DNA of 64,000 nt, taken from Gemmatimonadota bacterium. Its GTDB lineage: Bacteria; Gemmatimonadota; Gemmatimonadetes; Gemmatimonadales; Gemmatimonadaceae. Positions 1 to 64,000 of this stretch are shown in pieces (position 1 is the first letter of the stretch; every line of letters begins with the position of its first letter). The stretch covers positions 124,001 through 188,000 of the forward strand of contig JAQBQB010000020.1 in NCBI GenBank assembly GCA_028287235.1. Reading direction: 5' to 3'. The notes below the pieces were generated by a model. The model searched no databases. It saw only the letters and a list, made by a program, of their open reading frames with translations, and had not been told where the DNA came from. The translations under genes and the position numbers were made by a program.

Positions 1-1337
1 CCGACGAGCACCTCTTGGCCATCGAGGCGGCCGCGTAGTCCCTTGCCGGGAATGTTTTCGACGTCCGACGCCTTCGCGATGGTGAGCTTGCGATCGTTCG
101 CCGCGCGAACCGTCGCCGCCGATAGCGGGTGAGTCGAGGACGACGAGAGTGCCGCGGCAATCCTCAACAAATCGTCCGGCCGAACATCGCCGACGGGTTC
201 AACCTCGGTCACCGTGGGCGCGCCTATCGTCAGCGTTCCTGTTTTGTCGAGCACGATCGTTCGTATGCGGCTCATGCCTTCGAGTGTCGCGGCGTCCTTG
301 ATGAGAATGTTGCGCTTGGCGGCGAGTCCTGTGCTCACCGCCACCGCGGTCGGAGTCGCAAGCCCAAGTGCATCGGGACACGCGATCACGATCGCCGAGA
401 TGGCAAAGGTCAACGCCGTGAGAAACGGAGCGTGCGCCAAGACTTTCCAACCGATGAACGTGGCGACGCCCGCACCCACCGCGACGATGACGAGCACCGC
501 CGCGGCACGGTCGGCGAGTCGCTGACCCGGGGCCTTGGAATTCTGCGCGCGCTCGACGAGGCTGGCGATCTGCGCCAGCACCGTGTCGCTTCCGACTTTG
601 GTTGCGCGAGCGAGGACCGCGCCACTCACGTTGATCGCGCCGCCAATGACCGGCTCGCCTGGGCGCTTGTGCACAGGCGCGCTTTCACCGGTGATGAGCG
701 CTTCATCGACCTCGGTCTCGCCCTCGATGACTTCCCCGTCAACCGGAATCTTCTCGCCTGGGAGCATCCGAAGCACGTCCCCCACCGCGACGGCACCCGT
801 CGGAACCATTTCCTCGCGGCCGTCGCGGACGACGCGTGCCTGAGGAGGAACGAGATCGAACAGTGCGTGCAGCGCGTCGGATGTGCCGCGGCGCGACTTC
901 ATCTCCATCCAGTGCCCGAACAACACGAAGGTGACGAGCATCGCGGCCGCTTCGTAGTACGCGACCGGATAGCCGATGATCGTCAGATAAACGCTGCTCA
1001 GATACGCCGCGAGCACGCCAACGGCAATGAGCACCGACATGTCGAGCGCGCGGTGTCGGAGTACGCTGGCGGCTCCCGAGATGAATATCCAACCGCACCA
1101 GAACACCACCGGCGTGGCGAGCACCAGCCCGATCCAGCTCGCCGCGCGAGAGTGAACCGGCATTCGAAGCCCGGGGACGTGACCGGCCATGATCGCGAGC
1201 GGAATCGTCAGAGCAAGCGCCACCCAGAAGCGCCGGCGCATGTCCGCCTCCATCGCCTTAGCCATTGATGGTTCGCTCATCATGGCCGCGTGGTCGTGCG
1301 TCGTCATGGCTCGCATGTGCGCCTCCATCGAATCCAT
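1..1337 (-). CDS. Heavy-metal (probably copper) exporting P1B-type ATPase, 3' end cut by window edge
   Basis: Membrane pump that exports a transition metal using ATP. Reading the minus strand from the ATG at 1337 gives about 446 residues before the window edge; relatives are usually 650-750 residues. Visible landmarks are a Met/His-rich N-terminus (MDSMEAHMRAMTTHDH), several membrane segments from about residue 37, the actuator TGES at 216-219, the ion-site motif CPD at 320-322 (followed by ALGLATP), the phosphorylation motif DKTGTLT with Asp364, and the His403 of the HP motif (STHPLS). The short Met/His-rich tail and the overall layout resemble CopB-like copper ATPases. The CPD triplet is unusual, because CPC or CPH is usual. 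Later start codons (for example at about 1301) are possible. It follows the TolB-like gene by 28 nt and may be co-transcribed with it. The metal is inferred, not shown. Confidence 0.9.
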   Translation of the reverse strand, partial: MDSMEAHMRAMTTHDHAAMMSEPSMAKAMEADMRRRFWVALALTIPLAIMAGHVPGLRMPVHSRAASWIGLVLATPVVFWCGWIFISGAASVLRHRALDMSVLIAVGVLAAYLSSVYLTIIGYPVAYYEAAAMLVTFVLFGHWMEMKSRRGTSDALHALFDLVPPQARVVRDGREEMVPTGAVAVGDVLRMLPGEKIPVDGEVIEGETEVDEALITGESAPVHKRPGEPVIGGAINVSGAVLARATKVGSDTVLAQIASLVERAQNSKAPGQRLADRAAAVLVIVAVGAGVATFIGWKVLAHAPFLTALTFAISAIVIACPDALGLATPTAVAVSTGLAAKRNILIKDAATLEGMSRIRTIVLDKTGTLTIGAPTVTEVEPVGDVRPDDLLRIAAALSSSSTHPLSAATVRAANDRKLTIAKASDVENIPGKGLRGRLDGQEVLV

Positions 1338-1365
1338 CACCCCACTGAGCGGCCTGCCCCGAGAA

Positions 1366-2238
1366 TTACTTCGGCACCGTCACGATCGCGATCCACTTCC
1401 CATTGGGGCTCACCGCGAGACGGCTGATCTCCGTGAGACCCGCCGCGCTGAGATCGGCGGCATCGGACCACGCACTGTCGCCGCTGTGCCAGAACAACAA
1501 CTTCGATCCCGACGCCGTGAGCACGAGGTCGTTGCTCGCCCACGCAATGTCCTGCGAGCCGCGCGGCAGCGCGATCAAGTCGCGTGACGCACGCGCCGGC
1601 CAACGCATGGCGGCGAGCACGGACGCCGAGTCGACGGTGTGCACGTACGAGAACCCACTCCGGTCCGGCAGCGGCGCGAGTGAGCGGCCGATGTTGCGCG
1701 CCAACGTGTCGGACCGCCCCGTGCGCACGTCAGTGTGCACCAGCGCGTTCGGCCGGCCGAGGACGAAGAGCGCGAGATTGTTCGCGTCGATCCAGGCGTG
1801 ATACCCTACCGGCTTGAGCGCCGCGATCACGATTCTCGGATGGCTCCCGTCGAGCGCAAAGCTCCACAGCCGCTGCGTGGAATCCTTCTCCACGCGGATC
1901 ACCGAGAACCGCTTTCCGCCGGGCATTACCGTCGCCGAGTACTCACTTTCCGGCGTCGACGTGACGCGTGTCGTCGCCTTCGTCGTGAGATCGTAGCGGT
2001 AGATGTCCGACTGGCCGTCGTCGCGCACGGACGTGAACAGGATCGCGCGGCTGTTCGCCGTGAACGACGGCTGGTTGTCGTAGCCGATTCGGTGGGTGAC
2101 GTTGACCGCCGGTCCGATCAACGGCCGCCCGCCTTCGATCGTGAGCGGCGCGAGATAGACGTCGGTATTCGGCGGCCCCTGCGCGCCCGCGCCCGTCGCG
2201 ACGACAACACTCGACAACCAGATCAGTGCACGCCGCAT
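1366..2238 (-). CDS. Secreted TolB/WD40-like beta-propeller protein
   Basis: A 290-residue protein with an N-terminal signal peptide (MRRALIWLSSVVVATGAGAQ) that places it in the periplasm or envelope. The rest shows repeated beta-propeller blades of the TolB/PD40 type, for example QPSFTANSRAILFTSV, SDIYRYDLTT and a last blade SRLAVSPNGKWIAIV. Proteins of this kind act as binding scaffolds, and no catalytic motif is visible. It lies 22 nt after the biotin carrier gene and just before the metal ATPase gene on the same strand, but nothing in the sequence links it functionally to either. The exact ligand or partner is unknown. Confidence 0.75.
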   Translation of the reverse strand: MRRALIWLSSVVVATGAGAQGPPNTDVYLAPLTIEGGRPLIGPAVNVTHRIGYDNQPSFTANSRAILFTSVRDDGQSDIYRYDLTTKATTRVTSTPESEYSATVMPGGKRFSVIRVEKDSTQRLWSFALDGSHPRIVIAALKPVGYHAWIDANNLALFVLGRPNALVHTDVRTGRSDTLARNIGRSLAPLPDRSGFSYVHTVDSASVLAAMRWPARASRDLIALPRGSQDIAWASNDLVLTASGSKLLFWHSGDSAWSDAADLSAAGLTEISRLAVSPNGKWIAIVTVPK

Positions 2239-2260
2239 GGCGATTCTCCCTGTCCCGCGG

Positions 2261-2761
2261 TTATTCCAGCTCGATCAACAACATCCCTTTCTCGACGGCC
2301 GCGCCGGTGGCGACGAGAATTGCCTTCACTCGGCCGGCCGCCTGCGCGCGCAGCTCGTTCTCCATCTTCATCGCCTCCATGACGACGAGCGCCTGCCCGG
2401 CCTGCACCTCGTCGCCGACTTGCGCGTCGATCCGGACGACCAGCCCCGGCATCGGCGCGCGCACCGGTGCGGGCCCCACGGGCCCGGCTGTCGCTCCGGA
2501 GAGCTCGCGAATCGTACGCGTCCGCTCGTCGAGCGCCTCGACCTCGAAGCGGTAGCCGTCGAGCCAGAGCGTGTACGCGCCGCGCGTGGTCCCGGGCCGC
2601 ACGACGACACGATGCACCTCGTTGCCGATCGTCACCATGCGCTCGGGCGTTCCCTCGATGGAGAACACTTGGGCCGCGACGTCCTCGCCGTCGACGTGCA
2701 CGCCCTCGCCGTCGAGCAGGATCTCGTGCTCCTCACCGTTCACTCGCACGAAGTATTTCAT
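2261..2761 (-). CDS. Biotin carboxyl carrier subunit of an acyl-CoA carboxylase
   Basis: A 166-residue biotin carrier. The C-terminal biotinyl domain carries the classical biotinylation motif (VVMEAMKMENEL, with the Lys between the two Met residues) preceded by a flexible APVRAPMPG linker. The N-terminal half (MKYFVRVNGEEHEI) resembles the region that links carrier and carboxylase in propionyl/acetyl-CoA carboxylases. It receives carboxybiotin from the carboxylase subunit encoded at 3996-5504 and delivers it to the carboxyltransferase encoded at 5504-7054. Its ATG overlaps the stop of the RNA methyltransferase gene by 4 nt, so the two are translationally coupled. The long upstream open frame is rejected because it would run through the methyltransferase gene. 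Confidence 0.92.
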   Translation of the reverse strand: MKYFVRVNGEEHEILLDGEGVHVDGEDVAAQVFSIEGTPERMVTIGNEVHRVVVRPGTTRGAYTLWLDGYRFEVEALDERTRTIRELSGATAGPVGPAPVRAPMPGLVVRIDAQVGDEVQAGQALVVMEAMKMENELRAQAAGRVKAILVATGAAVEKGMLLIELE

Positions 2762-3999
2762 GCGGTCTCCGGAACGAGCTCGCACACCGTTTCGACGTGC
2801 GCCGTCTGCGGAAACATGTCGAAGGCCTTCATCGACACGATTCGGTAGCGCGGCATTCGCGTGAGATCGCGCGCCAACGTCGCCGGGTCGCAGCTCACGT
2901 AGATGAGCGCGCGCGGCGGCTTGGCGACGGACTGCAGGGTGGACGCGACCTGCTCGTGAATCCCCGTGCGCGGCGGGTTGATGAGCACGACGTCGGCGGG
3001 CAGCGAGCGTGGCAGCGCCTCTTCCACCGTCGCGCCGATCGCGCGCGAACCCTTCGGAAGCGCGGCCGCGCAGCGCGCCGAGGCTTCGCGATCCGCCTCG
3101 ATCGCGATGACGCGAATGCCGTCGCTCGCCAGCGGAATCGCCGTGGAGCCCGACCCGGCGTACGCGTCGATGACGACTTTTGGACGATGGGCGCGGGTGC
3201 GCTCCAGCACGTACTGATGCAGCAGCCCCCCAACCGTCGCGTTGACCTGGGCGAACGATGCACTCGCCGACGATCCGCCGCGCTCCGCGACGAGACTTCG
3301 CGAACGGTGTGCTGGCTTCCACCACAGCGCCGTCGCCGCCGGCACCGCGGCGAAGAACTCCTCGCGGTCCGGCCATTTGTCGCCGCCTTCCATGACGACC
3401 GATGCCCCGTCGTCCAGGAGACGAACCGACGCGCGCAGCTCTTCGGCGGGCGGGAAATGCTGCTCGGCGGCCATGACCTGTTTCCATACCGCCATCACAC
3501 GCTCGTCGGTGATCGGGCAGTCGACGAGCTGAAAGACGGCCACCGGATCGTCGTACGGATGCAGCCCCATGATCCATCCGCCGCGCCGGTCACGGCGCAT
3601 TGCCAGCGTGAGCTTGAGGCGATAGCGCCACTGCTTGTCGCTCGGCTGAATCTCGGGCAGCTCGACGGTGCGCTTGCCGATGCGCGTGAGCGCGTCACGG
3701 ATGACGCCGCGCTTCGCCTCGAGCTGTGCGTCGTAGTTCATGTGCTGCAGTTGGCAACCGCCGCAGCGATCGATTCGATAGTGATCGCAAAGCGGCTCGA
3801 CGCGCTGCGGCGACGGTTCGAGCAGACCGACGATCTTTCCGCGCGCGAACCGCTTCCGAATCTCGAGCTCCACACGCGCCCGGTCGCCCGGGGCCGAGCG
3901 CGGGACGAAGACGACGACCGCGTCGTCGGTGCGGGCGATTCCGTCGCCGCCCGCGGCGATGCGTTCGATGGTGACGTCGGCGACTTTGTTCACGGTCAT
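2758..3999 (-). CDS. RNA (uracil-5-)-methyltransferase, RlmD/RumA-TrmA family
   Basis: A 413-residue SAM-dependent enzyme that methylates C5 of a uridine in rRNA or tRNA. An N-terminal TRAM domain (about 1-58) is followed by Fe-S cluster cysteines C71, C79 and C82 (CDHYRIDRCGGC) and a fourth cysteine in LVDCPI. Then come the SAM-binding motif (VVIDAYAGSGSTAIPLA), the NPPRTG motif and the catalytic cysteine in YVSCDPATLARDL. The start ATG at 3999 overlaps the biotin carboxylase stop by 4 nt, and the stop overlaps the biotin carrier start by 4 nt. An RNA-modifying gene is therefore embedded in the carboxylase operon. Whether the target is 23S rRNA U1939, U747 or tRNA U54 cannot be told from sequence alone. 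Confidence 0.9.
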   Translation of the reverse strand: MTVNKVADVTIERIAAGGDGIARTDDAVVVFVPRSAPGDRARVELEIRKRFARGKIVGLLEPSPQRVEPLCDHYRIDRCGGCQLQHMNYDAQLEAKRGVIRDALTRIGKRTVELPEIQPSDKQWRYRLKLTLAMRRDRRGGWIMGLHPYDDPVAVFQLVDCPITDERVMAVWKQVMAAEQHFPPAEELRASVRLLDDGASVVMEGGDKWPDREEFFAAVPAATALWWKPAHRSRSLVAERGGSSASASFAQVNATVGGLLHQYVLERTRAHRPKVVIDAYAGSGSTAIPLASDGIRVIAIEADREASARCAAALPKGSRAIGATVEEALPRSLPADVVLINPPRTGIHEQVASTLQSVAKPPRALIYVSCDPATLARDLTRMPRYRIVSMKAFDMFPQTAHVETVCELVPETA

Positions 4000-5503
4000 C
4001 GCAGGGCCTCGAGCCGGCCGGCGCGCGTCCACGCGTCGGATTGGGGTGCGCTCGACGTCGACGTGGCGGCGCGTTTCGGCGCCTGCCGGTCGCGGTCGGC
4101 GATGAGCGCCGCGACGACTGCCGCGGTCCGCGTGGTGTCCGCCGGCGGCTTGACTTGAAGGAGCGACTCGAGCCGCCGCTCCAGCCATTGAATCTCGATC
4201 GCGCCCGCGCGGAACTCCGCGTCTTCCATCACGCGCAGATGGAAGTCGCGCGACGATTCGACGCCTTCGATCGTGAGCTCGAGCAGCGCGCGATGCATCC
4301 GTTCCACCGCCGCCTCGCGCGTCGGCGCGTGCACGATGAGCTTCGCGAGCATTGGATCGTAGAATAATCCAACTTCGCTGCCCACCTCGATGCCGCCGTC
4401 CCACCGTACGCCCGGACCCGAGGGCAGATGCAGATATGAGATGCGTCCGGTCGACGGCAGAAATCCGTTCGCCGGATCTTCGCTCGTGATGCGGCATTCG
4501 ATCGCCCAGCCGCGCGGCACGATGTCCGCCTGCTTGAACGGGAGCTTCTCGCCTGCCGCGACGCGAATCTGCCACTGCACGAGATCGATCCCCGTCACGA
4601 GCTCGGTGACGGGATGCTCGACCTGAATGCGCGTGTTCATCTCGAGGAAGTAGAACTTGCCGTCCACGTCGAGCAGAAATTCGCAGGTGCCGGCGTTGTA
4701 GTAGCCGGCAGCCTGTGCAGCGCGCACGGCCGTTTCGCCCATCGCGCGGCGAATCTCCGGCGTCACCGCCACGCTCGGCGCTTCTTCGATCATCTTCTGA
4801 TGGCGGCGCTGCACCGAGCACTCGCGCTCGTTCAGGGAGAGCATCGTGCCGTGCTGGTCGCCCAATACCTGGATCTCGACGTGCCGAGGACCGACGATGT
4901 ACTTCTCCACGTAAACGGCGTCGTCGCCGAAGGCGTTCTTCGCTTCGCGACGCGCGGTGTCGAGCGCGGCTTCCATTTCGCCGGGCTCGCGAACGACGCG
5001 CATGCCTTTGCCGCCGCCGCCCGCCGCGGCCTTTAGTAGCACCGGGTAACCAAATTGGTCGGCGATCGCTCGCGCCTCGTTGGCGTCGGTCAGCGCCTCC
5101 GTCGTCCCGGGCACCACGGGCACGCCCGCCTTTACCGCGAGCTGGCGCGCCGAGGTCTTGCTGCCCATCGCCGCGATCGCTTCGGCCGGCGGTCCGATGA
5201 ACACCAGGCCCGCGTCGCGCACGGCGCGCGCGAACCATTCGCGCTCGCTCAGAAAGCCGTAGCCCGGATGGATCGCCTCGGCGCCCACCTGCTTCGCGAC
5301 CTCGATGATCTTGTCGCCGCGCAGGTAGCTCTCCGCCGACGGCGGCGCGCCGATGTGCATGGCCTCGTCGGCCTCGCGCACGTGCGGCGCCTTGGCGTCG
5401 GCGTCGCTGTACACGGCGACGGACGCGATGCCCATCTCCCGGCAGGCGCGGATGACGCGCAGCGCGATCTCGCCGCGGTTGGCGATGAGGATTTTCTTGA
5501 ACA

Positions 5504-5504
<1 letters not shown>
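3996..5504 (-). CDS. accC: Biotin carboxylase subunit of acetyl/propionyl-CoA carboxylase
   Basis: A 502-residue ATP-dependent biotin carboxylase. The N-terminus MFKKILIANRGEIALRVIRA is the standard pre-ATP-grasp start. The glycine-rich ATP-grasp loop (AAAGGGGKGMRVV) and the active-site segment EMNTRIQVEHPVTE are present. The usual core ends near residue 445; here about 55 further residues, Ala/Thr/Ser-rich, follow with no recognisable domain. The product carboxylates the biotin carrier encoded at 2261-2761. It is coupled to the carboxyltransferase gene upstream by a one-base overlap (TGATG) and to the methyltransferase downstream by 4 nt. It could equally be named pccA. The separate biotin carrier supports a multi-subunit enzyme. 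Confidence 0.94.
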
Positions 5505-7054
<1,550 letters not shown>

Positions 7055-7222
7055 AGCGATGGAAGCTATGGGCGGCCGTCCGACGATTCTAGCGGTTGCG
7101 CGTCGGCCATCGGCTGTTTTCTGCCGCGAATGGTCCGCCGCCGCCGAATGACGCCCGGGTGAGTCCGTCGTGGGCATGACGCTTGCGGCCGATTCGCGCC
7201 CCAGACACACAGCGAAGGACCA

Positions 7223-8818
7223 ATGCGCATTCCGACGCTCTCGAGCCCAGCGGCGGTCGCCGCGGCGGGGCTCATCACCGTGGTCGTGGCCGGCACCGCG
7301 TGGACGTACGGCTCGAGCCCGAGCCGGGCACGTGTCGCGGTACCGCCCTGTTCACCGCAAGTCGACATTCTCGCGGTGATCAATCGCGATCCGGATGCGA
7401 GCCACATCAATGCCGAGATCGATTCGACCTTCCCCGCGCTGGTGGCGCGGGCCAACTCCCGTTCGCCGAGCAGTCGATACGACCGGATCACCCTGCTCGG
7501 CAAGATCCTGCTGTTCGACAAGAACCTCTCGGTCGATCGCAACCTGGCATGCGAAACGTGCCACATGCAGGAGGCGGGTTTTACCGGAGCGTCGGAGATC
7601 CTGAATCGGACGATCGTCGCGTATCCCGGGTCGGCTGGTGGACTCGTCAGCGCGCGAAAACCGCAGAGCTACGGCTATGCGGCATTCGCGCCGATCCTGC
7701 ACTACAACTCCACGCAGAAGAATTTCTACGGCGGAAATTTCTGGGACATGCGGGCAACGGGCATTCGCCTCGACAATCCGACGGCCGAACAGGCGCAAGG
7801 CCCGCCGCTGAACCCCCTCGAGATGGCGCTGCCCGACGCCGCGTGCGCGGTGTTTCGGATGTCGCGCGGCCCGTATCGCGCCTATTTCGAGCGCGTCTGG
7901 GGCGCGCAGTCCTTCGCCATTCACTGGCCCGCGGGCGTGGAGCAAGTGTGCTCGCGGCCGGCGCCCGCGCCGGCGAACGACACGCTGCCGGTTCACCTGA
8001 GCGCGATCGATCGTGGCATTGCGTCGGCAACGTTCGATGCCATGGCGCTGTCGATGGCGTCATACGAAGCGTCTCCCGAAGTCAGTCCCTTCACGTCGAA
8101 GCTCGACTCGGCCTTGGCCCACGCGGACCAGCAGATTCTGTCGGCGGACGAGCTGGCGGGATGGGCGTTGTTTCGAGGCAAAGCGAACTGCAACACCTGT
8201 CACCTCGACGGAACCGCGAACCGCGGCGGCGCGCGGCGCTCGGCCGGCGCGGACAATTTCTCGCCGAGTGACGCCGCCGACGTCGCACCGCTCTTTACGG
8301 ATTTCACTCCCGTGAATGTGGGCGTTCCCCGGAATCGCGACCTGCGGTTCTACTGCGAGAACAAGCCGAACGCTGCCGGCTACGCTCCCAACGCGGCGGG
8401 GCTCGACGTCGTCGACCGCGGCGTGGGCGATTTCCTTCGCTCGAAAAACAATCCGAGCTCCGCGTGGGCTGCGCTCGCACCGCGGTTCGACGGAGCGATG
8501 CGCGTCCCAACGCTTCGCAACGTCGACAAGCGGCCGCGTCCCGGCTTCGTGAAAGCCTACATGCACAACGGCTACTTCAAGAGCCTCGAGGAAGTCGTCC
8601 ACTTCTACAACACGCGGGACGTCTTGCCGCGTTGCCAGGGCGACAATCCCGCCGGTGAGAAGGTCAGTTGCTGGCCGGCGCCGGAGGTCGCGGCCAACGT
8701 GGACACCACGGTTGGAAAGCTTGGCCTGACGGCGCGAGAGGAGGCGCAGATCGTCGCGTTCCTCAAGACGCTCACGGATGCGCCGGCGCGCACTTCGAGC
8801 GCGGCTCCGAAACGATGA
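7223..8818 (+). CDS. Di-haem cytochrome c peroxidase / MauG-family protein
   Basis: A 531-residue exported di-haem protein. An N-terminal hydrophobic segment (about 10-29) acts as a signal peptide or anchor. Two covalent haem-binding motifs are visible: CETCH at 110-114 and CNTCH at about 323-327. The phrase RVPTLRNV and the segment [19 protein letters not shown] are typical of the CCP/MauG family. Such enzymes reduce hydrogen peroxide or oxidise protein residues in the periplasm. It is longer than classical peroxidases (about 350 residues), with an insertion between the haem domains. It stands alone on the plus strand, divergent from pccB, and ends at a strong hairpin at 8840-8882. The physiological substrate is unknown. 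Confidence 0.88.
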
Positions 8819-8839
8819 TGAAGCGTAAGATGAGGCGTA

Positions 8840-8882
8840 AAGAGAACGCCCCGCCGATCGAGGATCGGCGGGGCGTTCTCTT
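8840..8882. terminator. Bidirectional intrinsic terminator between the cytochrome peroxidase gene and rpsA
   Basis: A perfect 19-bp stem (8840-8858 with 8864-8882) closes a 5-nt loop. It lies between the ends of two convergent genes. The A-rich left flank and T-containing right flank suit termination in both directions. Confidence 0.9.
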
Positions 8883-8903
8883 GGTTACGTCGAGCGACCG
8901 AGC

Positions 8904-10700
8904 TTACTCGTCGCCCACCACGGACATGTCCACCGGCGGATATCCCATGTCGTGCTCCGACTCCATCGGGATGATCTTCGACGGCGTCTCCGGACGCGGC
9001 GGCTGCTCTTCCGGAATGTTCGTCACTCCGAGTACGATGCGGCGGTGGATCGGATCGACTTCGAGCACGCGCATCTCGAGACGCATCGTCTCGTAGACTA
9101 CGTCGGCCGGACTGTTGACCGCGGCGCCGCTCATGTTGAGCTGCGAGAGCGGCACGAAGCCTTCGATGTCGTTGCCGATGTCGACGACCACGCCCTTGTC
9201 CATCAGGCGAACGACCGCGCCCGTGAGCTCGGTGCCGACCGGATAGGTCTCACCGATGCGAAGCCACGGATCTTCTTCGGCCTGCTTCAGACCGAGAGAG
9301 ATGCGCTTGTTCTCAGAATCGATATTCAAGATCACGACATCGACCGTGTCGCCCTTCTTCACCACTTCCGACGGATGCTGCACGCGCTTGGTCCAGCTCA
9401 TGTCGGAGATGTGAATCAGGCCGTCGATGCCCGGCTCGATCTCCACGAACGCGCCGAAGCTGGTCAGGTTGCGAACCTTGCCCGAGATGCGCGTGCCGAC
9501 CGGGTACTTGAGCGGCAACACCATCCACGGATCCTGCTCCGTCTGCTTCATGCCGAGCGAGATCTTCTCTTCGTTCGGATCGACCTTGAGCACCACCGCT
9601 TCGATCGTCTCGCCGATGCTGACGAGCTTCGAGGGATGACGAACATTTCTCGTCCAACTCATCTCAGATATATGAACGAGGCCTTCGATGCCCGGCTCCA
9701 ATTCAATGAAGGCGCCGTAGTTCGTGATGCTGACAACCTTGCCCGTGACGCGCGTGCCGACCGGGTACTTGTCGGCCACGTCCTTCCACGGATACGACTG
9801 CAGCTGCTTGAGACCGAGGCTGATCCGCTCGCGCGTCCAGTCGATGTCGAGCACCTTGACCTCGAGCTCCGCGCCGATCTGCACGAGCTCGGACGGATGC
9901 GAGATGCGGCCCCACGACATGTCGGTGATGTGGAGCAGGCCGTCGACGCCGCCGAGATCGATGAATGCACCGAAGTCGGTGATGTTCTTGACGACGCCCT
10001 TCCGCACCTGATCCTTCTCGAGCTCCTTCATCAGCTTTTCGCGCTTGCCGGCCCGCTCGTTCTCGAGGATGACACGACGCGAGACGACGATGTTGCGGCG
10101 ACGCTTGTTCAGCTTGATGATCTTGAACTCGAACTTCTGCCCGAGCAGCTCGTCGATGTTCGGCACGCGACGGAGCGCGATCTGCGAACCCGGCAGGAAC
10201 GCGTCGACGCCCATGAGGTCGACCACCACGCCGCCCTTGATCTTCTTGACGAGGGTACCCTCGACCGGCTGGTCCGTCTCGTACGCGACGCGGATCTTCT
10301 CCCACACGCGCATGAAGTCAGCTTTCTTCTTCGACAGGACGACGGAGCCTTCCTGATCCTCGAGATGCTCGAGCAGGACCTCCACTTCGTCGCCGGGCTT
10401 GAGGTCGGGGAAGTCCTTGAACTCTTCAAGGGGAACGCTTCCCTCGGACTTGAAGCCGATGTCGAGGATGACCATGTTGTCGCGAATCGCGAGCACCTTG
10501 CTCTTCACGATCTCGCCCTCGTCGATCGACGCGAGCGTACCGTTGTAGAGCTCCATCATGGTCTCGTATTCGACCGAGGAGTACTCGTCTTCGTCGTACA
10601 GTTCCGGGCGGCGGTTCGCCAACGGGCGAAGCTGCGCGCGCTGCGCGTCGCGCTTTTCGCGCTCCGTGGCGGTTATGGTGGGTGTTTCGAGCTCTGGCAT
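8904..10700 (-). CDS. rpsA: 30S ribosomal protein S1
   Basis: A 598-residue S1 protein, which binds mRNA on the 30S subunit. Six S1 (OB-fold) repeats begin near residues 54, 146, 233, 318, 405 and 492. The later ones carry the typical core, for example NITDFGAFIDL, SITNYGAFIEL and LTSFGAFVEI, followed by HISDMSW-like strands. Length and domain number match six-domain S1 proteins. The N-terminal about 50 residues are charged, and the C-terminus ends in an acidic, proline-containing tail. An AGGAG lies about 14 nt upstream of the ATG at 10700, rather far for a standard ribosome site. It follows cmk, a common rpsA neighbour, but is separated from it by a 255-bp repeat-filled gap, so it probably has its own promoter. 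Confidence 0.97.
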   Translation of the reverse strand: MPELETPTITATEREKRDAQRAQLRPLANRRPELYDEDEYSSVEYETMMELYNGTLASIDEGEIVKSKVLAIRDNMVILDIGFKSEGSVPLEEFKDFPDLKPGDEVEVLLEHLEDQEGSVVLSKKKADFMRVWEKIRVAYETDQPVEGTLVKKIKGGVVVDLMGVDAFLPGSQIALRRVPNIDELLGQKFEFKIIKLNKRRRNIVVSRRVILENERAGKREKLMKELEKDQVRKGVVKNITDFGAFIDLGGVDGLLHITDMSWGRISHPSELVQIGAELEVKVLDIDWTRERISLGLKQLQSYPWKDVADKYPVGTRVTGKVVSITNYGAFIELEPGIEGLVHISEMSWTRNVRHPSKLVSIGETIEAVVLKVDPNEEKISLGMKQTEQDPWMVLPLKYPVGTRISGKVRNLTSFGAFVEIEPGIDGLIHISDMSWTKRVQHPSEVVKKGDTVDVVILNIDSENKRISLGLKQAEEDPWLRIGETYPVGTELTGAVVRLMDKGVVVDIGNDIEGFVPLSQLNMSGAAVNSPADVVYETMRLEMRVLEVDPIHRRIVLGVTNIPEEQPPRPETPSKIIPMESEHDMGYPPVDMSVVGDE

Positions 10701-10788
10701 ACCGAGGGGGTTATCTCCTGGCCAACCGCGGGGTGTTTAGGCTCGCCGCGACGAGGTATGGGTGAGAGAGCATGGGCAACGCGAGCGT

Positions 10789-10927
10789 GTCATCCTGAGC
10801 GAAGCCGGTGTCATCCTGAGCGAAGCTCAGATGTCATCCTGAGCGAAGCGAAGGATCCCTTGGCACGGCGAAGAGATCCTTCGACTCGCTTCGCTCGCTC
10901 AGGATGACATCTCTCGCTCAGGATGAC
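10789..10927. repeat. Cluster of GTCATCCTGAGCG palindromic repeats
   Basis: Three direct copies of GTCATCCTGAGCGAAGC (10789-10805, 10810-10826, 10833-10849) are followed by two inverted copies ending in CTCAGGATGAC (10897-10908 and 10915-10927). The inverted arms can form a long hairpin. It fills most of the 255-bp space between rpsA and cmk, and otherwise I see nothing in that gap. The same motif recurs at 34310-34383, 40947-40972 and 46628-46639. Confidence 0.9.
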
Positions 10928-10955
10928 ATCTAATGACCCGCGCGAACCTTAGAAG

Positions 10956-11669
10956 TTAAGTGAGGTCCGAGTCGCCGTCAACTACCGAAGTCCCGCCCGG
11001 ACGGTGAGTTACGGCGTTCGCCAGCGCCACGATTCGCTCCACCTGATCCTCCTGCGTCAGGTAGGTCGTATCGATCAGCACGGCGTCTGTCGCCTGCACG
11101 GTCTGCGTCGAATCCTTCGCGTCGCGCTGGACGATGAGATCGGTCTCCTCCGCGATCTCCTGGTCGCTCGGGTGCCGGTCCAGCCGCTGGATCAGCCGGC
11201 GCCGCGCGCGCTCCCATGGGTCCGCCACGAGAAAGACCTTGAGGCTGGCGTCGGGAAAGACCACGGTCCCAATGTCCCGGCCGTCGACCACGACGCTCTG
11301 CGCCCGTCCCGCCAGGCGCACCTGCTCGTTCACCCAGTTCCGAACCGCCGGCATCTTGGCCACGCGCGACACGTTCCGCGTAACCTCGCTCCCGCGCAGC
11401 TTCTCGTCCGCCGGCTCACCGTCGATCAGCGGCACGAAGGCGCCCTCGGAGGGCACGAACGAGACGCGCCGCGTGCCCGCGAGCACCTCGCCCTCCGTCC
11501 ACGTCTCGGGGTCGGTGTCGCGCTCCAACTGCACCGCGGTGGCCGCCCGGTACAGCGAGCCGGAGTCGACGTGGTAGTGGCCCAGCCGCCGCGCCACCCA
11601 CTGCGCCGTAGACGACTTGCCCGACGCCGCCGGCCCGTCGATCGCAATCACGTGTGGTCCCGAGCTCAT
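10956..11669 (-). CDS. cmk: Cytidylate (CMP/dCMP) kinase
   Basis: A 237-residue kinase that phosphorylates CMP and dCMP with ATP. The P-loop AIDGPAASGKSS lies at the N-terminus. Further family landmarks are DSGSLYRA, VVDGRDIGTVVFPDA and the C-terminal DS(T)QTVQATDA segment. The ATG at 11669 overlaps the aroA stop by 4 nt and places the P-loop about 8 residues in, as is usual. The upstream in-frame extension to 11726 would overlap aroA and lacks family similarity. It is the last gene of the eight-gene dapE-to-cmk operon. Confidence 0.96.
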   Translation of the reverse strand: MSSGPHVIAIDGPAASGKSSTAQWVARRLGHYHVDSGSLYRAATAVQLERDTDPETWTEGEVLAGTRRVSFVPSEGAFVPLIDGEPADEKLRGSEVTRNVSRVAKMPAVRNWVNEQVRLAGRAQSVVVDGRDIGTVVFPDASLKVFLVADPWERARRRLIQRLDRHPSDQEIAEETDLIVQRDAKDSTQTVQATDAVLIDTTYLTQEDQVERIVALANAVTHRPGGTSVVDGDSDLT

Positions 11670-12922
11670 GCGCGCGTCGCCGATGCGAGGTCCTCCCAAA
11701 ATCCGGGATACGACACGGACACGCAATCGCGGTCGTCGACCTCGATTGAGTTGCCCCGCGCCGCGCCCAGCACGCCGAACGCCATCGCCAGCCGGTGGTC
11801 GCCGTGCGTGACGATCCGGCCGCTGAGTGGCCGGTCGGATCCCTGGATCCGCATCCCGTCCGGCAGCTCCTCCGCCTCCACTCCGATCGCGCGGAGATTC
11901 GACACCACGGCAGCGATGCGGTCGCTCTCCTTGACCCGAAGCTCGCTCGCGCCGGTGATGGTCGTGACACCTTCAGCCCGCGCCGCGACGCAGGCGAGCA
12001 GCGGAAGCTCGTCGATCATCGACGGAACGTCTGCTTCCGCCACGACGGCGGCATGCAGCTTTCGCGGCGCCACGACGACGTCGGCGACCCACTCCCCTCC
12101 CTCCATCCGCCGTCCCTCTTCGGTCACGCGCACGCCCATCTTGCGCAGCTGCTCGAAGAACCCCGTTCGCGTCTCGTTGACGCAGACGTGCTCGAGCCGA
12201 ATCTCCCCCGACCGCGCGAGCGCCGCGAGTCCGGCGAAGAACGACGCCGACGACGGGTCGCCGGGCACCACCGTATCGAGCGCGCGGAGCGGCGACCCGG
12301 CATCGAGCGTCACGGTCAGCCCATCCACATGAAGCGCCGCGCCGCGCGCTTCCAGCATCTTCTCGGTATGGTCACGCGAGCGCGACGGCTCGCTTACCCG
12401 TGCGTGCACGCCGGCGACCAACCCCGCAAGCAGAATTGCGCTCTTGATCTGGGCGCTCGCCACCTCGCTCGTCCACTCGACGTCGTGCAGCGTGCCGCCG
12501 TGGATGGTCATCGGCAGCCCGAAGTGCGGCGGAAGCTCGACGCGCGCACCCATCGCCTCGAGCGGCCGCGCGACGCGGCGCATCGGCCGGCGGCTCAAGC
12601 TCGCATCGCCGACGAACGTCGCGTCGAAGGGCGATGCCGCCACGACGCCGGCCATGAGGCGCGTGGTCGTGCCGCTGTTGCCGCAATCGAGCTCGGTGGT
12701 CGGACGGCGCAGCGTGCGCCCGCTGCCCCGCACGACGAAGTCGGGCGAGAGCGCAGGAACGTCGACGCCGAGCGCGCGCAGCACCCCGGCCGTGGAGTGC
12801 ACGTCGGCCGACTCGAGAATGCCCGTGACGCGCGACTCGCCCTCGGCCAGCGCGCCGAAGATCAGCGCGCGATGCGAGATCGACTTGTCGCCCGGCACAC
12901 GGAGCGAGCCGAACACCTTCAT
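11666..12922 (-). CDS. aroA: 3-phosphoshikimate 1-carboxyvinyltransferase (EPSP synthase)
   Basis: A 418-residue enzyme of the shikimate pathway that joins shikimate-3-phosphate and phosphoenolpyruvate. The N-terminus carries GDKSISHRALIFGALAEGES, and the phosphoenolpyruvate site carries DCGNSGTTTRLMAG. SLSRRPM, SAQIKSAILLAGL, a Glu-Lys-Ser-Asp-Arg segment (RVKESDRI) and the C-terminal HGDHRLAMAF follow. The GNSGTTTRL form resembles the Bacillus-like group more than the E. coli form. The ATG at 12922 overlaps dapD by 4 nt, and the stop overlaps cmk by 4 nt. The longer open frame upstream lies inside dapD and is rejected. Confidence 0.96.
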   Translation of the reverse strand: MKVFGSLRVPGDKSISHRALIFGALAEGESRVTGILESADVHSTAGVLRALGVDVPALSPDFVVRGSGRTLRRPTTELDCGNSGTTTRLMAGVVAASPFDATFVGDASLSRRPMRRVARPLEAMGARVELPPHFGLPMTIHGGTLHDVEWTSEVASAQIKSAILLAGLVAGVHARVSEPSRSRDHTEKMLEARGAALHVDGLTVTLDAGSPLRALDTVVPGDPSSASFFAGLAALARSGEIRLEHVCVNETRTGFFEQLRKMGVRVTEEGRRMEGGEWVADVVVAPRKLHAAVVAEADVPSMIDELPLLACVAARAEGVTTITGASELRVKESDRIAAVVSNLRAIGVEAEELPDGMRIQGSDRPLSGRIVTHGDHRLAMAFGVLGAARGNSIEVDDRDCVSVSYPGFWEDLASATRA

Positions 12923-13761
12923 CGCAGCCAGGACTCGAGCGCGGTCGCGAGGTCGGTCTTCTCGTCGCGATACTTCACGATCACCGGCGCCTGGAGGCCG
13001 AGCTGCTGCTCGGCGCCCCATCCCTTGGTGATCGCGCGCGTGCCCGGGACGACGACGGCGCCTTCAGGGATCTCTAACGGCGCGTCGGGCGACGCGCGAT
13101 AGACCGTCTCGTGCACGAGGTCGAACACCGGCGTGCCGCGCGTCAGCACCACGCCGGCCGCGAGCACCGCCCGCGCGCGCACGATGGTCCCCTCGTAGAC
13201 GCCAGTGTTGCCGCCCACGAGCACGTCGTCTTCGATCACCACCGGCGAGGCGTTCACCGGCTCGAGCACGCCGCCGATCTGTGCCGCGGCGCTGATGTGC
13301 ACGCGCTTGCCGATCTGCGCGCACGACCCGACCAAGGCATGCGAATCCACCATCGTGCCCGTGTCGATGTAGGCGCCGACGTTCACGTACATCGGCGGCA
13401 TGCACACCACGCCGCGCGCCAGGTACGTTCCGCGGCGAATCGAAGACCCGCCCGGCACCACGCGCACCCCGTCGCTCGCGTGCATTCGCCGCGCCGGATA
13501 CGTGTGCTTGTCGACGAACGACAACACCTCGCCCTGCATCTCCACGAGCTCGCCGACGCGGAAGCCCAACAGAATGCCGCGCTTCACCCAGGGCACGGCC
13601 TTCCACGCGCCGTCGGCGCCGCGTTCGGCCGCGCGCACGTCGCCGCGCTCCAGGGCGTCGAGCAGATCGCCGACGACGTTCTCCGCGTCGTGCGGCACGT
13701 CCTGTCCCGCCGGAATCGCCGCGTACGCTTCGATTCGCTTCTCGAGCTCGTCCTTGGTCAC
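12919..13761 (-). CDS. dapD: Tetrahydrodipicolinate N-succinyltransferase
   Basis: A 280-residue left-handed beta-helix acyltransferase of the succinylase branch of diaminopimelate synthesis. The hexapeptide-repeat region is clear: MYVNVGAYIDTGTMVDSHA, VGSCAQIGKRVHISAAAQIGG, VVIEDDVLVGGNTGVYEG. The DGVRVVPGGSSIRRGTYLA segment is typical of DapD rather than the acetyl-specific DapH. The start is a GTG at 13761 that overlaps the dapA stop (GTGA). No upstream codon keeps family similarity. A desuccinylase gene (dapE) in the same operon supports the succinyl route. Confidence 0.94.
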   Translation of the reverse strand: MTKDELEKRIEAYAAIPAGQDVPHDAENVVGDLLDALERGDVRAAERGADGAWKAVPWVKRGILLGFRVGELVEMQGEVLSFVDKHTYPARRMHASDGVRVVPGGSSIRRGTYLARGVVCMPPMYVNVGAYIDTGTMVDSHALVGSCAQIGKRVHISAAAQIGGVLEPVNASPVVIEDDVLVGGNTGVYEGTIVRARAVLAAGVVLTRGTPVFDLVHETVYRASPDAPLEIPEGAVVVPGTRAITKGWGAEQQLGLQAPVIVKYRDEKTDLATALESWLR

Positions 13762-14651
13762 GCGATCGCTCCCGCGTGCGCGAGCGCAGCGCGCACCGTG
13801 CCGGCGTGCGCGTCGTTCATCGGCACGAGCGGCAGGCGCAGCACGTTCTGCAGGCGGCCCATCATTGCCAGCGCGGCCTTCACCGGCAAGGGATTCGACT
13901 CGACGAACGCGGCGCGCATCCAGGGCAGCAGCTTGAAGTGAATCTCGCGCGCGGCCGCGAGATCGCCGGCGTGCATCGTGTTGCACAGCTGCGCCATCAG
14001 TTTGGGCGTCGCGTTGGAGATGACGGAGATGATGCCGTCGCCGCCGAGTGCCATGACCGGCAGCGTGAGCTCGTCGTCGCCGGAAAGCACCGAGAAGCTC
14101 GCCGGACGGGCGGCGATGATGTCGGCGATCTGCGGCAGCAGGCCCGACGCCTCTTTCACCGCGGCGATCCCCGGAATCTTCGCCATCTCGAGCGTCGTCT
14201 TCGCTTCGATGTTGCTCCCGGTGCGGCCGGGCACGTTGTAGACCACGATCGGCAGGTCCACGGCTTCGGCGATCGCCCGGTAGTGCGCGACGATCCCCCG
14301 CTGCGGCGGCTTGTTGTACATCGGCGACGTGTGCAGCAGGTGCGTCGCGCCGGCGTCGCGAACCATCTTGGAGAGCGCGATCGCCTTCTGCGTATCGTTG
14401 CTCCCCGCCCCGCCCACGATCGGCACGCGTCCCTTGGCCTGCTGCACGACGATCTCCACCGTGCGGCGATGCTCGTCGAGCGTCATCGTCGCCGCTTCAC
14501 CCGTGCTTCCGCAGGGCACGAGAAAGTGAATGCCCTCTTCGATCTGCCAGTCGACGAGCGCACGCAGCGCCGCTTCGTCGAGCGAGCCGTCGGTGTTGAA
14601 CGGAGTGACGAGCGCCGTTCCGCAACCCGTGAGTCGTTGTGCCGTGGTCAT
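13758..14651 (-). CDS. dapA: 4-hydroxy-tetrahydrodipicolinate synthase
   Basis: A 297-residue class I aldolase-type TIM barrel that condenses pyruvate with aspartate semialdehyde. Visible landmarks are GTALVTPFN, the phosphate/carboxylate loop PCGSTGEAATMT, the tyrosine segment SPMYNKPPQRG, the VYNVPGRTG motif and the Schiff-base lysine in AAVKEASG. Length matches the family. The ATG at 14651 overlaps dapB by 4 nt. It takes its substrate from the lysC and asd products encoded upstream and passes product to DapB. I see no leader peptide or riboswitch within the tight operon; regulation probably acts upstream of dapE or through aspartokinase. Confidence 0.97.
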   Translation of the reverse strand: MTTAQRLTGCGTALVTPFNTDGSLDEAALRALVDWQIEEGIHFLVPCGSTGEAATMTLDEHRRTVEIVVQQAKGRVPIVGGAGSNDTQKAIALSKMVRDAGATHLLHTSPMYNKPPQRGIVAHYRAIAEAVDLPIVVYNVPGRTGSNIEAKTTLEMAKIPGIAAVKEASGLLPQIADIIAARPASFSVLSGDDELTLPVMALGGDGIISVISNATPKLMAQLCNTMHAGDLAAAREIHFKLLPWMRAAFVESNPLPVKAALAMMGRLQNVLRLPLVPMNDAHAGTVRAALAHAGAIA

Positions 14652-15352
14652 GTGTTCTCGCCCGATGGAGTCGCCAGCACGTCACGCATCGTGAATACCC
14701 CGTTCTTGCCGATGAGCCAGGCGGCGGCGACGAGCGCGCCCTCCGCGAACACGCGCCGGTCGCGCGCGATGTGCTCGAGATGAATCTGTTCGAAGGGCGC
14801 GTCGAACACGAACTCGTGCGTGCCGGGCACCGAGCCGGTGCGCACGCTCGTGATCGGAATGTCGCGTCCCCACGCCGCCGACGCCGTTCGTCCCAACGTG
14901 GACGCCGTGCCCGACGGCGCATCCTTCTTCGCGGAATGATGCGTCTCCACGAGGTGCGCCTCGAAGCCGGGCGCGCGGCCGAGCAGCCGCGCCGCGACTT
15001 CCACCACCTGCTCGAAGATGTTCACGCCCAACGAGAAGTTCGTCGCCGTGAGCAGCGCGCCGCGCTTGGCCTTCACGTCTTCCGAGATGGCCGGAAGCTC
15101 CGCGTACCACCCGGTGGTCCCCACGACCACCGGAGCGCCGGCGGCGAGGAGCGCGCGAACGTTCGACGCGGCCGCTTCCGGAACGCTGAACTCGACGGCC
15201 ACGTCCGCTCCGCCCAGAAGCTCCTTGGTGATCCCCTGCTTCACGTGCGCTTCGTCCAGCTGGGCGACGACTTCCCACCCGCGCGACGGCGCCAGCTCAG
15301 CGATGGCGTGCCCCATCTTGCCCATGCCGACGATCGCGAGCTTGCGCGTCAC
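14648..15352 (-). CDS. dapB: 4-hydroxy-tetrahydrodipicolinate reductase
   Basis: A 234-residue NAD(P)H-dependent reductase. The N-terminus has the Rossmann motif AIVGMGKMGHAI, and the middle has VVGTTGWYAE, ATNFSLGVNIF, the catalytic ETHHSAKKDAPSGTA and the C-terminal VFAEGALVAAAWL. It is shorter than the E. coli enzyme (273), mainly in the N-terminal cofactor domain, as in the compact DapB group. It overlaps lysC by 4 nt upstream and dapA by 4 nt downstream. It supplies tetrahydrodipicolinate to DapD. Confidence 0.95.
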   Translation of the reverse strand: MTRKLAIVGMGKMGHAIAELAPSRGWEVVAQLDEAHVKQGITKELLGGADVAVEFSVPEAAASNVRALLAAGAPVVVGTTGWYAELPAISEDVKAKRGALLTATNFSLGVNIFEQVVEVAARLLGRAPGFEAHLVETHHSAKKDAPSGTASTLGRTASAAWGRDIPITSVRTGSVPGTHEFVFDAPFEQIHLEHIARDRRVFAEGALVAAAWLIGKNGVFTMRDVLATPSGENT

Positions 15353-16713
15353 GAGACTGCTCCATTGCCGAAGAAGGCCGCGTGCAGACGCTGCATCGCC
15401 GGCTTCACCTGTTCGTCGTCGACGACCATCGTGAGATTGATCCCCGTGGCGCTCAGCGACAGCATGTGCACGCGAACGTCGCCGAGGGCGCCGAGGGCGC
15501 GGGCCATCGCCTCGCCGCCGTCGGCGATCGCGCCGCCCACCACCGCGACGATGCCGCGGTTGCGCTCCACGGCCACGTCCCCCAACGCGCGCAAGTCGCC
15601 GACGATCGCCTCGAGCCGTGCCGCGTCATCCACCGTGAGCGAGACCGACACCTCGGAGGTCGCCACGACGTCCACCGACGTGCGGTGCCGTTCAAAGATC
15701 TCGAATAGCGCGCGGAGAAACCCTTCGGTCAGCAGCATGCGCGGCGAGCCGATCTTGATCATCGTCACGTTGTTCTTGCCGGCGATGGCGCTCACCGCCC
15801 GCTTCGGAGCCTCGAAGGTGATCTTCGTGCCCGTCCCCTCGGGGCGGCGCGAGTTCAGCACGTACACCGGAATCCCCAGCCGCACGGCCGGCGCGATCGT
15901 GTTCGGATGCAGCACTTTGGCGCCGAACGACGCGAGCTCCGACGCCTCGTCGAACGCGATCTGCTCGATGAGCCGGGCGTTCGGCACGACGCGCGGATCC
16001 GCCGTCAACATGCCGTCGACGTCGGTCCAGATCTCGATCGCGTCGGCATTCACCGCGGCGCCGTACAACGACGCGCTGTAGTCGCTGCCGCCGCGGCCGA
16101 GGGTCGTCGTGATGTGCGTGCCCTTCGCCGAGCCGATGAAGCCGCCCAACACGGGAATCTTTCCGTCGCGCACGAGCGGCAGCACCAACGCGCGGCACGC
16201 CAGCGCGATCTCGTCGGCCTGCGGCTCGGCCTGGCTGAACGTGGCGTCGGTGATCATGACGTCGCACGCGTCGACGTGCACGGCGGGCAATCCCTGATGC
16301 ACGAACGCCGCGACGCAGATGAGCGACGACATCTTTTCGCCGAACGACGAGATCGCGTCCAGGCTGCGCGGCGTCAGGTCGCCGAGCGTGGCGAGCGCCT
16401 CGGCCAGGTGCGCCAGCTCGTCGATCATGGCGCTCACTTCGGCGCACGTGTCGGCGCTCGCTTCACCGGTGCCGAGGAGCGCCTCCGTCTGCTTCATGTG
16501 GCGCTCGCGTAGCCCCTCGACCGCGCGAATCGCGCCGATCAGGTGACCTTTCGCCGCCTGCTCGGCCAGACCGATCAGCGCGTTCGTGACGCCGGCCAGC
16601 GCCGACACCACGACGATCGCGCCCTTGTCGGCGCGCGACGACACGATTCGGCCGGTGCGGGCAATCGCCTCGGCGTCGCCGACCGAGGTGCCGCCGAATT
16701 TGAGAACGATCAC
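15349..16713 (-). CDS. lysC: Aspartate kinase (monofunctional, with C-terminal ACT domains)
   Basis: A 454-residue aspartokinase that commits aspartate to lysine, threonine and methionine. The start VIVLKFGGTSVGD is the standard kinase motif. Other landmarks are SSFGEKMSS, TTLGRGGSDYSA, WTDVDGMLTADPR and FGAKVLHP. The C-terminal third holds two ACT-type regulatory domains (VTMIKIGSPRML and NRGIVAVVGGAI), which usually bind lysine or threonine for feedback inhibition. The start is a GTG at 16713 overlapping the asd stop by 4 nt. No homoserine dehydrogenase domain is fused. Which amino acid inhibits it cannot be told. Confidence 0.96.
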   Translation of the reverse strand: MIVLKFGGTSVGDAEAIARTGRIVSSRADKGAIVVVSALAGVTNALIGLAEQAAKGHLIGAIRAVEGLRERHMKQTEALLGTGEASADTCAEVSAMIDELAHLAEALATLGDLTPRSLDAISSFGEKMSSLICVAAFVHQGLPAVHVDACDVMITDATFSQAEPQADEIALACRALVLPLVRDGKIPVLGGFIGSAKGTHITTTLGRGGSDYSASLYGAAVNADAIEIWTDVDGMLTADPRVVPNARLIEQIAFDEASELASFGAKVLHPNTIAPAVRLGIPVYVLNSRRPEGTGTKITFEAPKRAVSAIAGKNNVTMIKIGSPRMLLTEGFLRALFEIFERHRTSVDVVATSEVSVSLTVDDAARLEAIVGDLRALGDVAVERNRGIVAVVGGAIADGGEAMARALGALGDVRVHMLSLSATGINLTMVVDDEQVKPAMQRLHAAFFGNGAVS

Positions 16714-17795
16714 CGGTCGCCGAGCAGCCCGCGCCGCACCATCAGCTCGGCGTTGAGCACGGATGCGCCGGCGGCGCCGCGAATGACGTTGTGGCCCATC
16801 GCGACCAGCTTCACGGTGAAGATGGGGTCGGCGCGCACCCGGCCGACGACCACCGTCATGCCGTGCCCGGTGTTCACCTGCCGGCGCGGCTGCGGTTGAT
16901 CGGGTTGGTCGCTGAGGAGCAGCGCGCGCTCGGGTGAGCTGGGCAGCCCGCGCGCCTCCTCGGCGCCGCGCCACTCGGCGATCGCCCGCTCCACCTCGGC
17001 TGCCTCTACGCGCGACTCGAGCTCGATCGACATGCACACCGTGTGTCCGTGCTCCACCGGCACCCGGTTGGCGTGCGCGCTGACGAGAAAGCCGGCGTGC
17101 TGAATGGTGCCGCCGCTCACCGAGCCGAGGAACTTCTGCATCTCGACTTCGATCTTCGGCTCCTCGTCCTTGATGTACGGAATCACGTTTCCGAGGATGT
17201 CGAGCGACGGCACGCCGGGATATCCGGCCCCCGACACCGCCTGCATCGTCATCGTTACCACTTTGGTAATACCGAAACGCTCATGGATCGGCGCCAGGGG
17301 CAGCGACGCGACGATCGCCGCGCAGTTGCCGTTGGCGACGATCGCTCCCGACCAGCCGCGCGCTTTCCGCTGCGCGTCGAGAATCGACAGGTGCTGAGGG
17401 TTCACTTCGGCGATCACGAGCGGCACGTCGGGATCCATGCGGTAGTTCTTCGCGTTCGTCAGCACCGTCTTGCCGGCGCGCGCGAACGCCGGCTCGGCGT
17501 CTTCCGCGGCCGACGAGTCGAGCGCCGAGAACACGATGTCGGCCGTGATCGCGCCCGGGTCGCAGGGCAGCACCTGCATGCCGGCGACGCTCGCAGGCAG
17601 CGGATCGCCGCCGATCCACCGCGCGGCTTCGGCGTACGACTTCCCCGCCGACCGCTCCGACGCCGCGAGCTCGGCGAGCTCGAACCACGGATGATTCGCG
17701 AGCAGGCGTACGAACGATTGTCCCACCGCACCGGTCGCGCCGAGGACGGCAACGCGCCGGCGACGCGCGGGAGAGGTGGGGGTATCGGTGGTCAT
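16710..17795 (-). CDS. asd: Aspartate-semialdehyde dehydrogenase
   Basis: A 361-residue NADP-dependent enzyme that reduces aspartyl phosphate to the semialdehyde. The N-terminal Rossmann motif is VAVLGATGAVGQSFV, and the catalytic cysteine lies in VANGNCAAIVASLPLAP. The substrate-binding phrases SGAGYPGVPS and NRVPVEHGHT and the C-terminal GHNVIRGAAGASVLNAEL fit the archaeal/fungal-type Asd group, which is longer than the common bacterial one. The ATG at 17795 overlaps dapE by 4 nt. It bridges LysC and DapA within one operon. Confidence 0.95.
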   Translation of the reverse strand: MTTDTPTSPARRRRVAVLGATGAVGQSFVRLLANHPWFELAELAASERSAGKSYAEAARWIGGDPLPASVAGMQVLPCDPGAITADIVFSALDSSAAEDAEPAFARAGKTVLTNAKNYRMDPDVPLVIAEVNPQHLSILDAQRKARGWSGAIVANGNCAAIVASLPLAPIHERFGITKVVTMTMQAVSGAGYPGVPSLDILGNVIPYIKDEEPKIEVEMQKFLGSVSGGTIQHAGFLVSAHANRVPVEHGHTVCMSIELESRVEAAEVERAIAEWRGAEEARGLPSSPERALLLSDQPDQPQPRRQVNTGHGMTVVVGRVRADPIFTVKLVAMGHNVIRGAAGASVLNAELMVRRGLLGDR

Positions 17796-18787
17796 GAGCT
17801 CAGGAGACTCGTGATGATTCGCTCGTACGCATCCACCGAGCGGCGCAGCTCGCCGACGTCGATGAACTCGTCGGGCGTGTGCGCGACGTGAATGGATCCG
17901 GGGCCGAACATCAGCGGCGTTCCCCACTTGCCGAGCAGCGGAATGTCGGACGTGTAGGCGACCGGCGCGACCTCGAAACCTGGGATCGTGTGGAAGTGCT
18001 GCGCGGGAATGTGCGAGCCGTATTCGAGCTCGGCGCGTCCCTTGGCCCACGCGTCGATCTGTTTGCGCAGCGGCTTCACGTCGCTCACGAGGCGGAACAT
18101 CATCTCCGCTTCGGCGAGCGCCGGGACGATGTTCGCTTCGGTCCCACCGCGAATCGTGCCCACGTTCACCGTGGTGTTGCCGAGGATCTCGTCCGTGGGA
18201 AGATCGAGATCGTCGAGCGTGGGCAGAAGCTCGATGAGCGGACGAATCGCCGACTGTCCGAGATGCGCGTACGCCGAATGCGCGGCGCGTCCGCGCGTTC
18301 GCGCGATGACGCGGAGCGAGCCCTTCGCGCCGCTCGCGAGCTTGCTCTCCGTGGGCTCGCCGTTGACGAGAAAGCGGCTCGTGGCGCGGAGCCGGTTGGC
18401 CGCGCGCGCGCCGTCGGAGCCCTTCTCCTCGCCGACGACGAACAGGAGATCGACGCGCTGCTCGCCCTTCGTCGCGAGGTTGTCGGCGGCGACGAGCATC
18501 GCCGCGGCGATTCCCTTGGCGTCGCACGCACCGCGCCCGTAGAGACGATCGCCCTCGAGGCGCGGTGCGATGTACGGCGGCACGGTGTCGAGGTGCGTCG
18601 ACAGCGTGACGCCGTGTCCCTGGCGCGATGCCCAGATGTTGGCGCGCCCCCGTGTGACCTCTTGCAGCGTCACGTTCCAGCCCCGGGCGACGAGCCATTT
18701 GGAAACGAAGTCCACGGCGCCGCTTTCGGCGCCCGTGGACGAGTCGATGGTCAACAATTCAGCGGCGAGCGCAACGACGTCGGTCAT
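17792..18787 (-). CDS. dapE: M20 metallopeptidase, succinyl-diaminopimelate desuccinylase
   Basis: A 331-residue zinc-dependent amidohydrolase. M20 metal-site motifs are present: LSTHLDTVPP (first His/Asp), YGRGACDAKG (bridging Asp) and VVGEEKGSDGA (Glu pair). The lid-domain signature GRAAHSAYAHLG follows. It is shorter than E. coli DapE (375) and resembles the DapE/LysK/ArgE group, so the name rests partly on the operon, which also encodes the succinyltransferase DapD. It is the first gene of the dapE-to-cmk operon and is divergent from the H1-like gene, whose promoter starts 37 nt away. No gene for the intervening aminotransferase is present here. Confidence 0.88.
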   Translation of the reverse strand: MTDVVALAAELLTIDSSTGAESGAVDFVSKWLVARGWNVTLQEVTRGRANIWASRQGHGVTLSTHLDTVPPYIAPRLEGDRLYGRGACDAKGIAAAMLVAADNLATKGEQRVDLLFVVGEEKGSDGARAANRLRATSRFLVNGEPTESKLASGAKGSLRVIARTRGRAAHSAYAHLGQSAIRPLIELLPTLDDLDLPTDEILGNTTVNVGTIRGGTEANIVPALAEAEMMFRLVSDVKPLRKQIDAWAKGRAELEYGSHIPAQHFHTIPGFEVAPVAYTSDIPLLGKWGTPLMFGPGSIHVAHTPDEFIDVGELRRSVDAYERIITSLLSS

Positions 18788-18823
18788 ACGGCAAAGCTAG
18801 CTAATCCCGTGCACGGGTTACAG

Positions 18824-18852
18824 TTGACCGAACTGGCGAAATTCGGTACATT
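18824..18852 (+). promoter_or_regulatory. Promoter for the H1-like/DdrA-like genes
   Basis: A TTGACC box (18824-18829) and a TACATT box (18847-18852) are separated by exactly 17 nt, a sigma-70-like arrangement. Transcription would begin near 18860, giving a leader of about 50 nt before the GTG at 18909. Confidence 0.65.
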
Positions 18853-18864
18853 TGTGATACCGAA
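18842..18864. promoter_or_regulatory. Perfect palindromic operator TTCGGTA-N9-TACCGAA
   Basis: A 7-bp perfect inverted repeat with a 9-nt spacer (arms 18842-18848 and 18858-18864). It overlaps the -10 box and the expected transcription start, the position where a repressor would block initiation. The binding protein is not known. Confidence 0.65.
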
Positions 18865-18908
18865 CAAGCCCCGAAAGCGAGCGATCAGGAACAGCTACCA
18901 GGAGGAGA

Positions 18909-19340
18909 GTGAAGCCGAAGCGGAAGGACGGGGCTGGGCGGAAAACTCGCGGGAAGCACGCCGCCCCCCGCCCCGCGAAGCGGGTCGCAAAGAAAGTCGC
19001 GAAGCACGTCGCAACGAAGGGCGCGACGCGAGCGGCGAAGGCGGCGCGAAAGAAGCCCGTGAAGCGCCCAGCGAAGAAGCTGGTCAAACGAAAGGCGACG
19101 AAGAAAGCCCCGCTACGGCCGCTGCCGTCGGCGCCGGTCTTTCAGATTCGCGAGCTCGATCCCCAGAGGAAATGCGGACCCGGCACGTCGGTCCAGCTGC
19201 TCTTTCGGGTGGACGAGCGGATGAATGGAGTGGTGCGGCCGCATCTGGTCTTCTTCGACCGGCACGGCTGGTACTGCGAGCACGGGCGCGACTGCGTAGC
19301 GGTGGCCCCGGCGCGAAAACTTGGAGTTGGCGCACGATAG
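18909..19340 (+). CDS. Histone H1-like Lys/Ala-rich protein with a small Cys/His-rich C-terminal domain
   Basis: A 143-residue basic protein of unrecognised family. Residues 1-70 are a low-complexity Lys/Ala/Arg tail with AKK/PAK-type repeats (PAKRVAKKVAKHV) like eukaryotic H1 and bacterial Hc1-type DNA-binding tails. Residues 76-135 look like a folded domain (VFQIRELDPQRKCGPGTSV through RHGWYCEHGRDC) with C89, H112, H119, C123, H125 and C129 that might bind a metal. The start is a GTG; a strong GGAGG ends only 3 nt before it, closer than usual. It follows a promoter/operator and lies 39 nt before the Rad52/DdrA-like gene. A role in DNA compaction or repair is inferred from the tail and neighbour only. 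Confidence 0.75.
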   Translation: MKPKRKDGAGRKTRGKHAAPRPAKRVAKKVAKHVATKGATRAAKAARKKPVKRPAKKLVKRKATKKAPLRPLPSAPVFQIRELDPQRKCGPGTSVQLLFRVDERMNGVVRPHLVFFDRHGWYCEHGRDCVAVAPARKLGVGAR

Positions 19341-19379
19341 CTGGATAACTGGATCGACTTACAACGGAAGGATGAGAGC

Positions 19380-20135
19380 ATGATTGCGAGACATGAAGCG
19401 AATTCGCAGCACGTGGATGCCTGGACTCGGTTGGCGGCGCCACTACCCGCCGGTGTGATTTTCTGGCGGCAGGACGGTCGCGCGGTGCAGCGCGACGGCA
19501 AGTACTTCGCGCGCTTCGTTGCGTACATCGAAGCGAACACGGTACGCGAGCGGCTGGACGGCGTGGTCCCCGGCGAGTGGGATCTGACCCTCGAGCTGAT
19601 GCCCACCCTCACGTCGGACGAGCCCGACGAGACGGCCTGCTCCTTCAAGGCGCGGCTGCAAATCCTCGGCGTCATCCGCGAGGACGTCGGCACCGGGCGC
19701 GACTACAAGCAGGCGGCGACCGACGCGTTCAAGCGCGCCGCCGTTCGGTTCGGCATCGCGCACGAGCTGTATTCGTACGAGCAGAACTGGGTGCAAGTCG
19801 ACGGCGAAGGCAGATACGCCAAGCCGATCGAAGATCCGGCGGACGCCTACGCACGGCGTTCGAAGCGCGGACGTCGCGTCGAGCTCGCGGAGCCTGCTCG
19901 CGACCTGGGAACGACTGAGGAAGCGGCGCAGGACGAAGGCGATGCAGAGCCGGCGACCACCGACGCGCTGCCGTCGCACGAGCCGAGCTGCCCGAAGTGC
20001 GGCGGCCGGATGTGGGACAATCGCATCTCCAAGCGAAACCCCAAGGCGCCGGACTTCAAGTGCCGCACGCGCTCCTGCGACGGCGTCGTGTGGCCGGCGT
20101 CGGCGTCCACCGAGTTGAAGGAGCTGCCCTTCTAA
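19380..20135 (+). CDS. Rad52/DdrA-like single-strand DNA annealing protein with C-terminal zinc ribbon
   Basis: A 251-residue protein. Residues about 30-135 match the Rad52/Rad22 and Deinococcus DdrA type of annealing domain. The indicators are an N-terminal beta region (KYFARFVAYIEANTV), CSFKARLQILGVIRED, and the helix GRDYKQAATDAFKRAA followed by VRFGIAHELY. An acidic linker (about 165-200) leads to a zinc ribbon with C204, C207, C228 and C233 (CPKCGG ... CRTRSCDG). Such proteins protect or anneal single-stranded DNA after damage. A good ribosome site (GGAAGG, 8 nt spacing) precedes the ATG. The gene lies downstream of the H1-like gene, probably on the same transcript. Assignment is by motif pattern; the exact subfamily is uncertain. 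Confidence 0.78.
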   Translation: MIARHEANSQHVDAWTRLAAPLPAGVIFWRQDGRAVQRDGKYFARFVAYIEANTVRERLDGVVPGEWDLTLELMPTLTSDEPDETACSFKARLQILGVIREDVGTGRDYKQAATDAFKRAAVRFGIAHELYSYEQNWVQVDGEGRYAKPIEDPADAYARRSKRGRRVELAEPARDLGTTEEAAQDEGDAEPATTDALPSHEPSCPKCGGRMWDNRISKRNPKAPDFKCRTRSCDGVVWPASASTELKELPF

Positions 20136-20157
20136 TCATCATCGAACGGGCTGACGC

Positions 20158-20211
20158 ATGCGGACCTTGGCGCGAGAATTCCATCGGGAATTTTCCAGCC
20201 GGGGTCCGCAT
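20158..20211 (+). terminator. Possible terminator after the DdrA-like gene
   Basis: A 9-bp stem (ATGCGGACC at 20158-20166 with GGTCCGCAT at 20203-20211) surrounds a second inner pairing (GAATTCC with GGGAATT). A short T-containing tail follows. It lies 23 nt after the stop codon at 20135. Confidence 0.45.
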
Positions 20212-20315
20212 TCGTTTGTTGAGGCTGTGTCACCTATCGCAGCTGTCGCAGCCGTCGCATCGGCGCTGATGAGTGCGCCGTTGCGTGCGTCGTACTCGAA
20301 CCGCAGATTCGCCCG

Positions 20316-21080
20316 ATGCCCGACCGGAACGCGAAGCGCTGCCCCGCTCTTCGACTTGTCGCGATGGCGCTGTTGATCACGTCGCTCGCACCGCTGCCGG
20401 GTTTCGCGCAGCCGGTAGCGAAGGCGTCGGGCTTGACCGGCATCGTCCACGACTCACTCGGCCGGCCGATCGCCTACGCCACCGTCTACGTCGACGGCGG
20501 CGTCGCGACCACGGCGAACGACTCGGGTCGCTTCCATCTCGCCGATGTGCCCATGGGCAGCACGCTGTTCGGTGTCCGTCGCATGGGGTATGGTCCGCTC
20601 ATCTTCAAGATCGACATGCCGGGCGACACCACGGTCCACGTCGCCATTCGCATGCATCAGGTCGTTGCCCGCATGCGCGAGGTGACGGTCGAAGAGAAGC
20701 GGCTGTCGACGTCGCTCTATCGCTCGGGGTTCTATCACCGGCAGAAGGCCGGGACCGGTTTCTTTCTCGAGCCGTTGGACATCACCGACCGGGCGCCGCG
20801 ACGAATCGAGGAGCTGTTCTACGGCGTACCGGGCGTGACGGTGCTGACGGCGAACGGGTCGCTCGTGCCCTTCGGCATGTCGACGCGCGGGTACTGTCCG
20901 CTCTCCGTGTTCCTCGATGGGCGCCGCTACCACCGCTGGGGCGACGGCTCGCTGATGATCGAGGTGCACGATGTGAAGGCCGCCGAGATTTATCCGCGGC
21001 CCACGGAAGCGCCGGCGGAATTTCATGACCCCGACAATCCGCTGTGCGGCGTCATCGTCCTCTGGACGAAGATCGACTGA
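20316..21080 (+). CDS. Secreted carboxypeptidase-regulatory-like domain protein with a plug-like region
   Basis: A 254-residue exported protein of unknown role. A signal peptide ends near residue 31 (ITSLAPLPGFAQ). Residues about 38-115 form a carboxypeptidase-regulatory-like beta sandwich (GIVHDSLGRPIAYATVYVDGG, NDSGRFHLADVP). The C-terminal part (RIEELFYGVPGVTVL, STRGYCPLSVFLDGRRY) resembles the plug region of TonB-dependent receptors, but the barrel is absent. The whole looks like the N-terminal portion of a SusC/TonB-type receptor existing as a stand-alone protein. No TonB partner is adjacent. The start at 20316 gives a standard signal peptide. Confidence 0.7.
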   Translation: MPDRNAKRCPALRLVAMALLITSLAPLPGFAQPVAKASGLTGIVHDSLGRPIAYATVYVDGGVATTANDSGRFHLADVPMGSTLFGVRRMGYGPLIFKIDMPGDTTVHVAIRMHQVVARMREVTVEEKRLSTSLYRSGFYHRQKAGTGFFLEPLDITDRAPRRIEELFYGVPGVTVLTANGSLVPFGMSTRGYCPLSVFLDGRRYHRWGDGSLMIEVHDVKAAEIYPRPTEAPAEFHDPDNPLCGVIVLWTKID

Positions 21081-21175
21081 CGGTACGGCCGGCTCCGGCG
21101 GCCTCGTGGAACGAAAGTTTCGTATGAGCGTGATGTCGGTCACGTTCCGTCCACGCTGTACCGCAGGAGAGGCAG

Positions 21176-22063
21176 ATGCTGACGAACAATCGCACGACGT
21201 GGGTAGCCGGGGTCGCGCTTGCCATCGCGATCAGCGTCGCGAGCGGCGCCGCGGCGCAGGATACCACGAGAACGAGACCGGATTCAGTCCGGCGCACGAC
21301 GAAGACGCCGCCGCCGCCGAAGAGCTCCTCGTCTACGCGCATCAGAATCTCGAAGGAAGCGCCCGGCGAAGTCGCTCCGCCCCCCGACACCATCGTACCG
21401 CCGCCGCCGCCGCCGCCCGTCGTCGAAGCACCACCGCCGCCCCCGCCGCCGCCGATGGCTCCGCTCGTCGCGCGTCGCGTGCCTGGGTTCTTTCTCGGGC
21501 TGGGTGGCGGAGTCGCCTTCGGCAGCTCGGGCGACAGCAACCAGGAAGTGCTGCTCGGCGTCGGTTGCATTCCCGGCCAGCCGGGCGATCCGAGCTTCGA
21601 CAAGAATCACATGGGCTACGCCGTCGCGGTGCCGTTCGGCTATCAGCGCCTCGGCAGCCCGCTGGGGGTGCGCTTCGACGTAGGGTATGCGCAGTACCAG
21701 AGTCACAGCTCGTGGCTCGCGGACGACGGATCGACGGGCGTGTATCGCACCCGCCCGCAGATCTGGACCGCGGATGCCGACGCGCGCCTCAAGCTCACGC
21801 GGACGCGTCTCGCGCCGTACGTGATCGGCGGGCTCTCGTTCGGGCACTACCGCAACAAGATCGATCTGACCGGCAGCACGCCGATCGACACGCAGGATCA
21901 ATCTTGGCACAACAGCTGGGGCTACAACGCCGGCGCCGGTCTCGAGTACATGTTCGGGCGCACCGGATTGTTCGCCGAAGCGCGCTACTTGCACCTCGCG
22001 GGTGTGAGTGGCTTCAACAGCGTGAGCCACGTCCCGCTGATCATCGGAGTCACGTGGTATTGA
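21176..22063 (+). CDS. Outer-membrane beta-barrel protein with polyproline linker
   Basis: A 295-residue exported protein. A signal peptide (residues 1-27, ending SGAAAQ) is followed by a Thr/Arg-rich stretch and a polyproline linker of two runs of seven or eight prolines (about residues 70-93). The C-terminal 190 residues alternate hydrophobic and polar residues with aromatic strand ends (GFFLGLGGGVAF, GVRFDVGYAQYQ, APYVIGGLSFGHY, GLFAEARYLHL) and close with LIIGVTWY, an aromatic C-terminus typical of outer-membrane barrels. This suggests an 8-stranded OmpA/OmpW-like barrel. A clear ribosome site (AGGAGAGG) precedes the ATG. The linker may cross the peptidoglycan space. Function is otherwise unknown. 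Confidence 0.75.
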   Translation: MLTNNRTTWVAGVALAIAISVASGAAAQDTTRTRPDSVRRTTKTPPPPKSSSSTRIRISKEAPGEVAPPPDTIVPPPPPPPVVEAPPPPPPPPMAPLVARRVPGFFLGLGGGVAFGSSGDSNQEVLLGVGCIPGQPGDPSFDKNHMGYAVAVPFGYQRLGSPLGVRFDVGYAQYQSHSSWLADDGSTGVYRTRPQIWTADADARLKLTRTRLAPYVIGGLSFGHYRNKIDLTGSTPIDTQDQSWHNSWGYNAGAGLEYMFGRTGLFAEARYLHLAGVSGFNSVSHVPLIIGVTWY

Positions 22064-22123
22064 CCGTACGAACCGTACGAGCTGTACGAGCTGTTCGCTG
22101 CGGTGCAGCATGCAGCGGTAGGA

Positions 22124-22165
22124 TGAAAACGGGCGCGGACGCCGACGGGCCCGCGCCCGTTTTCA
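22124..22165 (+). terminator. Intrinsic terminator after the outer-membrane barrel gene
   Basis: A perfect 15-bp stem (22124-22138 with 22151-22165) encloses a 12-nt loop, with GTTTTCA on the 3' arm. It lies 60 nt after the stop codon at 22063. Confidence 0.8.
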
Positions 22166-22226
22166 CATGCGGCGCACGTCTTGCCTTTTGACGTGGCACG
22201 AATCACATCCAGCGGCTGCAGGACAG

Positions 22227-22532
22227 ATGTCATATCGGCGATTCACAGACTCTGAAGGACGCACGTGGGAAGCATGGGAGGTTCATCCCTCGGCGGTCGA
22301 GCGCCGGATGGCCGCGGAGCGGCGCACGACGCCGCGCCCGCAACGCGAGCGGCGTCAACAACACGAGTTTCGCTTGGCCATTCCGCGCGAGCTGCGCGGC
22401 GGTTGGCTGGCGCTGCAAGGCGCGGAGAAGATTCGCGTGGCGCCCATTCCCGACGGCTGGATGACCTTGTCGGACGAAGAGCTCGCGGTGCTCGTGGCGC
22501 GCACGGCGGCGCGGCCGAACATGGAATCGTGA
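22227..22532 (+). CDS. Small hypothetical protein
   Basis: A 101-residue protein I do not recognise. The N-terminus (MSYRRFTDSEGRTWEAWEVHPSA) has a beta-strand-like pattern. A highly basic Arg-rich middle (ERRMAAERRTTPRPQRERRQ) follows, then a hydrophobic strand segment (GGWLALQGAEKIRVAPIPDGW) and an acidic helix near the end (LSDEELAVLVARTAA). There is no signal peptide or membrane segment. A GCAGGAC ribosome site lies just upstream of the ATG at 22227; the frame opens at 22167, but that start would overlap the terminator region. It ends 11 nt before the 3' end of tRNA-Leu on the other strand. The DEEL-type end suggests a short regulatory or adaptor protein, but this is a guess. Confidence 0.6.
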   Translation: MSYRRFTDSEGRTWEAWEVHPSAVERRMAAERRTTPRPQRERRQQHEFRLAIPRELRGGWLALQGAEKIRVAPIPDGWMTLSDEELAVLVARTAARPNMES

Positions 22533-22543
22533 GTGCCAGCGAA

Positions 22544-22627
22544 TGCCAGGACCGGGACTCGAACCCGGACTCCCTTGCGGGAAAGGGATTTTAAGTCCCT
22601 CGCGTCTACCCGTTTCGCCATCCCGGC
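22544..22627 (-). tRNA. tRNA-Leu (anticodon TAA)
   Basis: An 84-nt class II tRNA. The acceptor stem GCCGGGA pairs with TCCTGGC (one G-T pair), the anticodon loop CTTAAAA gives TAA, a long variable arm follows, and the T arm is CCGGGTTCGAGTCCCGG. The CCA end is not encoded. Confidence 0.95.
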
Positions 22628-22635
22628 CCAACAAC

Positions 22636-22780
22636 AGGGTGTAGGGTATAGGGTATCGGGTTTAGGGAAGGTGTGCGGCGCGCCGCTTCGATATGGGGAT
22701 GCCGACAGGTCTTCTCATCAAGTCGCGCCGCAGGCGCAACGTACCTTCCCTAAACCCTAGCCCCCAAACCCTAAACCCTG
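22636..22780. repeat. TAGGGT-armed inverted repeat element, copy A
   Basis: The left arm has several imperfect TAGGGT units ending TTAGGGAAGG. The right arm is its complement, starting CCTTCCCTAA and followed by ACCCTA-type units. The core holds two small GC hairpins (GCGGCGCGCCGC and GCGCCGCAGGCGC). It lies between tRNA-Leu and tRNA-Gly. Copy B is at 51500-51639. Confidence 0.85.
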
Positions 22781-22785
22781 ACGTA

Positions 22786-22858
22786 AGCGGGAAACGGGAC
22801 TCGAACCCGCGACCCCAACCTTGGCAAGGTTGTGCTCTACCAACTGAGCTATTCCCGC
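22786..22858 (-). tRNA. tRNA-Gly (anticodon GCC)
   Basis: A 73-nt tRNA. The acceptor stem GCGGGAA pairs with TTCCCGC, the anticodon arm CCTTGCCAAGG gives GCC, and the T arm is GCGGGTTCGAGTCCCGT. The discriminator base is T, as is common for glycine. No CCA is encoded. The 5' side faces a 210-bp gap. Confidence 0.95.
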
Positions 22859-22960
22859 GCGACGCGAAATATATGTGAACGGCTATGGAGCGTACAGTCG
22901 TCTGAGCTCACTGTGCGTGAATTGCGAGCGCACACGGAGCGAGTCGTCTTGGGCACTGGG

Positions 22961-22993
22961 CTCTGTTCTGAGTCCTCAGCCCAGAGAACAGAG
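22961..22993. other. Hairpin in the gap between tRNA-Gly and the glycosidase gene
   Basis: CTCTGTTCT (22961-22969) pairs with AGAACAGAG (22985-22993) around a 15-nt loop. It is the only structure I see in 22859-23069. It could be a terminator for the glycosidase gene or chance. Confidence 0.35.
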
Positions 22994-23069
22994 ACCGAGA
23001 TGGTCTCCACCGCCGCCAATCGCGATTAATCCACGCGGAGCCGTGAGCCGCGAGGCGCTGGAGCAGTTC

Positions 23070-24845
23070 TCAGGGCCTCTCGCCCAGCGCGTTGATCGCG
23101 TACCACACCGACCACGCGAGCAGGCCGGATAGCGATGCATCACCGCCGTTCCCGGTCGCCCGGCCCTCCTCGTCGACGAACTCCGCGGCGCAGCCGCCGT
23201 CGAGCGAGGCGCGACGGAGCCATTGCAACACCGTCGTCGCGTCGGGCCCCATGAGGCGCGCGCACTGCTGCGCGAGCACGCGCGGCGTCACGTCGATCGC
23301 CTTCACCGTTCGGCGATACGTCGAGTCCTGGCGCGACACCGCGTCGTAGAGCGGCAGCCAGAACGCCGAGGCCGACGGATCGTCGACCATCGACGTTCCA
23401 CCGGCGAGATCGACCGCCGACGCGTACTGCGACCGGCCGTCGGTCTCGATGACGAAGTGCCGGTTGATCGCGGCGCGCACGGCGTCGGGATCCTGCAGGC
23501 CGCGCGACGTCTCTTCGTCGAGCGTGCGGCGCAACACGTCGAGCGCCTGCGCCGCGACGGCGTTCGCGTGCAGCGTGAACGGGTACGGCGTCGGAATGCC
23601 CGACGGGCTCACCTCGGTGGAGAAGAGCGGAACGCGCTTGTCCTTCCGCGCGTCGAGATCTTCGCCGCTCAGATAGAGCGTGTCGGCGAGCGCGGGCTCG
23701 TCGACGACGCGGTCGTCGCCCGTGTCGCGGATGTACCGGTCGGTGGCGACTGCGTAGCTCGCCACGCCCTCGAGCGAGAAGCCGGGCTCGAACAGCGTGC
23801 CGTCGAGGTAATGCACGCCGCGGCCGGGCGCGTAGCCGTGCAGCTCGCACATGCGCAGCAACAGCTCGCGGGCGAGCGGCGGATCTGCAAGCTGCACCGC
23901 CGGTATCGTCCACATGAGCGCTTCCCAATCGCGCACGGTCACGCCGTGGCCGTTCCACGGTGCGCGCGTGCGGACGAGATAGTACTGCGCGTCGTCGAGC
24001 GCGCGCGCCACACCGTAGAAGTACGCGAACAGCAGGTTGCGGTTGATCAATCGGTCGACGGCTTCGTGTCCCGTGCTCTGCTCGAGACTCTGCAACGCGT
24101 CGCGCGTCGACGAGAGCAGCTCGCGCCATCCGCGCCGGCGCAGCACACCGGCCGTGGCCTCGGCTCCGTCGCGCTCCGGCCCAACGGCGAGGTAAAACGC
24201 CACCTGTTCGCGCCCGTTTCCGGCGACGGTCACCGTGCGCTTGAGCGAATATCGGCCGTCGTCCACCGACGCCTGCGTCTCGCCGTCAGCGACGATCGCG
24301 AGCGCGGCGAGCCCGGGGAGCGAGGAGCCTTCGAGGAGCACCGCGCCGGAGTCGCCGAGCGCCACGCGGCTCGCATCCTCGAAGGCGCGCGGCGTTCGCA
24401 CGCGCAGCTGGCGGTGGCCAAGCGTTCCGCTGAGCGTCACGTCGACCGTCACCTCGGACTTGCCGCGGTTCTCGATGGAGATCGCGTACACCGCACCGGA
24501 GACGTCCGCATCGCGTCCGTATGGAGCGAAGATCGTCCCGCGCAGTATCAGCTCGCCCACCTGGCAGGTGAAGGTCGGAATCCACCCCATGGCCCGTTCC
24601 CAGGCGATCGGAACATCCGACAGCTCGTGGCGTACACCGCCGATGTCGATGCTCGGCCGGGCGAGTGCGGCGCCGGTGCCCTCGGCGAAATCGGCGGCAC
24701 CCGCAAACTCGATCGCCGCGCGCGCGCCGCGATGCAGCACGCCGATCGCGTGGATCGACGCGTCGGCCGGATGGATGCACGGCAGGGCAACCCAGTGGTT
24801 GCCCGTGATTTGCCAGGGAATGCGGGGAGGCGGAAGCAGCGTCAC
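23070..24845 (-). CDS. Six-hairpin glycosidase superfamily protein
   Basis: A 591-residue protein. The N-terminal about 220 residues are beta-rich (GELILRGTIFAPYGRDADVSG). The C-terminal part alternates helices typical of an (alpha/alpha)6 barrel: NRNLLFAYFYGVARAL, VTVRDWEALMWTIPA, ELLLRMCELHGYAPGRG, HYLDGTLFEPGFSLEG, and a final ASLSGLLAWSVWYAINALGE. Trp/Asp/Glu-containing loops fit a glycan-processing active site, as in glycogen-debranching or amylo-glucosidase-like enzymes. No signal peptide is seen, so it is probably cytoplasmic. The start codon is a GTG at 24845 with a weak ribosome site. The exact CAZy family is not assigned. It is divergent from the barrel gene at 24941. Confidence 0.65.
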   Translation of the reverse strand: MTLLPPPRIPWQITGNHWVALPCIHPADASIHAIGVLHRGARAAIEFAGAADFAEGTGAALARPSIDIGGVRHELSDVPIAWERAMGWIPTFTCQVGELILRGTIFAPYGRDADVSGAVYAISIENRGKSEVTVDVTLSGTLGHRQLRVRTPRAFEDASRVALGDSGAVLLEGSSLPGLAALAIVADGETQASVDDGRYSLKRTVTVAGNGREQVAFYLAVGPERDGAEATAGVLRRRGWRELLSSTRDALQSLEQSTGHEAVDRLINRNLLFAYFYGVARALDDAQYYLVRTRAPWNGHGVTVRDWEALMWTIPAVQLADPPLARELLLRMCELHGYAPGRGVHYLDGTLFEPGFSLEGVASYAVATDRYIRDTGDDRVVDEPALADTLYLSGEDLDARKDKRVPLFSTEVSPSGIPTPYPFTLHANAVAAQALDVLRRTLDEETSRGLQDPDAVRAAINRHFVIETDGRSQYASAVDLAGGTSMVDDPSASAFWLPLYDAVSRQDSTYRRTVKAIDVTPRVLAQQCARLMGPDATTVLQWLRRASLDGGCAAEFVDEEGRATGNGGDASLSGLLAWSVWYAINALGERP

Positions 24846-24940
24846 GAGGGTCAGTATATCTTTGTGGGCAAGTCGTGGAATGATAACGCACTAGCGTCAT
24901 CGCATACACTCCTCACATACCGCACGAGGCGATTCTTCGA

Positions 24941-26533
24941 TTGTCGGGCCGACATCTCGAACATCTCATCCGATCGAGCGCGCTGCTGCTCGTCTGTCTT
25001 GTTTGTCTCCTCTCGCGCCGCGCCGCCGCGCAATCGACGACGAGCCTGCTCCCCGACGCCACGGTGCTGCCCCAACGGGCGCTCCGGTTCCGCGCGCTCA
25101 GCGGGTGGACGCGCTATGACGAGCTGCTCGGCAACGGCGGCACCCACAACGTGGCCGCGCCGCTGGCGACCGACTCCCTGACGCCGCTCCAGATCCCGGC
25201 ATTCTCGTCCATCCAATCGGCCATCGCCGCCGCGTCCGGCCTCTCGGCGTTTCGCCTCACGGCGGGGCGGCTCACCGCCGCCGCCGATTCGCGCATCGTT
25301 ACCGCGCCCTTGATCGTGGAATACGGGCTCACGTCACGACTCACGTTGGGTATCGTCGTGCCGCTCGTCGAGACGCGCACGACCCTCGAGGCGCAGCTCA
25401 ACCCGAAGCTCGGGAGCGCCACCGTGGGCCCCAACCCGGCACTCACGAGCAGCGCCGTGCTCGGCCAGAACGCGGCGTTCGTGCAGTCGATGACCGCCGC
25501 GGCGACGTCGCTCAACGCACGCTTGACGCAATGCCAAGGCGCCCCGTCGGGCACGGGCTGCGGCTCGCTGCTCGCGCAGCAGAGCGCCGTACAGAGCTTG
25601 ATCCAGACGACCAACACGCTCGCGCCAATTCTCGCGCGCGTGTACGGCACGACCAAAGACAACACGCAGGCGTTCATTCCGCTCGCCACCGATCCGAGCC
25701 AGCTCGCGATCGCCGCCCGGATCAAGAGCTTGAGCGACCAGTACACGGCGTTCCTCGGCGGCAATCCGATCTCGGGCACGCTCGCCGGCGCGAATGGGCG
25801 GGCGGCGAACATTCAGCTTCAGAATTTGCTCACGAGCCTGGGGCACGACACGCTGCAGTCGACCGACCACTCGGGCATCGGCGACATCACCGTGGGGGCC
25901 GTGTACCAGTTGGCCAATACGTTCGGCGACTCGACCGCGACCGGCCGCCAGTATCGCGTGGCGCTCAACGGCAATTTCCGAATTGGCACCGGCAAACCGG
26001 CGAACCGGAATCGCTTTTTCGACCTCGCCACCGGCTATGGCCAGCCAGGAATCGAAGCGGGCGTCGCGGCCGACGTGCGCCTTCGCGGACGTCTATCGGC
26101 GAGCGCCATCGGCTCGTACACGCTGCAACTGGGATCGGTGGCCGTGAGCGGCGTGCCCAACTCCGGCGACGCTGTCTATCCGCTCACCCTGCCGACGCCG
26201 GGAACGTATTCCGCGGGCAATGTGATGTCGCTGTCGGTCATTCCGCGCTATCAGGTCGCCGGCTACCTGGGCCTCACGGGACGCTACTCCTTCGTGCACG
26301 TCGGCGCGGATCAATACGCGGGCGCGCCGTCGGCGGGCCTCGCCGCGCAGACCGCGCAGCAGATCGGACTCGGCATCACCTACTCGACGGTCGTGAGCCG
26401 CAACCGCGGTCCGGGCGCGATTCCGTTCGAGGCATCGTTCACGCATCTCGAGACGATCGCCGGCAGCGGCGGCCCCACGCCGAAGACGTTTCAGGATCAG
26501 ATCGAGCTGCGCGTCTTTCTCCCGCGACGGTAG
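24941..26533 (+). CDS. Outer-membrane barrel protein, transporter-like
   Basis: A 530-residue exported protein. A hydrophobic signal segment (SSALLLVCLVCLLSRRAAAQ) lies near residues 12-31. The mature region contains many beta-strand-like segments (IVEYGLTSRLTLGIVVPLV, YRVALNGNFRIGTG, LGLTGRYSFVHVGAD) and ends with a strand QDQIELRVFLPRR. An Ala/Ser/Thr/Gln-rich insertion of about 150 residues (roughly 150-300) sits between strands. No known porin motif is certain. The start is a TTG; an AGG lies 10 nt before it and no ATG or GTG fits better, so the true start is uncertain. It ends 8 nt from the convergent recN stop, leaving no room for a separate terminator. Confidence 0.65.
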   Translation: MSGRHLEHLIRSSALLLVCLVCLLSRRAAAQSTTSLLPDATVLPQRALRFRALSGWTRYDELLGNGGTHNVAAPLATDSLTPLQIPAFSSIQSAIAAASGLSAFRLTAGRLTAAADSRIVTAPLIVEYGLTSRLTLGIVVPLVETRTTLEAQLNPKLGSATVGPNPALTSSAVLGQNAAFVQSMTAAATSLNARLTQCQGAPSGTGCGSLLAQQSAVQSLIQTTNTLAPILARVYGTTKDNTQAFIPLATDPSQLAIAARIKSLSDQYTAFLGGNPISGTLAGANGRAANIQLQNLLTSLGHDTLQSTDHSGIGDITVGAVYQLANTFGDSTATGRQYRVALNGNFRIGTGKPANRNRFFDLATGYGQPGIEAGVAADVRLRGRLSASAIGSYTLQLGSVAVSGVPNSGDAVYPLTLPTPGTYSAGNVMSLSVIPRYQVAGYLGLTGRYSFVHVGADQYAGAPSAGLAAQTAQQIGLGITYSTVVSRNRGPGAIPFEASFTHLETIAGSGGPTPKTFQDQIELRVFLPRR

Positions 26534-26541
26534 ACCGCGGT

Positions 26542-28257
26542 CTACGCGCGGCGCCGGGTAGGTCTGCGAGCGGGTTCCGCCACGACCGGCTCCGCGCTGC
26601 TCGCCGCATCGAGCAGCTCACGCGCATGCGCCCGGCTCACCTCACTCTCCGGATCGCCACCGAGCATCCGCGCCACTTCCGCAACGCGCTCGTCGCCGCT
26701 CAGCACCGTGACGTCGGCCGCCGTGACGCCGCCGCGGGCACCCTTGCTCACCAGGATGTGGTGATGTCCGCGCGCCGCGATCTGCGGCAGATGCGTGATC
26801 GCGAACACCTGGTGATAGGTCGCGACGCGGCGCATCGTCTCGCCGACCTGCAGTCCCACGCGACCGCCGATGCCGGCGTCGACCTCGTCGAACACCAGCG
26901 TGGGCACGCGATCGAGGCGAGCGAGAATCGTCTTGAGCGCGAGCATCACGCGCGACAGCTCACCGCCCGACGCGACGCGCGACAACGGCCGCGGCTCGTG
27001 CCCCACGTTGAGCGCCACGCAGATCTCCACGTCTTCGGCGCCGCTCGGCCCAAGCTCGCGCAGCGGGCGGAGCGCGATGCTCACATGTCCGTCGGGCATG
27101 CCGAGGTCGGGAAGCACTTCGTCGACGGCGCGGGCCAGCCGGTCGGCGCCGGCGACGCGCGACGCGGTGAGCGCGCCCGCGCGCTCGATCAGCGCGGCCC
27201 GCGCTTCGCGCTCGCGCGTCTCGAGCTGGCGGATGTCGAGCCCCGCCGAGTCGACGAGATCCAGCTCGGCGCGGGCGTCGTTGCCGGTGCGAATCACCTC
27301 GGCCAGCGTACCGCCGTATTTCTTGGTCAGGCGGAACAACAGGTCGCGGCGGCGGCGTACGTCTTCCAGCCGCGACGGATCGAGATCGACCGACGCCTCG
27401 TACTCCTCCAGGTCGCGGGCGAGCGCCTCGATGGCGTAGTAGGCGCTGTCGTACGATTCCTGGAGGCGCGCCAGCGTGGGGTCGATGCGCTGGATGCTCA
27501 GTAGGTGGCGCGAGATCGCGCTCAGCTTCTGCAGCACCGTGTCCTCTTCCCCGTCGAGCGCGCCGGCGATGCCGCTCGCCAGCCCGCGCAGCTCTTCAGC
27601 ATTCTCTAAACGCCTGGCTTCGTCCTCGAGGCGCACGTCCTCGCCGTCGGTGAGGCTCGCGTCGCCGATCTCCTGCACGACGTGCCGCAGATAGTCGGCG
27701 CGGCGCTCGGCATCCATCCGCCGCTTGGTGAGATCGGCGATCTCACGGATGATCGACGCGAGCTCGTCGTGCGCGTGCCGCACCTGCGCGGCCGTCTCCG
27801 TGGCGCCGGCAAAGGCATCGAGAATTCGCCGCTGCGCTTCGGGATCGAGCAGCGTCTGCGCTTCGTGCTGGCCGTGCAGGTTCACCAACAGGCGACCGAC
27901 CTCGGCGAGCAGCCCGGCGTTCACCGTGGTGCCGTTGATCCACGCGCGCGCGCGTCCCGACGAGACCTCGCGCTTCAACACCACCGTGGCTTCGTCGACG
28001 TCGATTCCCCGCTCGTCGAGCAGCGTACGAATCTCCGGCCGGTCGCCGACGTCGAACACGCCTTCGACCGTCGCCCGCTCGGCGCCCGTACGTATGACGT
28101 CGGCGCTCGCCCGCTCGCCGAGCAACAGCCCGAGCGCGCCGACGATGATCGACTTGCCGGCGCCCGTCTCGCCGGACAGCACGTTGAAGCCGCGCGCCAG
28201 CGGCAACGTGAGCGATTCGATGATCGCGAAATTCTTGATCCGAAGCTCAGTCAGCAT
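26542..28257 (-). CDS. recN: DNA repair protein RecN
   Basis: A 571-residue SMC-like ATPase that acts in double-strand break repair. The N-terminal Walker A (LSGETGAGKSIIVGAL) and the C-terminal ABC signature (LSRVASGGELSRVMLAL) and Walker B (LVFDEVDAGIGG) flank a coiled-coil middle of about 200 residues. Length is close to E. coli RecN (553). A basic Arg/Thr tail (ARRPTRRRA) ends the protein. The ATG at 28257 shares one base with the nadK stop (TGATG). The further upstream frame is rejected because the family begins MLTELRIKNFAI. No LexA-type box was identified nearby. Confidence 0.96.
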   Translation of the reverse strand: MLTELRIKNFAIIESLTLPLARGFNVLSGETGAGKSIIVGALGLLLGERASADVIRTGAERATVEGVFDVGDRPEIRTLLDERGIDVDEATVVLKREVSSGRARAWINGTTVNAGLLAEVGRLLVNLHGQHEAQTLLDPEAQRRILDAFAGATETAAQVRHAHDELASIIREIADLTKRRMDAERRADYLRHVVQEIGDASLTDGEDVRLEDEARRLENAEELRGLASGIAGALDGEEDTVLQKLSAISRHLLSIQRIDPTLARLQESYDSAYYAIEALARDLEEYEASVDLDPSRLEDVRRRRDLLFRLTKKYGGTLAEVIRTGNDARAELDLVDSAGLDIRQLETREREARAALIERAGALTASRVAGADRLARAVDEVLPDLGMPDGHVSIALRPLRELGPSGAEDVEICVALNVGHEPRPLSRVASGGELSRVMLALKTILARLDRVPTLVFDEVDAGIGGRVGLQVGETMRRVATYHQVFAITHLPQIAARGHHHILVSKGARGGVTAADVTVLSGDERVAEVARMLGGDPESEVSRAHARELLDAASSAEPVVAEPARRPTRRRA

Positions 28258-29126
28258 CAGGTCGTTCCGTCGCGGTCCGCGAGACCTCCCCAACCGAGCT
28301 TCTGGCGCAGCGTCGTGAAGAAGCTCGAGCCGGGAAAGCGAATGATCAGCACTCCACCCTCGGCGCGACGCACGCTGAGCGTCTCACCGGCGGAAAAGGT
28401 GGTGCCCACCTGCCCGTCGATCGTCACCAAAAGCTCGTCGGATGCACCATCCGCACGCAACGTGACTTCGACCGTCGGCGGTAGAATCACCGGGCGGATC
28501 GCCAGCGTATGCGCCGACACGGCCGTGACGAGGATCGTCTCGAGCGTGGGGAACACGACCGGTCCACCGGCCGAGAGGCTGTACGCCGTCGACCCGGTCG
28601 GCGTCGACAGCACCACGCCGTCTGCCGCGTAGGTCGCGATCGGGTCGCCGTCCACCGCGACGCGAACGCCCACGACGCGCGCGAAGCCGCCCTTGTGCAG
28701 CACGACGTCGTTGAGCGCGATCCACTGCTGCCGCTCCACGCCGCGCCGGTCGAGCACGCGCGCCTGGAGAGCCATGCGCGACTCGGCGAGATAGTCCTGC
28801 CGGGCGAAGCGCATCAACGCATTGGAGAGCTGGTCGGCGTTGCAGCAGGTGAGAAAGCCAAGGTGCCCCAGGTTGATCCCAAGGATCGGCACGGCGTGCG
28901 GCGCGATGATGCGGGCGCCGCGCAGCAGCGTTCCGTCGCCGCCAAGGGTCAGCAGCGCATCGAGCTTGCTCGGATCGTCGAGCAGCTTGCCGCGGCCCGC
29001 CGCCTCGAACAGCTCGCGCTCGTAGTACAAGTCCAGCCCCAACGCGGGCGCAAGCTCGCCGAGCGTGCGAAGCACGCCCGGAAGCTCCTCGTAGCCAGCG
29101 TGCCCCACGACGCCGAGGCGAATCAC
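28257..29126 (-). CDS. nadK: NAD kinase
   Basis: A 289-residue kinase that makes NADP from NAD. Landmarks are the GGDGTLL loop (LTLGGDGTLLRGAR), NLGHLGFL, NDVVLHKGG and the GSTAYSLSAGGP segment that binds substrate. It starts with GTG at 29126, overlapping the dxs stop (GTGA); the residues that follow (IRLGVVGHAG) match family N-termini. It lies between dxs and recN, a grouping also seen in other bacteria. Length is normal. Confidence 0.95.
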   Translation of the reverse strand: MIRLGVVGHAGYEELPGVLRTLGELAPALGLDLYYERELFEAAGRGKLLDDPSKLDALLTLGGDGTLLRGARIIAPHAVPILGINLGHLGFLTCCNADQLSNALMRFARQDYLAESRMALQARVLDRRGVERQQWIALNDVVLHKGGFARVVGVRVAVDGDPIATYAADGVVLSTPTGSTAYSLSAGGPVVFPTLETILVTAVSAHTLAIRPVILPPTVEVTLRADGASDELLVTIDGQVGTTFSAGETLSVRRAEGGVLIIRFPGSSFFTTLRQKLGWGGLADRDGTT

Positions 29127-31024
29127 CCCGCCATCGCCTCGCTCTCGAGGAGCGCGCGCACGCGGGTCGCGATGCCCACGGCGTCGAGCCCGCACACGGC
29201 GAGCTGGCGCGCCCGCGGTGCGGCGTGGATGATCCGGTCCGGCACGCCGAGCACGGAGACGCGTACGCTCGAATCGTAGCGCGCGATGACCGACGACATG
29301 AACGCACCGAAGCCGTTGATGGCCGTTCCCTCTTCCACGACGAGCACTTGCTTGTGCTCGGCCAGCACCGCCGCGAGCGTCACCTCATCGTACGGCTTGA
29401 GGTAGCGGCAGTTGACGACCGTGACATTCAGCCCCTCGGTTGCGAGCGTGTCGGCCGCGGCTTGGGCGAGGCGCACCATGGTGCCGACGGCGAGAATGGC
29501 AACGTCGCCGCCATGCCGAACGACCTCCCACGTGGCATACGGCACGGCTTCGATCTGCGCCATGGGGGCCGGCTTGTCGGGAGCCGCGTCGCGCGGATAG
29601 CGAATGGAGAATGGTCCGGTGCGATGCAGCGCGGCGGCGCGCAGCAAGCCGAGCATTTCGCCCGCATCCTTCGGCGCCGTCACCGTCATCTCCGGCACGG
29701 CGAGCATGTACGCGATGTCGTACAGCCCCATGTGCGTCTCGCCATCCTCTCCGACCAGACCTGCACGGTCCATACAGAAGATTACCGGAAGACTCTGTAT
29801 GGCAACGTCGTGAATGATGTTGTCGTAGGCGCGCTGCAGAAACGTGGAGTAGATCGCCACGACCGGACGCACGCCGCGCGTCGCCATGCCCGCGGCGAAC
29901 GTGACCGCGTGCCCCTCGGCGATGCCCACGTCGAAGAAGCGATCCGGATGGGTCTTCGCGAACGTGTCCACGCCCGTGCCACTCGGCATCGCGGCGGTGA
30001 TCACGACGAGATCCTCGATCTCGTTCGCCAACTCCGTGACGCCGGCGCCGAACACCTTCGTGTACTGCGGGTTCGCCGTCGATTGCTTGAGCTGCTTGCC
30101 CGTGGCGGGATCGTGGCCGGGAGGCAGCGCATGCCACTTCTCGCCGCTCGTCTCACCGGCGGGAAAGCCCTTTCCCTTCTGGGTGATCACGTGCACGAGA
30201 CGCGGGCCCTTCATCGCGCGCACAGCGGCGAAGGTCTCGATCATTCCGTCGATGTCGTGGCCGTCGATCGGACCGAAGTAGCGGAAGCCCAGCTCCTCGA
30301 ACAGCACGCCGGGAGTGAGGAAGGCTTTGACGCTCTCTTCCCACTTCCTGACCAGGCCGCCCATCGACTGCAGTGGTCCGGGCGCTTTGTCCACCAACTC
30401 GCCCACCGCCGAGCGCACGCGGTTGTACAGCGAGTTGCGCTGGATCGAGTTGAGGTATTTCGACATGGCGCCCACGTTGGGCGCGATCGACATCTCGTTG
30501 TCGTTGAGAACGACCACGACGTCGCGATCGGTATGCCCGGCGTTGTTCAGCCCCTCGTACGCGAGCCCCGACGTCAACGCGCCGTCGCCGAGAATCGCGA
30601 CGACCTTGAAGTCTTCGCCCTTCACGTCGCGGCCGGCGGCGATGCCCACCGCCGCGGAGATCGACGTGGCCGCGTGGCCCGCGCCGAATGCGTCGTACTC
30701 GCTCTCGCTGCGCTTGAGGAAGCCGGAGACGCCCTGCTCTTGGCGCAGCGTCTCCATGAGGTCGTTGCGGCCGGTGAGGAGCTTGTGCGGATAGCCCTGG
30801 TGCCCAACGTCCCAAACGAGTTGGTCGGCGGGCGTGTTGAAGGCGTAGTGCAGCGCGATGGTGAGCTCGACCACGCCAAGGCCGGCACCGATGTGCCCGC
30901 CCGTGCGGGAGCACACGTCGATGAGGCGCGCACGCACGTCGTCGGCGAGCTGCTTGAGCTCGTCGCGGGTCATGCTGCGCAGGTCGGCCGGAGACTTTAC
31001 TCGATCGAGAATGGTCATGCTCAT
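29123..31024 (-). CDS. dxs: 1-deoxy-D-xylulose-5-phosphate synthase
   Basis: A 633-residue thiamine-diphosphate enzyme that starts the MEP isoprenoid pathway from pyruvate and glyceraldehyde-3-phosphate. Landmarks are GHIGAGLGVVELTIALHY, DVGHQGYPHKLLTGR, the ThDP motif GDGALTSGLAYEGLNNAG with NDNEMSIAPNVG, and the C-terminal transketolase-like region (AIYSTFLQRAYDNIIHDVA). Length matches the family. A Met three codons in is an alternative start. It sits 34 nt after ispA, so the first enzyme of isoprenoid synthesis and a prenyl chain synthase are co-expressed. Confidence 0.97.
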   Translation of the reverse strand: MSMTILDRVKSPADLRSMTRDELKQLADDVRARLIDVCSRTGGHIGAGLGVVELTIALHYAFNTPADQLVWDVGHQGYPHKLLTGRNDLMETLRQEQGVSGFLKRSESEYDAFGAGHAATSISAAVGIAAGRDVKGEDFKVVAILGDGALTSGLAYEGLNNAGHTDRDVVVVLNDNEMSIAPNVGAMSKYLNSIQRNSLYNRVRSAVGELVDKAPGPLQSMGGLVRKWEESVKAFLTPGVLFEELGFRYFGPIDGHDIDGMIETFAAVRAMKGPRLVHVITQKGKGFPAGETSGEKWHALPPGHDPATGKQLKQSTANPQYTKVFGAGVTELANEIEDLVVITAAMPSGTGVDTFAKTHPDRFFDVGIAEGHAVTFAAGMATRGVRPVVAIYSTFLQRAYDNIIHDVAIQSLPVIFCMDRAGLVGEDGETHMGLYDIAYMLAVPEMTVTAPKDAGEMLGLLRAAALHRTGPFSIRYPRDAAPDKPAPMAQIEAVPYATWEVVRHGGDVAILAVGTMVRLAQAAADTLATEGLNVTVVNCRYLKPYDEVTLAAVLAEHKQVLVVEEGTAINGFGAFMSSVIARYDSSVRVSVLGVPDRIIHAAPRARQLAVCGLDAVGIATRVRALLESEAMAG

Positions 31025-31058
31025 GAGGATGAAACCGCCCTAGAAAACTAGCGACAAA

Positions 31059-31955
31059 CTAGGACTCCCGCTCGACGACAAAGCGCGCCAGGACATCCAG
31101 TTCCGTCGACAGGAGACCGGCCGCGCGAAGCGCGGCGCAACCCTCCGCGATCAGTGCGCCGGCCCGCTTGCTTGCCCCCTCTACGCCGAGGAGTGCCGGA
31201 TACGTGCCCTTCTTGAGGTCGAGGTCGCGACCGGCTGTTTTGCCGAGGCGGTCGCTGGTGGCCGTCACGTCGAGGACGTCGTCGGCGATCTGAAAGGCCA
31301 GGCCGATCGATTCGCCGAACTGTTCCAACGCGACGATTTGCTGTTCCGTGGCGCGCGCGGCGACACCGCCGAGTACGACCGACGCACGGATCAACGCGCC
31401 GGTCTTGGCCCGATGGATCCGCTCCAGGTCGTCCAGCCCGAGCGTTCGCCCCTCTCCCTCCAGGTCGAGCAGCTGGCCGCCGATCATTCCACCGGCGCCC
31501 GACGCGCGCATCAGCTCCGTGACCACCGTCGCGCATACGTCGGCCGGCAGCCCGAGATGGCGCGCGCCCTCGAACGCCGCGCGTGCCGCGAGCGGCACCA
31601 TGGCCACACCGGCCGCCGTCGCCACGGCGACGCCCTGCGCGCGGTGCACCGTGGGGCGGCCGCGCCGAATGTCGTCGTCGTCCATGCACGGCAGATCGTC
31701 GTGCACGAGCGAGTAGGCGTGCACGACTTCGATCGCGGCAGCCAGCCCGCTGGCGTCCTCGGCTCCGCCTGCGGTGCGATACGCGGCGAGAAAGAGCAAC
31801 CCGCGAAGGCGCTTGCCGCCGCCGAGGAGGCTATATCGGATCGCGTCGCAGACCGCGCCACCCAGCGACGCGGTGCACCCGTCGCACAGCGTGGCAAGTC
31901 CGCGATCGATGGCGGCGCGGTCCGCCGCCCAGTCGACCGCGGCGACGCTATTCAC
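31059..31955 (-). CDS. ispA: Short-chain (2E,6E)-farnesyl/geranylgeranyl diphosphate synthase
   Basis: A 298-residue all-alpha prenyltransferase. The first aspartate-rich motif is in VHDDLPCMDDDDIRRG, and the second is FQIADDVLDV. GGGKRLRGLL near residue 46 and the RAKTGALI segment are also typical. The bulk around the first motif fits a farnesyl-length product, but chain length cannot be fixed by eye. Its start overlaps the xseB stop by 8 nt, the conserved xseB-ispA-dxs order. Confidence 0.94.
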   Translation of the reverse strand: MNSVAAVDWAADRAAIDRGLATLCDGCTASLGGAVCDAIRYSLLGGGKRLRGLLFLAAYRTAGGAEDASGLAAAIEVVHAYSLVHDDLPCMDDDDIRRGRPTVHRAQGVAVATAAGVAMVPLAARAAFEGARHLGLPADVCATVVTELMRASGAGGMIGGQLLDLEGEGRTLGLDDLERIHRAKTGALIRASVVLGGVAARATEQQIVALEQFGESIGLAFQIADDVLDVTATSDRLGKTAGRDLDLKKGTYPALLGVEGASKRAGALIAEGCAALRAAGLLSTELDVLARFVVERES

Positions 31956-32154
31956 GCGTCTCCACCTCGAACGTTCCGTCGGCGCGCTCGATCAACTGCT
32001 GCACGCGCGTGTCGGCGTTCCCCAGCTCGGCGGCCGCCGCGCGGAGATTCTCGATGCCCTCTTCGAATAGCGCGAGGGCACGCGCCAGCTCGACGTCGCC
32101 CTCGAGCTCCGCGGCGATCTGCTCCAAGCGGGCGAGCCGCTCTTCAAACGTCAC
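31948..32154 (-). CDS. xseB: Exodeoxyribonuclease VII small subunit
   Basis: A 68-residue subunit with the family core [18 protein letters not shown] followed by the amphipathic helical segment ALALFEEGIENLRAA. It partners the large subunit encoded immediately upstream in forming exonuclease VII, which degrades single-stranded DNA into acid-soluble oligonucleotides. The ATG overlaps xseA by 4 nt, and the 3' end overlaps ispA by 8 nt. Length is normal. Confidence 0.94.
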   Translation of the reverse strand: MTFEERLARLEQIAAELEGDVELARALALFEEGIENLRAAAAELGNADTRVQQLIERADGTFEVETRE

Positions 32155-33443
32155 GATGCTTGCTCCCTTGGTGTGCCGCGAACTTGCGCCGGCACGGTGC
32201 CGTCACGGACGATGAGGTCGAACGGCATGCCGTCCTGAAACGCCGCAGCCGAGCCCAGCGTGGCGCCGTCGGCGGCGCGCGCGACCGAGTAGCCGCGCGA
32301 CAGCGTGGCGAGTGGGCTCAGCGCGTGCAGGCGGCCCGCGATCGTCTCGAGCTTCGTCTGGCGCGTCGAAATCTGCTCCGCGCTGCACGACGAGAGATCG
32401 CGCGCCAGGTGGCGCAACCGGTCGGTGTGCCAGCGCACCGTGCCGCGGGCGGCACCGCTCATGCGCAATGAGAGTTTCCTCAAGTCGCCGACCAGCTCCG
32501 TGCGCGACGGCGTCGCCGCTTCGGCGGCGGCCGACGGCGTGGGGGCGCGATAGTCGGCGACGAGGTCGCAGATCGAAATGTCGACTTCGTGCCCGACGGC
32601 GGAGATGATGGGCACGTGGCAGGCCGCCACGGCGCGCGCGACTTGTTCATGGTTGAACGCCCACAGATCCTCGCGCGAGCCACCGCCGCGCCCCACGATC
32701 ACGAGATCGGCGCCCGCCCAACGGTTCACGCGGTCGAGCGCGCGGCAGATCTCCTCGGGCGCCGACTCGCCCTGCACCGCGCATGGCACGACGACCACAC
32801 GCACGTTCGCGACGCGCCGGTGAAGGACCGCGACGATGTCGTGCAGCGCCGCGCCGTCGGGACTCGTGACCACGGCGATGACGCGCGGAAAGCGCGGCAG
32901 CGGACGCTTGCGCTCGAGCGCGAGCAGGCCGTCGGCCTCGAGGCGCGCGCGCGTGATCTCGAGCGCCTTGCGCCGGAGTCCGTCGCCCTCGGCTTCCATC
33001 TTGGTGACGGCGTACTGCATCTCGCCGCGCGCGGCGTACACGGTGAGGCGGCCGAACGCGGCCACCTGCATGCCGTCGTCGGGGGCGGCGGGAATGCCGC
33101 GCTGGTCGCGCTTCCAGACGACGCACCGGATCTGCGCCGTGCTGTCGCGCAGACAGAAGTACCAGTGGCCGTTGCGGTGCGATTTGAAATCGCTGATCTC
33201 GCCGCGCACCCAGAGCGGAATGAACGCGCCCTCGATGACGTCGCGCGCCGTCTGCGTGAGGATGGAAACCGCGACGGCCGATTGCGCCGTCTCTCCCGGA
33301 TAGCCGTCGGGCTCCGCGTATTCGATCGGAGGCGGCGGCGGCTCCGACCGCGCGACGTCGGACACCAACCCGCCACCGAACAGGTCGAGATCCGATCGTT
33401 CGCTCTGCCCCTCCGCGCGGCGCGGCGTGCGCCGGGTCGTCAC
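32151..33443 (-). CDS. xseA: Exodeoxyribonuclease VII large subunit
   Basis: A 430-residue nuclease subunit. The N-terminal OB-fold ([22 protein letters not shown]) begins only near residue 75, after a proline-rich extension of unknown role ([12 protein letters not shown]). The catalytic region shows [47 protein letters not shown] and [25 protein letters not shown]. The start is a GTG at 33443 overlapping the folD stop (GTGA), and the much longer upstream frame lies in folD. It forms a complex with XseB. Confidence 0.95.
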
Positions 33444-34426
33444 GACAGCTGCGCCGCGGCGCGAACGGTGTTCGCCATGAGCATGGCGATGGTCATCTTG
33501 CCCACTCCTCCCGGCACCGGCGTGATCAACGATGCCACTTCGCGCACTTCGTCGAAGGCGACGTCGCCGACCAACCGCGTTCCGCTTTTCTTTGTCGCGT
33601 CGGCGATTCGGTTCATGCCGACGTCGATCACCACCGCGCCCGGCTTGACCATGTCCGCCGTGACCATGCGCGGCCGTCCGGCGGCGACGATGAGAATGTC
33701 GGCGCGGCGCGTGTGCGCCGCGAGGTCGTTCGTGCGGCTGTGACAGACGGTGACCGTCGCGTCGACCCCCGGCTGCATCATGAGCGATGCCATCGGCTTG
33801 CCCACGATGTTGCTGCGGCCCACGATGACGCAATCGGCCCCTGCCGTCCGCACGCCGTAGGCCTGCAGCATGTAGAGCACGCCCGCCGGCGTGCACGGCG
33901 CGAAACCGTCCTTCTCGCCGATCGACAGCTTGCCGACGTTCACCGGATGGAAGCCGTCGACATCTTTGTCGGCGCGAATGCGGCGAATGACCGCGTCGGA
34001 GTTGATGTGCTTCGGCAGCGGCATTTGAACGAGAATGCCGTGCACCGCCGGATCGTCGTTCAGCCGGTCGACGATCGCGAGCAACTCAGCCTCGGTGATC
34101 GAGGCCGGCCGGCGAATGGTCTCGCCGTTCATACCGAGCTCGAGGCAGGTGCGCTCCTTCGAGCCGACGTACACGGCGCTCGCCGCATCGTCGCCGACGA
34201 GCACCACCGTCAACCCCGGCGTGACGCCGCGGGCTTTGAGTGTCGCTACTTCTTTCGCCACGTCGGCCTGAAGCGCCGCCGCGAGCTTGGCGCCGTCGAT
34301 GATTCCCGTGTCATCCTGAGCGAGCGAAGCGACCGAACGATCTCGGTGTTTGGCGGGAGATCCTTCGCTGCGCTCAGGATGACCAACGCTTGCCTTATCG
34401 GGCAAAGTCCACCGCCCGCGTTTCAC
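33440..34426 (-). CDS. folD: Bifunctional methylenetetrahydrofolate dehydrogenase/cyclohydrolase FolD, with repeat-encoded N-terminal extension
   Basis: A 328-residue folate enzyme that interconverts methylene-, methenyl- and formyl-tetrahydrofolate with NADP. The core starts at [17 protein letters not shown] and shows the catalytic segment [28 protein letters not shown], and the NADP-binding [12 protein letters not shown]. The only in-frame starts upstream are GTG at 34426 and a TTG seven codons later. The first about 40 residues ([20 protein letters not shown]) are therefore translated from the palindromic repeat at 34310-34383. The gene overlaps the rny 3' end by 32 nt. Normal FolD proteins are about 285-300 residues. 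The extension is probably unstructured. Confidence 0.93.
34310..34383. repeat. Palindromic GTCATCCTGAGCG repeat inside the 5' end of folD
   Basis: Arms GTCATCCTGAGCG (34310-34322) and CGCTCAGGATGAC (34371-34383) are perfect 13-bp inverted repeats around a 48-nt middle. It belongs to the same family as the cluster at 10789-10927. It lies within the translated 5' region of folD. Confidence 0.9.
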
Positions 34427-35978
34427 GAATCAGCACGACCTTGATCTGTCCCGGATACTGCAGCTCCGACTCGATGCGCCGCGCGATCTCCTCGGACAGC
34501 GTCGTCATCCGCACGTCGTCGATGTCGTCGGGCATCACGATCACGCGCACTTCGCGGCCGGCCTGAATCGCGAAGACCTTCTCCACGCCCTTGTAGCTCG
34601 ACGCGATCTTCTCGAGCCCCTCGAGCCGCTTGACGTACGTCTCAAACGCTTCGCGCCGCGCGCCGGGGCGCGATCCGGAGATCGCGTCGGCCGCTTGCAC
34701 GAGCACCGATACCTCGCTCTCGTGCGGCACGTCGTCGTGGTGCGCGGCGATGCAGTTCACCACGAGCGGGTTTTCGCCGTATTTCGTCGCGACCTCCACG
34801 CCGAGCTGCACGTGGGTGCCCTCGTGCTCGTGCGTGAGCACCTTGCCGATGTCGTGCAGCAGCGCGCCGCGGCGCGCCATGGCGACGTCCAACCCGAGCT
34901 CGGTGGCCATGATCGCGGCGAGCCAGGCGACTTCCTTCGAGTGCTGCAGGATGTTCTGGCCGTAGCTCGTGCGCCAGCGCATCCGTCCCACGAGCTTGAT
35001 GAGCTCGGGATGGAGGCCGTGCACGCCCGCATCGTACGCGGCCTGCTCGCCCGTCTCGATGATCTGAGTGTCGACTTCCTTCCGCGACTTGTTGACGACT
35101 TCCTCGATCCGCCCCGGATGGATGCGTCCGTCGGACACGAGCTTCTCGAGCGCCAACCGCGCGATCTCGCGGCGAACGGGATCGAAGCACGAGACGACGA
35201 CGGTATCCGGCGTGTCGTCGATGATGACGTCGACGCCCGTGGCCAGCTCGAAGGCGCGAATGTTCCGCCCCTCGCGGCCGATGATGCGCCCCTTCATCTC
35301 GTCGTTGGGCAGCGCGACGGCCGACACTGTCGTCTCGGCTGTGTGGTCGGCCGCAATGCGCTGAATGGCGAGCGCGACGATCTTCTTCGCCTCGCGCTCC
35401 GCGTTACGCTTGGCCGACTCGCGGATCTCGCGAATCTTGTTGGCTGCGTCCGCCTGCGCCTCTTCTTCCATGCGGCGAATCAGCTCGTTCTTCGCATCGA
35501 GCGCCGACATGCCGGCCATTTGCTCGAGCCGGCGGCGCTCCTCGCCCACGAGCTTCTCGAGCTCGGCTTCGCGATCGGCGACGGTCTTTTCGCGCCGGCC
35601 GAACTCACTCGCGCGCTTGCCGAGCTCCTTGTCGCGACCTTCGATGACCTCGAACTTGCGGTCCAGAACGGTCTCGCGCTCGCTGAGCCGGCGCTCTTCG
35701 CGCTCGACCTCTTCGCGCCGGCCGCGGATCTCCGTCTCGAACTTCTCGCGGAGCTTGATCAGCTCCTCTTTGCCCGAGACGACCGCGGTCTTGCGAAGGT
35801 TCTCCGACTCGCGCTCGGCTTCGGTGATCATGCGCTTCGACGTTTCTTCCGCCGTCGACTTCGCCGCCGCCTGCCGATCGTGCTCCTTCTTCGTTCCGCT
35901 GTTGCGCCCAAAAATAAAAAAAGCCGGCGCGGCAATGACAAATACGCCAAGCGCGGCAAGAATCGCGATCAAATCCAT
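34395..35978 (-). CDS. rny: Ribonuclease Y
   Basis: A 527-residue membrane-anchored endoribonuclease that starts mRNA decay. One N-terminal membrane segment ([22 protein letters not shown]) is followed by a long charged coiled coil (about 40-200, ending [15 protein letters not shown]). A KH domain ([17 protein letters not shown]) and an HD domain ([37 protein letters not shown]) follow. The start MDLIAI at 35978 is chosen because membrane insertion would begin there; a GTG six codons earlier is possible. The 3' end overlaps the folD start by 32 nt. Confidence 0.95.
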
Positions 35979-36190
35979 ATGGGATCTATGCTCCACTACG
36001 GCGCAAGCCGCAGGACAAGGAGTACGACGGCTTCCCGACGCGCGGCTTTTGTTTACGCTCCGGCACCTCGCCGGCGAAGGGCGTGATGCGGGCAGCGCTA
36101 ACTACAAAGCGCGCTTGGACCTACGGGTCGCATGACTACAGCCGCTAAGGTACGCGTCCTCGCCAGAAAAGGCAATAAAGCCGGCCGCGG
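35979..36190 (-). other. 212-bp gap between zapA and rny, possible structured RNA
   Basis: No ORF with family similarity lies here. The minus-strand transcript would contain several GC hairpins, for example GACC-CGTA-GGTC and GCCGC pairing with GCGGC near 36007-36045. In other bacteria the 6S RNA gene often follows zapA, so it could be ssrS, but I cannot recognise its conserved fold. Confidence 0.3.
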
Positions 36191-36502
36191 CTACGTTGCG
36201 GCCTGTCCCGATTGGCGTTTCGACGGCGGCAGCAAGGGCCGCACGAACTCGCTGAGCGTGGCGACGGATTCGTTGGTCGACTTGAGCGCGGCCTTCGCCT
36301 CGAACAACTCCGCGGTCATCTGCAGCGCCGCGAGCACGACCGCGCGATTCGACTCCACCACGGCGCCGCTCGACATGACCTTCCGAATCGCCTGATCGAG
36401 ATACTGCGCCACCGCTCTCGCATGCTCGGGCGGCGTGTCGCTGCGAATCGCGTATTCCTCATTGAGGATCGTGACACGAAGCGTGTGCTTCTTGGCGGTC
36501 AC
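36191..36502 (-). CDS. zapA: Cell division protein ZapA
   Basis: A 103-residue FtsZ-associated protein. The N-terminus HTLRVTILNEEYAIRSD and the following helix HARAVAQYLDQAIRKVM are typical of ZapA, and the C-terminal helix (ALQMTAELFEAKAAL) forms the dimer/tetramer coiled coil. ZapA crosslinks FtsZ filaments at the division site. The ATG overlaps the upstream coiled-coil gene by 4 nt, so the two are coupled and probably work together. The tail (SKRQSGQAAT) is short and basic. Confidence 0.9.
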   Translation of the reverse strand: MTAKKHTLRVTILNEEYAIRSDTPPEHARAVAQYLDQAIRKVMSSGAVVESNRAVVLAALQMTAELFEAKAALKSTNESVATLSEFVRPLLPPSKRQSGQAAT

Positions 36503-36804
36503 CGCTCACCCCCTTGGGCCTGTTGGCGGAGGAATCGCACGCGGTCGAGCATCTGCTTGGCGCGCGTGCTCGCCGACTCGAGCTTGCTCTGCAACCGTTC
36601 GTTCTCCTTCTCGAGATGCGCGACTCGCGTGGCGAGATCGAGGTTCACCGCGCCCGCCCCACCTTCCGCGACCTCGACTTCCTTGAGGCGTGCCTCGGCC
36701 GTGAGCGCCCGGCGCCGAAACGCCGCGAGCTCGTCCGCCAAGTGGTGGACGAGCGTTCCCAAATCCTTGATGGCACGCTGATCAGTTGGAGCGTTGTCTG
36801 ACAT
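36499..36804 (-). CDS. Small coiled-coil protein, possible ZapB-like division factor
   Basis: A 101-residue protein dominated by heptad-like helices (LGTLVHHLADELAAFRRRA, VAHLEKENERLQSKLES, TRAKQMLDRVRFL). It has no signal peptide or enzymatic motif. It is encoded directly before zapA with a 4-nt overlap, and its start overlaps the 3' end of pheT by 23 nt. A ZapB-like bridging role at the divisome is inferred from coiled-coil content and position only; the sequence is too simple to assign by similarity. Confidence 0.65.
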   Translation of the reverse strand: MSDNAPTDQRAIKDLGTLVHHLADELAAFRRRALTAEARLKEVEVAEGGAGAVNLDLATRVAHLEKENERLQSKLESASTRAKQMLDRVRFLRQQAQGGER

Positions 36805-39250
36805 TGAGCTCGTCGGCCAGGGCTTTCAGGATGTCGGTGCGGCGCGCTTCGATCTCGCGATCACGTAGAGTGCGTTCCGCGTGACGGAAGGTCAACCGCC
36901 ACGCGAGGCTGCGATGCCCCGGCTCGACCCCCTGTCCGACGTACCGGTCGAACAGCTCCACACGCTCCAGCAACTTGCCCGACACGCGGCGAACGACTTC
37001 CTCCACCTGCTCGCCGCGAACGCCGTCCGGAACGAGCAACGCGAGATCGAACTCCGACGCCGGCGTGCTCGGGACCGCGACGAAGCGCGACACCGACGGC
37101 ACCGGCCGCTCGAACGGGCGATGCGCCGGCTCACCCGGCGGCGCCACCTGCGACGAATCGAGAACGCCGAGCGAGAGCTCGACGCCGTACGCCGTTGCCG
37201 CCCAGACGGGCGCGTCGAGCGCAACGCGGCGAACGCTGCCGGTCACTACGTCGTCGACCAGTACGTCCCACAACGTTCCTTCGCTCGCACTTTCGCTCTC
37301 GCTTTTGCTCTCAGCAGCGCGCAGCGTTACGCGCGCCGCTGGATATGCGGCCTCGGCCGTCGACTGCGCGAGCGCCTTCGCGTCCCATTGATCGTACGCG
37401 ATCCACGCCTCGAAGTCCGGCGACTTGGGATCGGTGAAATGCGGCGGCTGGCGGCGTCCCATGACGAGGGCCGCGACCCGAAGCTCCTCGTGGGGCAGCG
37501 CCCCGTCGCGCGGAATCCAGATCGAGCCGATCTCGAACAGGCGCACGTTGCCCTGCATGCGCGCCAGGTTGTACTCGGCGCGCCGCGCCAACGAATCGAG
37601 AATCTCGCGGCGCAAATACGCCTCGTTTTCCGACAGTGGATTCGACAGGTGGACGAACCCTTCGCCGCCCGCGACGAACGGCATGGGGCGCGCCTCGAGC
37701 AGGCCCGCGCCCACGAGCGCCTCACGCACGGCCTTCGAGGTGATCCATTGCGGATCGTCGCCGGTGGTACCCGGACGGAAGGGCCGGATCTCGACCGGGA
37801 AGCTGTCGTAGCCGTGCAAGCGCGCGACCTCTTCGATCAGATCGACCTCGGACGTGACGTCACCGCGCCACGACGGCACGGTCACGCGCAAATCGTCGTT
37901 GGCGCGATCGACGTCGAAGCCGATGCTCGCGACGAACGATGCGATCTCGTCGGTGCCGAGGGTCTCGCCGAGCAGCGTGGCGACGCGGCGTGGGCGAAGC
38001 GTCACGGTCGTCGCCGGCGGTCGGTCGTACGCAAGGTCGATCGGCGCTCCGTCGATGGCGCCGCCGGCGAGCAGAACGATCAACTGCGCGACGCGCTCGA
38101 GCGCGCGCGGGCCGATCTCGAGATCCACGCCGCGCTCGTAGCGATAGCTGGCGTCGGACGACAGCCCGAGCGCACGGCGCGCATCGCGAATGCGAACCGG
38201 ATTGAAGTTCGCCACCTCGAGGAAGATGTCGGTGGTGAACTCGGTCACCTCGCTATCGCGTCCGCCCATCACGCCGGCCACCGCTTGCGGGCGCACGGCG
38301 TCGGCGATGACGATCATGTTGTCGCGAAGCGTGCGCTCCGTGCCGTCGAGCGTCGTGATGCGCTCGCCGGCGCGCGCGCGGCGTACGACGACGCGCGAGC
38401 CCTCGAGCTTCGCGAGGTCGAAGGCGTGCGTGGGCTGGCCCAGCTCGTGGAGCACGTAGTTGCTCGCGTCCACCACGTTGTTGATCGACCGCGAGCCGAT
38501 CGACTCGAGCCGGCTCACGAGCCAGGCCGGGCTCGGCCCGATCGTCGCGCCGCGGATGACCACACCCATGAAGCGCCGCACGAGGTCCGTGTCTTCGACG
38601 CGCACTTCGACGCTGCCCGCCTTGGCAGTTTTCTCGTCGGTCACGGCGGGCGGCACCACAGCGTTCAACCCGTCGATGGCCGGCAGGGCGAACGGTTTCT
38701 TGGTGATCGCCGCGACTTCGCGCGCCACGCCGAGGTGCGACAGCAGGTCGGGCCGGTTCGCGCCGACGTCGATAACGAGCCGCACGTCGCCGATCGGCAG
38801 CGCCGACAGGAAGGGCGTGCCCGGCGCCACGTCGACGCTGAGCTCCATGATGCCGTCCTGCTCTTCGCCGAGCGCGAGCTCACGCGCCGAGCAGAGCATG
38901 CCGTCGGAGATGGCGCCGCGGATCTTCCGCTTCTGGATCTTGAGGCCGCCGGGCAGCACCGTGCCCGTCATAGCGAAGGGATAGAGCTTGCCCGCCGTGA
39001 CGTTCGGCGCACCGCAGACCACGTCGAGCAGCGTGCCCGTGCCGGCGTCCACCTTGGTGACGTGCAGATGATCCGAGTTGGGATGCGCCGCTTCTTCGAC
39101 GACCCGCGCAATGACGATGCTCGCGAGGTCCTCGCGCAGCGCGACCAGCTCGTCCACCGTCGCGGTGTGCGCGGTGATGAGCTCGCGCAACCGCACGGCC
39201 GACTCGTCGAACGGGACGAACGCCCGCAACCACTCGTACGAAACGTTCAT
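36782..39250 (-). CDS. pheT: Phenylalanyl-tRNA synthetase beta subunit
   Basis: An 822-residue subunit. The N-terminal EMAP/tRNA-binding domain (EEAAHPNSDHLHVTKVDAG) spans about 40-150, followed by the B3/B4 editing region (VEVRVEDTDLVRRFMGVVI), the B5 domain, a synthetase-like core, and the C-terminal ferredoxin-fold anticodon-binding domain (VSRFVAVPSTPASEFDLALLVPDGV, then LAWRLTFRHAERTLRDREI). Length is within the usual range of about 790-820. The start overlaps pheS by 4 nt. It forms the alpha2beta2 enzyme with PheS, which charges tRNA-Phe. Confidence 0.97.
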   Translation of the reverse strand: MNVSYEWLRAFVPFDESAVRLRELITAHTATVDELVALREDLASIVIARVVEEAAHPNSDHLHVTKVDAGTGTLLDVVCGAPNVTAGKLYPFAMTGTVLPGGLKIQKRKIRGAISDGMLCSARELALGEEQDGIMELSVDVAPGTPFLSALPIGDVRLVIDVGANRPDLLSHLGVAREVAAITKKPFALPAIDGLNAVVPPAVTDEKTAKAGSVEVRVEDTDLVRRFMGVVIRGATIGPSPAWLVSRLESIGSRSINNVVDASNYVLHELGQPTHAFDLAKLEGSRVVVRRARAGERITTLDGTERTLRDNMIVIADAVRPQAVAGVMGGRDSEVTEFTTDIFLEVANFNPVRIRDARRALGLSSDASYRYERGVDLEIGPRALERVAQLIVLLAGGAIDGAPIDLAYDRPPATTVTLRPRRVATLLGETLGTDEIASFVASIGFDVDRANDDLRVTVPSWRGDVTSEVDLIEEVARLHGYDSFPVEIRPFRPGTTGDDPQWITSKAVREALVGAGLLEARPMPFVAGGEGFVHLSNPLSENEAYLRREILDSLARRAEYNLARMQGNVRLFEIGSIWIPRDGALPHEELRVAALVMGRRQPPHFTDPKSPDFEAWIAYDQWDAKALAQSTAEAAYPAARVTLRAAESKSESESASEGTLWDVLVDDVVTGSVRRVALDAPVWAATAYGVELSLGVLDSSQVAPPGEPAHRPFERPVPSVSRFVAVPSTPASEFDLALLVPDGVRGEQVEEVVRRVSGKLLERVELFDRYVGQGVEPGHRSLAWRLTFRHAERTLRDREIEARRTDILKALADELNVRQRSN

Positions 39251-40275
39251 TCTGCGATCTGCTCCAGGAATCTCACGTCCGAATCGTAGAGGATTCTGAT
39301 ATCAGGAATCCCATATCGGCTCACGGCAATGCGTGCCGGGCCCATGCCGAACGCCCAGCCGGAATAGCGCTCGCTGTCGATGCCCGCGGCCTCGAGCACC
39401 TTGGGGTGCACCATGCCGGCGCCGAGGATCTCGATCCAACCCGTGCCCTTGCAGGTGGCGCAGCCGCTGCCGCCGCAGACGCCGCACTGCACATCCATCT
39501 CGGCCGACGGCTCGGTGAACGGAAAGAACGACGGACGAAAGCGCGTGCGCGACGCGCCGAACAGTCGCTCGGCGAAGCGATTCAACGTCGCCTTGAGATC
39601 GACGAAGCTGATCCCCTCGTCGACGCACAGTCCCTCGATCTGCTCGAACGACGGCGCGTGCGACGCGTCGAACGGATCGCGGCGATGGACCAGCCCGGGA
39701 ATGAGCACGCGAATGGGCGGCACGTACTTCTGGAGCGTGCGCATCTGCACGGGCGACGTGTGGGTGCGCAGCAGCCCTTCGCCCTCGAGGTACATAGTGT
39801 CGTGCGCGTCCAACGCCGGGTGATTCGGCGGGAAATTGAGCGCACCGAAGTTGTACCACTCGGTCTCGGCCTGCGGTCCCTGGGCCACGGTGAACCCGAG
39901 CTCGCGGAAGATGCCCTCGATCTCCTCGATGACGAGCGTGACCGGATGCTTCGCGCCGCGCCACTGGCGTCGTGCGGGAAGCGAGCGGTCTTCGGCCGCC
40001 GCCGGCGCGGTCGCGCGATCGAGCGACGTCTTCCGCTCGGCGTGCAGCGACTCGAGCCGCGTGCGCGCCTCGTTGAACCGTTTGCCGGCCGCCGGTTTGT
40101 CGTCCTTCGAGATGGCGCGAAGGGCTTCCTGCAGCGTCTTGACCTGGCCCTGCCGATCGCCCAGGAAGGCGATGCGCGCCGCCTCGAGCGCGTCGGCGTC
40201 GGCGGCGCCCTGGAGCGCCGCGCTGCCGTCACGCTCCAGGGCGTCGGCCTGAGCGATGTAGTCCTGGAGATTCAT
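39247..40275 (-). CDS. pheS: Phenylalanyl-tRNA synthetase alpha subunit
   Basis: A 342-residue class II synthetase subunit. A coiled-coil N-terminal arm (1-90) is followed by the catalytic core with class II motifs: ALNFPPNHPALDAHDTMY, RTHTSPVQMRTL, DPFDASHAPSFEQIEGLCVDEG and the C-terminal GWAFGMGPARIAVSRYGIPDIR. A Cys-rich insert (CGVCGGSGCATCKGTGW) is also seen in PheS of other phyla and may bind zinc. The ATG at 40275 has an AGAG ribosome site. It is preceded by the rplT terminator, so pheS-pheT may have a promoter within 40276-40352 or depend on read-through. Confidence 0.97.
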   Translation of the reverse strand: MNLQDYIAQADALERDGSAALQGAADADALEAARIAFLGDRQGQVKTLQEALRAISKDDKPAAGKRFNEARTRLESLHAERKTSLDRATAPAAAEDRSLPARRQWRGAKHPVTLVIEEIEGIFRELGFTVAQGPQAETEWYNFGALNFPPNHPALDAHDTMYLEGEGLLRTHTSPVQMRTLQKYVPPIRVLIPGLVHRRDPFDASHAPSFEQIEGLCVDEGISFVDLKATLNRFAERLFGASRTRFRPSFFPFTEPSAEMDVQCGVCGGSGCATCKGTGWIEILGAGMVHPKVLEAAGIDSERYSGWAFGMGPARIAVSRYGIPDIRILYDSDVRFLEQIAE

Positions 40276-40290
40276 GATTCTCTGGTGGGC

Positions 40291-40337
40291 AAAAAACAAC
40301 GGCGGCAGTACGACTCAGTGTCGCGCTGCCGCCGTTG
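40291..40337 (-). terminator. Intrinsic terminator of the infC-rpmI-rplT operon
   Basis: A 12-bp perfect stem (40297-40308 with 40326-40337) is followed on the minus strand by six T residues (A6 at 40291-40296). It lies 15 nt after the rplT stop and 15 nt before the pheS start. Confidence 0.92.
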
Positions 40338-40352
40338 ATGAATAGCGAGGAA

Positions 40353-40715
40353 TTACGCTGCGTTCAATGCGGTGCGCGCGGCGTCGACGAGCGCGGTAAA
40401 CGCGGCCGGGTCGTGGACGGCGAGATCGGCGAGGATCTTCCGGTTCACTTCGATGCCGGCAACCTTCAACCCGTTCATGAACGTGTTGTAGTTCATGTCG
40501 TGCTGATGCGCGCCCGCGTTGATGCGCATGATCCACAGCTTGCGGAAATCACGCTTTTTGTTCTTGCGGTCGCGGTACGCGTACTTCCAGCCACGCTCGA
40601 CGGTTTCTTTCGCGGGCTTCCACAGCTTGCTGCGGGCGCCAAAGGCACCGCGCGCAGCCTTCATGATCTGTTTTTTCCGCTTTAGGCGCGGAACGTTCGA
40701 TACGGCACGAGGCAT
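40353..40715 (-). CDS. rplT: 50S ribosomal protein L20
   Basis: A 120-residue basic protein needed for early 50S assembly. The segments PRAVSNVPRLKRKKQIMKAA, the helix around VERGWKYAYRDRKNKKRDFR and WIMRINAGAHQHDMNYNTF are standard L20 features. In many bacteria L20 represses its own operon by binding the mRNA leader; the infC leader here has an attenuator-like terminator at 41523-41552 that could serve such control. It lies 10 nt after rpmI. Confidence 0.97.
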   Translation of the reverse strand: MPRAVSNVPRLKRKKQIMKAARGAFGARSKLWKPAKETVERGWKYAYRDRKNKKRDFRKLWIMRINAGAHQHDMNYNTFMNGLKVAGIEVNRKILADLAVHDPAAFTALVDAARTALNAA

Positions 40716-40725
40716 CGGAGTCTCC

Positions 40726-40923
40726 TTAAGCCTGGATCAGGCGCTTGACGCGCTTAATGTCACCGGTGGTCTTGACCAGGCCGGCCTGACGGAGGCGGCG
40801 CTTCCGCTTGGACGTCTTCTTGGTGAGGATGTGGCTCTTGAACGCTTTGTAGCGGCGCACCTTCCCCGTTCCCGTCACCTTGAAGCGCTTCTTGGCGCCC
40901 TTGTGGGTCTTCATCTTCGGCAT
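40726..40923 (-). CDS. rpmI: 50S ribosomal protein L35
   Basis: A 65-residue very basic protein that starts [20 protein letters not shown], the family signature. The ATG at 40923 is chosen over an upstream in-frame extension that lacks similarity. It lies between infC and rplT in the conserved infC-rpmI-rplT order. A repeat fragment lies upstream at 40947-40972. Confidence 0.96.
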
Positions 40924-40946
40924 CTTAGTATTTCCCCATAAAAAGC

Positions 40947-40972
40947 AGATCCTTCGCAATGCTCAGGATGAC
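40947..40972. repeat. Partial GTCATCCTGAGC-family repeat
   Basis: AGATCCTTCGCAATGCTCAGG followed by ATGAC is the complement of the repeat seen at 10789-10927. It occupies the 58-bp space between infC and rpmI. Confidence 0.75.
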
Positions 40973-40981
40973 GCTCACGCG

Positions 40982-41497
40982 TCATTTCGGCGCGAGAATC
41001 ATGGTGATCGACTTGCCTTCCAATCTCCCCGAGCTCTCGATTTTACCCACGTCCGTCAGCGCCTGAGCCACACGCTCGAGCACGGCCTGGCCGAGCTCGG
41101 GGTGCGCGACTTGGCGGCCGCGGAACATCATCGTCACCTTCACCTTGTTCTTCTCTTCCAGGAACCGGCGCGCGTGCCGTGTCTTGGTGTCGAAGTCGTG
41201 ATCGTCGATGCCCGGTCGGTACTTCACTTCCTTGAGCTCGATCACGTGTTGCTTCTTCTTCGCTTGCCGCGCCTGCTTCGCCATCTCGAACTTGTACTTC
41301 CCGTAGTCCATGATCCGGACGACGGGAGGGCGAGCGGTTGCAGCCACCTCGACCAAATCCAATCCCAGCTCTTCCGCCATGCGCAGCGCGACATCGACTT
41401 CGAGGATGCCCAGCTGCGACCCGTCGGCACCGATCACGCGGACCGGACTGATGCGGATCTGACGGTTGACCCGCACGCGCTTCGTTGTGTCCTGGAT
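40982..41497 (-). CDS. infC: Translation initiation factor IF-3, probable AUC start codon
   Basis: A 171-residue factor that controls start-codon selection on the 30S subunit. The N-domain (RVNRQIRISPVRVIGADG, GLDLVEVAATARPPVVRIMDYGKYKFE) and C-domain (VKVTMMFRGRQVAHPELG) are both present. No ATG lies near the family N-terminus. An ATC codon at 41497-41495 is preceded by a clear ribosome site (GAGGA) with 7-nt spacing and gives the correct N-terminus (QDTTKRVRVNRQIR). This mirrors the AUU start of E. coli infC, which lets IF-3 repress itself. The alternative is a GTG eight codons later with a weak site; the long upstream ORF covers the leader and is rejected. Confidence 0.9.
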   Translation of the reverse strand: MQDTTKRVRVNRQIRISPVRVIGADGSQLGILEVDVALRMAEELGLDLVEVAATARPPVVRIMDYGKYKFEMAKQARQAKKKQHVIELKEVKYRPGIDDHDFDTKTRHARRFLEEKNKVKVTMMFRGRQVAHPELGQAVLERVAQALTDVGKIESSGRLEGKSITMILAPK

Positions 41498-41522
41498 ACC
41501 GAATTCCTCGTAGAGAGAAAAC

Positions 41523-41552
41523 AAAAACGCGGACCCAATGACGGAGTCCGCG
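41523..41552 (-). terminator. Attenuator-like terminator in the infC leader
   Basis: CGCGGAC (41528-41534) pairs with GTCCGCG (41546-41552) around an 11-nt loop. A T5 run follows on the minus strand. It is about 25 nt upstream of the infC ribosome site and downstream of the promoter at 41680-41708, so it could attenuate the operon. Confidence 0.7.
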
Positions 41553-41679
41553 CATACGACCGCCTCCCCGCGCACTGCGGACAGTCGGCTGCTGAGTGGA
41601 CTCCTGTAGCACACCTTTCCGCACGCGGAGAGGGCCAAAGGGTGGGACCAGCGACGGTCCGCTTTACGAATTGTTCCTA

Positions 41680-41708
41680 AAGTTAGGCGTTTGTGGGGTT
41701 TAGGTCAA
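41680..41708 (-). promoter_or_regulatory. Promoter for infC-rpmI-rplT
   Basis: On the minus strand TTGACC (41708-41703) and TAACTT (41685-41680) are spaced by exactly 17 nt. The predicted transcript start near 41673 gives a leader of about 175 nt before infC. The gap 41498-41752 otherwise holds only the attenuator and ribosome site. Confidence 0.55.
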
Positions 41709-41752
41709 GGCGGCGTGACGAAACACCTCTCCATCGACTACCTCTGACTCGG

Positions 41753-42907
41753 TCAGACATCGGAGCACACCATCATCCACGGCTGGTCGGAGACTCGGGT
41801 GAGGACGACCGTGGCCGCACGACCCCCGGTCAGCTTGAGCTTCCGCTGGATCTCGTCGACGTCCACCGCCGACCCGCGCTTCCGGATATCCACCGTGCCG
41901 ATGTCCAGCGAGCGCAACGTCTCTCGAAGCCGGGCCAGGCTCCACGGCGCTGAGGCTTCGATCCGGAGGGTTCGCCCAAACGGCGTATCCATCGCGAAAT
42001 CCGCCGACAAAAAAGCGATCCGCTCGTCGACCTTCCAGACGTCGCCGAGTGATTGGCCGAGCTCCTCGACCAGACCGGCGCGGGTGACGGCCGGGTCGGG
42101 ATCGAGCAGGAAGGTGCCGGGCGCTTGCACAGGTAGACTCGCGCCTGCTTGCTCGACGAGCGTGAGCCGCTCGGGCAGCAGCGTCGCTCTGCGCTGAGTC
42201 GTCGCCAGTGCCGGCGACCACAGGACCGACTCCTTGAGGTCGCGGTGCTCCGATACGAACTCGAGCTCCCAACCCGCCGGCACGAGCTCAGTCGGCAGTC
42301 CGGGCGCCGCCTTGATCCCCATGGCCACGCCTCGGTCGGCGAGGGCGAAGCACCAGTCGAGCGACGGCTCGCTCGTGCCCGCTGCGAAGCGCCGGTCGCT
42401 CGACCGGCGCGCGGGATCGACGAACACCGCGCCGACGTCGTCGAGCCGCACGTCGCGAACGTCGGCGCAGACCGACGTGACACGTTCGCCCACGCCGTTC
42501 GCCGCCGCATTCAGCAGGGCCATGTGCGCATGCACCGGATCCTTGTCGACGGCGATCGCCGCGCGTCCGTCGGCGAGGCCGATCAGATCGCCGCCGATGC
42601 CCGTACACAGATCGGCCACGAGGTCGAACGGCGCGTACCGTTCGGCGTGGTGCCGCGCCATTCGCTCCGACGACGCTTGCTCGAGACCGGCCTGCGTGAA
42701 GTACATCCGGTCGGCATGAGTAAACTTGGAACGCGCGCGAATGCGCAGCTTGGCTTGCGTGAGCGCCGCGGCGACGAGCTCCTGCGGATGGTGACGGCGG
42801 AGGCGAGTGATCAGCTGAAGCTCACCGTCGGCCGCCGGCAACGCCTGCGCGACTTCGGCCAGAAGTGACTGCCCCTCCGGCGCGAGCAGCGCGTCCAGGC
42901 CGTTCAC
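41753..42907 (-). CDS. Class I SAM methyltransferase with THUMP-like C-terminal domain
   Basis: A 384-residue protein. A helical N-terminal region (1-90) precedes a Rossmann methyltransferase core with the SAM motif VADLCTGIGGDLIGLA and VFVDPARRS. The C-terminal about 80 residues (GTVDIRKRGSAVDVDEIQRKLKL, AATVVLTRVSDQPWMMVC) match the THUMP-like domain of this conserved family. The substrate is probably RNA, but the target is unknown. The start is a GTG at 42907 overlapping the MBL gene stop (GTGA). It is the last gene of the arginine deiminase-exonuclease-MBL-methyltransferase run. Confidence 0.8.
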   Translation of the reverse strand: MNGLDALLAPEGQSLLAEVAQALPAADGELQLITRLRRHHPQELVAAALTQAKLRIRARSKFTHADRMYFTQAGLEQASSERMARHHAERYAPFDLVADLCTGIGGDLIGLADGRAAIAVDKDPVHAHMALLNAAANGVGERVTSVCADVRDVRLDDVGAVFVDPARRSSDRRFAAGTSEPSLDWCFALADRGVAMGIKAAPGLPTELVPAGWELEFVSEHRDLKESVLWSPALATTQRRATLLPERLTLVEQAGASLPVQAPGTFLLDPDPAVTRAGLVEELGQSLGDVWKVDERIAFLSADFAMDTPFGRTLRIEASAPWSLARLRETLRSLDIGTVDIRKRGSAVDVDEIQRKLKLTGGRAATVVLTRVSDQPWMMVCSDV

Positions 42908-43776
42908 ACGCGCAAGCCGTAGCTCTTGCCGTCGTTCGAGATCTTGCTCCACGCCGTGGTCGCGTCGTGCTCGAACACCACGAGCCAGTCCTCGTCCACC
43001 GCACGTTTGAGAATCCGGCGCTTGGTCTCGAGCGTCACCAGGGGCTCGACGTCGTAGCCCATGATCCACGGCAGCGGCAAATGCGCCGCCGTGGGCACCA
43101 GATCGGCGAGGTAGAACGCCAGCTCGCCACCCGACTCCATGAGCAAACCCTGATGGTGCGGCGTGTGGCCAGGTGTCTTCACAGAGTGCACGCCCGGAAT
43201 GATCTCCCGGTCGCCGTCGATCAGCTCCATCTGGCCCGTGGCGCGCAACGGCTCGAAGTTCGGCGGGAAGTAGCTGGCCGCCGTGCGCTCGTTCGTGTGC
43301 GTCGCCCACTCGTACTCGCCGCGCTGCATCACGTAGCGCGCATTCGGGAACGCCGGCGCGACGCGTCCGTCCTCGAGCTTGGCGGTGTTGCCGCCGGCGT
43401 GGTCGAAGTGCAGATGGCTGTTGATCACGACGACGATGTCCTCAGGCGTAAAGCCCGCCTGGCGAATGCCGTCCTCGAGACGCGTCGGTCCGCGCTCGCC
43501 GCGGTTCTCGATGCCATAAATGTCGTAGAACTTGTCCGTCTCCTTGTTCCCCGCCCCGGTGTCGATGAGCACCGGACCTATCTCGTGCTCGATCAACAGA
43601 CAGCGCATGCCGAGCTGAATGCGATTGCGCTCGTCGGCTGGCATGCGGCGCTCCCACAACGGCTTGGGCACGACGCCGAACATCGCGCCGCCGTCGAGCT
43701 TCTGCCCGCCGGCCTGGATCGCGTGCACGCGCCAATCGCCCAGCTGGCGTGTCTCTACGAGGGGTTCGAGGCTCAT
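42904..43776 (-). CDS. Metallo-beta-lactamase-fold hydrolase
   Basis: A 290-residue MBL-fold protein. The metal-binding motif SHLHFDHAGG (HxHxDH) is clear, and further metal ligands are expected in TPGHTPHHQG and YLADLVPTAAH. No signal peptide is present, so it acts in the cytoplasm. The layout resembles AHL lactonase-like and other broad MBL hydrolases, but neither the substrate nor a quorum-quenching role can be told from sequence. The ATG overlaps the exonuclease stop by 4 nt, and the stop overlaps the methyltransferase start by 4 nt. Confidence 0.85.
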   Translation of the reverse strand: MSLEPLVETRQLGDWRVHAIQAGGQKLDGGAMFGVVPKPLWERRMPADERNRIQLGMRCLLIEHEIGPVLIDTGAGNKETDKFYDIYGIENRGERGPTRLEDGIRQAGFTPEDIVVVINSHLHFDHAGGNTAKLEDGRVAPAFPNARYVMQRGEYEWATHTNERTAASYFPPNFEPLRATGQMELIDGDREIIPGVHSVKTPGHTPHHQGLLMESGGELAFYLADLVPTAAHLPLPWIMGYDVEPLVTLETKRRILKRAVDEDWLVVFEHDATTAWSKISNDGKSYGLRV

Positions 43777-44681
43777 GCGCTGGAATCGTCCGAGGCGGAG
43801 TGTGGCATTGCGGGAGGACGACGGGGCCGTTTGGGCCGGCTCGTGCCGCCGCGCAGCAGGCGCTCGACGTCGTCGAGGGTGTTGCACTCGCGGTCGCGAG
43901 CGGCGTCGAGCAATCGAAGCAGCACCTGCGCGGTGGCAAACGCGTCGCCCCCGGCGCGGTGGCGCGCGCCGATGTCGATGCCGTAGTGCCGTGTGACGGA
44001 ATCGAGATTTCGCCGGCGCAGCTGCGGCAGCAGCTTTCGCGCGAGCCGCACCGTGCACAGCGTGCGGCCCTCGAGCGGACGGCGTGTCGCGCGCTCGACT
44101 TCCGCGGAAATGAATCGCCAGTCGAAGCTCGCGTTGTGCGCGACGAACACGTGCCCTTCGAGCACGCCGAGGAGCTGATCGCACACCTCGCTGAACTTCG
44201 GCGCGTCCTTGACCATCTCCCACGTAATGTTCGTGATCGCGATGATCGCCGGCGGAATGGAGCGCTCGGGATTGATCAGCGAGTCGAACACCAGCGTCGC
44301 CTCGCCGTTGCACACGCGCACCGCCGCGACCTCGGTGACGCGATCGCCGTGGTGCGGACTCGTCCCCGTCGTCTCGACGTCGACGACGATGAACGGCTCC
44401 TGATGCAGTCCAGCGACCGCCGGCGCCACGGGCCACGTCGGCGCGCTCGGCATCGACTCGCGGAGACGCCACCGGCCGTCGGTGTCGCGCGCGAACTTTC
44501 TGTGGCCGGCAAAGAGCGCCGCCGCCATGTGCTCCGCCACGTTGAGCGGCGCGCCCGGCAGCTGGCACACGTGCGAGATCAACGCCTGCGGATCGGCCGG
44601 ACCCGCGGCGAGATAATCGGCCGCGCGATCGGTGAGCAGCGTGTCGGCGACGCCGAGCGTCAAGCCGGGTGCTAAGCCCAT
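43773..44681 (-). CDS. DnaQ-like 3'-5' exonuclease (DEDDh) with an extra N-terminal domain
   Basis: A 302-residue protein. Residues about 95-260 form a DEDDh exonuclease: VVDVETTGTSP, IIAITNITWEMV, VAHNASFDWRFI and HRAGGDAFATAQVL. The N-terminal about 90 residues are helical and of unknown function. The C-terminus is basic and proline-rich. It could be a polymerase III epsilon-like proofreading or DNA repair exonuclease; no polymerase is encoded nearby. The start is uncertain: ATG at 44681 overlaps arginine deiminase by 10 nt, and ATG at 44714 by 43 nt; neither has a strong ribosome site. Confidence 0.85.
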   Translation of the reverse strand: MGLAPGLTLGVADTLLTDRAADYLAAGPADPQALISHVCQLPGAPLNVAEHMAAALFAGHRKFARDTDGRWRLRESMPSAPTWPVAPAVAGLHQEPFIVVDVETTGTSPHHGDRVTEVAAVRVCNGEATLVFDSLINPERSIPPAIIAITNITWEMVKDAPKFSEVCDQLLGVLEGHVFVAHNASFDWRFISAEVERATRRPLEGRTLCTVRLARKLLPQLRRRNLDSVTRHYGIDIGARHRAGGDAFATAQVLLRLLDAARDRECNTLDDVERLLRGGTSRPKRPRRPPAMPHSASDDSSA

Positions 44682-45907
44682 GGGTCGTCGCGGCGCACCG
44701 GCAGCGTCATGCATCGTGGACCGCCGCCGCCGCGCACCAGCTCCGCGCCCTCGAAGGTGATCACCGCGCGGTCGCCCTCGGCGACGCGCTCCTCGCCCGT
44801 GAGAAAGGCGGTGCTCGACACGACGCGGAAGCCCATGCGCTGCAGCTCGTGCAGCGTGGCCTCGTTGCGTTGGTACGACAGAATGACGCCCGGCTTCATC
44901 GCTACAAAGTTACACCCCGACGCCCACTGTTCGCGCTCCTGCAGAGTGCGCCGCTCGCCGCCGCAGAACACCGGCTCGATGGGCATGTCGCACTCCTTGA
45001 GCGCGGCGAAGATGTTCGAGCGCTCGTGGATCGTGGCCTCGCCCTTTCGCCAGTGCAGCACGGGCAGCCGCTCCGGTCCGAGAAAGTGCGGCGGAAACAC
45101 GACGCACAGCTCGCGGTCGATCTGCGTGAAGATCATGTCGAGGTGGATCGCCGTGCTCTCCTTCGGCATCACCACGACGATGACGTCGCGCACGCCGCCG
45201 CGCTCGAAGAACTCCGAGGCGATCTGATCGATGGCGGCGGGACTCGACCGCTCGCTGAAGCCGAGCACCACGAGGTCGCGGCGCAACGGGTGAATGTCGC
45301 CGCCTTCGATCGTGTAGTTCACGCGCCGCTCGGAGGCGCCGTCGTAGAGCAGCCCGGCGTTGGTCAGCTCCGGGTGATGGGTGAACAGCGCCTTCATGAT
45401 GATCGCTTCGGTCCAGCGGATCGCGTAGCGCATGGAGCCCACGATCACGTGCTCGCCGGCGACCATGCAGCTGTCGCGCGTGAAGAACAGGTTCGGCAGC
45501 GGAGGCAGTACGTGTCCCGGCTCGTTGAGCGCCTTGGCGATCGGACCGGGCGGCTCGTCCTTGCCCTCGATGAGCATCCGCACGAGCGCTTCGGCATCCA
45601 GCTCGCTGATGTCGCGCGCCAACGGCTCCGAGGGGACGATGTCCATCGTCTCCCGGATCAGGAGATCGCGCGCCTCGGCGTTGGCGAGGATGTCGGCGAG
45701 CAGCGTCCGAACCTGATAGACGGTGGTGAACCGCTCCAAAATCGCGATGAAACGCCGATGCTCGCGTTGCGCCGACTCGGCTTCGATGATGTCGTCGTAG
45801 AGGTAGTCCGCGCGGTTGCTCGGGGTGACGGCGAGCAGTTCCGGACCCGGGGAATGCACAAGAACGCCGCGCAAACGGCCGATTTCCGATGAGACATGGG
45901 CGGGCAT
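44672..45907 (-). CDS. arcA: Arginine deiminase
   Basis: A 411-residue enzyme that converts arginine to citrulline and ammonia, the first step of the arginine deiminase energy pathway. The guanidine-modifying fold shows NLFFTRDSCMVAG, the Glu/Asp site NYTIEGGDIHPL, the His in TAIHLDMIF and the catalytic C399 in the glycine-rich GGGGPRCMTLPVRR end. Length matches the family. No ornithine transcarbamylase or carbamate kinase is adjacent, so energy yield through a complete pathway is unproven. It is divergent from rex, with a Rex operator 57 bp upstream of its start, so control by NADH/NAD ratio is likely. Confidence 0.93.
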   Translation of the reverse strand: MPAHVSSEIGRLRGVLVHSPGPELLAVTPSNRADYLYDDIIEAESAQREHRRFIAILERFTTVYQVRTLLADILANAEARDLLIRETMDIVPSEPLARDISELDAEALVRMLIEGKDEPPGPIAKALNEPGHVLPPLPNLFFTRDSCMVAGEHVIVGSMRYAIRWTEAIIMKALFTHHPELTNAGLLYDGASERRVNYTIEGGDIHPLRRDLVVLGFSERSSPAAIDQIASEFFERGGVRDVIVVVMPKESTAIHLDMIFTQIDRELCVVFPPHFLGPERLPVLHWRKGEATIHERSNIFAALKECDMPIEPVFCGGERRTLQEREQWASGCNFVAMKPGVILSYQRNEATLHELQRMGFRVVSSTAFLTGEERVAEGDRAVITFEGAELVRGGGGPRCMTLPVRRDDPWA

Positions 45908-45963
45908 GGCGCAAAAGCTAACCCGGGCTCACCGGCTGGTGCAGTTAGACCCGCTCCTTTAAC

Positions 45964-45981
45964 TTGTGAATGAATTCACAA
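45964..45981. promoter_or_regulatory. Rex operator
   Basis: TTGTGAATGAATTCACAA is an exact match to the established Rex site TTGTGAAnnnnTTCACAA. It lies in the arcA-rex divergent region and includes the proposed rex ATG. Confidence 0.88.
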
Positions 45982-46617
45982 GCCGCTGTGTCCGTGAAAC
46001 GCATCGCAGATTCCACCGTCCGACGCCTCTCGGCCTACCTCCGCTTCCTGGAGGACTTCGAGGGCCGGGGACTGATGACCATATCGAGCGAAGAGCTGGC
46101 GAAACGTGGCGGAACGACCTCGGCGCAGGTCCGAAAGGACTTGTCGTTCTTTGGCTCGTTCGGCAAGCGCGGGTTGGGTTATTCCGTCCCCGAGCTCGCC
46201 GGCCGCCTTCGCGAGATCCTCGGGCTCGGCCGCGAGTGGAAGATCGTCATCGTCGGCGCCGGCAAGATCGGCGCGGCGCTCGCGCAGTATCGGGGCTTCC
46301 GGCAGCGCGGCTTCAGCATCCTCGCCGCCTACGACAACAACCCTGAGAAAATCGGTCGCAAGCTGGAGGACATTCCCGTGCGCGACATCGATCAGCTCGA
46401 GCGCGACATCGAGCGCGAGAAGCCCGACATCGCTGTGCTCACGGTGCCGGCCGAGGAAGCGCAGTCGGTCGTGAACCGCGTGGTGAGCGTCGGCGTGAAG
46501 GCGATCCTGAACTTCGCTCCCACGCAGCTACACGCGCCCGCCGACGTCACGGTGAAGACCGTGAACATGGCGATGGAGCTCGAGGGGTTGAGCTTCGCGT
46601 TGACGAATCGGGAGTAG
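45970..46617 (+). CDS. rex: Redox-sensing transcriptional repressor Rex
   Basis: A 215-residue NADH-sensing repressor. The N-terminal winged helix (STVRRLSAYLRFLEDFE, GTTSAQVRKDLSFFGSFGKRG) contacts DNA, and the C-terminal Rossmann domain (IVIVGAGKIGAALAQY) binds NADH/NAD. The final helix (TVKTVNMAMELEGLSFALTN) swaps across the dimer. The ATG at 45970 lies inside the Rex operator; a GTG at 45988 (start MSVKRIADST) is an equally good fit to family N-termini and would put the operator just upstream. It most likely represses itself and perhaps arcA. Confidence 0.95.
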   Translation: MNSQAAVSVKRIADSTVRRLSAYLRFLEDFEGRGLMTISSEELAKRGGTTSAQVRKDLSFFGSFGKRGLGYSVPELAGRLREILGLGREWKIVIVGAGKIGAALAQYRGFRQRGFSILAAYDNNPEKIGRKLEDIPVRDIDQLERDIEREKPDIAVLTVPAEEAQSVVNRVVSVGVKAILNFAPTQLHAPADVTVKTVNMAMELEGLSFALTNRE

Positions 46618-46627
46618 GAACGCCGGT

Positions 46628-46639
46628 CGCTCAGGATGA
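46628..46639. repeat. Half copy of the GTCATCCTGAGCG-family repeat
   Basis: CGCTCAGGATGA matches one arm of the elements at 10789-10927 and 34310-34383. It lies in the 33-bp space between the convergent rex and rsmA genes. Confidence 0.55.
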
Positions 46640-46650
46640 GGCGTGCGGCG

Positions 46651-47469
46651 TCACGGCCGCGCCCGCACCAGCTTCGCGAACTGTTCCGGCGACAATGTCT
46701 CCGGCCGCGCCGTAGGATCGATCTCGGCGGTCGCCAGTGCAGCGTCGGCCTGCTCCACGGAAATTCCCCACACCGATCGAATCACGCGCCGCAGTTGCTT
46801 GCGCCGCATACCGAAGGCGTCGAGCACGAAGCGGCGGAAGGTCGCTTCCTCTTCGGGCGAAACGGCGGGATCATCGCGCGGCTCGATGCGCACCACGGCA
46901 CTCTCCACCTTGGGCGGCGGCAGGAACGACCCGGGCGCGACGCGGAACATGAGCTTCGCCTTGGCCAGCGCCTGCACGTTCACCGACAGCGCTCCATACT
47001 CGTCCGACCCCGGCGCCGCGACGATGCGCTCGGCCACCTCGCGCTGCACGAGGTAGACGGCTTTCTCCGGGCGCGGACGCTCGAGTGCATGAAAGAGGAT
47101 CGGCGTGGTGATGTAATACGGTACGTTGCCGACGAGCTGAAACGGACCGCCGGCGACTTCGCGCAGATTGACCGTCAGCACGTCCGCCTCCACGACCGAC
47201 ACCGACGGCTCGGACGCATACTTCTCGCGCAGCTTGGCGGCGAGCGCGCGATCGTATTCGATCAACACGAGCTTCTTCGCATGCGGCAGCAGCGTCGCGG
47301 TGAGACTTCCCCGCCCTGGGCCGATCTCCACCACCGTCTCGTCGCCCGACAGCTCGAGGGCGTCGACGATGCGCTGGAGAATGCGCTTGTCGTTGAGGAA
47401 GTGCTGTCCGAGGCTTTTCCGGACAGGAGGATGGGTACGCGGCGGTTTGCCGTCGTCAGGCGATGCCAT
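46651..47469 (-). CDS. rsmA: 16S rRNA dimethyladenosine transferase
   Basis: A 272-residue SAM-dependent enzyme that dimethylates two adjacent adenines near the 3' end of 16S rRNA. Landmarks are the N-terminal KSLGQHFLND, the SAM loop VVEIGPGRGSLT, the catalytic NVPYYITTPI and the C-terminal PPPKVESAVVRI with FGMRRKQLRRVIRSV. The ATG at 47469 is chosen by the family length (about 270). The long upstream frame belongs to the phosphatase region and is rejected. It is convergent with rex. Confidence 0.95.
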   Translation of the reverse strand: MASPDDGKPPRTHPPVRKSLGQHFLNDKRILQRIVDALELSGDETVVEIGPGRGSLTATLLPHAKKLVLIEYDRALAAKLREKYASEPSVSVVEADVLTVNLREVAGGPFQLVGNVPYYITTPILFHALERPRPEKAVYLVQREVAERIVAAPGSDEYGALSVNVQALAKAKLMFRVAPGSFLPPPKVESAVVRIEPRDDPAVSPEEEATFRRFVLDAFGMRRKQLRRVIRSVWGISVEQADAALATAEIDPTARPETLSPEQFAKLVRARP

Positions 47470-47480
47470 GGGCGGGAGTG

Positions 47481-49079
47481 CTACGTCCGCAGCAGGACGA
47501 TCGTCAGATCGTCGCGCCGCGTTGTCGTGGTGATGTGCGCGTCGAGCACTTCGAAAACGCGCTCGAGGATGACGGCAGGCGTCGCATCGCGATGTTTGCG
47601 GATCTCGTCGAGCACGCGCTCTTCGCCCAACCGCTCGCCGGCACGGTTGCGCGCATCGCTCACGCCGTCGGTGAAGAGCACGAGCAGATCGGCGCCCGCG
47701 CGCCAGTCGCGGCGCGCTGTGGCCGGCCGCCGCTCGTCCATGCCGATCGGTGGATCGCTCGCCGCGAGCCGCTCGAAATCCTTTCCTTCCGCGAGCAGGA
47801 ACGCGTGCGGATGTCCGGTGTTCGAGTAGCGCAGCTCGTTGTTCGCGGGGTCGATCGCCGCGTAGAACGCCGAGATGAACATCTCCGTCACCGCCAGCTC
47901 TTCGCGCAGCGTCGACATGAGCGCGTGCAGCATCTCGCCCGGATCGCCCGTGGCTTGCGAGTGGATCGCCGCGGCGCTCATCGCGAGCGCCATGATCAGC
48001 GCCGCCTGATAGCCATGGCCCGAGACGTCGCCGATCATCACGCCCGTCTTGCCGTGGCCGAGGCGGAAGAGGTTGTAGAAGTCTCCTCCCACGCTCTCCG
48101 CAGGAACGACCCGCGCCGCGACCGTGGCGTGCGGCGCGACGATGGCGTTGTTCGGCAAGAGCTTCATCTGCAGGTCGTGCGCGAGCTGCATCTCGTGAGC
48201 GAGCCGCTGCTGCTCGACCGACGCGCGCACGAGCCGCGTATTCTGGATCGCCGTGCCGATCTGCGTGGCGATCGCCGCGATGAGCTTCTGATCGCCGGCC
48301 GTGAACGGCTGCCCCGAGCGCCGGTCGGAAAGATTCACGACGCCGAGCGGCTCCGCGCCGCGCGGTGCAGGCGCGGTCCACATGATGGGCACGGAGAGCA
48401 TCGCGCCGCGGCGATAGCCGGCTTCCTCGGGACAGATCATCTGATCCGGCTCGGCGAGCATGGGATGCTGCGTGCGGAACACGCGCGCGCTCACGCTGCA
48501 CGGGTCGTCGACGTTGATGCTCGGCACCGTGGCGAGGTCCACGCCGAGCGCGGCCACCGCCTTCAGCGTGTTCGTGGTGCGGTCGTGCACGAGGACCGAT
48601 GCGCGCCGCGCGCCCACCGTCTCGGAGACTTCGCTCAGGATCGTCTTCGTCGCTTCGTCGAGTGCGACGGTGCGGCCGAGGATCTCGCTGATCGTGTAGA
48701 GCAGATTGATCTCCTCGTACCGCTCGGCGAGCTCGTTGGCCGCGTGCTCCACCTCGAGCGCCGACTGGAGATATTGCGTGACGACGGGGAGCAGAAAGGC
48801 CATGAAGCTCTGGAGCTCCACGTCGCGCTCGGGACAGGGACCGAGCGCCAGCCACGCGCGCCGCGGGCCCGGCACTCCGGCGATGACCACCGTTCCGGCG
48901 GGCGACTGGACATGGACTTCGCCCTCGGACAGCGCGGGAAACCGGGACGGCATCGGTGCATTGGCGGTGGCTGCGTCGAGCGAAGGCGGCCCGTCGCCGG
49001 TACTCGGCTGCGTCCAGACGCCCGCATCGCAATGCGTGGCGTCGTGGAACGCGGTGAGCACGTGCACCAGGTCGTTCAT
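47481..49079 (-). CDS. GAF-domain PP2C-type (SpoIIE-like) serine phosphatase
   Basis: A 532-residue signalling phosphatase. An N-terminal region (1-110) of unknown fold precedes a GAF domain (about 125-290: ILGRTVALDEATKTILSEV, MLSVPIMWT, LGVVNLSDRR). A short coiled coil (EQQRLAHEMQLAHDLQMKLLP) leads to the SpoIIE/PP2C catalytic domain with VPAESVGGDFYNLF, GKTGVMIGDVSGHGYQAAL and the metal-binding end RRDDLTIVLLR. It probably dephosphorylates the STAS protein encoded at 49643-49975, so the GAF ligand would set the state of a partner switch. It overlaps the kinase gene by 4 nt. Confidence 0.9.
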   Translation of the reverse strand: MNDLVHVLTAFHDATHCDAGVWTQPSTGDGPPSLDAATANAPMPSRFPALSEGEVHVQSPAGTVVIAGVPGPRRAWLALGPCPERDVELQSFMAFLLPVVTQYLQSALEVEHAANELAERYEEINLLYTISEILGRTVALDEATKTILSEVSETVGARRASVLVHDRTTNTLKAVAALGVDLATVPSINVDDPCSVSARVFRTQHPMLAEPDQMICPEEAGYRRGAMLSVPIMWTAPAPRGAEPLGVVNLSDRRSGQPFTAGDQKLIAAIATQIGTAIQNTRLVRASVEQQRLAHEMQLAHDLQMKLLPNNAIVAPHATVAARVVPAESVGGDFYNLFRLGHGKTGVMIGDVSGHGYQAALIMALAMSAAAIHSQATGDPGEMLHALMSTLREELAVTEMFISAFYAAIDPANNELRYSNTGHPHAFLLAEGKDFERLAASDPPIGMDERRPATARRDWRAGADLLVLFTDGVSDARNRAGERLGEERVLDEIRKHRDATPAVILERVFEVLDAHITTTTRRDDLTIVLLRT

Positions 49080-49534
49080 TCGCGGTTGAGCGTCATCCGG
49101 ACGACACTGCCACGCGCGCCGTCGACGCGTTCCACGCGGTCCATCAGCGCGCGCATGAGGAACAGCCCGCGGCCATCTTCGCGCTGGAGATTCTCCGGTG
49201 TCGTCGGGTCGGCCGACGGCGCGTCGAAATCGAAGCCGTCGCCCTCGTCGCCGACTTCCACCACCAACCGCTTCGTGTCGACTTCGGCGCGGACGTGGAC
49301 GTGCTTCGCCGGGTCCTCGCCGTTGCCGCGCAGGATGGCGTTGGACAACGCCTCGCTGAGCGCCACCGGAACGTTGAGCATGATCTGGCCGCGCGCGAAG
49401 TCCATGACCTCGCACTCGTGCCGAATCAGCTCGACGACGTCTTCGATGAAGCGGACGTCGCTCGGGATCTCGAGCTCGACGACCCGCACATCGTCGCCGG
49501 GGGGTGGCACCTTGTTTGTTATCGCAGCAGACAT
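49076..49534 (-). CDS. RsbW-like anti-sigma factor kinase
   Basis: A 152-residue GHKL ATPase. The N box is ALSEALSNAILRGNGED, and the Mg/ATP site has EVGDEGDGFDFDAP and DGRGLFLMRALMD. These proteins hold a sigma factor and phosphorylate a STAS antagonist. No sigma factor gene lies in the window. Start at 49534 (MSAAITNK) is preferred; the extension to 49552 would use TTG. Its product would link the phosphatase and STAS proteins into one partner-switching module. Confidence 0.88.
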   Translation of the reverse strand: MSAAITNKVPPPGDDVRVVELEIPSDVRFIEDVVELIRHECEVMDFARGQIMLNVPVALSEALSNAILRGNGEDPAKHVHVRAEVDTKRLVVEVGDEGDGFDFDAPSADPTTPENLQREDGRGLFLMRALMDRVERVDGARGSVVRMTLNRE

Positions 49535-49642
49535 CGGTGAATGATAAGACAAAGGGCACCGGCACGGAGCGGCTGTCTCATGCCGCCACCATGCCGATGC
49601 CCGTCGCAGGGAGCTTCCGACGCGTGAACAGCGCCAGAAGCG

Positions 49643-49975
49643 TCAGAAGCTCTGGAGTGCGCGCTCGCGCGTGTCGGCAATCTGGAACAGCGTATCGAGC
49701 TTGGTCAGCTCGAACAGCGTCTTGAGATCGTCGTTGAGATTGGCCAGCCGCAGCTCGCCGCCCTGCTCGCGAATCTTCTTCGAGAGCGAAACGAGCACGC
49801 CGAGGCCCGAGCTGTCGATGTAGCCGGTCTGGGAGAAGTCGATGAGGAACTTCTTTTCGCCGCGCTCGAGCTCATCGAGGACCTTCTGCTTCAGCTCCTG
49901 CCGATTGCCCACGATCAGCTGCCCCTCCACATCCACCACAACGACCTCCCCCTCCTTCTTGATCGAGAAGCTCAT
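49643..49975 (-). CDS. STAS-domain anti-sigma factor antagonist
   Basis: A 110-residue STAS protein. The phosphorylatable serine lies in GYIDSSGLGVLVSLSKK. The N-terminus MSFSIKKEGEVVVVDVEGQL is typical. A strong AGGAG ribosome site lies before the ATG at 49975. It is separated from the kinase gene by 108 bp, in which I see nothing else. When dephosphorylated it would bind the RsbW-like kinase and release its target. Confidence 0.92.
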   Translation of the reverse strand: MSFSIKKEGEVVVVDVEGQLIVGNRQELKQKVLDELERGEKKFLIDFSQTGYIDSSGLGVLVSLSKKIREQGGELRLANLNDDLKTLFELTKLDTLFQIADTRERALQSF

Positions 49976-49986
49976 GTCGTACTCTC

Positions 49987-51012
49987 CTAGCGGGACTCGT
50001 TCGTTGTCACCGGCGCATCCGGCGTCTGGGACGCTTGGAGCGCGGTAATGGCAGCCACATTGATAATGTCCTCTACAACGGCCCCGCGCGAGAGATCGCT
50101 GCAAGGCCGTCGTAGCCCCTGAACGATCGGACCGATCGCGCTCGCACCGGCCAGCCGCTGCACCAACTTGTACGCGATGTTTCCGGCGTCGAGCGACGGG
50201 AACACGAGCACGTTCGCTCGGCCAGCCACCGGACTGCCCGGAGCCTTCCGGGACGCGACCACGCTAGCGAGCGCAGCGTCTCCTTGCAATTCTCCGTCCA
50301 CAGCGAGGTGAGGCGCACGCGACCGAACTTCGGCCAACGCGGCCCGCACCAGCTCGACCGACGGACCCGAGGCGCTTCCCTTCGTGCTGAACGACAGGAA
50401 CGCGACGACCGGCTCGTCGCCGACGATGCGACGCCGATCGGCGGCCGCGGCGATGGCGATGTCCGCGAGCTGCGACGGGTCGGGATACCGGACGACGGCA
50501 CAGTCGGTGAACGTCAGGACCTCCGCCGCGTCGGTGCCGCGAAAGGGCGGCACGACCATGTAAAACGCGCTCGAAATCGTTTGGACGCCGGCTTGCGGAC
50601 CGACCGTCCACAGCGCGGCGCGCAGCACGTCGCCGGTGGTGTGCACCGCGCCGGCGACGCAGCCGTCGGCCTGTCCGTCGGCGACGAGGGCGTCGGCGAA
50701 GAAGAGCGGCGTGTGGAGAAGCCGCGTGGCCTCTTCATTTGTGAGCCCCTTCGCGCCGCGCGACTCCAACAGCCGATCCGCGGCGATGCGGGTCAACGGA
50801 TCCGAACGCGGGTCGCGCACCGGAAGTCCGAGCGCGCGCACGGCGGCATGCGAATCCTCGTCGGCCGGGTCGAGCACCAGGATCGGATCGACGATGCGCC
50901 GGCGCGCCAGGTCGGCGACCGCGGCGCGGGTGCGTTCGTCCGCGCTCTCGGGAAAGACGATTCGACGAACGTCGGCCGCCGCGCGCGCCTGCACGTCGGC
51001 AAGCCAGGTCAT
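49987..51012 (-). CDS. pta: Phosphate acetyltransferase
   Basis: A 341-residue Pta-type acyltransferase that interconverts acetyl-CoA and acetyl phosphate. It has [54 protein letters not shown] and [19 protein letters not shown], all typical of the PTA_PTB family catalytic domain. It is the short form without the N-terminal DRTGG domain. No acetate kinase gene is adjacent. The ATG overlaps the coaD stop by 4 nt, linking two CoA-related enzymes. Confidence 0.92.
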
Positions 51013-51491
51013 TTCGCCGCGCTGCGCTTGCGCAACGCGTCGGCCACCGCGGGATGCACGAGGCTCGTCAGATCTCCGCCATATCGCGCGATCTCGCGTA
51101 CCAAGCTCGCGCTGATGTACGTCGTGTCGAGCGACGGCACCATGTACACGGTCTCGAGCTTCGGCGAGAGATGGCGGTTCATGAGCGCCATCTGATACTC
51201 GTACTCGAAGTCGCTCACGGCGCGCAGCCCACGAATCAACAGATTTGCCTTCTCGCTCGCGGCGAAATCGACCAATAGCCCGCCAAAGCTCTTCACGACG
51301 ACGCGCGGCTCGCCCCTCATGGTGGCGCGAATGAGCTCGACGCGCTCCTCGACGGTGAACAGCGGCTGCTTCGTCGAATTGGTCGCGACCGCCACGGTCA
51401 GCTGGTCGACGAACTCCAGGCTGCGGCGGATGAGGTCTTCATGCCCACGAGTAATCGGATCGAAGCTGCCGGCATAAATCGCTACGCGCAC
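51009..51491 (-). CDS. coaD: Phosphopantetheine adenylyltransferase
   Basis: A 160-residue nucleotidyltransferase of CoA biosynthesis. The HxGH-type site is [15 protein letters not shown] (TRGH variant), and the second ATP-binding motif is in [11 protein letters not shown]. Residues [12 protein letters not shown] and [14 protein letters not shown] are characteristic. Length is normal. It lies downstream of a TAGGGT-armed repeat element (51500-51639) that separates it from rsmD by about 140 bp; rsmD-coaD adjacency is common in bacteria. Confidence 0.96.
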
Positions 51492-51499
51492 AAAGAGCA

Positions 51500-51639
51500 G
51501 GGGTTAGGGTTGTGGGTCTAGGGTCTAGGGAAGGACTGTGGCCGCTCCGCGGCCACATCTTGAATGCCGTAGAAACTACATCATCGAGGCGCCGAAGGCG
51601 CCGTACCTTCCCTAAACTCTATACCCCAGACCCTATACC
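51500..51639. repeat. TAGGGT-armed inverted repeat element, copy B
   Basis: The left arm (TTAGGGT, TCTAGGG, ending TAGGGAAGG) and right arm (CCTTCCCTAAACTCTAT, ACCCTATACC) are complementary. The core holds GTGGCCGC-TCC-GCGGCCAC and GCGCCGAAGGCGC hairpins. It matches copy A at 22636-22780 in layout and in CGTACCTTCCCTAAA. Its right end supplies the rsmD stop codon (51633-51635). Confidence 0.85.
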
Positions 51640-52154
51640 GTCGTCCTGAACAGCGTAACCACGGTGCCGCCGTACTTCCGTCGCTCTCCGTCGCCGGGCA
51701 AGTGCTCGTTGATTCGGTGCTCGATGCCGAGGATGTCCGCGAACGGCGTCGTGAGCCAGCGCTCGGCGATCGTCGTCGCGATGCCGAGGTCGTAGGGCGG
51801 GTCGGCGAAGGCGACGTCGTAGGCGTGCGGCGCGAGATCCTGCACGAAACGCAGCGCGTCGCCGCGGCGAATGATGGCGCCCGAGCCCGCGCCGAGCGCA
51901 TCGATGTTCTCGCGAATCGCGGCGAGGCTCGCCGGCGACGACTCGACGAATTCCGCTACGTCGGCGCCGCGCGACAGCGCCTCGAGCCCCAGTGCGCCCG
52001 ATCCCGCGAAGAGATCGAGCACGCGTGCACCGGCGAGCCAGGGATTCACGATGCTCAACCACGCTTCACGCACGCGATCGCCCGTGGGACGCACCTGTTC
52101 GCCCTTGGGTGCGTTGATCACGCGTCCGCGCCACTTCCCCGCAACGATGCGCAT
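51633..52154 (-). CDS. rsmD: 16S rRNA (guanine-966-N2)-methyltransferase
   Basis: A 173-residue methyltransferase of the 30S subunit. Landmarks are the N-terminal MRIVAGKWRGRVINAPKG, the RPTGDRVREAWLSI segment, the SAM loop VLDLFAGSGALGLEALSRGA and the catalytic FADPPYD. The last codons and stop lie inside repeat copy B, so the protein terminus may have been altered by the repeat; the family core ends earlier and is intact. It lies 4 nt after recJ. Confidence 0.94.
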   Translation of the reverse strand: MRIVAGKWRGRVINAPKGEQVRPTGDRVREAWLSIVNPWLAGARVLDLFAGSGALGLEALSRGADVAEFVESSPASLAAIRENIDALGAGSGAIIRRGDALRFVQDLAPHAYDVAFADPPYDLGIATTIAERWLTTPFADILGIEHRINEHLPGDGERRKYGGTVVTLFRTTV

Positions 52155-52158
52155 GCGG

Positions 52159-53880
52159 TCAGGCGCGGAAGTCGGCGAGCCGCGCCTGGAGGCGTGACTC
52201 GCCGTTCCACTCGTCGCGCTCGAGGCGGAAGGCCACGTCGATGGTGGCTCCGACTTGCACTTCGCGCGCGCGCGGGCCCATGCCCCATCCGAGCGCAGTC
52301 AACTCACGGCCGTTGCTCTCGAGCAGCAGCTTGAGTCCATCCTTGCCGACGATGCGCGGCGGCGCCGCCACCGTCACGCGCCGCGACACGAGCAGCGGCG
52401 ACGGATTCCCCATGCCGCACGGCTCCATGTAGCGCAGCAGCGTCTCGAGCTCCTCGTCGATCTGATCGAAGGGAATTTCGAGATCGACGCGCAACTCCGG
52501 GACGAGATCGTCCTCGGTCAGTTGCGCCAACGCGATGCGGTTGAATCGCTCGGCGAAATCGGATACCCGGTCGGCGGCGATCGTCACGCCCGCTGCCACG
52601 CGGTGGCCGCCGAAGCGCAGGAGGAGATCGCTGCACTGCGTCAGGCCGCCGTGCAGGTCGAAGGCGCTGATCGAACGCCCCGAACCTTTTCCCTGCTCGC
52701 CGTCGAGCGCGATCAGCACGGTGGGCCGGCCGAACTCTTCGACGATGCGCGACGCCACGATGCCGATCACGCCAGCGTGCCACCCGTGCTCGGCGAGGAC
52801 GATGCCGTAGGTCGACGCGAGGTCCATGCGCTGCACGAGCTCACGCGCGCGCTCGAGCGTGGCGCGATCCATCTCCTGCCGCTTCGCGTTGAGCTCCTCG
52901 AGCTCCCGCGCGATCGGATTGGCTTCCTGTTCGGTGGCGGTCATCAAGAGCTCGACGCCGCGGAGAGCGCTTCCGAGGCGGCCGGCCGCATTGAGTCGCG
53001 GAGCGAGAATGAATCCGATGCGACCGGCCGTCAGCGGTTTCTTGTCGAGGCCCGCGGCGCGGATCATGGCGCGAATGCCGGGACGCGGATTGTCGTTCAG
53101 CAACTTGAGGCCGTAGCGCACGAACACGCGATTCTCGCCGCGCAGCGGCGCGACGTCCGCGATGGTGGCCAGCGCGACGAGATCGAGCATGCTGTAGACG
53201 ACATTCTCATTGCCGCCCACGGCGCGGGTCAGCGCGAGCGCGAGCTTGAACGCCACACCCACGGCGGCGAGGTCCTTGTCCGGCGACGTGCAATCCGGCC
53301 GCCGGGGATTGAGCATCGCGTACGCGGGCGGCAGCGGTCCACCTGGCAGGTGGTGATCGGTGACGATCACGTCGATGCCGCTCGCCTGCAGCTCGGTGAT
53401 CGGACCGATGGCGCTGGTGCCGCAGTCGCAGGTCACGACCAGCGTGGCGCCGACGTCCCTCGCCGCGCGCACGCCGGCATCGGTGAGGTCGTAGCCGTCC
53501 TCGAGCCGTCGCGGAATGAACGGGATCGCGTTGCCCCCCGCGGCGAGGAGCGTGCGGACCATGATCGTCGTCGAACAGATGCCGTCGACGTCGTAGTCGC
53601 CGTGCACGAGAATCGTCTCGTTCTCGCGCAGCGCGCGCGTGAGCCGCTCCACGGCGCGGTCGAGATCGGCGAGACAATTCGGCTCGTTGAGGTGTTCGAG
53701 GCGTGGCCGGAGATACGCCTTGGCGTCGTCCGGCGCGCCGAACCCGCGGGCCGCGAGCAGCTTGGAGATCGGCGCCGGCAGATGCAACTCGTGCTGAAGC
53801 CGCTCGACGACCGCGGCGTCAGGCTCGACGGGCAACAACCAGCGCGCCTGGGGCCGAGCGCGAACGGCGGCGGTAATCAC
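52159..53880 (-). CDS. recJ: Single-stranded-DNA-specific exonuclease RecJ
   Basis: A 573-residue 5'-3' nuclease. The DHH metal motifs are HGDYDVDGICST, the DCG of VTCDCGTSAIGP and VTDHHLPGG, followed by the DHHA1 region with FGGHRVAAG and an OB-like C-terminal domain (MEPCGMGNPSPLLV). Length is in the normal range. It acts in recombinational repair of single-strand gaps. It follows the C4-zinc protein gene by 38 nt and precedes rsmD by 4 nt. Confidence 0.96.
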   Translation of the reverse strand: MITAAVRARPQARWLLPVEPDAAVVERLQHELHLPAPISKLLAARGFGAPDDAKAYLRPRLEHLNEPNCLADLDRAVERLTRALRENETILVHGDYDVDGICSTTIMVRTLLAAGGNAIPFIPRRLEDGYDLTDAGVRAARDVGATLVVTCDCGTSAIGPITELQASGIDVIVTDHHLPGGPLPPAYAMLNPRRPDCTSPDKDLAAVGVAFKLALALTRAVGGNENVVYSMLDLVALATIADVAPLRGENRVFVRYGLKLLNDNPRPGIRAMIRAAGLDKKPLTAGRIGFILAPRLNAAGRLGSALRGVELLMTATEQEANPIARELEELNAKRQEMDRATLERARELVQRMDLASTYGIVLAEHGWHAGVIGIVASRIVEEFGRPTVLIALDGEQGKGSGRSISAFDLHGGLTQCSDLLLRFGGHRVAAGVTIAADRVSDFAERFNRIALAQLTEDDLVPELRVDLEIPFDQIDEELETLLRYMEPCGMGNPSPLLVSRRVTVAAPPRIVGKDGLKLLLESNGRELTALGWGMGPRAREVQVGATIDVAFRLERDEWNGESRLQARLADFRA

Positions 53881-53918
53881 GAGCGAAAGTTATTGGTCGC
53901 GTGCACGACCAACAACCA

Positions 53919-54623
53919 TCATTCCGTCGCGTACAACATCACGCCGCATCCCTCGCACACCTCGGTGGCGCCGGTGCCCGACATGATGCTGCGGCGCTGC
54001 AGCGGAAGCATCGTGTCGCAATGCCCGCACGAGCTGCCGCGCAGGGGAAACACGGCGTGCACGCGCTTGCGCGAGCGAATGCGGTCGTAGCGCGAGAGCA
54101 GCGCACGCGGCACCGCCTTGGACTTTCCTTCGCGCGCCTTGCGCGCCTTGGCCAGCTGCTGCTCCAGATCCTTCTGGTCGGCGGCGAGCGAATTGCGCGC
54201 CTCGGCCTGGGCCGTCTCGAGCTCGTTCACCACGCGCTCGCGCTCCTCGACGGTGCGATTCGCCTCGACCAGCCGGAGTCCGATCGCCGAGAGCTCGCGC
54301 TCGTCCTCGTCGATCATGCGCTTCGCCGTCTCGAGCTGCGCGGTCGCGGCGGTCGCTTCGCGCATCGACGTCACGCTGTTCAGCGCCGTCTGATTCTTCT
54401 CCTGCAACGCGCGATGCTGCGCGACCCGCTCGGCCACTTCGTGCCGGCGACGCTCTTCCGATTCCGCGGTCTGCCGGCCTTGCTGCAGCGCCGCCATGGC
54501 CTTGTCGCGCTCCTTGGCCATCACGGCGAGCCTGGGCATCAGCTCGGCGAGACGAGTCTCGAGCTGGTTGATCGCGACGTCATCATCCTGTACAGCCAAC
54601 AACGCGGCAACGTCTGGGTGCAC
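53919..54623 (-). CDS. Coiled-coil protein with C-terminal C4-type zinc ribbon
   Basis: A 234-residue protein of the conserved C4-type zinc-ribbon family. A long alpha-helical hairpin (about 10-170, for example ERVVNELETAQAEARNSLAADQ) is followed by a Cys4 ribbon (SSCGHCDTMLPL, then EVCEGCGVMLY). The family is suggested to bind nucleic acid, but a biochemical role is not established. Here it lies between dnaG and recJ, both replication or repair genes. Confidence 0.85.
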   Translation of the reverse strand: MHPDVAALLAVQDDDVAINQLETRLAELMPRLAVMAKERDKAMAALQQGRQTAESEERRRHEVAERVAQHRALQEKNQTALNSVTSMREATAATAQLETAKRMIDEDERELSAIGLRLVEANRTVEERERVVNELETAQAEARNSLAADQKDLEQQLAKARKAREGKSKAVPRALLSRYDRIRSRKRVHAVFPLRGSSCGHCDTMLPLQRRSIMSGTGATEVCEGCGVMLYATE

Positions 54624-54648
54624 GAGCCCTCCAGTGAAATGAGAAACG

Positions 54649-56484
54649 TCAGGAGCGGGACGAATTGAAGCTCTTCCAACGCGGGCGGCCGAGCGCTTTC
54701 ATCTCGACCGTGAGCCGGCTCTTCTCGCGGATCAGAGTGTCCTTTTGATCCGAGTCGGCGAGCGGAAGCAAGCGGTCGATCTCCCGAAGCCGGTCCGAGA
54801 GCTCGCGAGACAGCAGCGCGTTGATGCTGCCGTTTACGGTTTCCTCGGCGCGATCGAGGCCGCCGTTTTCGTTCATGAGCTCTTGAAGCACTTCGGTCGA
54901 TTCCTCGTCCAAACCGGCGGCCAGCTCGTCGAGAGGCACGTCGGAATCGCCCGCCGTGAGCTCGGTGAAGAGTATTCGATAGATGGGGTCGGCGAAGGTA
55001 TCCGCACCGATGCGCTCCGCCGCTGGCTCAACATAACGACGATGGTGCAGCAGCATACGGACCAACTCCCGTTCGGCGCGTACGCCGATGGCACTGTGAT
55101 TCAGCCGCCGGTCGCGCTGCCGGACGGGCGGCGCGCCGGTTTCTTCGTCGGGAGGAGGCCCGAAGTCGCCCGCAGGCGGCGGCGGCTGGCTCGGCGGTCG
55201 CTGTTGCTTGGGGCTGGCTTTGAGCTCGCGATCGAGCATGTCGCGAGAGACGCCAGCGACCTCGCTCGTGCGCGCGATGTACAGATCGCGAGTCAAGCCG
55301 TCGGCCGTCACGCGAATCGTGGGCAGCAACTTGTCCAGCGCTTCGCGCTTGCGGCTCAAGTCGGTGAACCAGCCACCGCGCTCGAGGATCTGGATCTTGC
55401 GCTCGAAGATGTCGACCGACTCCCTGGCCGCGCGCTCGAAGCCTTCGGCGCCGTTCTCGGCGACGTAGGTGTCCGGGTCCTCGCCGTCGGGGAGCGAGAT
55501 GACGCGGACGGACACGCCGTTCGCGAGCAGCTCGTCGCCGGAGCGAAACGTGGCCTTGAGCCCCGCCTGGTCGCTGTCGTACAGGAGAAACACGTGCTTC
55601 GTGTATTTCTGAATCAGCGCGGCCTGCTGCTCCGTGAGCGCGGTTCCCATGGGTGCCACGACTTCCGTGATTCCGGCGAGCATCAGGCGAATCGCGTCGA
55701 AGTAGCCTTCCACCACGATGAGACGATCGGCTTTGCGAATCGCCTGCTTCGCCCAGTTCAAACCGTACAAGAGCTTTCGCTTCGAGAATACCTCGGACTC
55801 CGGGGAGTTGAGGTATTTGGGCTGGCCCTCGCCGAGGATGCGGCCGCCGAAGCCGGCGACGTGACCAGGTGCGTCATAGATCGGGAACATGAGGCGGTCT
55901 CGGAAGCGAAAGCGCGGATCCGGCCGCCCCTCGGACACCACCTGCAAGCCCGCTTCGAGCTGGCGCGCATCGTCGAAACCGAGGGCGCGCAGCGAGTCGC
56001 GCACCACCAGCTGGTCGCGCGGCGCGTAGCCGATGCCGAACCGATCGGCGTCCTCGCGCGAGATGCCGCGCGATTCGAGGTACTCGCGCGCCGCCTGCCC
56101 CGCCGGGGTGTCCCATAGCTGCGTGCGAAAGAGGTCCGCCGCGGTGGCATTGACCTCCCAGTACGGCTCGCGCGGATCGCGCTCTTCGGCGCGGCGCGAC
56201 ACGTCCGGCACTTCAATTCCAACTTTGGCACCGACGAACTTCACGGATTCGACGAAGTCCATTCCAAGGTGCTTCTGCACGAATGTGAAGACGCTGCCGG
56301 ATTCGTGGCACACGAAACAGTTATACCCGTGCGACGTGACGGAGAAATTCGGGTCCTTTCCGTGGTGAAACGGACACGGACCGCGCTGGCTGTTGCCCAC
56401 GCGCTTGAGCTTGACGTACTCGCCGATGATCGAGACGATGTCCGCTTCTTCGCGAATACGCTCGATGAGCTCGTCGGGGATCAC
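54649..56484 (-). CDS. dnaG: DNA primase
   Basis: A 611-residue primase that makes RNA primers at the replication fork. The N-terminal zinc motif is CPFHHGKDPNF with CFVCHESGSV. The TOPRIM domain has VVEGYFDAIRL and LLYDSDQAG. A proline-rich linker (PKQQRPPSQPPPPAG) leads to the C-terminal helicase-binding region. The start is a GTG at 56484 overlapping the mutS2 stop (GTGA), with IPDELIERIREEADIV following as in the family. No rpoD lies downstream, unlike the common rpsU-dnaG-rpoD order. Confidence 0.96.
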   Translation of the reverse strand: MIPDELIERIREEADIVSIIGEYVKLKRVGNSQRGPCPFHHGKDPNFSVTSHGYNCFVCHESGSVFTFVQKHLGMDFVESVKFVGAKVGIEVPDVSRRAEERDPREPYWEVNATAADLFRTQLWDTPAGQAAREYLESRGISREDADRFGIGYAPRDQLVVRDSLRALGFDDARQLEAGLQVVSEGRPDPRFRFRDRLMFPIYDAPGHVAGFGGRILGEGQPKYLNSPESEVFSKRKLLYGLNWAKQAIRKADRLIVVEGYFDAIRLMLAGITEVVAPMGTALTEQQAALIQKYTKHVFLLYDSDQAGLKATFRSGDELLANGVSVRVISLPDGEDPDTYVAENGAEGFERAARESVDIFERKIQILERGGWFTDLSRKREALDKLLPTIRVTADGLTRDLYIARTSEVAGVSRDMLDRELKASPKQQRPPSQPPPPAGDFGPPPDEETGAPPVRQRDRRLNHSAIGVRAERELVRMLLHHRRYVEPAAERIGADTFADPIYRILFTELTAGDSDVPLDELAAGLDEESTEVLQELMNENGGLDRAEETVNGSINALLSRELSDRLREIDRLLPLADSDQKDTLIREKSRLTVEMKALGRPRWKSFNSSRS

Positions 56485-58883
56485 GCGAACTCCGCCATCG
56501 TCACGCCGGTGCCGCCTTCGTTCCACGCGCCGTTCCGAAACTCCTTCACGCGCGTGTCCTTGCGGAGCATCTCGGCGACCCGCTCGCGCAGCGCGCCCGT
56601 GCCCTTGCCGTGAATGATGCGCAGGTTGCGCAGATCGGCGCGCACGGCATCGTCGAGCGCCTGAAGCACCGCGGATTCCGCCTCGTCCGGCCGAAGTCCA
56701 CGCAGATCAATCTCGGTCGGAACGTGCACTTCCGGGAGATCGCCCATCCAGGTTCCCGCACGCTCCTGCGCCGCGTGCTCAGGCGCGCGAACCAGCGACT
56801 TCCGCGACACGGTGAGCTTGATCCCGCCCACGGCGACCACGGCGTCGGTGTCGCGCAGCTCCATCACGCGTCCGAGCTTGCCGCCGAGCGTCGATACTTC
56901 GACGGCGTCGCCGACCTCCACGGGGCCGGCGCGACGGGCGGCGGGGGTCGCCGGAGCCGCGCGCCGGTGTACGTTCGCTTCCTCGCGCTCGAGCCGATCC
57001 ACCTCCACGCCCTGCTTCGCCGCGAGCTGCTCGGCGCGCCGCCGAGCGTCGCGCCCGGCCTCCTCCACCGCCTCCGCGCCGCGTGATTTGAGATCTTTGA
57101 TCGTGCGATCGATCTCGGCGCGGGCGTCGAGCAGGTAACGGCGCGCTTCCTGCCGCGACTGTTTTTCGGCGGTGCGCTCGCGCTCGCGCACGAGCCGTTC
57201 ACGCTTGACGATGTCGGCGATGCGGGCGCGCGCGTCGTCGAGCACGGCGGTCGCTTCGCGCTCTCGCGTCTTGAGCTCCGACTCGCGCTTCTCGAGCTGC
57301 TCGATCAACGCGGCGACGTCGCGCTCGTGCTGGGGCAGCCGTTCTTCGGCGCGCTCCACGACGCGGTCGGGCAACCGAAGTCGCCGGGCGATCGCGATGC
57401 CGTACGACCGGCCGGGAATGCCCTTGATCAGACGATACGTGGGCGCCAACGCCGCGCCGTCGAACTGAAGCGACGCATTGACGACGCCGCCAACATGGCT
57501 CGCGAGCTCCTTGAGCGTGCCGAGGTGCGTCGTCGCCACGGTCATGGTGCCGCGCGCCGTGAGATCCTCGAGGATGGCCCAGCCCAACGCGGCGCCCTCG
57601 ATCGGATCGGTCCCGGACCCGAGCTCGTCGATCACGACGAGTGAATCGGCCGTCGCGAGGCGTAGAATCTCGGCGAGATTTTTCAGGTGCGCGCTGAAGG
57701 TCGACAGGCTGGCTTCGATCGACTGCTCGTCGCCAACGTCGGCGAAGGCGTCGTCGAACATCGCAATGCGGCTCTCCGGGCCGACGGGCGCCGGAATGCC
57801 GGACTGCGCCAGCGCCGAGATCAGCCCGAGCGCTTTGAGCAACACGGTCTTGCCGCCGGTGTTGGGACCGGAAACGAGCAGCGTGCGCTCGTCGGGCGCC
57901 ATCATCAAGTCGAAGGGCACGACGTCGGCGCCCTGCGCGAGCAGCAGCGGATGCCGCCCGTTTCGGATGTCGAACCCTTCGCGCGCCGGCACGAGCGTGG
58001 CCGGCGAACAGGCATACGTATTCGCGAAGCGCGCGCGCGCGTACAGCCCGTCGAGCTCGACGAGCGCCTCGAGCGTGGCGATGATGTCCTCGCGATGCGG
58101 GCGCAGCTCGTCGGTGACCTCGAGCAGGATGCGATCGACTTCCTCGATTTCATCCGATTCGAGCTCGCGCATGCGATTGCCGAACTCCACCGCGGCCGGC
58201 GGCTCGACGAACAGCGTGGCGCCCGACGCCGACGAGTCGTGCACGATGCCGCCCGCGATCGCCCGCCCTTCCCGCCGCACGGGAATGACGTAGCGCCCGT
58301 TGCGCATCGTCACGGAGCTGTCGGCCACGCGATGATGCGACGCGAGCTGCTCCATCTCGCGCTCGAGGATGCGAATCAGCTCGCCCTGCGCGGCCCGCAG
58401 CTCGCGCCGGATGCGCCGCAGGGCCGCCGACGCGTCGTCCTTGACGGTGCCGTCGTCCTGAATCGTCCGCTCGATGCGCGCCTCGAGCGTGGGCGCCGCG
58501 ATCAACCGGTCGATCAGCGGTGCGAGCACGGCACGCACGATGGCGGGACGCTTGGGATCTCGCAGACGCGTCTGGCTGCGACGCGACGATCGCAGGAGCG
58601 TAGCCGCGGCGATGAGCTCCTCGCCGGTCCACCGGCTGCCGATGACCCGCAGGCGCGTGAGCGCACCACTCAAGTCGGGAATGGGATCGGGATGCCATGG
58701 CTCGTCGCCCTGCAGCGCGGCACGCATCGCGGCAACGCGGGAGTGGGCGCTCTGCAACGCCAACGCGTCCGTCGTGGGTGCCAACGCCCGGATGCGCGCC
58801 GCGCCCAGGTTCGAGGTGGCGAACCCCGCAACTACGTCGAGCACCCGTGGGAACTCGAGAACTGACAGCGCGTGAGAATTCAC
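56481..58883 (-). CDS. mutS2: Endonuclease MutS2 (with Smr domain)
   Basis: An 800-residue MutS-family ATPase. The Walker A motif is LLVSGPNTGGKTVLLKALGL, the Walker B region is VVIDELGSGTDP, and TTHLGTLKELA follows. A long coiled coil (about 510-640) precedes a KOW-like strand region (VEVGDAVEVSTLGGKLGRV) and a C-terminal Smr nuclease domain (IDLRGLRPDEAESAV, IIHGKGTGALRERV). MutS2 acts on branched DNA or stalled ribosomes, not mismatches. Length is normal. It is coupled to dnaG by 4 nt. Confidence 0.95.
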   Translation of the reverse strand: MNSHALSVLEFPRVLDVVAGFATSNLGAARIRALAPTTDALALQSAHSRVAAMRAALQGDEPWHPDPIPDLSGALTRLRVIGSRWTGEELIAAATLLRSSRRSQTRLRDPKRPAIVRAVLAPLIDRLIAAPTLEARIERTIQDDGTVKDDASAALRRIRRELRAAQGELIRILEREMEQLASHHRVADSSVTMRNGRYVIPVRREGRAIAGGIVHDSSASGATLFVEPPAAVEFGNRMRELESDEIEEVDRILLEVTDELRPHREDIIATLEALVELDGLYARARFANTYACSPATLVPAREGFDIRNGRHPLLLAQGADVVPFDLMMAPDERTLLVSGPNTGGKTVLLKALGLISALAQSGIPAPVGPESRIAMFDDAFADVGDEQSIEASLSTFSAHLKNLAEILRLATADSLVVIDELGSGTDPIEGAALGWAILEDLTARGTMTVATTHLGTLKELASHVGGVVNASLQFDGAALAPTYRLIKGIPGRSYGIAIARRLRLPDRVVERAEERLPQHERDVAALIEQLEKRESELKTREREATAVLDDARARIADIVKRERLVRERERTAEKQSRQEARRYLLDARAEIDRTIKDLKSRGAEAVEEAGRDARRRAEQLAAKQGVEVDRLEREEANVHRRAAPATPAARRAGPVEVGDAVEVSTLGGKLGRVMELRDTDAVVAVGGIKLTVSRKSLVRAPEHAAQERAGTWMGDLPEVHVPTEIDLRGLRPDEAESAVLQALDDAVRADLRNLRIIHGKGTGALRERVAEMLRKDTRVKEFRNGAWNEGGTGVTMAEFA

Positions 58884-58896
58884 AAAAAAGCCCGGC

Positions 58897-59340
58897 TCAG
58901 GCTCGCTTGGCCAACTCCTCGCGGACGATGGCGTTGATCGTGCCGCCTTCCGCGCGTCCCTTGAACTGGCCCATCACCTTGCCCATCACGGCGCCGACGT
59001 TCGCGGCGCCACCGTCGATCGCCGCGACCACCGCGGCGCGAATCTCTTCTGGATTCACTTCGGGCGGGAGATACTTGCCGAGCGCGTCGACTTCGTTGCG
59101 CTCGGTCGTCGCGAGATCGACGCGTCCGCCCTTATCGAACATCTCGATCGACTCGCGGCGGCGCTTGATGCCCTTCCGGAGCACCTCCGTGACGTCGTCG
59201 TCGACGAGGTCGCGCTTGAGCTCGATCTCCCGATTCTTGACGTCCGAGATGATGCTGCCGAGCAGCATGACGAGCGCCTTGTCGCCGGCTTTGCGCGCGG
59301 CGTTGAGGTCGGTCTGAAGAGTCGCGAGCATCTGAGCCAT
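58897..59340 (-). CDS. GatB/YqeY domain protein
   Basis: A 147-residue member of the YqeY family, similar to the tail domain of GatB. Landmarks are ALVMLLGSIISDVKNREIEL, the ERNEVDALGKYLPPEVN motif and VGAVMGKVMGQFKGRAEGG near the end. Its role is not firmly established; a link to tRNA metabolism is suggested for the family. It lies 13 nt before mutS2. Confidence 0.9.
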   Translation of the reverse strand: MAQMLATLQTDLNAARKAGDKALVMLLGSIISDVKNREIELKRDLVDDDVTEVLRKGIKRRRESIEMFDKGGRVDLATTERNEVDALGKYLPPEVNPEEIRAAVVAAIDGGAANVGAVMGKVMGQFKGRAEGGTINAIVREELAKRA

Positions 59341-59357
59341 AGTGGAATTTAACCGCT

Positions 59358-59422
59358 GGGCGGGTCACCCGGGCGGGTCGTCCGGGCGGATCACCCGGGC
59401 GGATCACCCGGGCGGCCACGCC
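59358..59422. repeat. Five tandem 13-bp repeats (GGGCGGRTCACCC type)
   Basis: Units at 59358, 59371, 59384, 59397 and 59410 share GGGCGG, with the third and fourth identical and the fifth degenerate. On the minus strand the units at 59358, 59384 and 59397 each give a TGA. The one within the fourth unit is used as the stop codon of the HIT gene. Confidence 0.9.
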
Positions 59423-59745
59423 ATGGACCGGCCGCCCAGGAGGTGCAAATGCACGTGGAAGACCGTCTGCCCGGCGTCTGCGTTGGTATTCATGACCGTG
59501 CGATAGCCGGTGGTGGCGATCCCTTCGCGCTCGGCGATTTCGGCGGCGACGAGCGACAGCCGCCCGATGAGCCCGGGGTCGCGCGCGTCGTTGAGCGAGG
59601 CAATGTGCTCGCGCGGCACGACCAGCACGTGCACCGGCGCCTGCGGCTTGATGTCCCGAAAGGCGACGCAGTCGTCGCTCTCGTGGATCAGCTGCACGGG
59701 AATTTCCTGGCGCGCGATGCGGCAGAACAGACAGTCGTCGGCCAT
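59404..59745 (-). CDS. HIT-family hydrolase (HinT-like)
   Basis: A 113-residue histidine-triad nucleotide hydrolase or phosphoramidase. The zinc-type N-terminus CLFCRIARQEIP and the catalytic triad HVHLHLLGG are clear; the substrate segment HVLVVPREHI is also typical. Its C-terminus (SMAWPPG) ends in the tandem repeat at 59358-59422, so the last residues may vary between strains. It lies 3 nt after rsmE. Confidence 0.94.
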   Translation of the reverse strand: MADDCLFCRIARQEIPVQLIHESDDCVAFRDIKPQAPVHVLVVPREHIASLNDARDPGLIGRLSLVAAEIAEREGIATTGYRTVMNTNADAGQTVFHVHLHLLGGRSMAWPPG

Positions 59746-59748
59746 TCG

Positions 59749-60510
59749 TTAGGTCTCCCTGAGCATGTGCGACGCGCGCACCACGGCCACCGCGGCAACG
59801 CCCGCAGTCTCGAAGCGCAGCGTAGTGTCGGCCAACCGCGCGCGGCGCCAACCCGCCGATTCGAGCGCGGCGCGCTCGAGGGGCTCGATCCCGCCCTCCG
59901 GGCCGAACAGTATCACTGGAGCCCGCCGCGCGTCGAGGCCGATCACCAAGGGCAGCGGGTCGCCGTGCAGGTCGAGCACGATGCGGAAGTCCTCATCCTC
60001 GCCGGACTCGCCGGCGACGGCAGCGACGTCGGTAATGTCGGCGTCCGGCAGCATGCGCGGCAACCAAGCGCCCCCCGATTGTTCGAGCGCGCTCACCATC
60101 CGCGCACGCACCTTCTCGGCGAATTGCGATCCCTCGCCCCGCGGCGAGACGCTCGCGGACCGCTGAAAGCGCACGGCCTGCCAGGTCGAGATCCCGAGCT
60201 CCGTCGCCTTTTCGGCAAGCCAGAGCATGCGGTCGCGGTCGCCGATGGGGACGCGAAGATGGATCGGCGCCGGCGGCGGAACGTCAGTCACGCCGTGGAC
60301 AGTGATCTCTAAAGAGGATTTACGAATTGCTGCGATCGATCCCAAGGCCACGCGCCCCGCTCCGTCGGTCAAACGAATGCGGTCGCCCGCCTCGAGCCGT
60401 TTGACTCGCGCGTGGTGCGCCGGCCCTTCGCCCAGCGTCGCGACGGCGCCGGCCGCAAACGGCCCCCCGCCGACGAAGGATGCTACCGGCGGACGATCGT
60501 CGTGCTCCAC
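59749..60510 (-). CDS. rsmE: 16S rRNA (uracil-1498-N3)-methyltransferase
   Basis: A 253-residue SPOUT methyltransferase. An N-terminal PUA-like domain (HHARVKRLEAGDRIRLTDG) precedes the knotted domain with KATELGISTWQAV and the SAM loop ILFGPEGGIEPLE, followed by TTLRFETAGVAAVAVV. The start is GTG at 60510: it has an AGGAGG ribosome site with 7-nt spacing inside prmA, giving a 28-nt overlap. Longer open frames upstream fall within prmA. Confidence 0.93.
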   Translation of the reverse strand: MEHDDRPPVASFVGGGPFAAGAVATLGEGPAHHARVKRLEAGDRIRLTDGAGRVALGSIAAIRKSSLEITVHGVTDVPPPAPIHLRVPIGDRDRMLWLAEKATELGISTWQAVRFQRSASVSPRGEGSQFAEKVRARMVSALEQSGGAWLPRMLPDADITDVAAVAGESGEDEDFRIVLDLHGDPLPLVIGLDARRAPVILFGPEGGIEPLERAALESAGWRRARLADTTLRFETAGVAAVAVVRASHMLRET

Positions 60511-61316
60511 CAGGCGTCCTCCTGATCCTCCTCCTCCACGCCCCACCCCGAGTCGGAGAGCTCGCGGAGCATGTCCTCGCGCTCGGTGAACAGGATTCCG
60601 CTCAGGATCACGCGCCCATCGTCCGACAGCGCGAGCGCGAGCGACGGCAGCAGCTCGATCAGCACCGACGAGATGATGTTCGCCGTGATGACGCGCACCG
60701 GCGCGACGAGCGCGAGCAGCGTCGCGGCGTCGCCCTCGATCACCGTGACGCGGTCGCTCACACCGTTGCGCACGACATTCTCTTCGGCGTTGCCGATCGC
60801 ATCCGGATCGAGCTCGATCGCCGCGACGTGCGCCGCCCCGAGCTTGGCGGCGGCGATCGCGAGCACCGCACTCCCCGCTCCGAGATCGGCCACATGGTCG
60901 CCGGGCCGAATGACGCGCTGCAGCAGGCGGATGACGCCGCGCGTCGTTGCGTGCTCGCCGGTGCCGAAGGCCATGCCGGGGTCGATCACGATGGTCGTCG
61001 CCGGATCGAGGTCGGCGGCCAGCCACGGCGGAGTCACCGTCAACGCGCCGAGCGTCTGCGCGTGAATCGATTGCTTCCACTGCACCGACCAGTCGACGTC
61101 CGGCAGCGCCTCGGTCTCGACGCGCGCATCCGGGCTCGCCGCGACGGCCGCGGCCGACAATGCGTCCGCAGCGCCGCGACTCGGCACGTGCGTGATCAGG
61201 CTGTCGGCGAGCTCCTGCACGCCCTGCGCGCCGGCGTCGAACAGCGCGGCAAGGACGGCCTCACGTTGCGAGCCGGGAAAAACGCGAAGCGTAACCCACG
61301 ATGCGGCGTCGCTCAC
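60483..61316 (-). CDS. prmA: Ribosomal protein L11 methyltransferase
   Basis: A 277-residue enzyme that methylates lysine residues of L11. The N-terminal substrate-recognition domain (1-95) is followed by the catalytic domain with [15 protein letters not shown], the SAM loop [34 protein letters not shown] and [10 protein letters not shown]. It is coupled to dnaJ by 4 nt and overlaps rsmE by 28 nt, the conserved dnaJ-prmA-rsmE order. Confidence 0.94.
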
Positions 61317-62455
61317 GCGCCGAGCGCTTCTTTCATCTTCGCCCAGAAGCCCTTGCCGCGCTCATCCTGCGGAATACCGGGCTGCAGCTCGGCGAGGCGG
61401 CCGAGGAGGTCCTTCTCTTCCTCCGTTACGCGATCGGGCGTCCACAGTTGCACGCGCACATGCAGGTCGCCCGTGCCGCCGGCGTTCACGCGCGGCAATC
61501 CCTTGCCGCGAAGGTGGAACACGTGTCCGCTCTGCGTGCCCGCGGGCATGTCGAGCGTGATGTGGTTCGCGACCGTCGGCACGCTCAACTCGGTGCCCAG
61601 CGCGAGCTGTGGATACGTCACGAGCAGCTCGGTGTAGAGATCCTCGCCGTGACGCTCGAAGCGCGGATCGTCGGCCACGTCGAACAGCACGTGGATGTCG
61701 CCGCGGGGACCGCCGCGCGAGCCGGCGTTGCCCACGCCGCGCAGCGTCATGTACTGTCCGGTCGCCACACCGGCCGGAATCTGGACCGATACTTCGTGGT
61801 CGCCGCGCACGCGTCCGTCGCCACGACACTTCTTGCACGGCGACTGGATGATGCGTCCTTCGCCCTTGCACGTCGGACACGGCGCGACCGTGACGAACTG
61901 GCCGAAGAACGACCGCTGGGCGCGGCGCACTTCTCCAATGCCCGCGCACGTCGTGCACGTCTGCGACTTCGATCCCGGCTCGGCGCCCGTACCCGTGCAT
62001 CGATCGCACGGGTCGAGCAGCTTCACGACGACTTTCTTTTCGACGCCGCTCGCGACTTCGGCGAGGGTCAGCGGCACGTTGAGCTTGAGGTCGGCGCCGG
62101 CACGCGGGCCATTGCTCGCCCCGCCCCCGCGCTGGCCGAACAGCTCATCGAGCCCGCCGAATCCGCCGAAGTCGCGCATGAAGATGCCGAGCGCTTCGGA
62201 GAGATCGACGTGATGGAATCCGGCACCACCGCCGCCGCGCAAACCCGCCTCGCCGTAACGGTCGTACGCGGCGCGCTTCTGCGGATCGCGCAAGACGTCG
62301 TACGCCTCGCTGATCTCCTTGAACCGCTCCTCGGCTTCCTTCGCGCCGTTGTTGCGGTCGGGATGGTTTTCCATCGCCAACTTGCGATATGACTTCTTGA
62401 TCTCCTCGTCGGTCGCCGTGCGCTCGACGCTGAGTACCGCGTAAAAATCCGCCAT
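61313..62455 (-). CDS. dnaJ: Chaperone protein DnaJ
   Basis: A 380-residue type I Hsp40 that stimulates DnaK. The J domain (1-70) carries HPD in MENHPDRNN, then a Gly/Phe-rich linker ([11 protein letters not shown]). Four zinc repeats follow: [24 protein letters not shown] and CKKCRGDG. C-terminal substrate-binding domains are complete. It lies 10 nt after hrcA; grpE and dnaK, usually between them, are absent here. Confidence 0.96.
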
Positions 62456-62465
62456 GATTTCCTGA

Positions 62466-63515
62466 TCAGTCCAGCAGGTCGCTCAAGAGCTGCGATGTGT
62501 GGCCCACGAGCGAGATGACTTTTTCGTACGACATGCGCGTCGGCCCGATGACGCCGATCACGCCCGTCAGCGACCCCACGTGATACTCGGCCGTGACGAC
62601 GGTGAAATCCTCGAGACGGGGATCGTCGTGCTCCGAGCCGATCGTGATCGAGATGCCCGGCGCGTGGATGCGGCGCCGAATCGTCTCACCGAGCGCCTGC
62701 GGTGTTTCCGTGAGCGCCAATAACCGCCTCAATCGATCGGCTCCCGAGAACTCCGGCTGCTCCGCCAACACCGACGCCGCGCCGAGCACCACCTGGCCGT
62801 CCGACATCGGCATCGCCGCGTCGAACAACTGCTCCCCTTCCTGCAGAAAGATATTGAGGAGTCCAGAGGCACTCTGATCGGTGCCCGCGTCGCGCAACCG
62901 CGCGGGAAGCGAGCTGCGGATCTGCGCCAGCGACAGGCCGCCCAGCCGCTCGTTGAGCACGGCGGTGACGCCGGTGATCGCGATGTCGGCGATCTCACCC
63001 GGCATCTCGACGAACACCGTACGCATGACGCCGCCGTCGAGCGTGAGCACCATGAGCAAACGCTCACTGCTCACGCGCACGAGCTCCAAGCGCCGTAGCA
63101 CCGACAGGTCCAGGCGTGGACCAAGCGCGACGCCCAGCTCCTGCGTCAGCACGCCAAGCGTCTGCGCAGCGCGGCGAAGAATGGTCTCAATGGGCGACGA
63201 GCTGCCGTTATTGGTGATCTCCTCCGTGAGGCGATCGGTCTCGACGGCCTTGAGCGGCGGAAGGCTGAGCAGCGAATCGACGTAGGCGCGATAAGCCTTG
63301 TTGGTCGGCACGCGCCCCGCCGACGTGTGCGGATGGAGGAGGAATCCTTTCTCCTCGAGATCGCTCATCGTGTTGCGGATCGTGGCCGGCGACACGCCGA
63401 GCCCGAACCGCCGGGAGAGCGTCCGCGATCCGGCAGGCTCGGCAGTTTCGACGTAGCTGCGAATCACCGCCTCGAGAACGCGGCGTTCGCGACTGCTGAG
63501 CTCTTCAGATGCCAT
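62466..63515 (-). CDS. hrcA: Heat-inducible transcription repressor HrcA
   Basis: A 349-residue repressor of heat-shock genes that binds CIRCE sites. The N-terminal winged helix ([30 protein letters not shown], with [18 protein letters not shown] and [14 protein letters not shown]) is standard. A GAF-like domain with an inserted dimerisation region fills the rest. No CIRCE palindrome is visible in the 10 nt before its start, because hemW abuts it; control of a promoter upstream of hemW cannot be seen in the window. Confidence 0.95.
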
Positions 63516-63525
63516 AACTCCAAAG

Positions 63526-64000
63526 CTAGTAATGACTTCGGACGAGTGTCAAGTCGGCGGCGATGGCGTCCAGCCGCAACCAGCCCAGGGGCGTCAGAAC
63601 GAGACGATTTCCGTCCGTGAGCGTCGCCCAACCGGCGTTCACCCACGGTTGAACCCGAGCGATTTCCGCGCCGCGCAGCACGAGGCCGCCGGTCGTGCGA
63701 AGCCCGAGATAGACCTCTTCGGCTGCTTTGTTCTCGGGCGTGAGCTCCTCCCGCTGTTCGATCGGATCCTGTGCGGCGTCCGCATGGCGCATCCAGTCGA
63801 CGTATGCCGATCGATTCCAACGCCGCGCCGCGCCGTCGAACTCGTGTGCCGACGGACCCAGTCCGGCGTACGGCGCCCCCGACCAGTAGCTGGAATTGTG
63901 GCGCGCATGCAATCCGGGGAGACCAAAGTTCGACACTTCGTAGTGATCGAAGCCGGCGGACGTCAGCGCGTCGTGCGCGTGCAGAAATTCCGTCTCGTAG
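63526..64000 (-). CDS. hemW: Radical SAM protein HemW (coproporphyrinogen III oxidase-like), 5' part cut by window edge
   Basis: The last about 157 residues of a HemW-type protein are visible. The segment GFDHYEVSNFGLPGLHARHNSSYW and GAPYAGLGPSAHEFDG match the conserved radical-SAM C-terminal half, followed by the HemN_C-type winged domain (ENKAAEEVYLGLRTTGGL). The N-terminal 4Fe-4S CxxxCxxC region lies beyond base 64000. HemW binds haem and probably acts as a haem chaperone. The hemW-hrcA-dnaJ-prmA-rsmE order is common in Gram-positive and related genomes. Confidence 0.9.
   Translation of the reverse strand, partial: YETEFLHAHDALTSAGFDHYEVSNFGLPGLHARHNSSYWSGAPYAGLGPSAHEFDGAARRWNRSAYVDWMRHADAAQDPIEQREELTPENKAAEEVYLGLRTTGGLVLRGAEIARVQPWVNAGWATLTDGNRLVLTPLGWLRLDAIAADLTLVRSHY

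Follow-up and report, generated by a model that had tools for sequence, protein, structure and literature searches.

In a soil-dwelling member of the Gemmatimonadota, the operon that encodes a Rad52/Erf-family annealing protein is, with a probability we put at about 0.88, a member of the SOS regulon that is inducible by DNA damage through LexA. Its promoter carries the direct repeat CCGAA-N6-CCGAA, which is the LexA (SOS) box of Gemmatimonadota. Comparison across genomes delineates this operator and its regulon, from which we infer LexA binding and damage induction. LexA would repress the promoter (18824-18852) via the direct repeat (18860-18875), which lies over the expected transcription start. 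Following DNA damage, with RecA filaments and self-cleavage of LexA, the operon would be expressed along with lexA, recA and imuA-imuB. The first-pass annotation had suggested a repressible, damage-responsive operon, and the presence of the phylum’s LexA box at the promoter supports this suggestion well. Its case against a LexA box does not hold, since it compared the element with just two types and these boxes vary between phyla. The further suggestion of a role in desiccation gains no support from our analysis.

Coordinates (Table 1) refer to the window, the 64,000-nucleotide stretch of DNA that was analysed; the genome searched is 5.73 Mb, and genome-wide counts are from pattern searches. 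The sigma-70-like promoter, TTGACC-N17-TACATT, is the sole such match in 5 kb. Among 99 genomes of the family Gemmatimonadaceae, 28 have orthologs of the annealing gene (fragments and ribbon-only matches counted; 22 loci are named). When the orthologous promoters are aligned, the conserved segments are TTGAC, the -10 box and TACCGAACAnnCCCCGAA, the extended consensus of the LexA box, which starts at 18858. The first base of the box is 8 nt downstream of the last -10 base. CCGAA-N6-CCGAA is found on either strand in 28 of 29 distinct orthologous promoters, compared with a mean of 0.16 and a maximum of 2 in dinucleotide shuffles. Because these promoters come from related species and lack independence, comparison with shuffles excludes an effect of composition and does not provide a probability. 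Each of the other spacings from 0 to 12 between CCGAA repeats occurs in at most 2 of the 29 promoters.

Table 1. Features of the rad52 operon and its surroundings, in window coordinates
Feature	Position	Strand	Basis or conservation
M20-family peptidase	17792..18787	-	Conserved neighbour; a divergent XRE gene lies between peptidase and promoter in relatives
-35 hexamer TTGACC	18824..18829	+	TTGAC kept at the same place in most orthologous promoters
Palindrome left arm TTCGGTA	18842..18848	+	Not conserved (promoter alignment)
-10 hexamer TACATT	18847..18852	+	TAnnnT kept in orthologs
LexA (SOS) box, predicted	18860..18875	+	Direct repeat CCGAA-N6-CCGAA; reverse strand TTCGG-N6-TTCGG
Gene 1, Lys/Ala-rich N-terminal tail and conserved domain	18909..19340	+	ORF, ortholog alignment
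Gene 1 conserved domain (FQIRELDPxxKCG...HLVFFDRHGWYCEHGxxC)	19131..19313	+	Alignment; AlphaFold pLDDT ~95
Gene 2, Rad52/Erf-family single-strand annealing protein	19380..20135	+	Profile matches
Gene 2 C-terminal zinc ribbon CPKCGGRMWDNR...DFKCRTRSCDGVVWP	19986..20099	+	Alignment; same ribbon in other annealases
Gene 2 SSB-C-terminus-like tip KELPF	20118..20132	+	DEIPF/DDDLPF in orthologs

Attention was originally drawn to this promoter by an exact palindrome, TTCGGTA-N9-TACCGAA, combined with the 17-nt promoter spacing. Both are indeed present, the palindrome at 18842-18864. This is its only perfect copy in the genome; allowing two mismatches, there are 11 further places, versus 2 for the reversed control. 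The LexA box consists of the right arm of the palindrome and the adjoining downstream sequence. The palindrome is thus half a conserved element, its right arm, and half coincidence, although the extra TTCGG half-site may have a role specific to this lineage. A search upstream of orthologous operons recovered the perfect form in this genome only, one of the 29 promoters, which counts against the palindrome as a functional operator. An operator shared across a regulon was rejected on the same counts. It could instead be a lineage-specific site for a different dimeric repressor, one that replaced a lost XRE regulator (see below) and acts beside or instead of LexA. The perfection and uniqueness of the palindrome would fit such a site, as would the loss of the XRE gene in this genome, with remodelling of the promoter, and additional half-sites around the promoter (CCGAA at 18828-18832 and TTCGG at 18842-18846). 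However, the LexA box fully accounts for the right arm, none of the 28 other orthologous promoters has the perfect palindrome, and the 5.7 Mb contain no second perfect copy, although a regulon should have yielded some. We therefore consider a separate palindrome-binding repressor improbable.

Identification of the direct repeat as the LexA box of Gemmatimonadota derives from its occurrence upstream of lexA, recA and imuA-imuB. All 61 genomes examined, drawn from across the phylum, encode a LexA-type DNA-binding domain. The motif TTCG-N7-TTCG occurs upstream of lexA in all 35 genomes analysed (shuffle mean 0.78, largest 4), and 33 of the 35 have two boxes there. These 35 upstream regions span phylum families f1-f5 and f8 and include genomes with a single LexA match; the box core is TTCGC in family f8 versus TTCGG elsewhere. 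The product of lexA-A is a canonical LexA (TIGR00498, E 9.3e-61) with the Ala-Gly cleavage site and the Ser/Lys dyad, and the gene has two sites (≤2 mismatches) in each of six genomes of the genus. Across these six, ACCGAA-N6-CCGAA matches 5 to 12 times per genome and the reversed control 0 times. Some of these sites precede lexA, imuA-imuB, a radical SAM gene and the rad52 operon; others fall within genes and are probably chance occurrences. The recA gene is preceded by TTCGTATTTTATTCG or a one-base variant in all four genus genomes parsed, a weaker match with TTCGT in the first half. Boxes upstream of imuA-imuB occur in four genus genomes and in the genome studied here.

The genome studied here has 19 exact copies of CCGAA-N6-CCGAA, compared with 3 of the reversed control. 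Two are at lexA, one is at imuA-imuB and one is at the rad52 operon, and there is one each at Rv2578c/PA0069-like radical SAM, gyrB-like and DinB-family genes. The boxed radical SAM gene often adjoins imuA-imuB. The gyrB-like gene, on contig C2, has the LexA-type box TTCGGGATATATTCGG ~ 35 bp upstream. In two genus genomes, a LexA-type box separates a DUF2779 gene from a small gene that matches no family.

Might the direct repeat be bound by something other than LexA that shares SOS targets, such as a response regulator or the second LexA-type protein, LexA-B? Response regulators, too, typically have direct repeats with an 11-bp period as sites, and most family members encode two LexA-type proteins. 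On the other hand, a box at lexA itself is the classic sign of LexA autoregulation, and here it is directly upstream of the canonical lexA in 35 of 35 genomes, including those with a single LexA match. Moreover, the layout equals that of the alphaproteobacterial LexA box, GTTC-N7-GTTC (PMC8565304). On these grounds, we regard a non-LexA regulator as very unlikely and retain LexA as the predicted repressor. The two box types share a direct-repeat layout with an 11-bp period, a TTC core and lexA among the targets. They differ in that the Gemmatimonadota core is TTCGG-N6-TTCGG (TTCGC in family f8), usually with two boxes at lexA. We found no published Gemmatimonadota LexA box in the literature searched, a set that most subscription papers fall outside, and its novelty is provisional. 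With such a box for the whole phylum, whose members are common in soil, their SOS regulon becomes predictable from sequence.

LexA-B, whose gene lacks a box upstream, could share sites with LexA-A or compete for them. Within the window, 63339-63506 on the minus strand weakly matches a LexA-type winged helix, in a ~ 360-residue frame that is present in many genomes of the phylum and that, judging from its size, we take to be possibly HrcA.

In relatives, the operon promoter is probably also controlled, beside LexA, by a divergently encoded XRE repressor. An XRE-family gene (HTH_31) lies divergently upstream in 13 of 24 promoters compared. A palindrome with the core ACNNNNGT, placed 25-26 bp after the point where the LexA box starts, is found in 11 of the 13 promoters with the XRE gene and in none of the 11 without it; several of these promoters have another copy at the -35 box. 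The association has a Fisher p of 3e-5, a value that is uncorrected for kinship and is optimistic because the promoters used for counting were also those in which the motif had been recognised. At the operon promoter of the genome studied here there is neither an XRE gene nor a ACNNNNGT-core palindrome. Given that the XRE gene is present in all four genus relatives that have the operon, this suggests that the present lineage lost the gene and its sites.

Gene 2 was initially annotated as an annealing protein with a zinc ribbon, and both elements are borne out. The sequence matches Rad52_Rad22 (PF04098; E 1e-9, 39 bits against a cut-off of 20.3) and the Erf family phrog_1097 (E 3.8e-16), and has a C-terminal ribbon with four cysteines. 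Profile matches thus place the product in the Rad52/Erf superfamily, from which we infer annealing activity. Structure prediction is less informative: the AlphaFold model is poor (pLDDT 59), a fold search returned no significant match (Mgm101, E 0.6-1.2, was the one annealase near the top), and a sequence search of solved structures found no match. In the protein, the Rad52/Erf domain is followed by the zinc ribbon, then by a linker that varies and a C-terminal tip that is conserved. Of 30 full-length orthologs, 27 have a tip with PF at its end, as in SSB, mostly as DEIPF, EELPF or DDDLPF. The version encoded here, KELPF, has one acidic residue and is weaker than DDDLPF, the ending of the SSB of this same genome. 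The likely role of the operon is damage-induced single-strand annealing repair. The gene 2 product would perform the annealing, and its tip would bring proteins that normally bind SSB, such as RecO, RecQ or PriA, to the strands undergoing annealing. A cellular Rad52-type annealase that combines an SOS box with an SSB-like tip of its own makes the access of an annealase to SSB-coated DNA testable, and this architecture is more surprising than a new variant of the LexA box.

The control element of Deinococcus DdrA is the radiation-response motif, versus a LexA box here. With a LexA box found at the promoter, DdrO-type control has no support in our analysis. DdrA is a Rad52 homologue tied to DNA-damage recovery (PMC515370), and in that sense the two proteins are alike by description: each is a Rad52-family protein linked, or here putatively linked, to recovery from damage. 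Also by description, the LexA box, zinc ribbon, SSB-like tip and partner gene set the Gemmatimonadota system apart. With the phage Erf/Sak annealing proteins (phrog_1097), gene 2 shares the N-terminal annealing domain; unlike them, it is chromosomal and syntenic, and has the C-terminal ribbon, the SSB-like tip and the SOS box.

These comparisons lead to the question of origin. The comparative evidence identifies the operon as a resident chromosomal gene pair of the family, with phage-type ancestry. The contrary proposal, that a prophage left the annealing gene behind and that its regulation simply reflects phage logic, draws on the fact that phage Erf/Rad52 proteins are the nearest sequence relatives beyond the family, and on the presence of other Erf-, Bet- and Sak4-type genes within the family. 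However, the best phage matches to gene 2 are only ~ 36% identical and are limited to the N-terminal domain, and no relative of the annealing gene was confirmed among candidate viral contigs from IMG/VR. Synteny with the M20 peptidase is kept in many loci and genomes, and the partner gene is conserved. We consider a prophage remnant improbable and favour a resident gene pair.

The partner, gene 1, had been labelled H1-like, with a Lys/Ala-rich DNA-binding tail, and the operon had been suggested to be a DNA-protection unit. Among orthologs, this basic tail ranges from long to nearly absent, and what is conserved is a C-terminal domain of ~ 55 residues with an invariant Cys, Trp-Tyr-Cys, His and Cys. 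We thus rejected a histone H1-like identity, and DNA protection by such a protein is unsupported. The gene 1 product would instead be a small, conserved partner protein in which the basic tail is optional. The domain has no Pfam family match, and a structure search with its small, confident AlphaFold model gave no significant match.

Wherever a locus offers enough sequence, gene 1 directly precedes rad52, with invariant gene order, and it is present in all 13 genomes of a 200-genome sample that have a full-length rad52. The gap between the genes is 39 nt here, and several orthologs have an ATGA overlap; together with the invariant order, these features indirectly support co-transcription. Two genomes have a second LexA-boxed locus, in which the order is reversed and a gene-1 relative comes after a distant Erf-like gene. 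Because this locus again pairs a gene-1 relative with an Erf-like gene, it supports a working partnership between gene 1 and the annealase. Relatives of gene 1 also stand alone, mostly without a LexA-type box. Five such solo genes adjoin an acyl-CoA-synthetase-like gene and have no LexA box.

Experimental precedent for a link between annealases and SSB tails comes from Sak4, a phage annealase stimulated by the tail of the phage SSB (PMC5928155). As in that system, the gene 2 product would be functionally linked to an SSB C-terminal tip; unlike Sak4, for which the tip is on a separate SSB, it carries the tip itself. The tip may belong to a portable module. We give even odds to the idea that Gemmatimonadaceae attach a ribbon and tip to unrelated annealases (Rad52/Erf, RecT/Bet and Sak4-type) and also make the module alone as double ribbons. 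With it, an annealase would mimic SSB and attract the repair proteins that bind SSB, with the Rad52 and some double-ribbon versions under the phylum’s LexA box and many relatives also under XRE control. Elsewhere in the family, this combination of ribbon and tip is found fused to a RecT/Bet protein (PF03837, TIGR01913) and to an AAA_24 ATPase of Sak4-like appearance. There are also stand-alone double-ribbon proteins, in which the ribbon is accompanied by an acidic LPF or IPF ending of the same kind, and three of their genes have a LexA-type box nearby.
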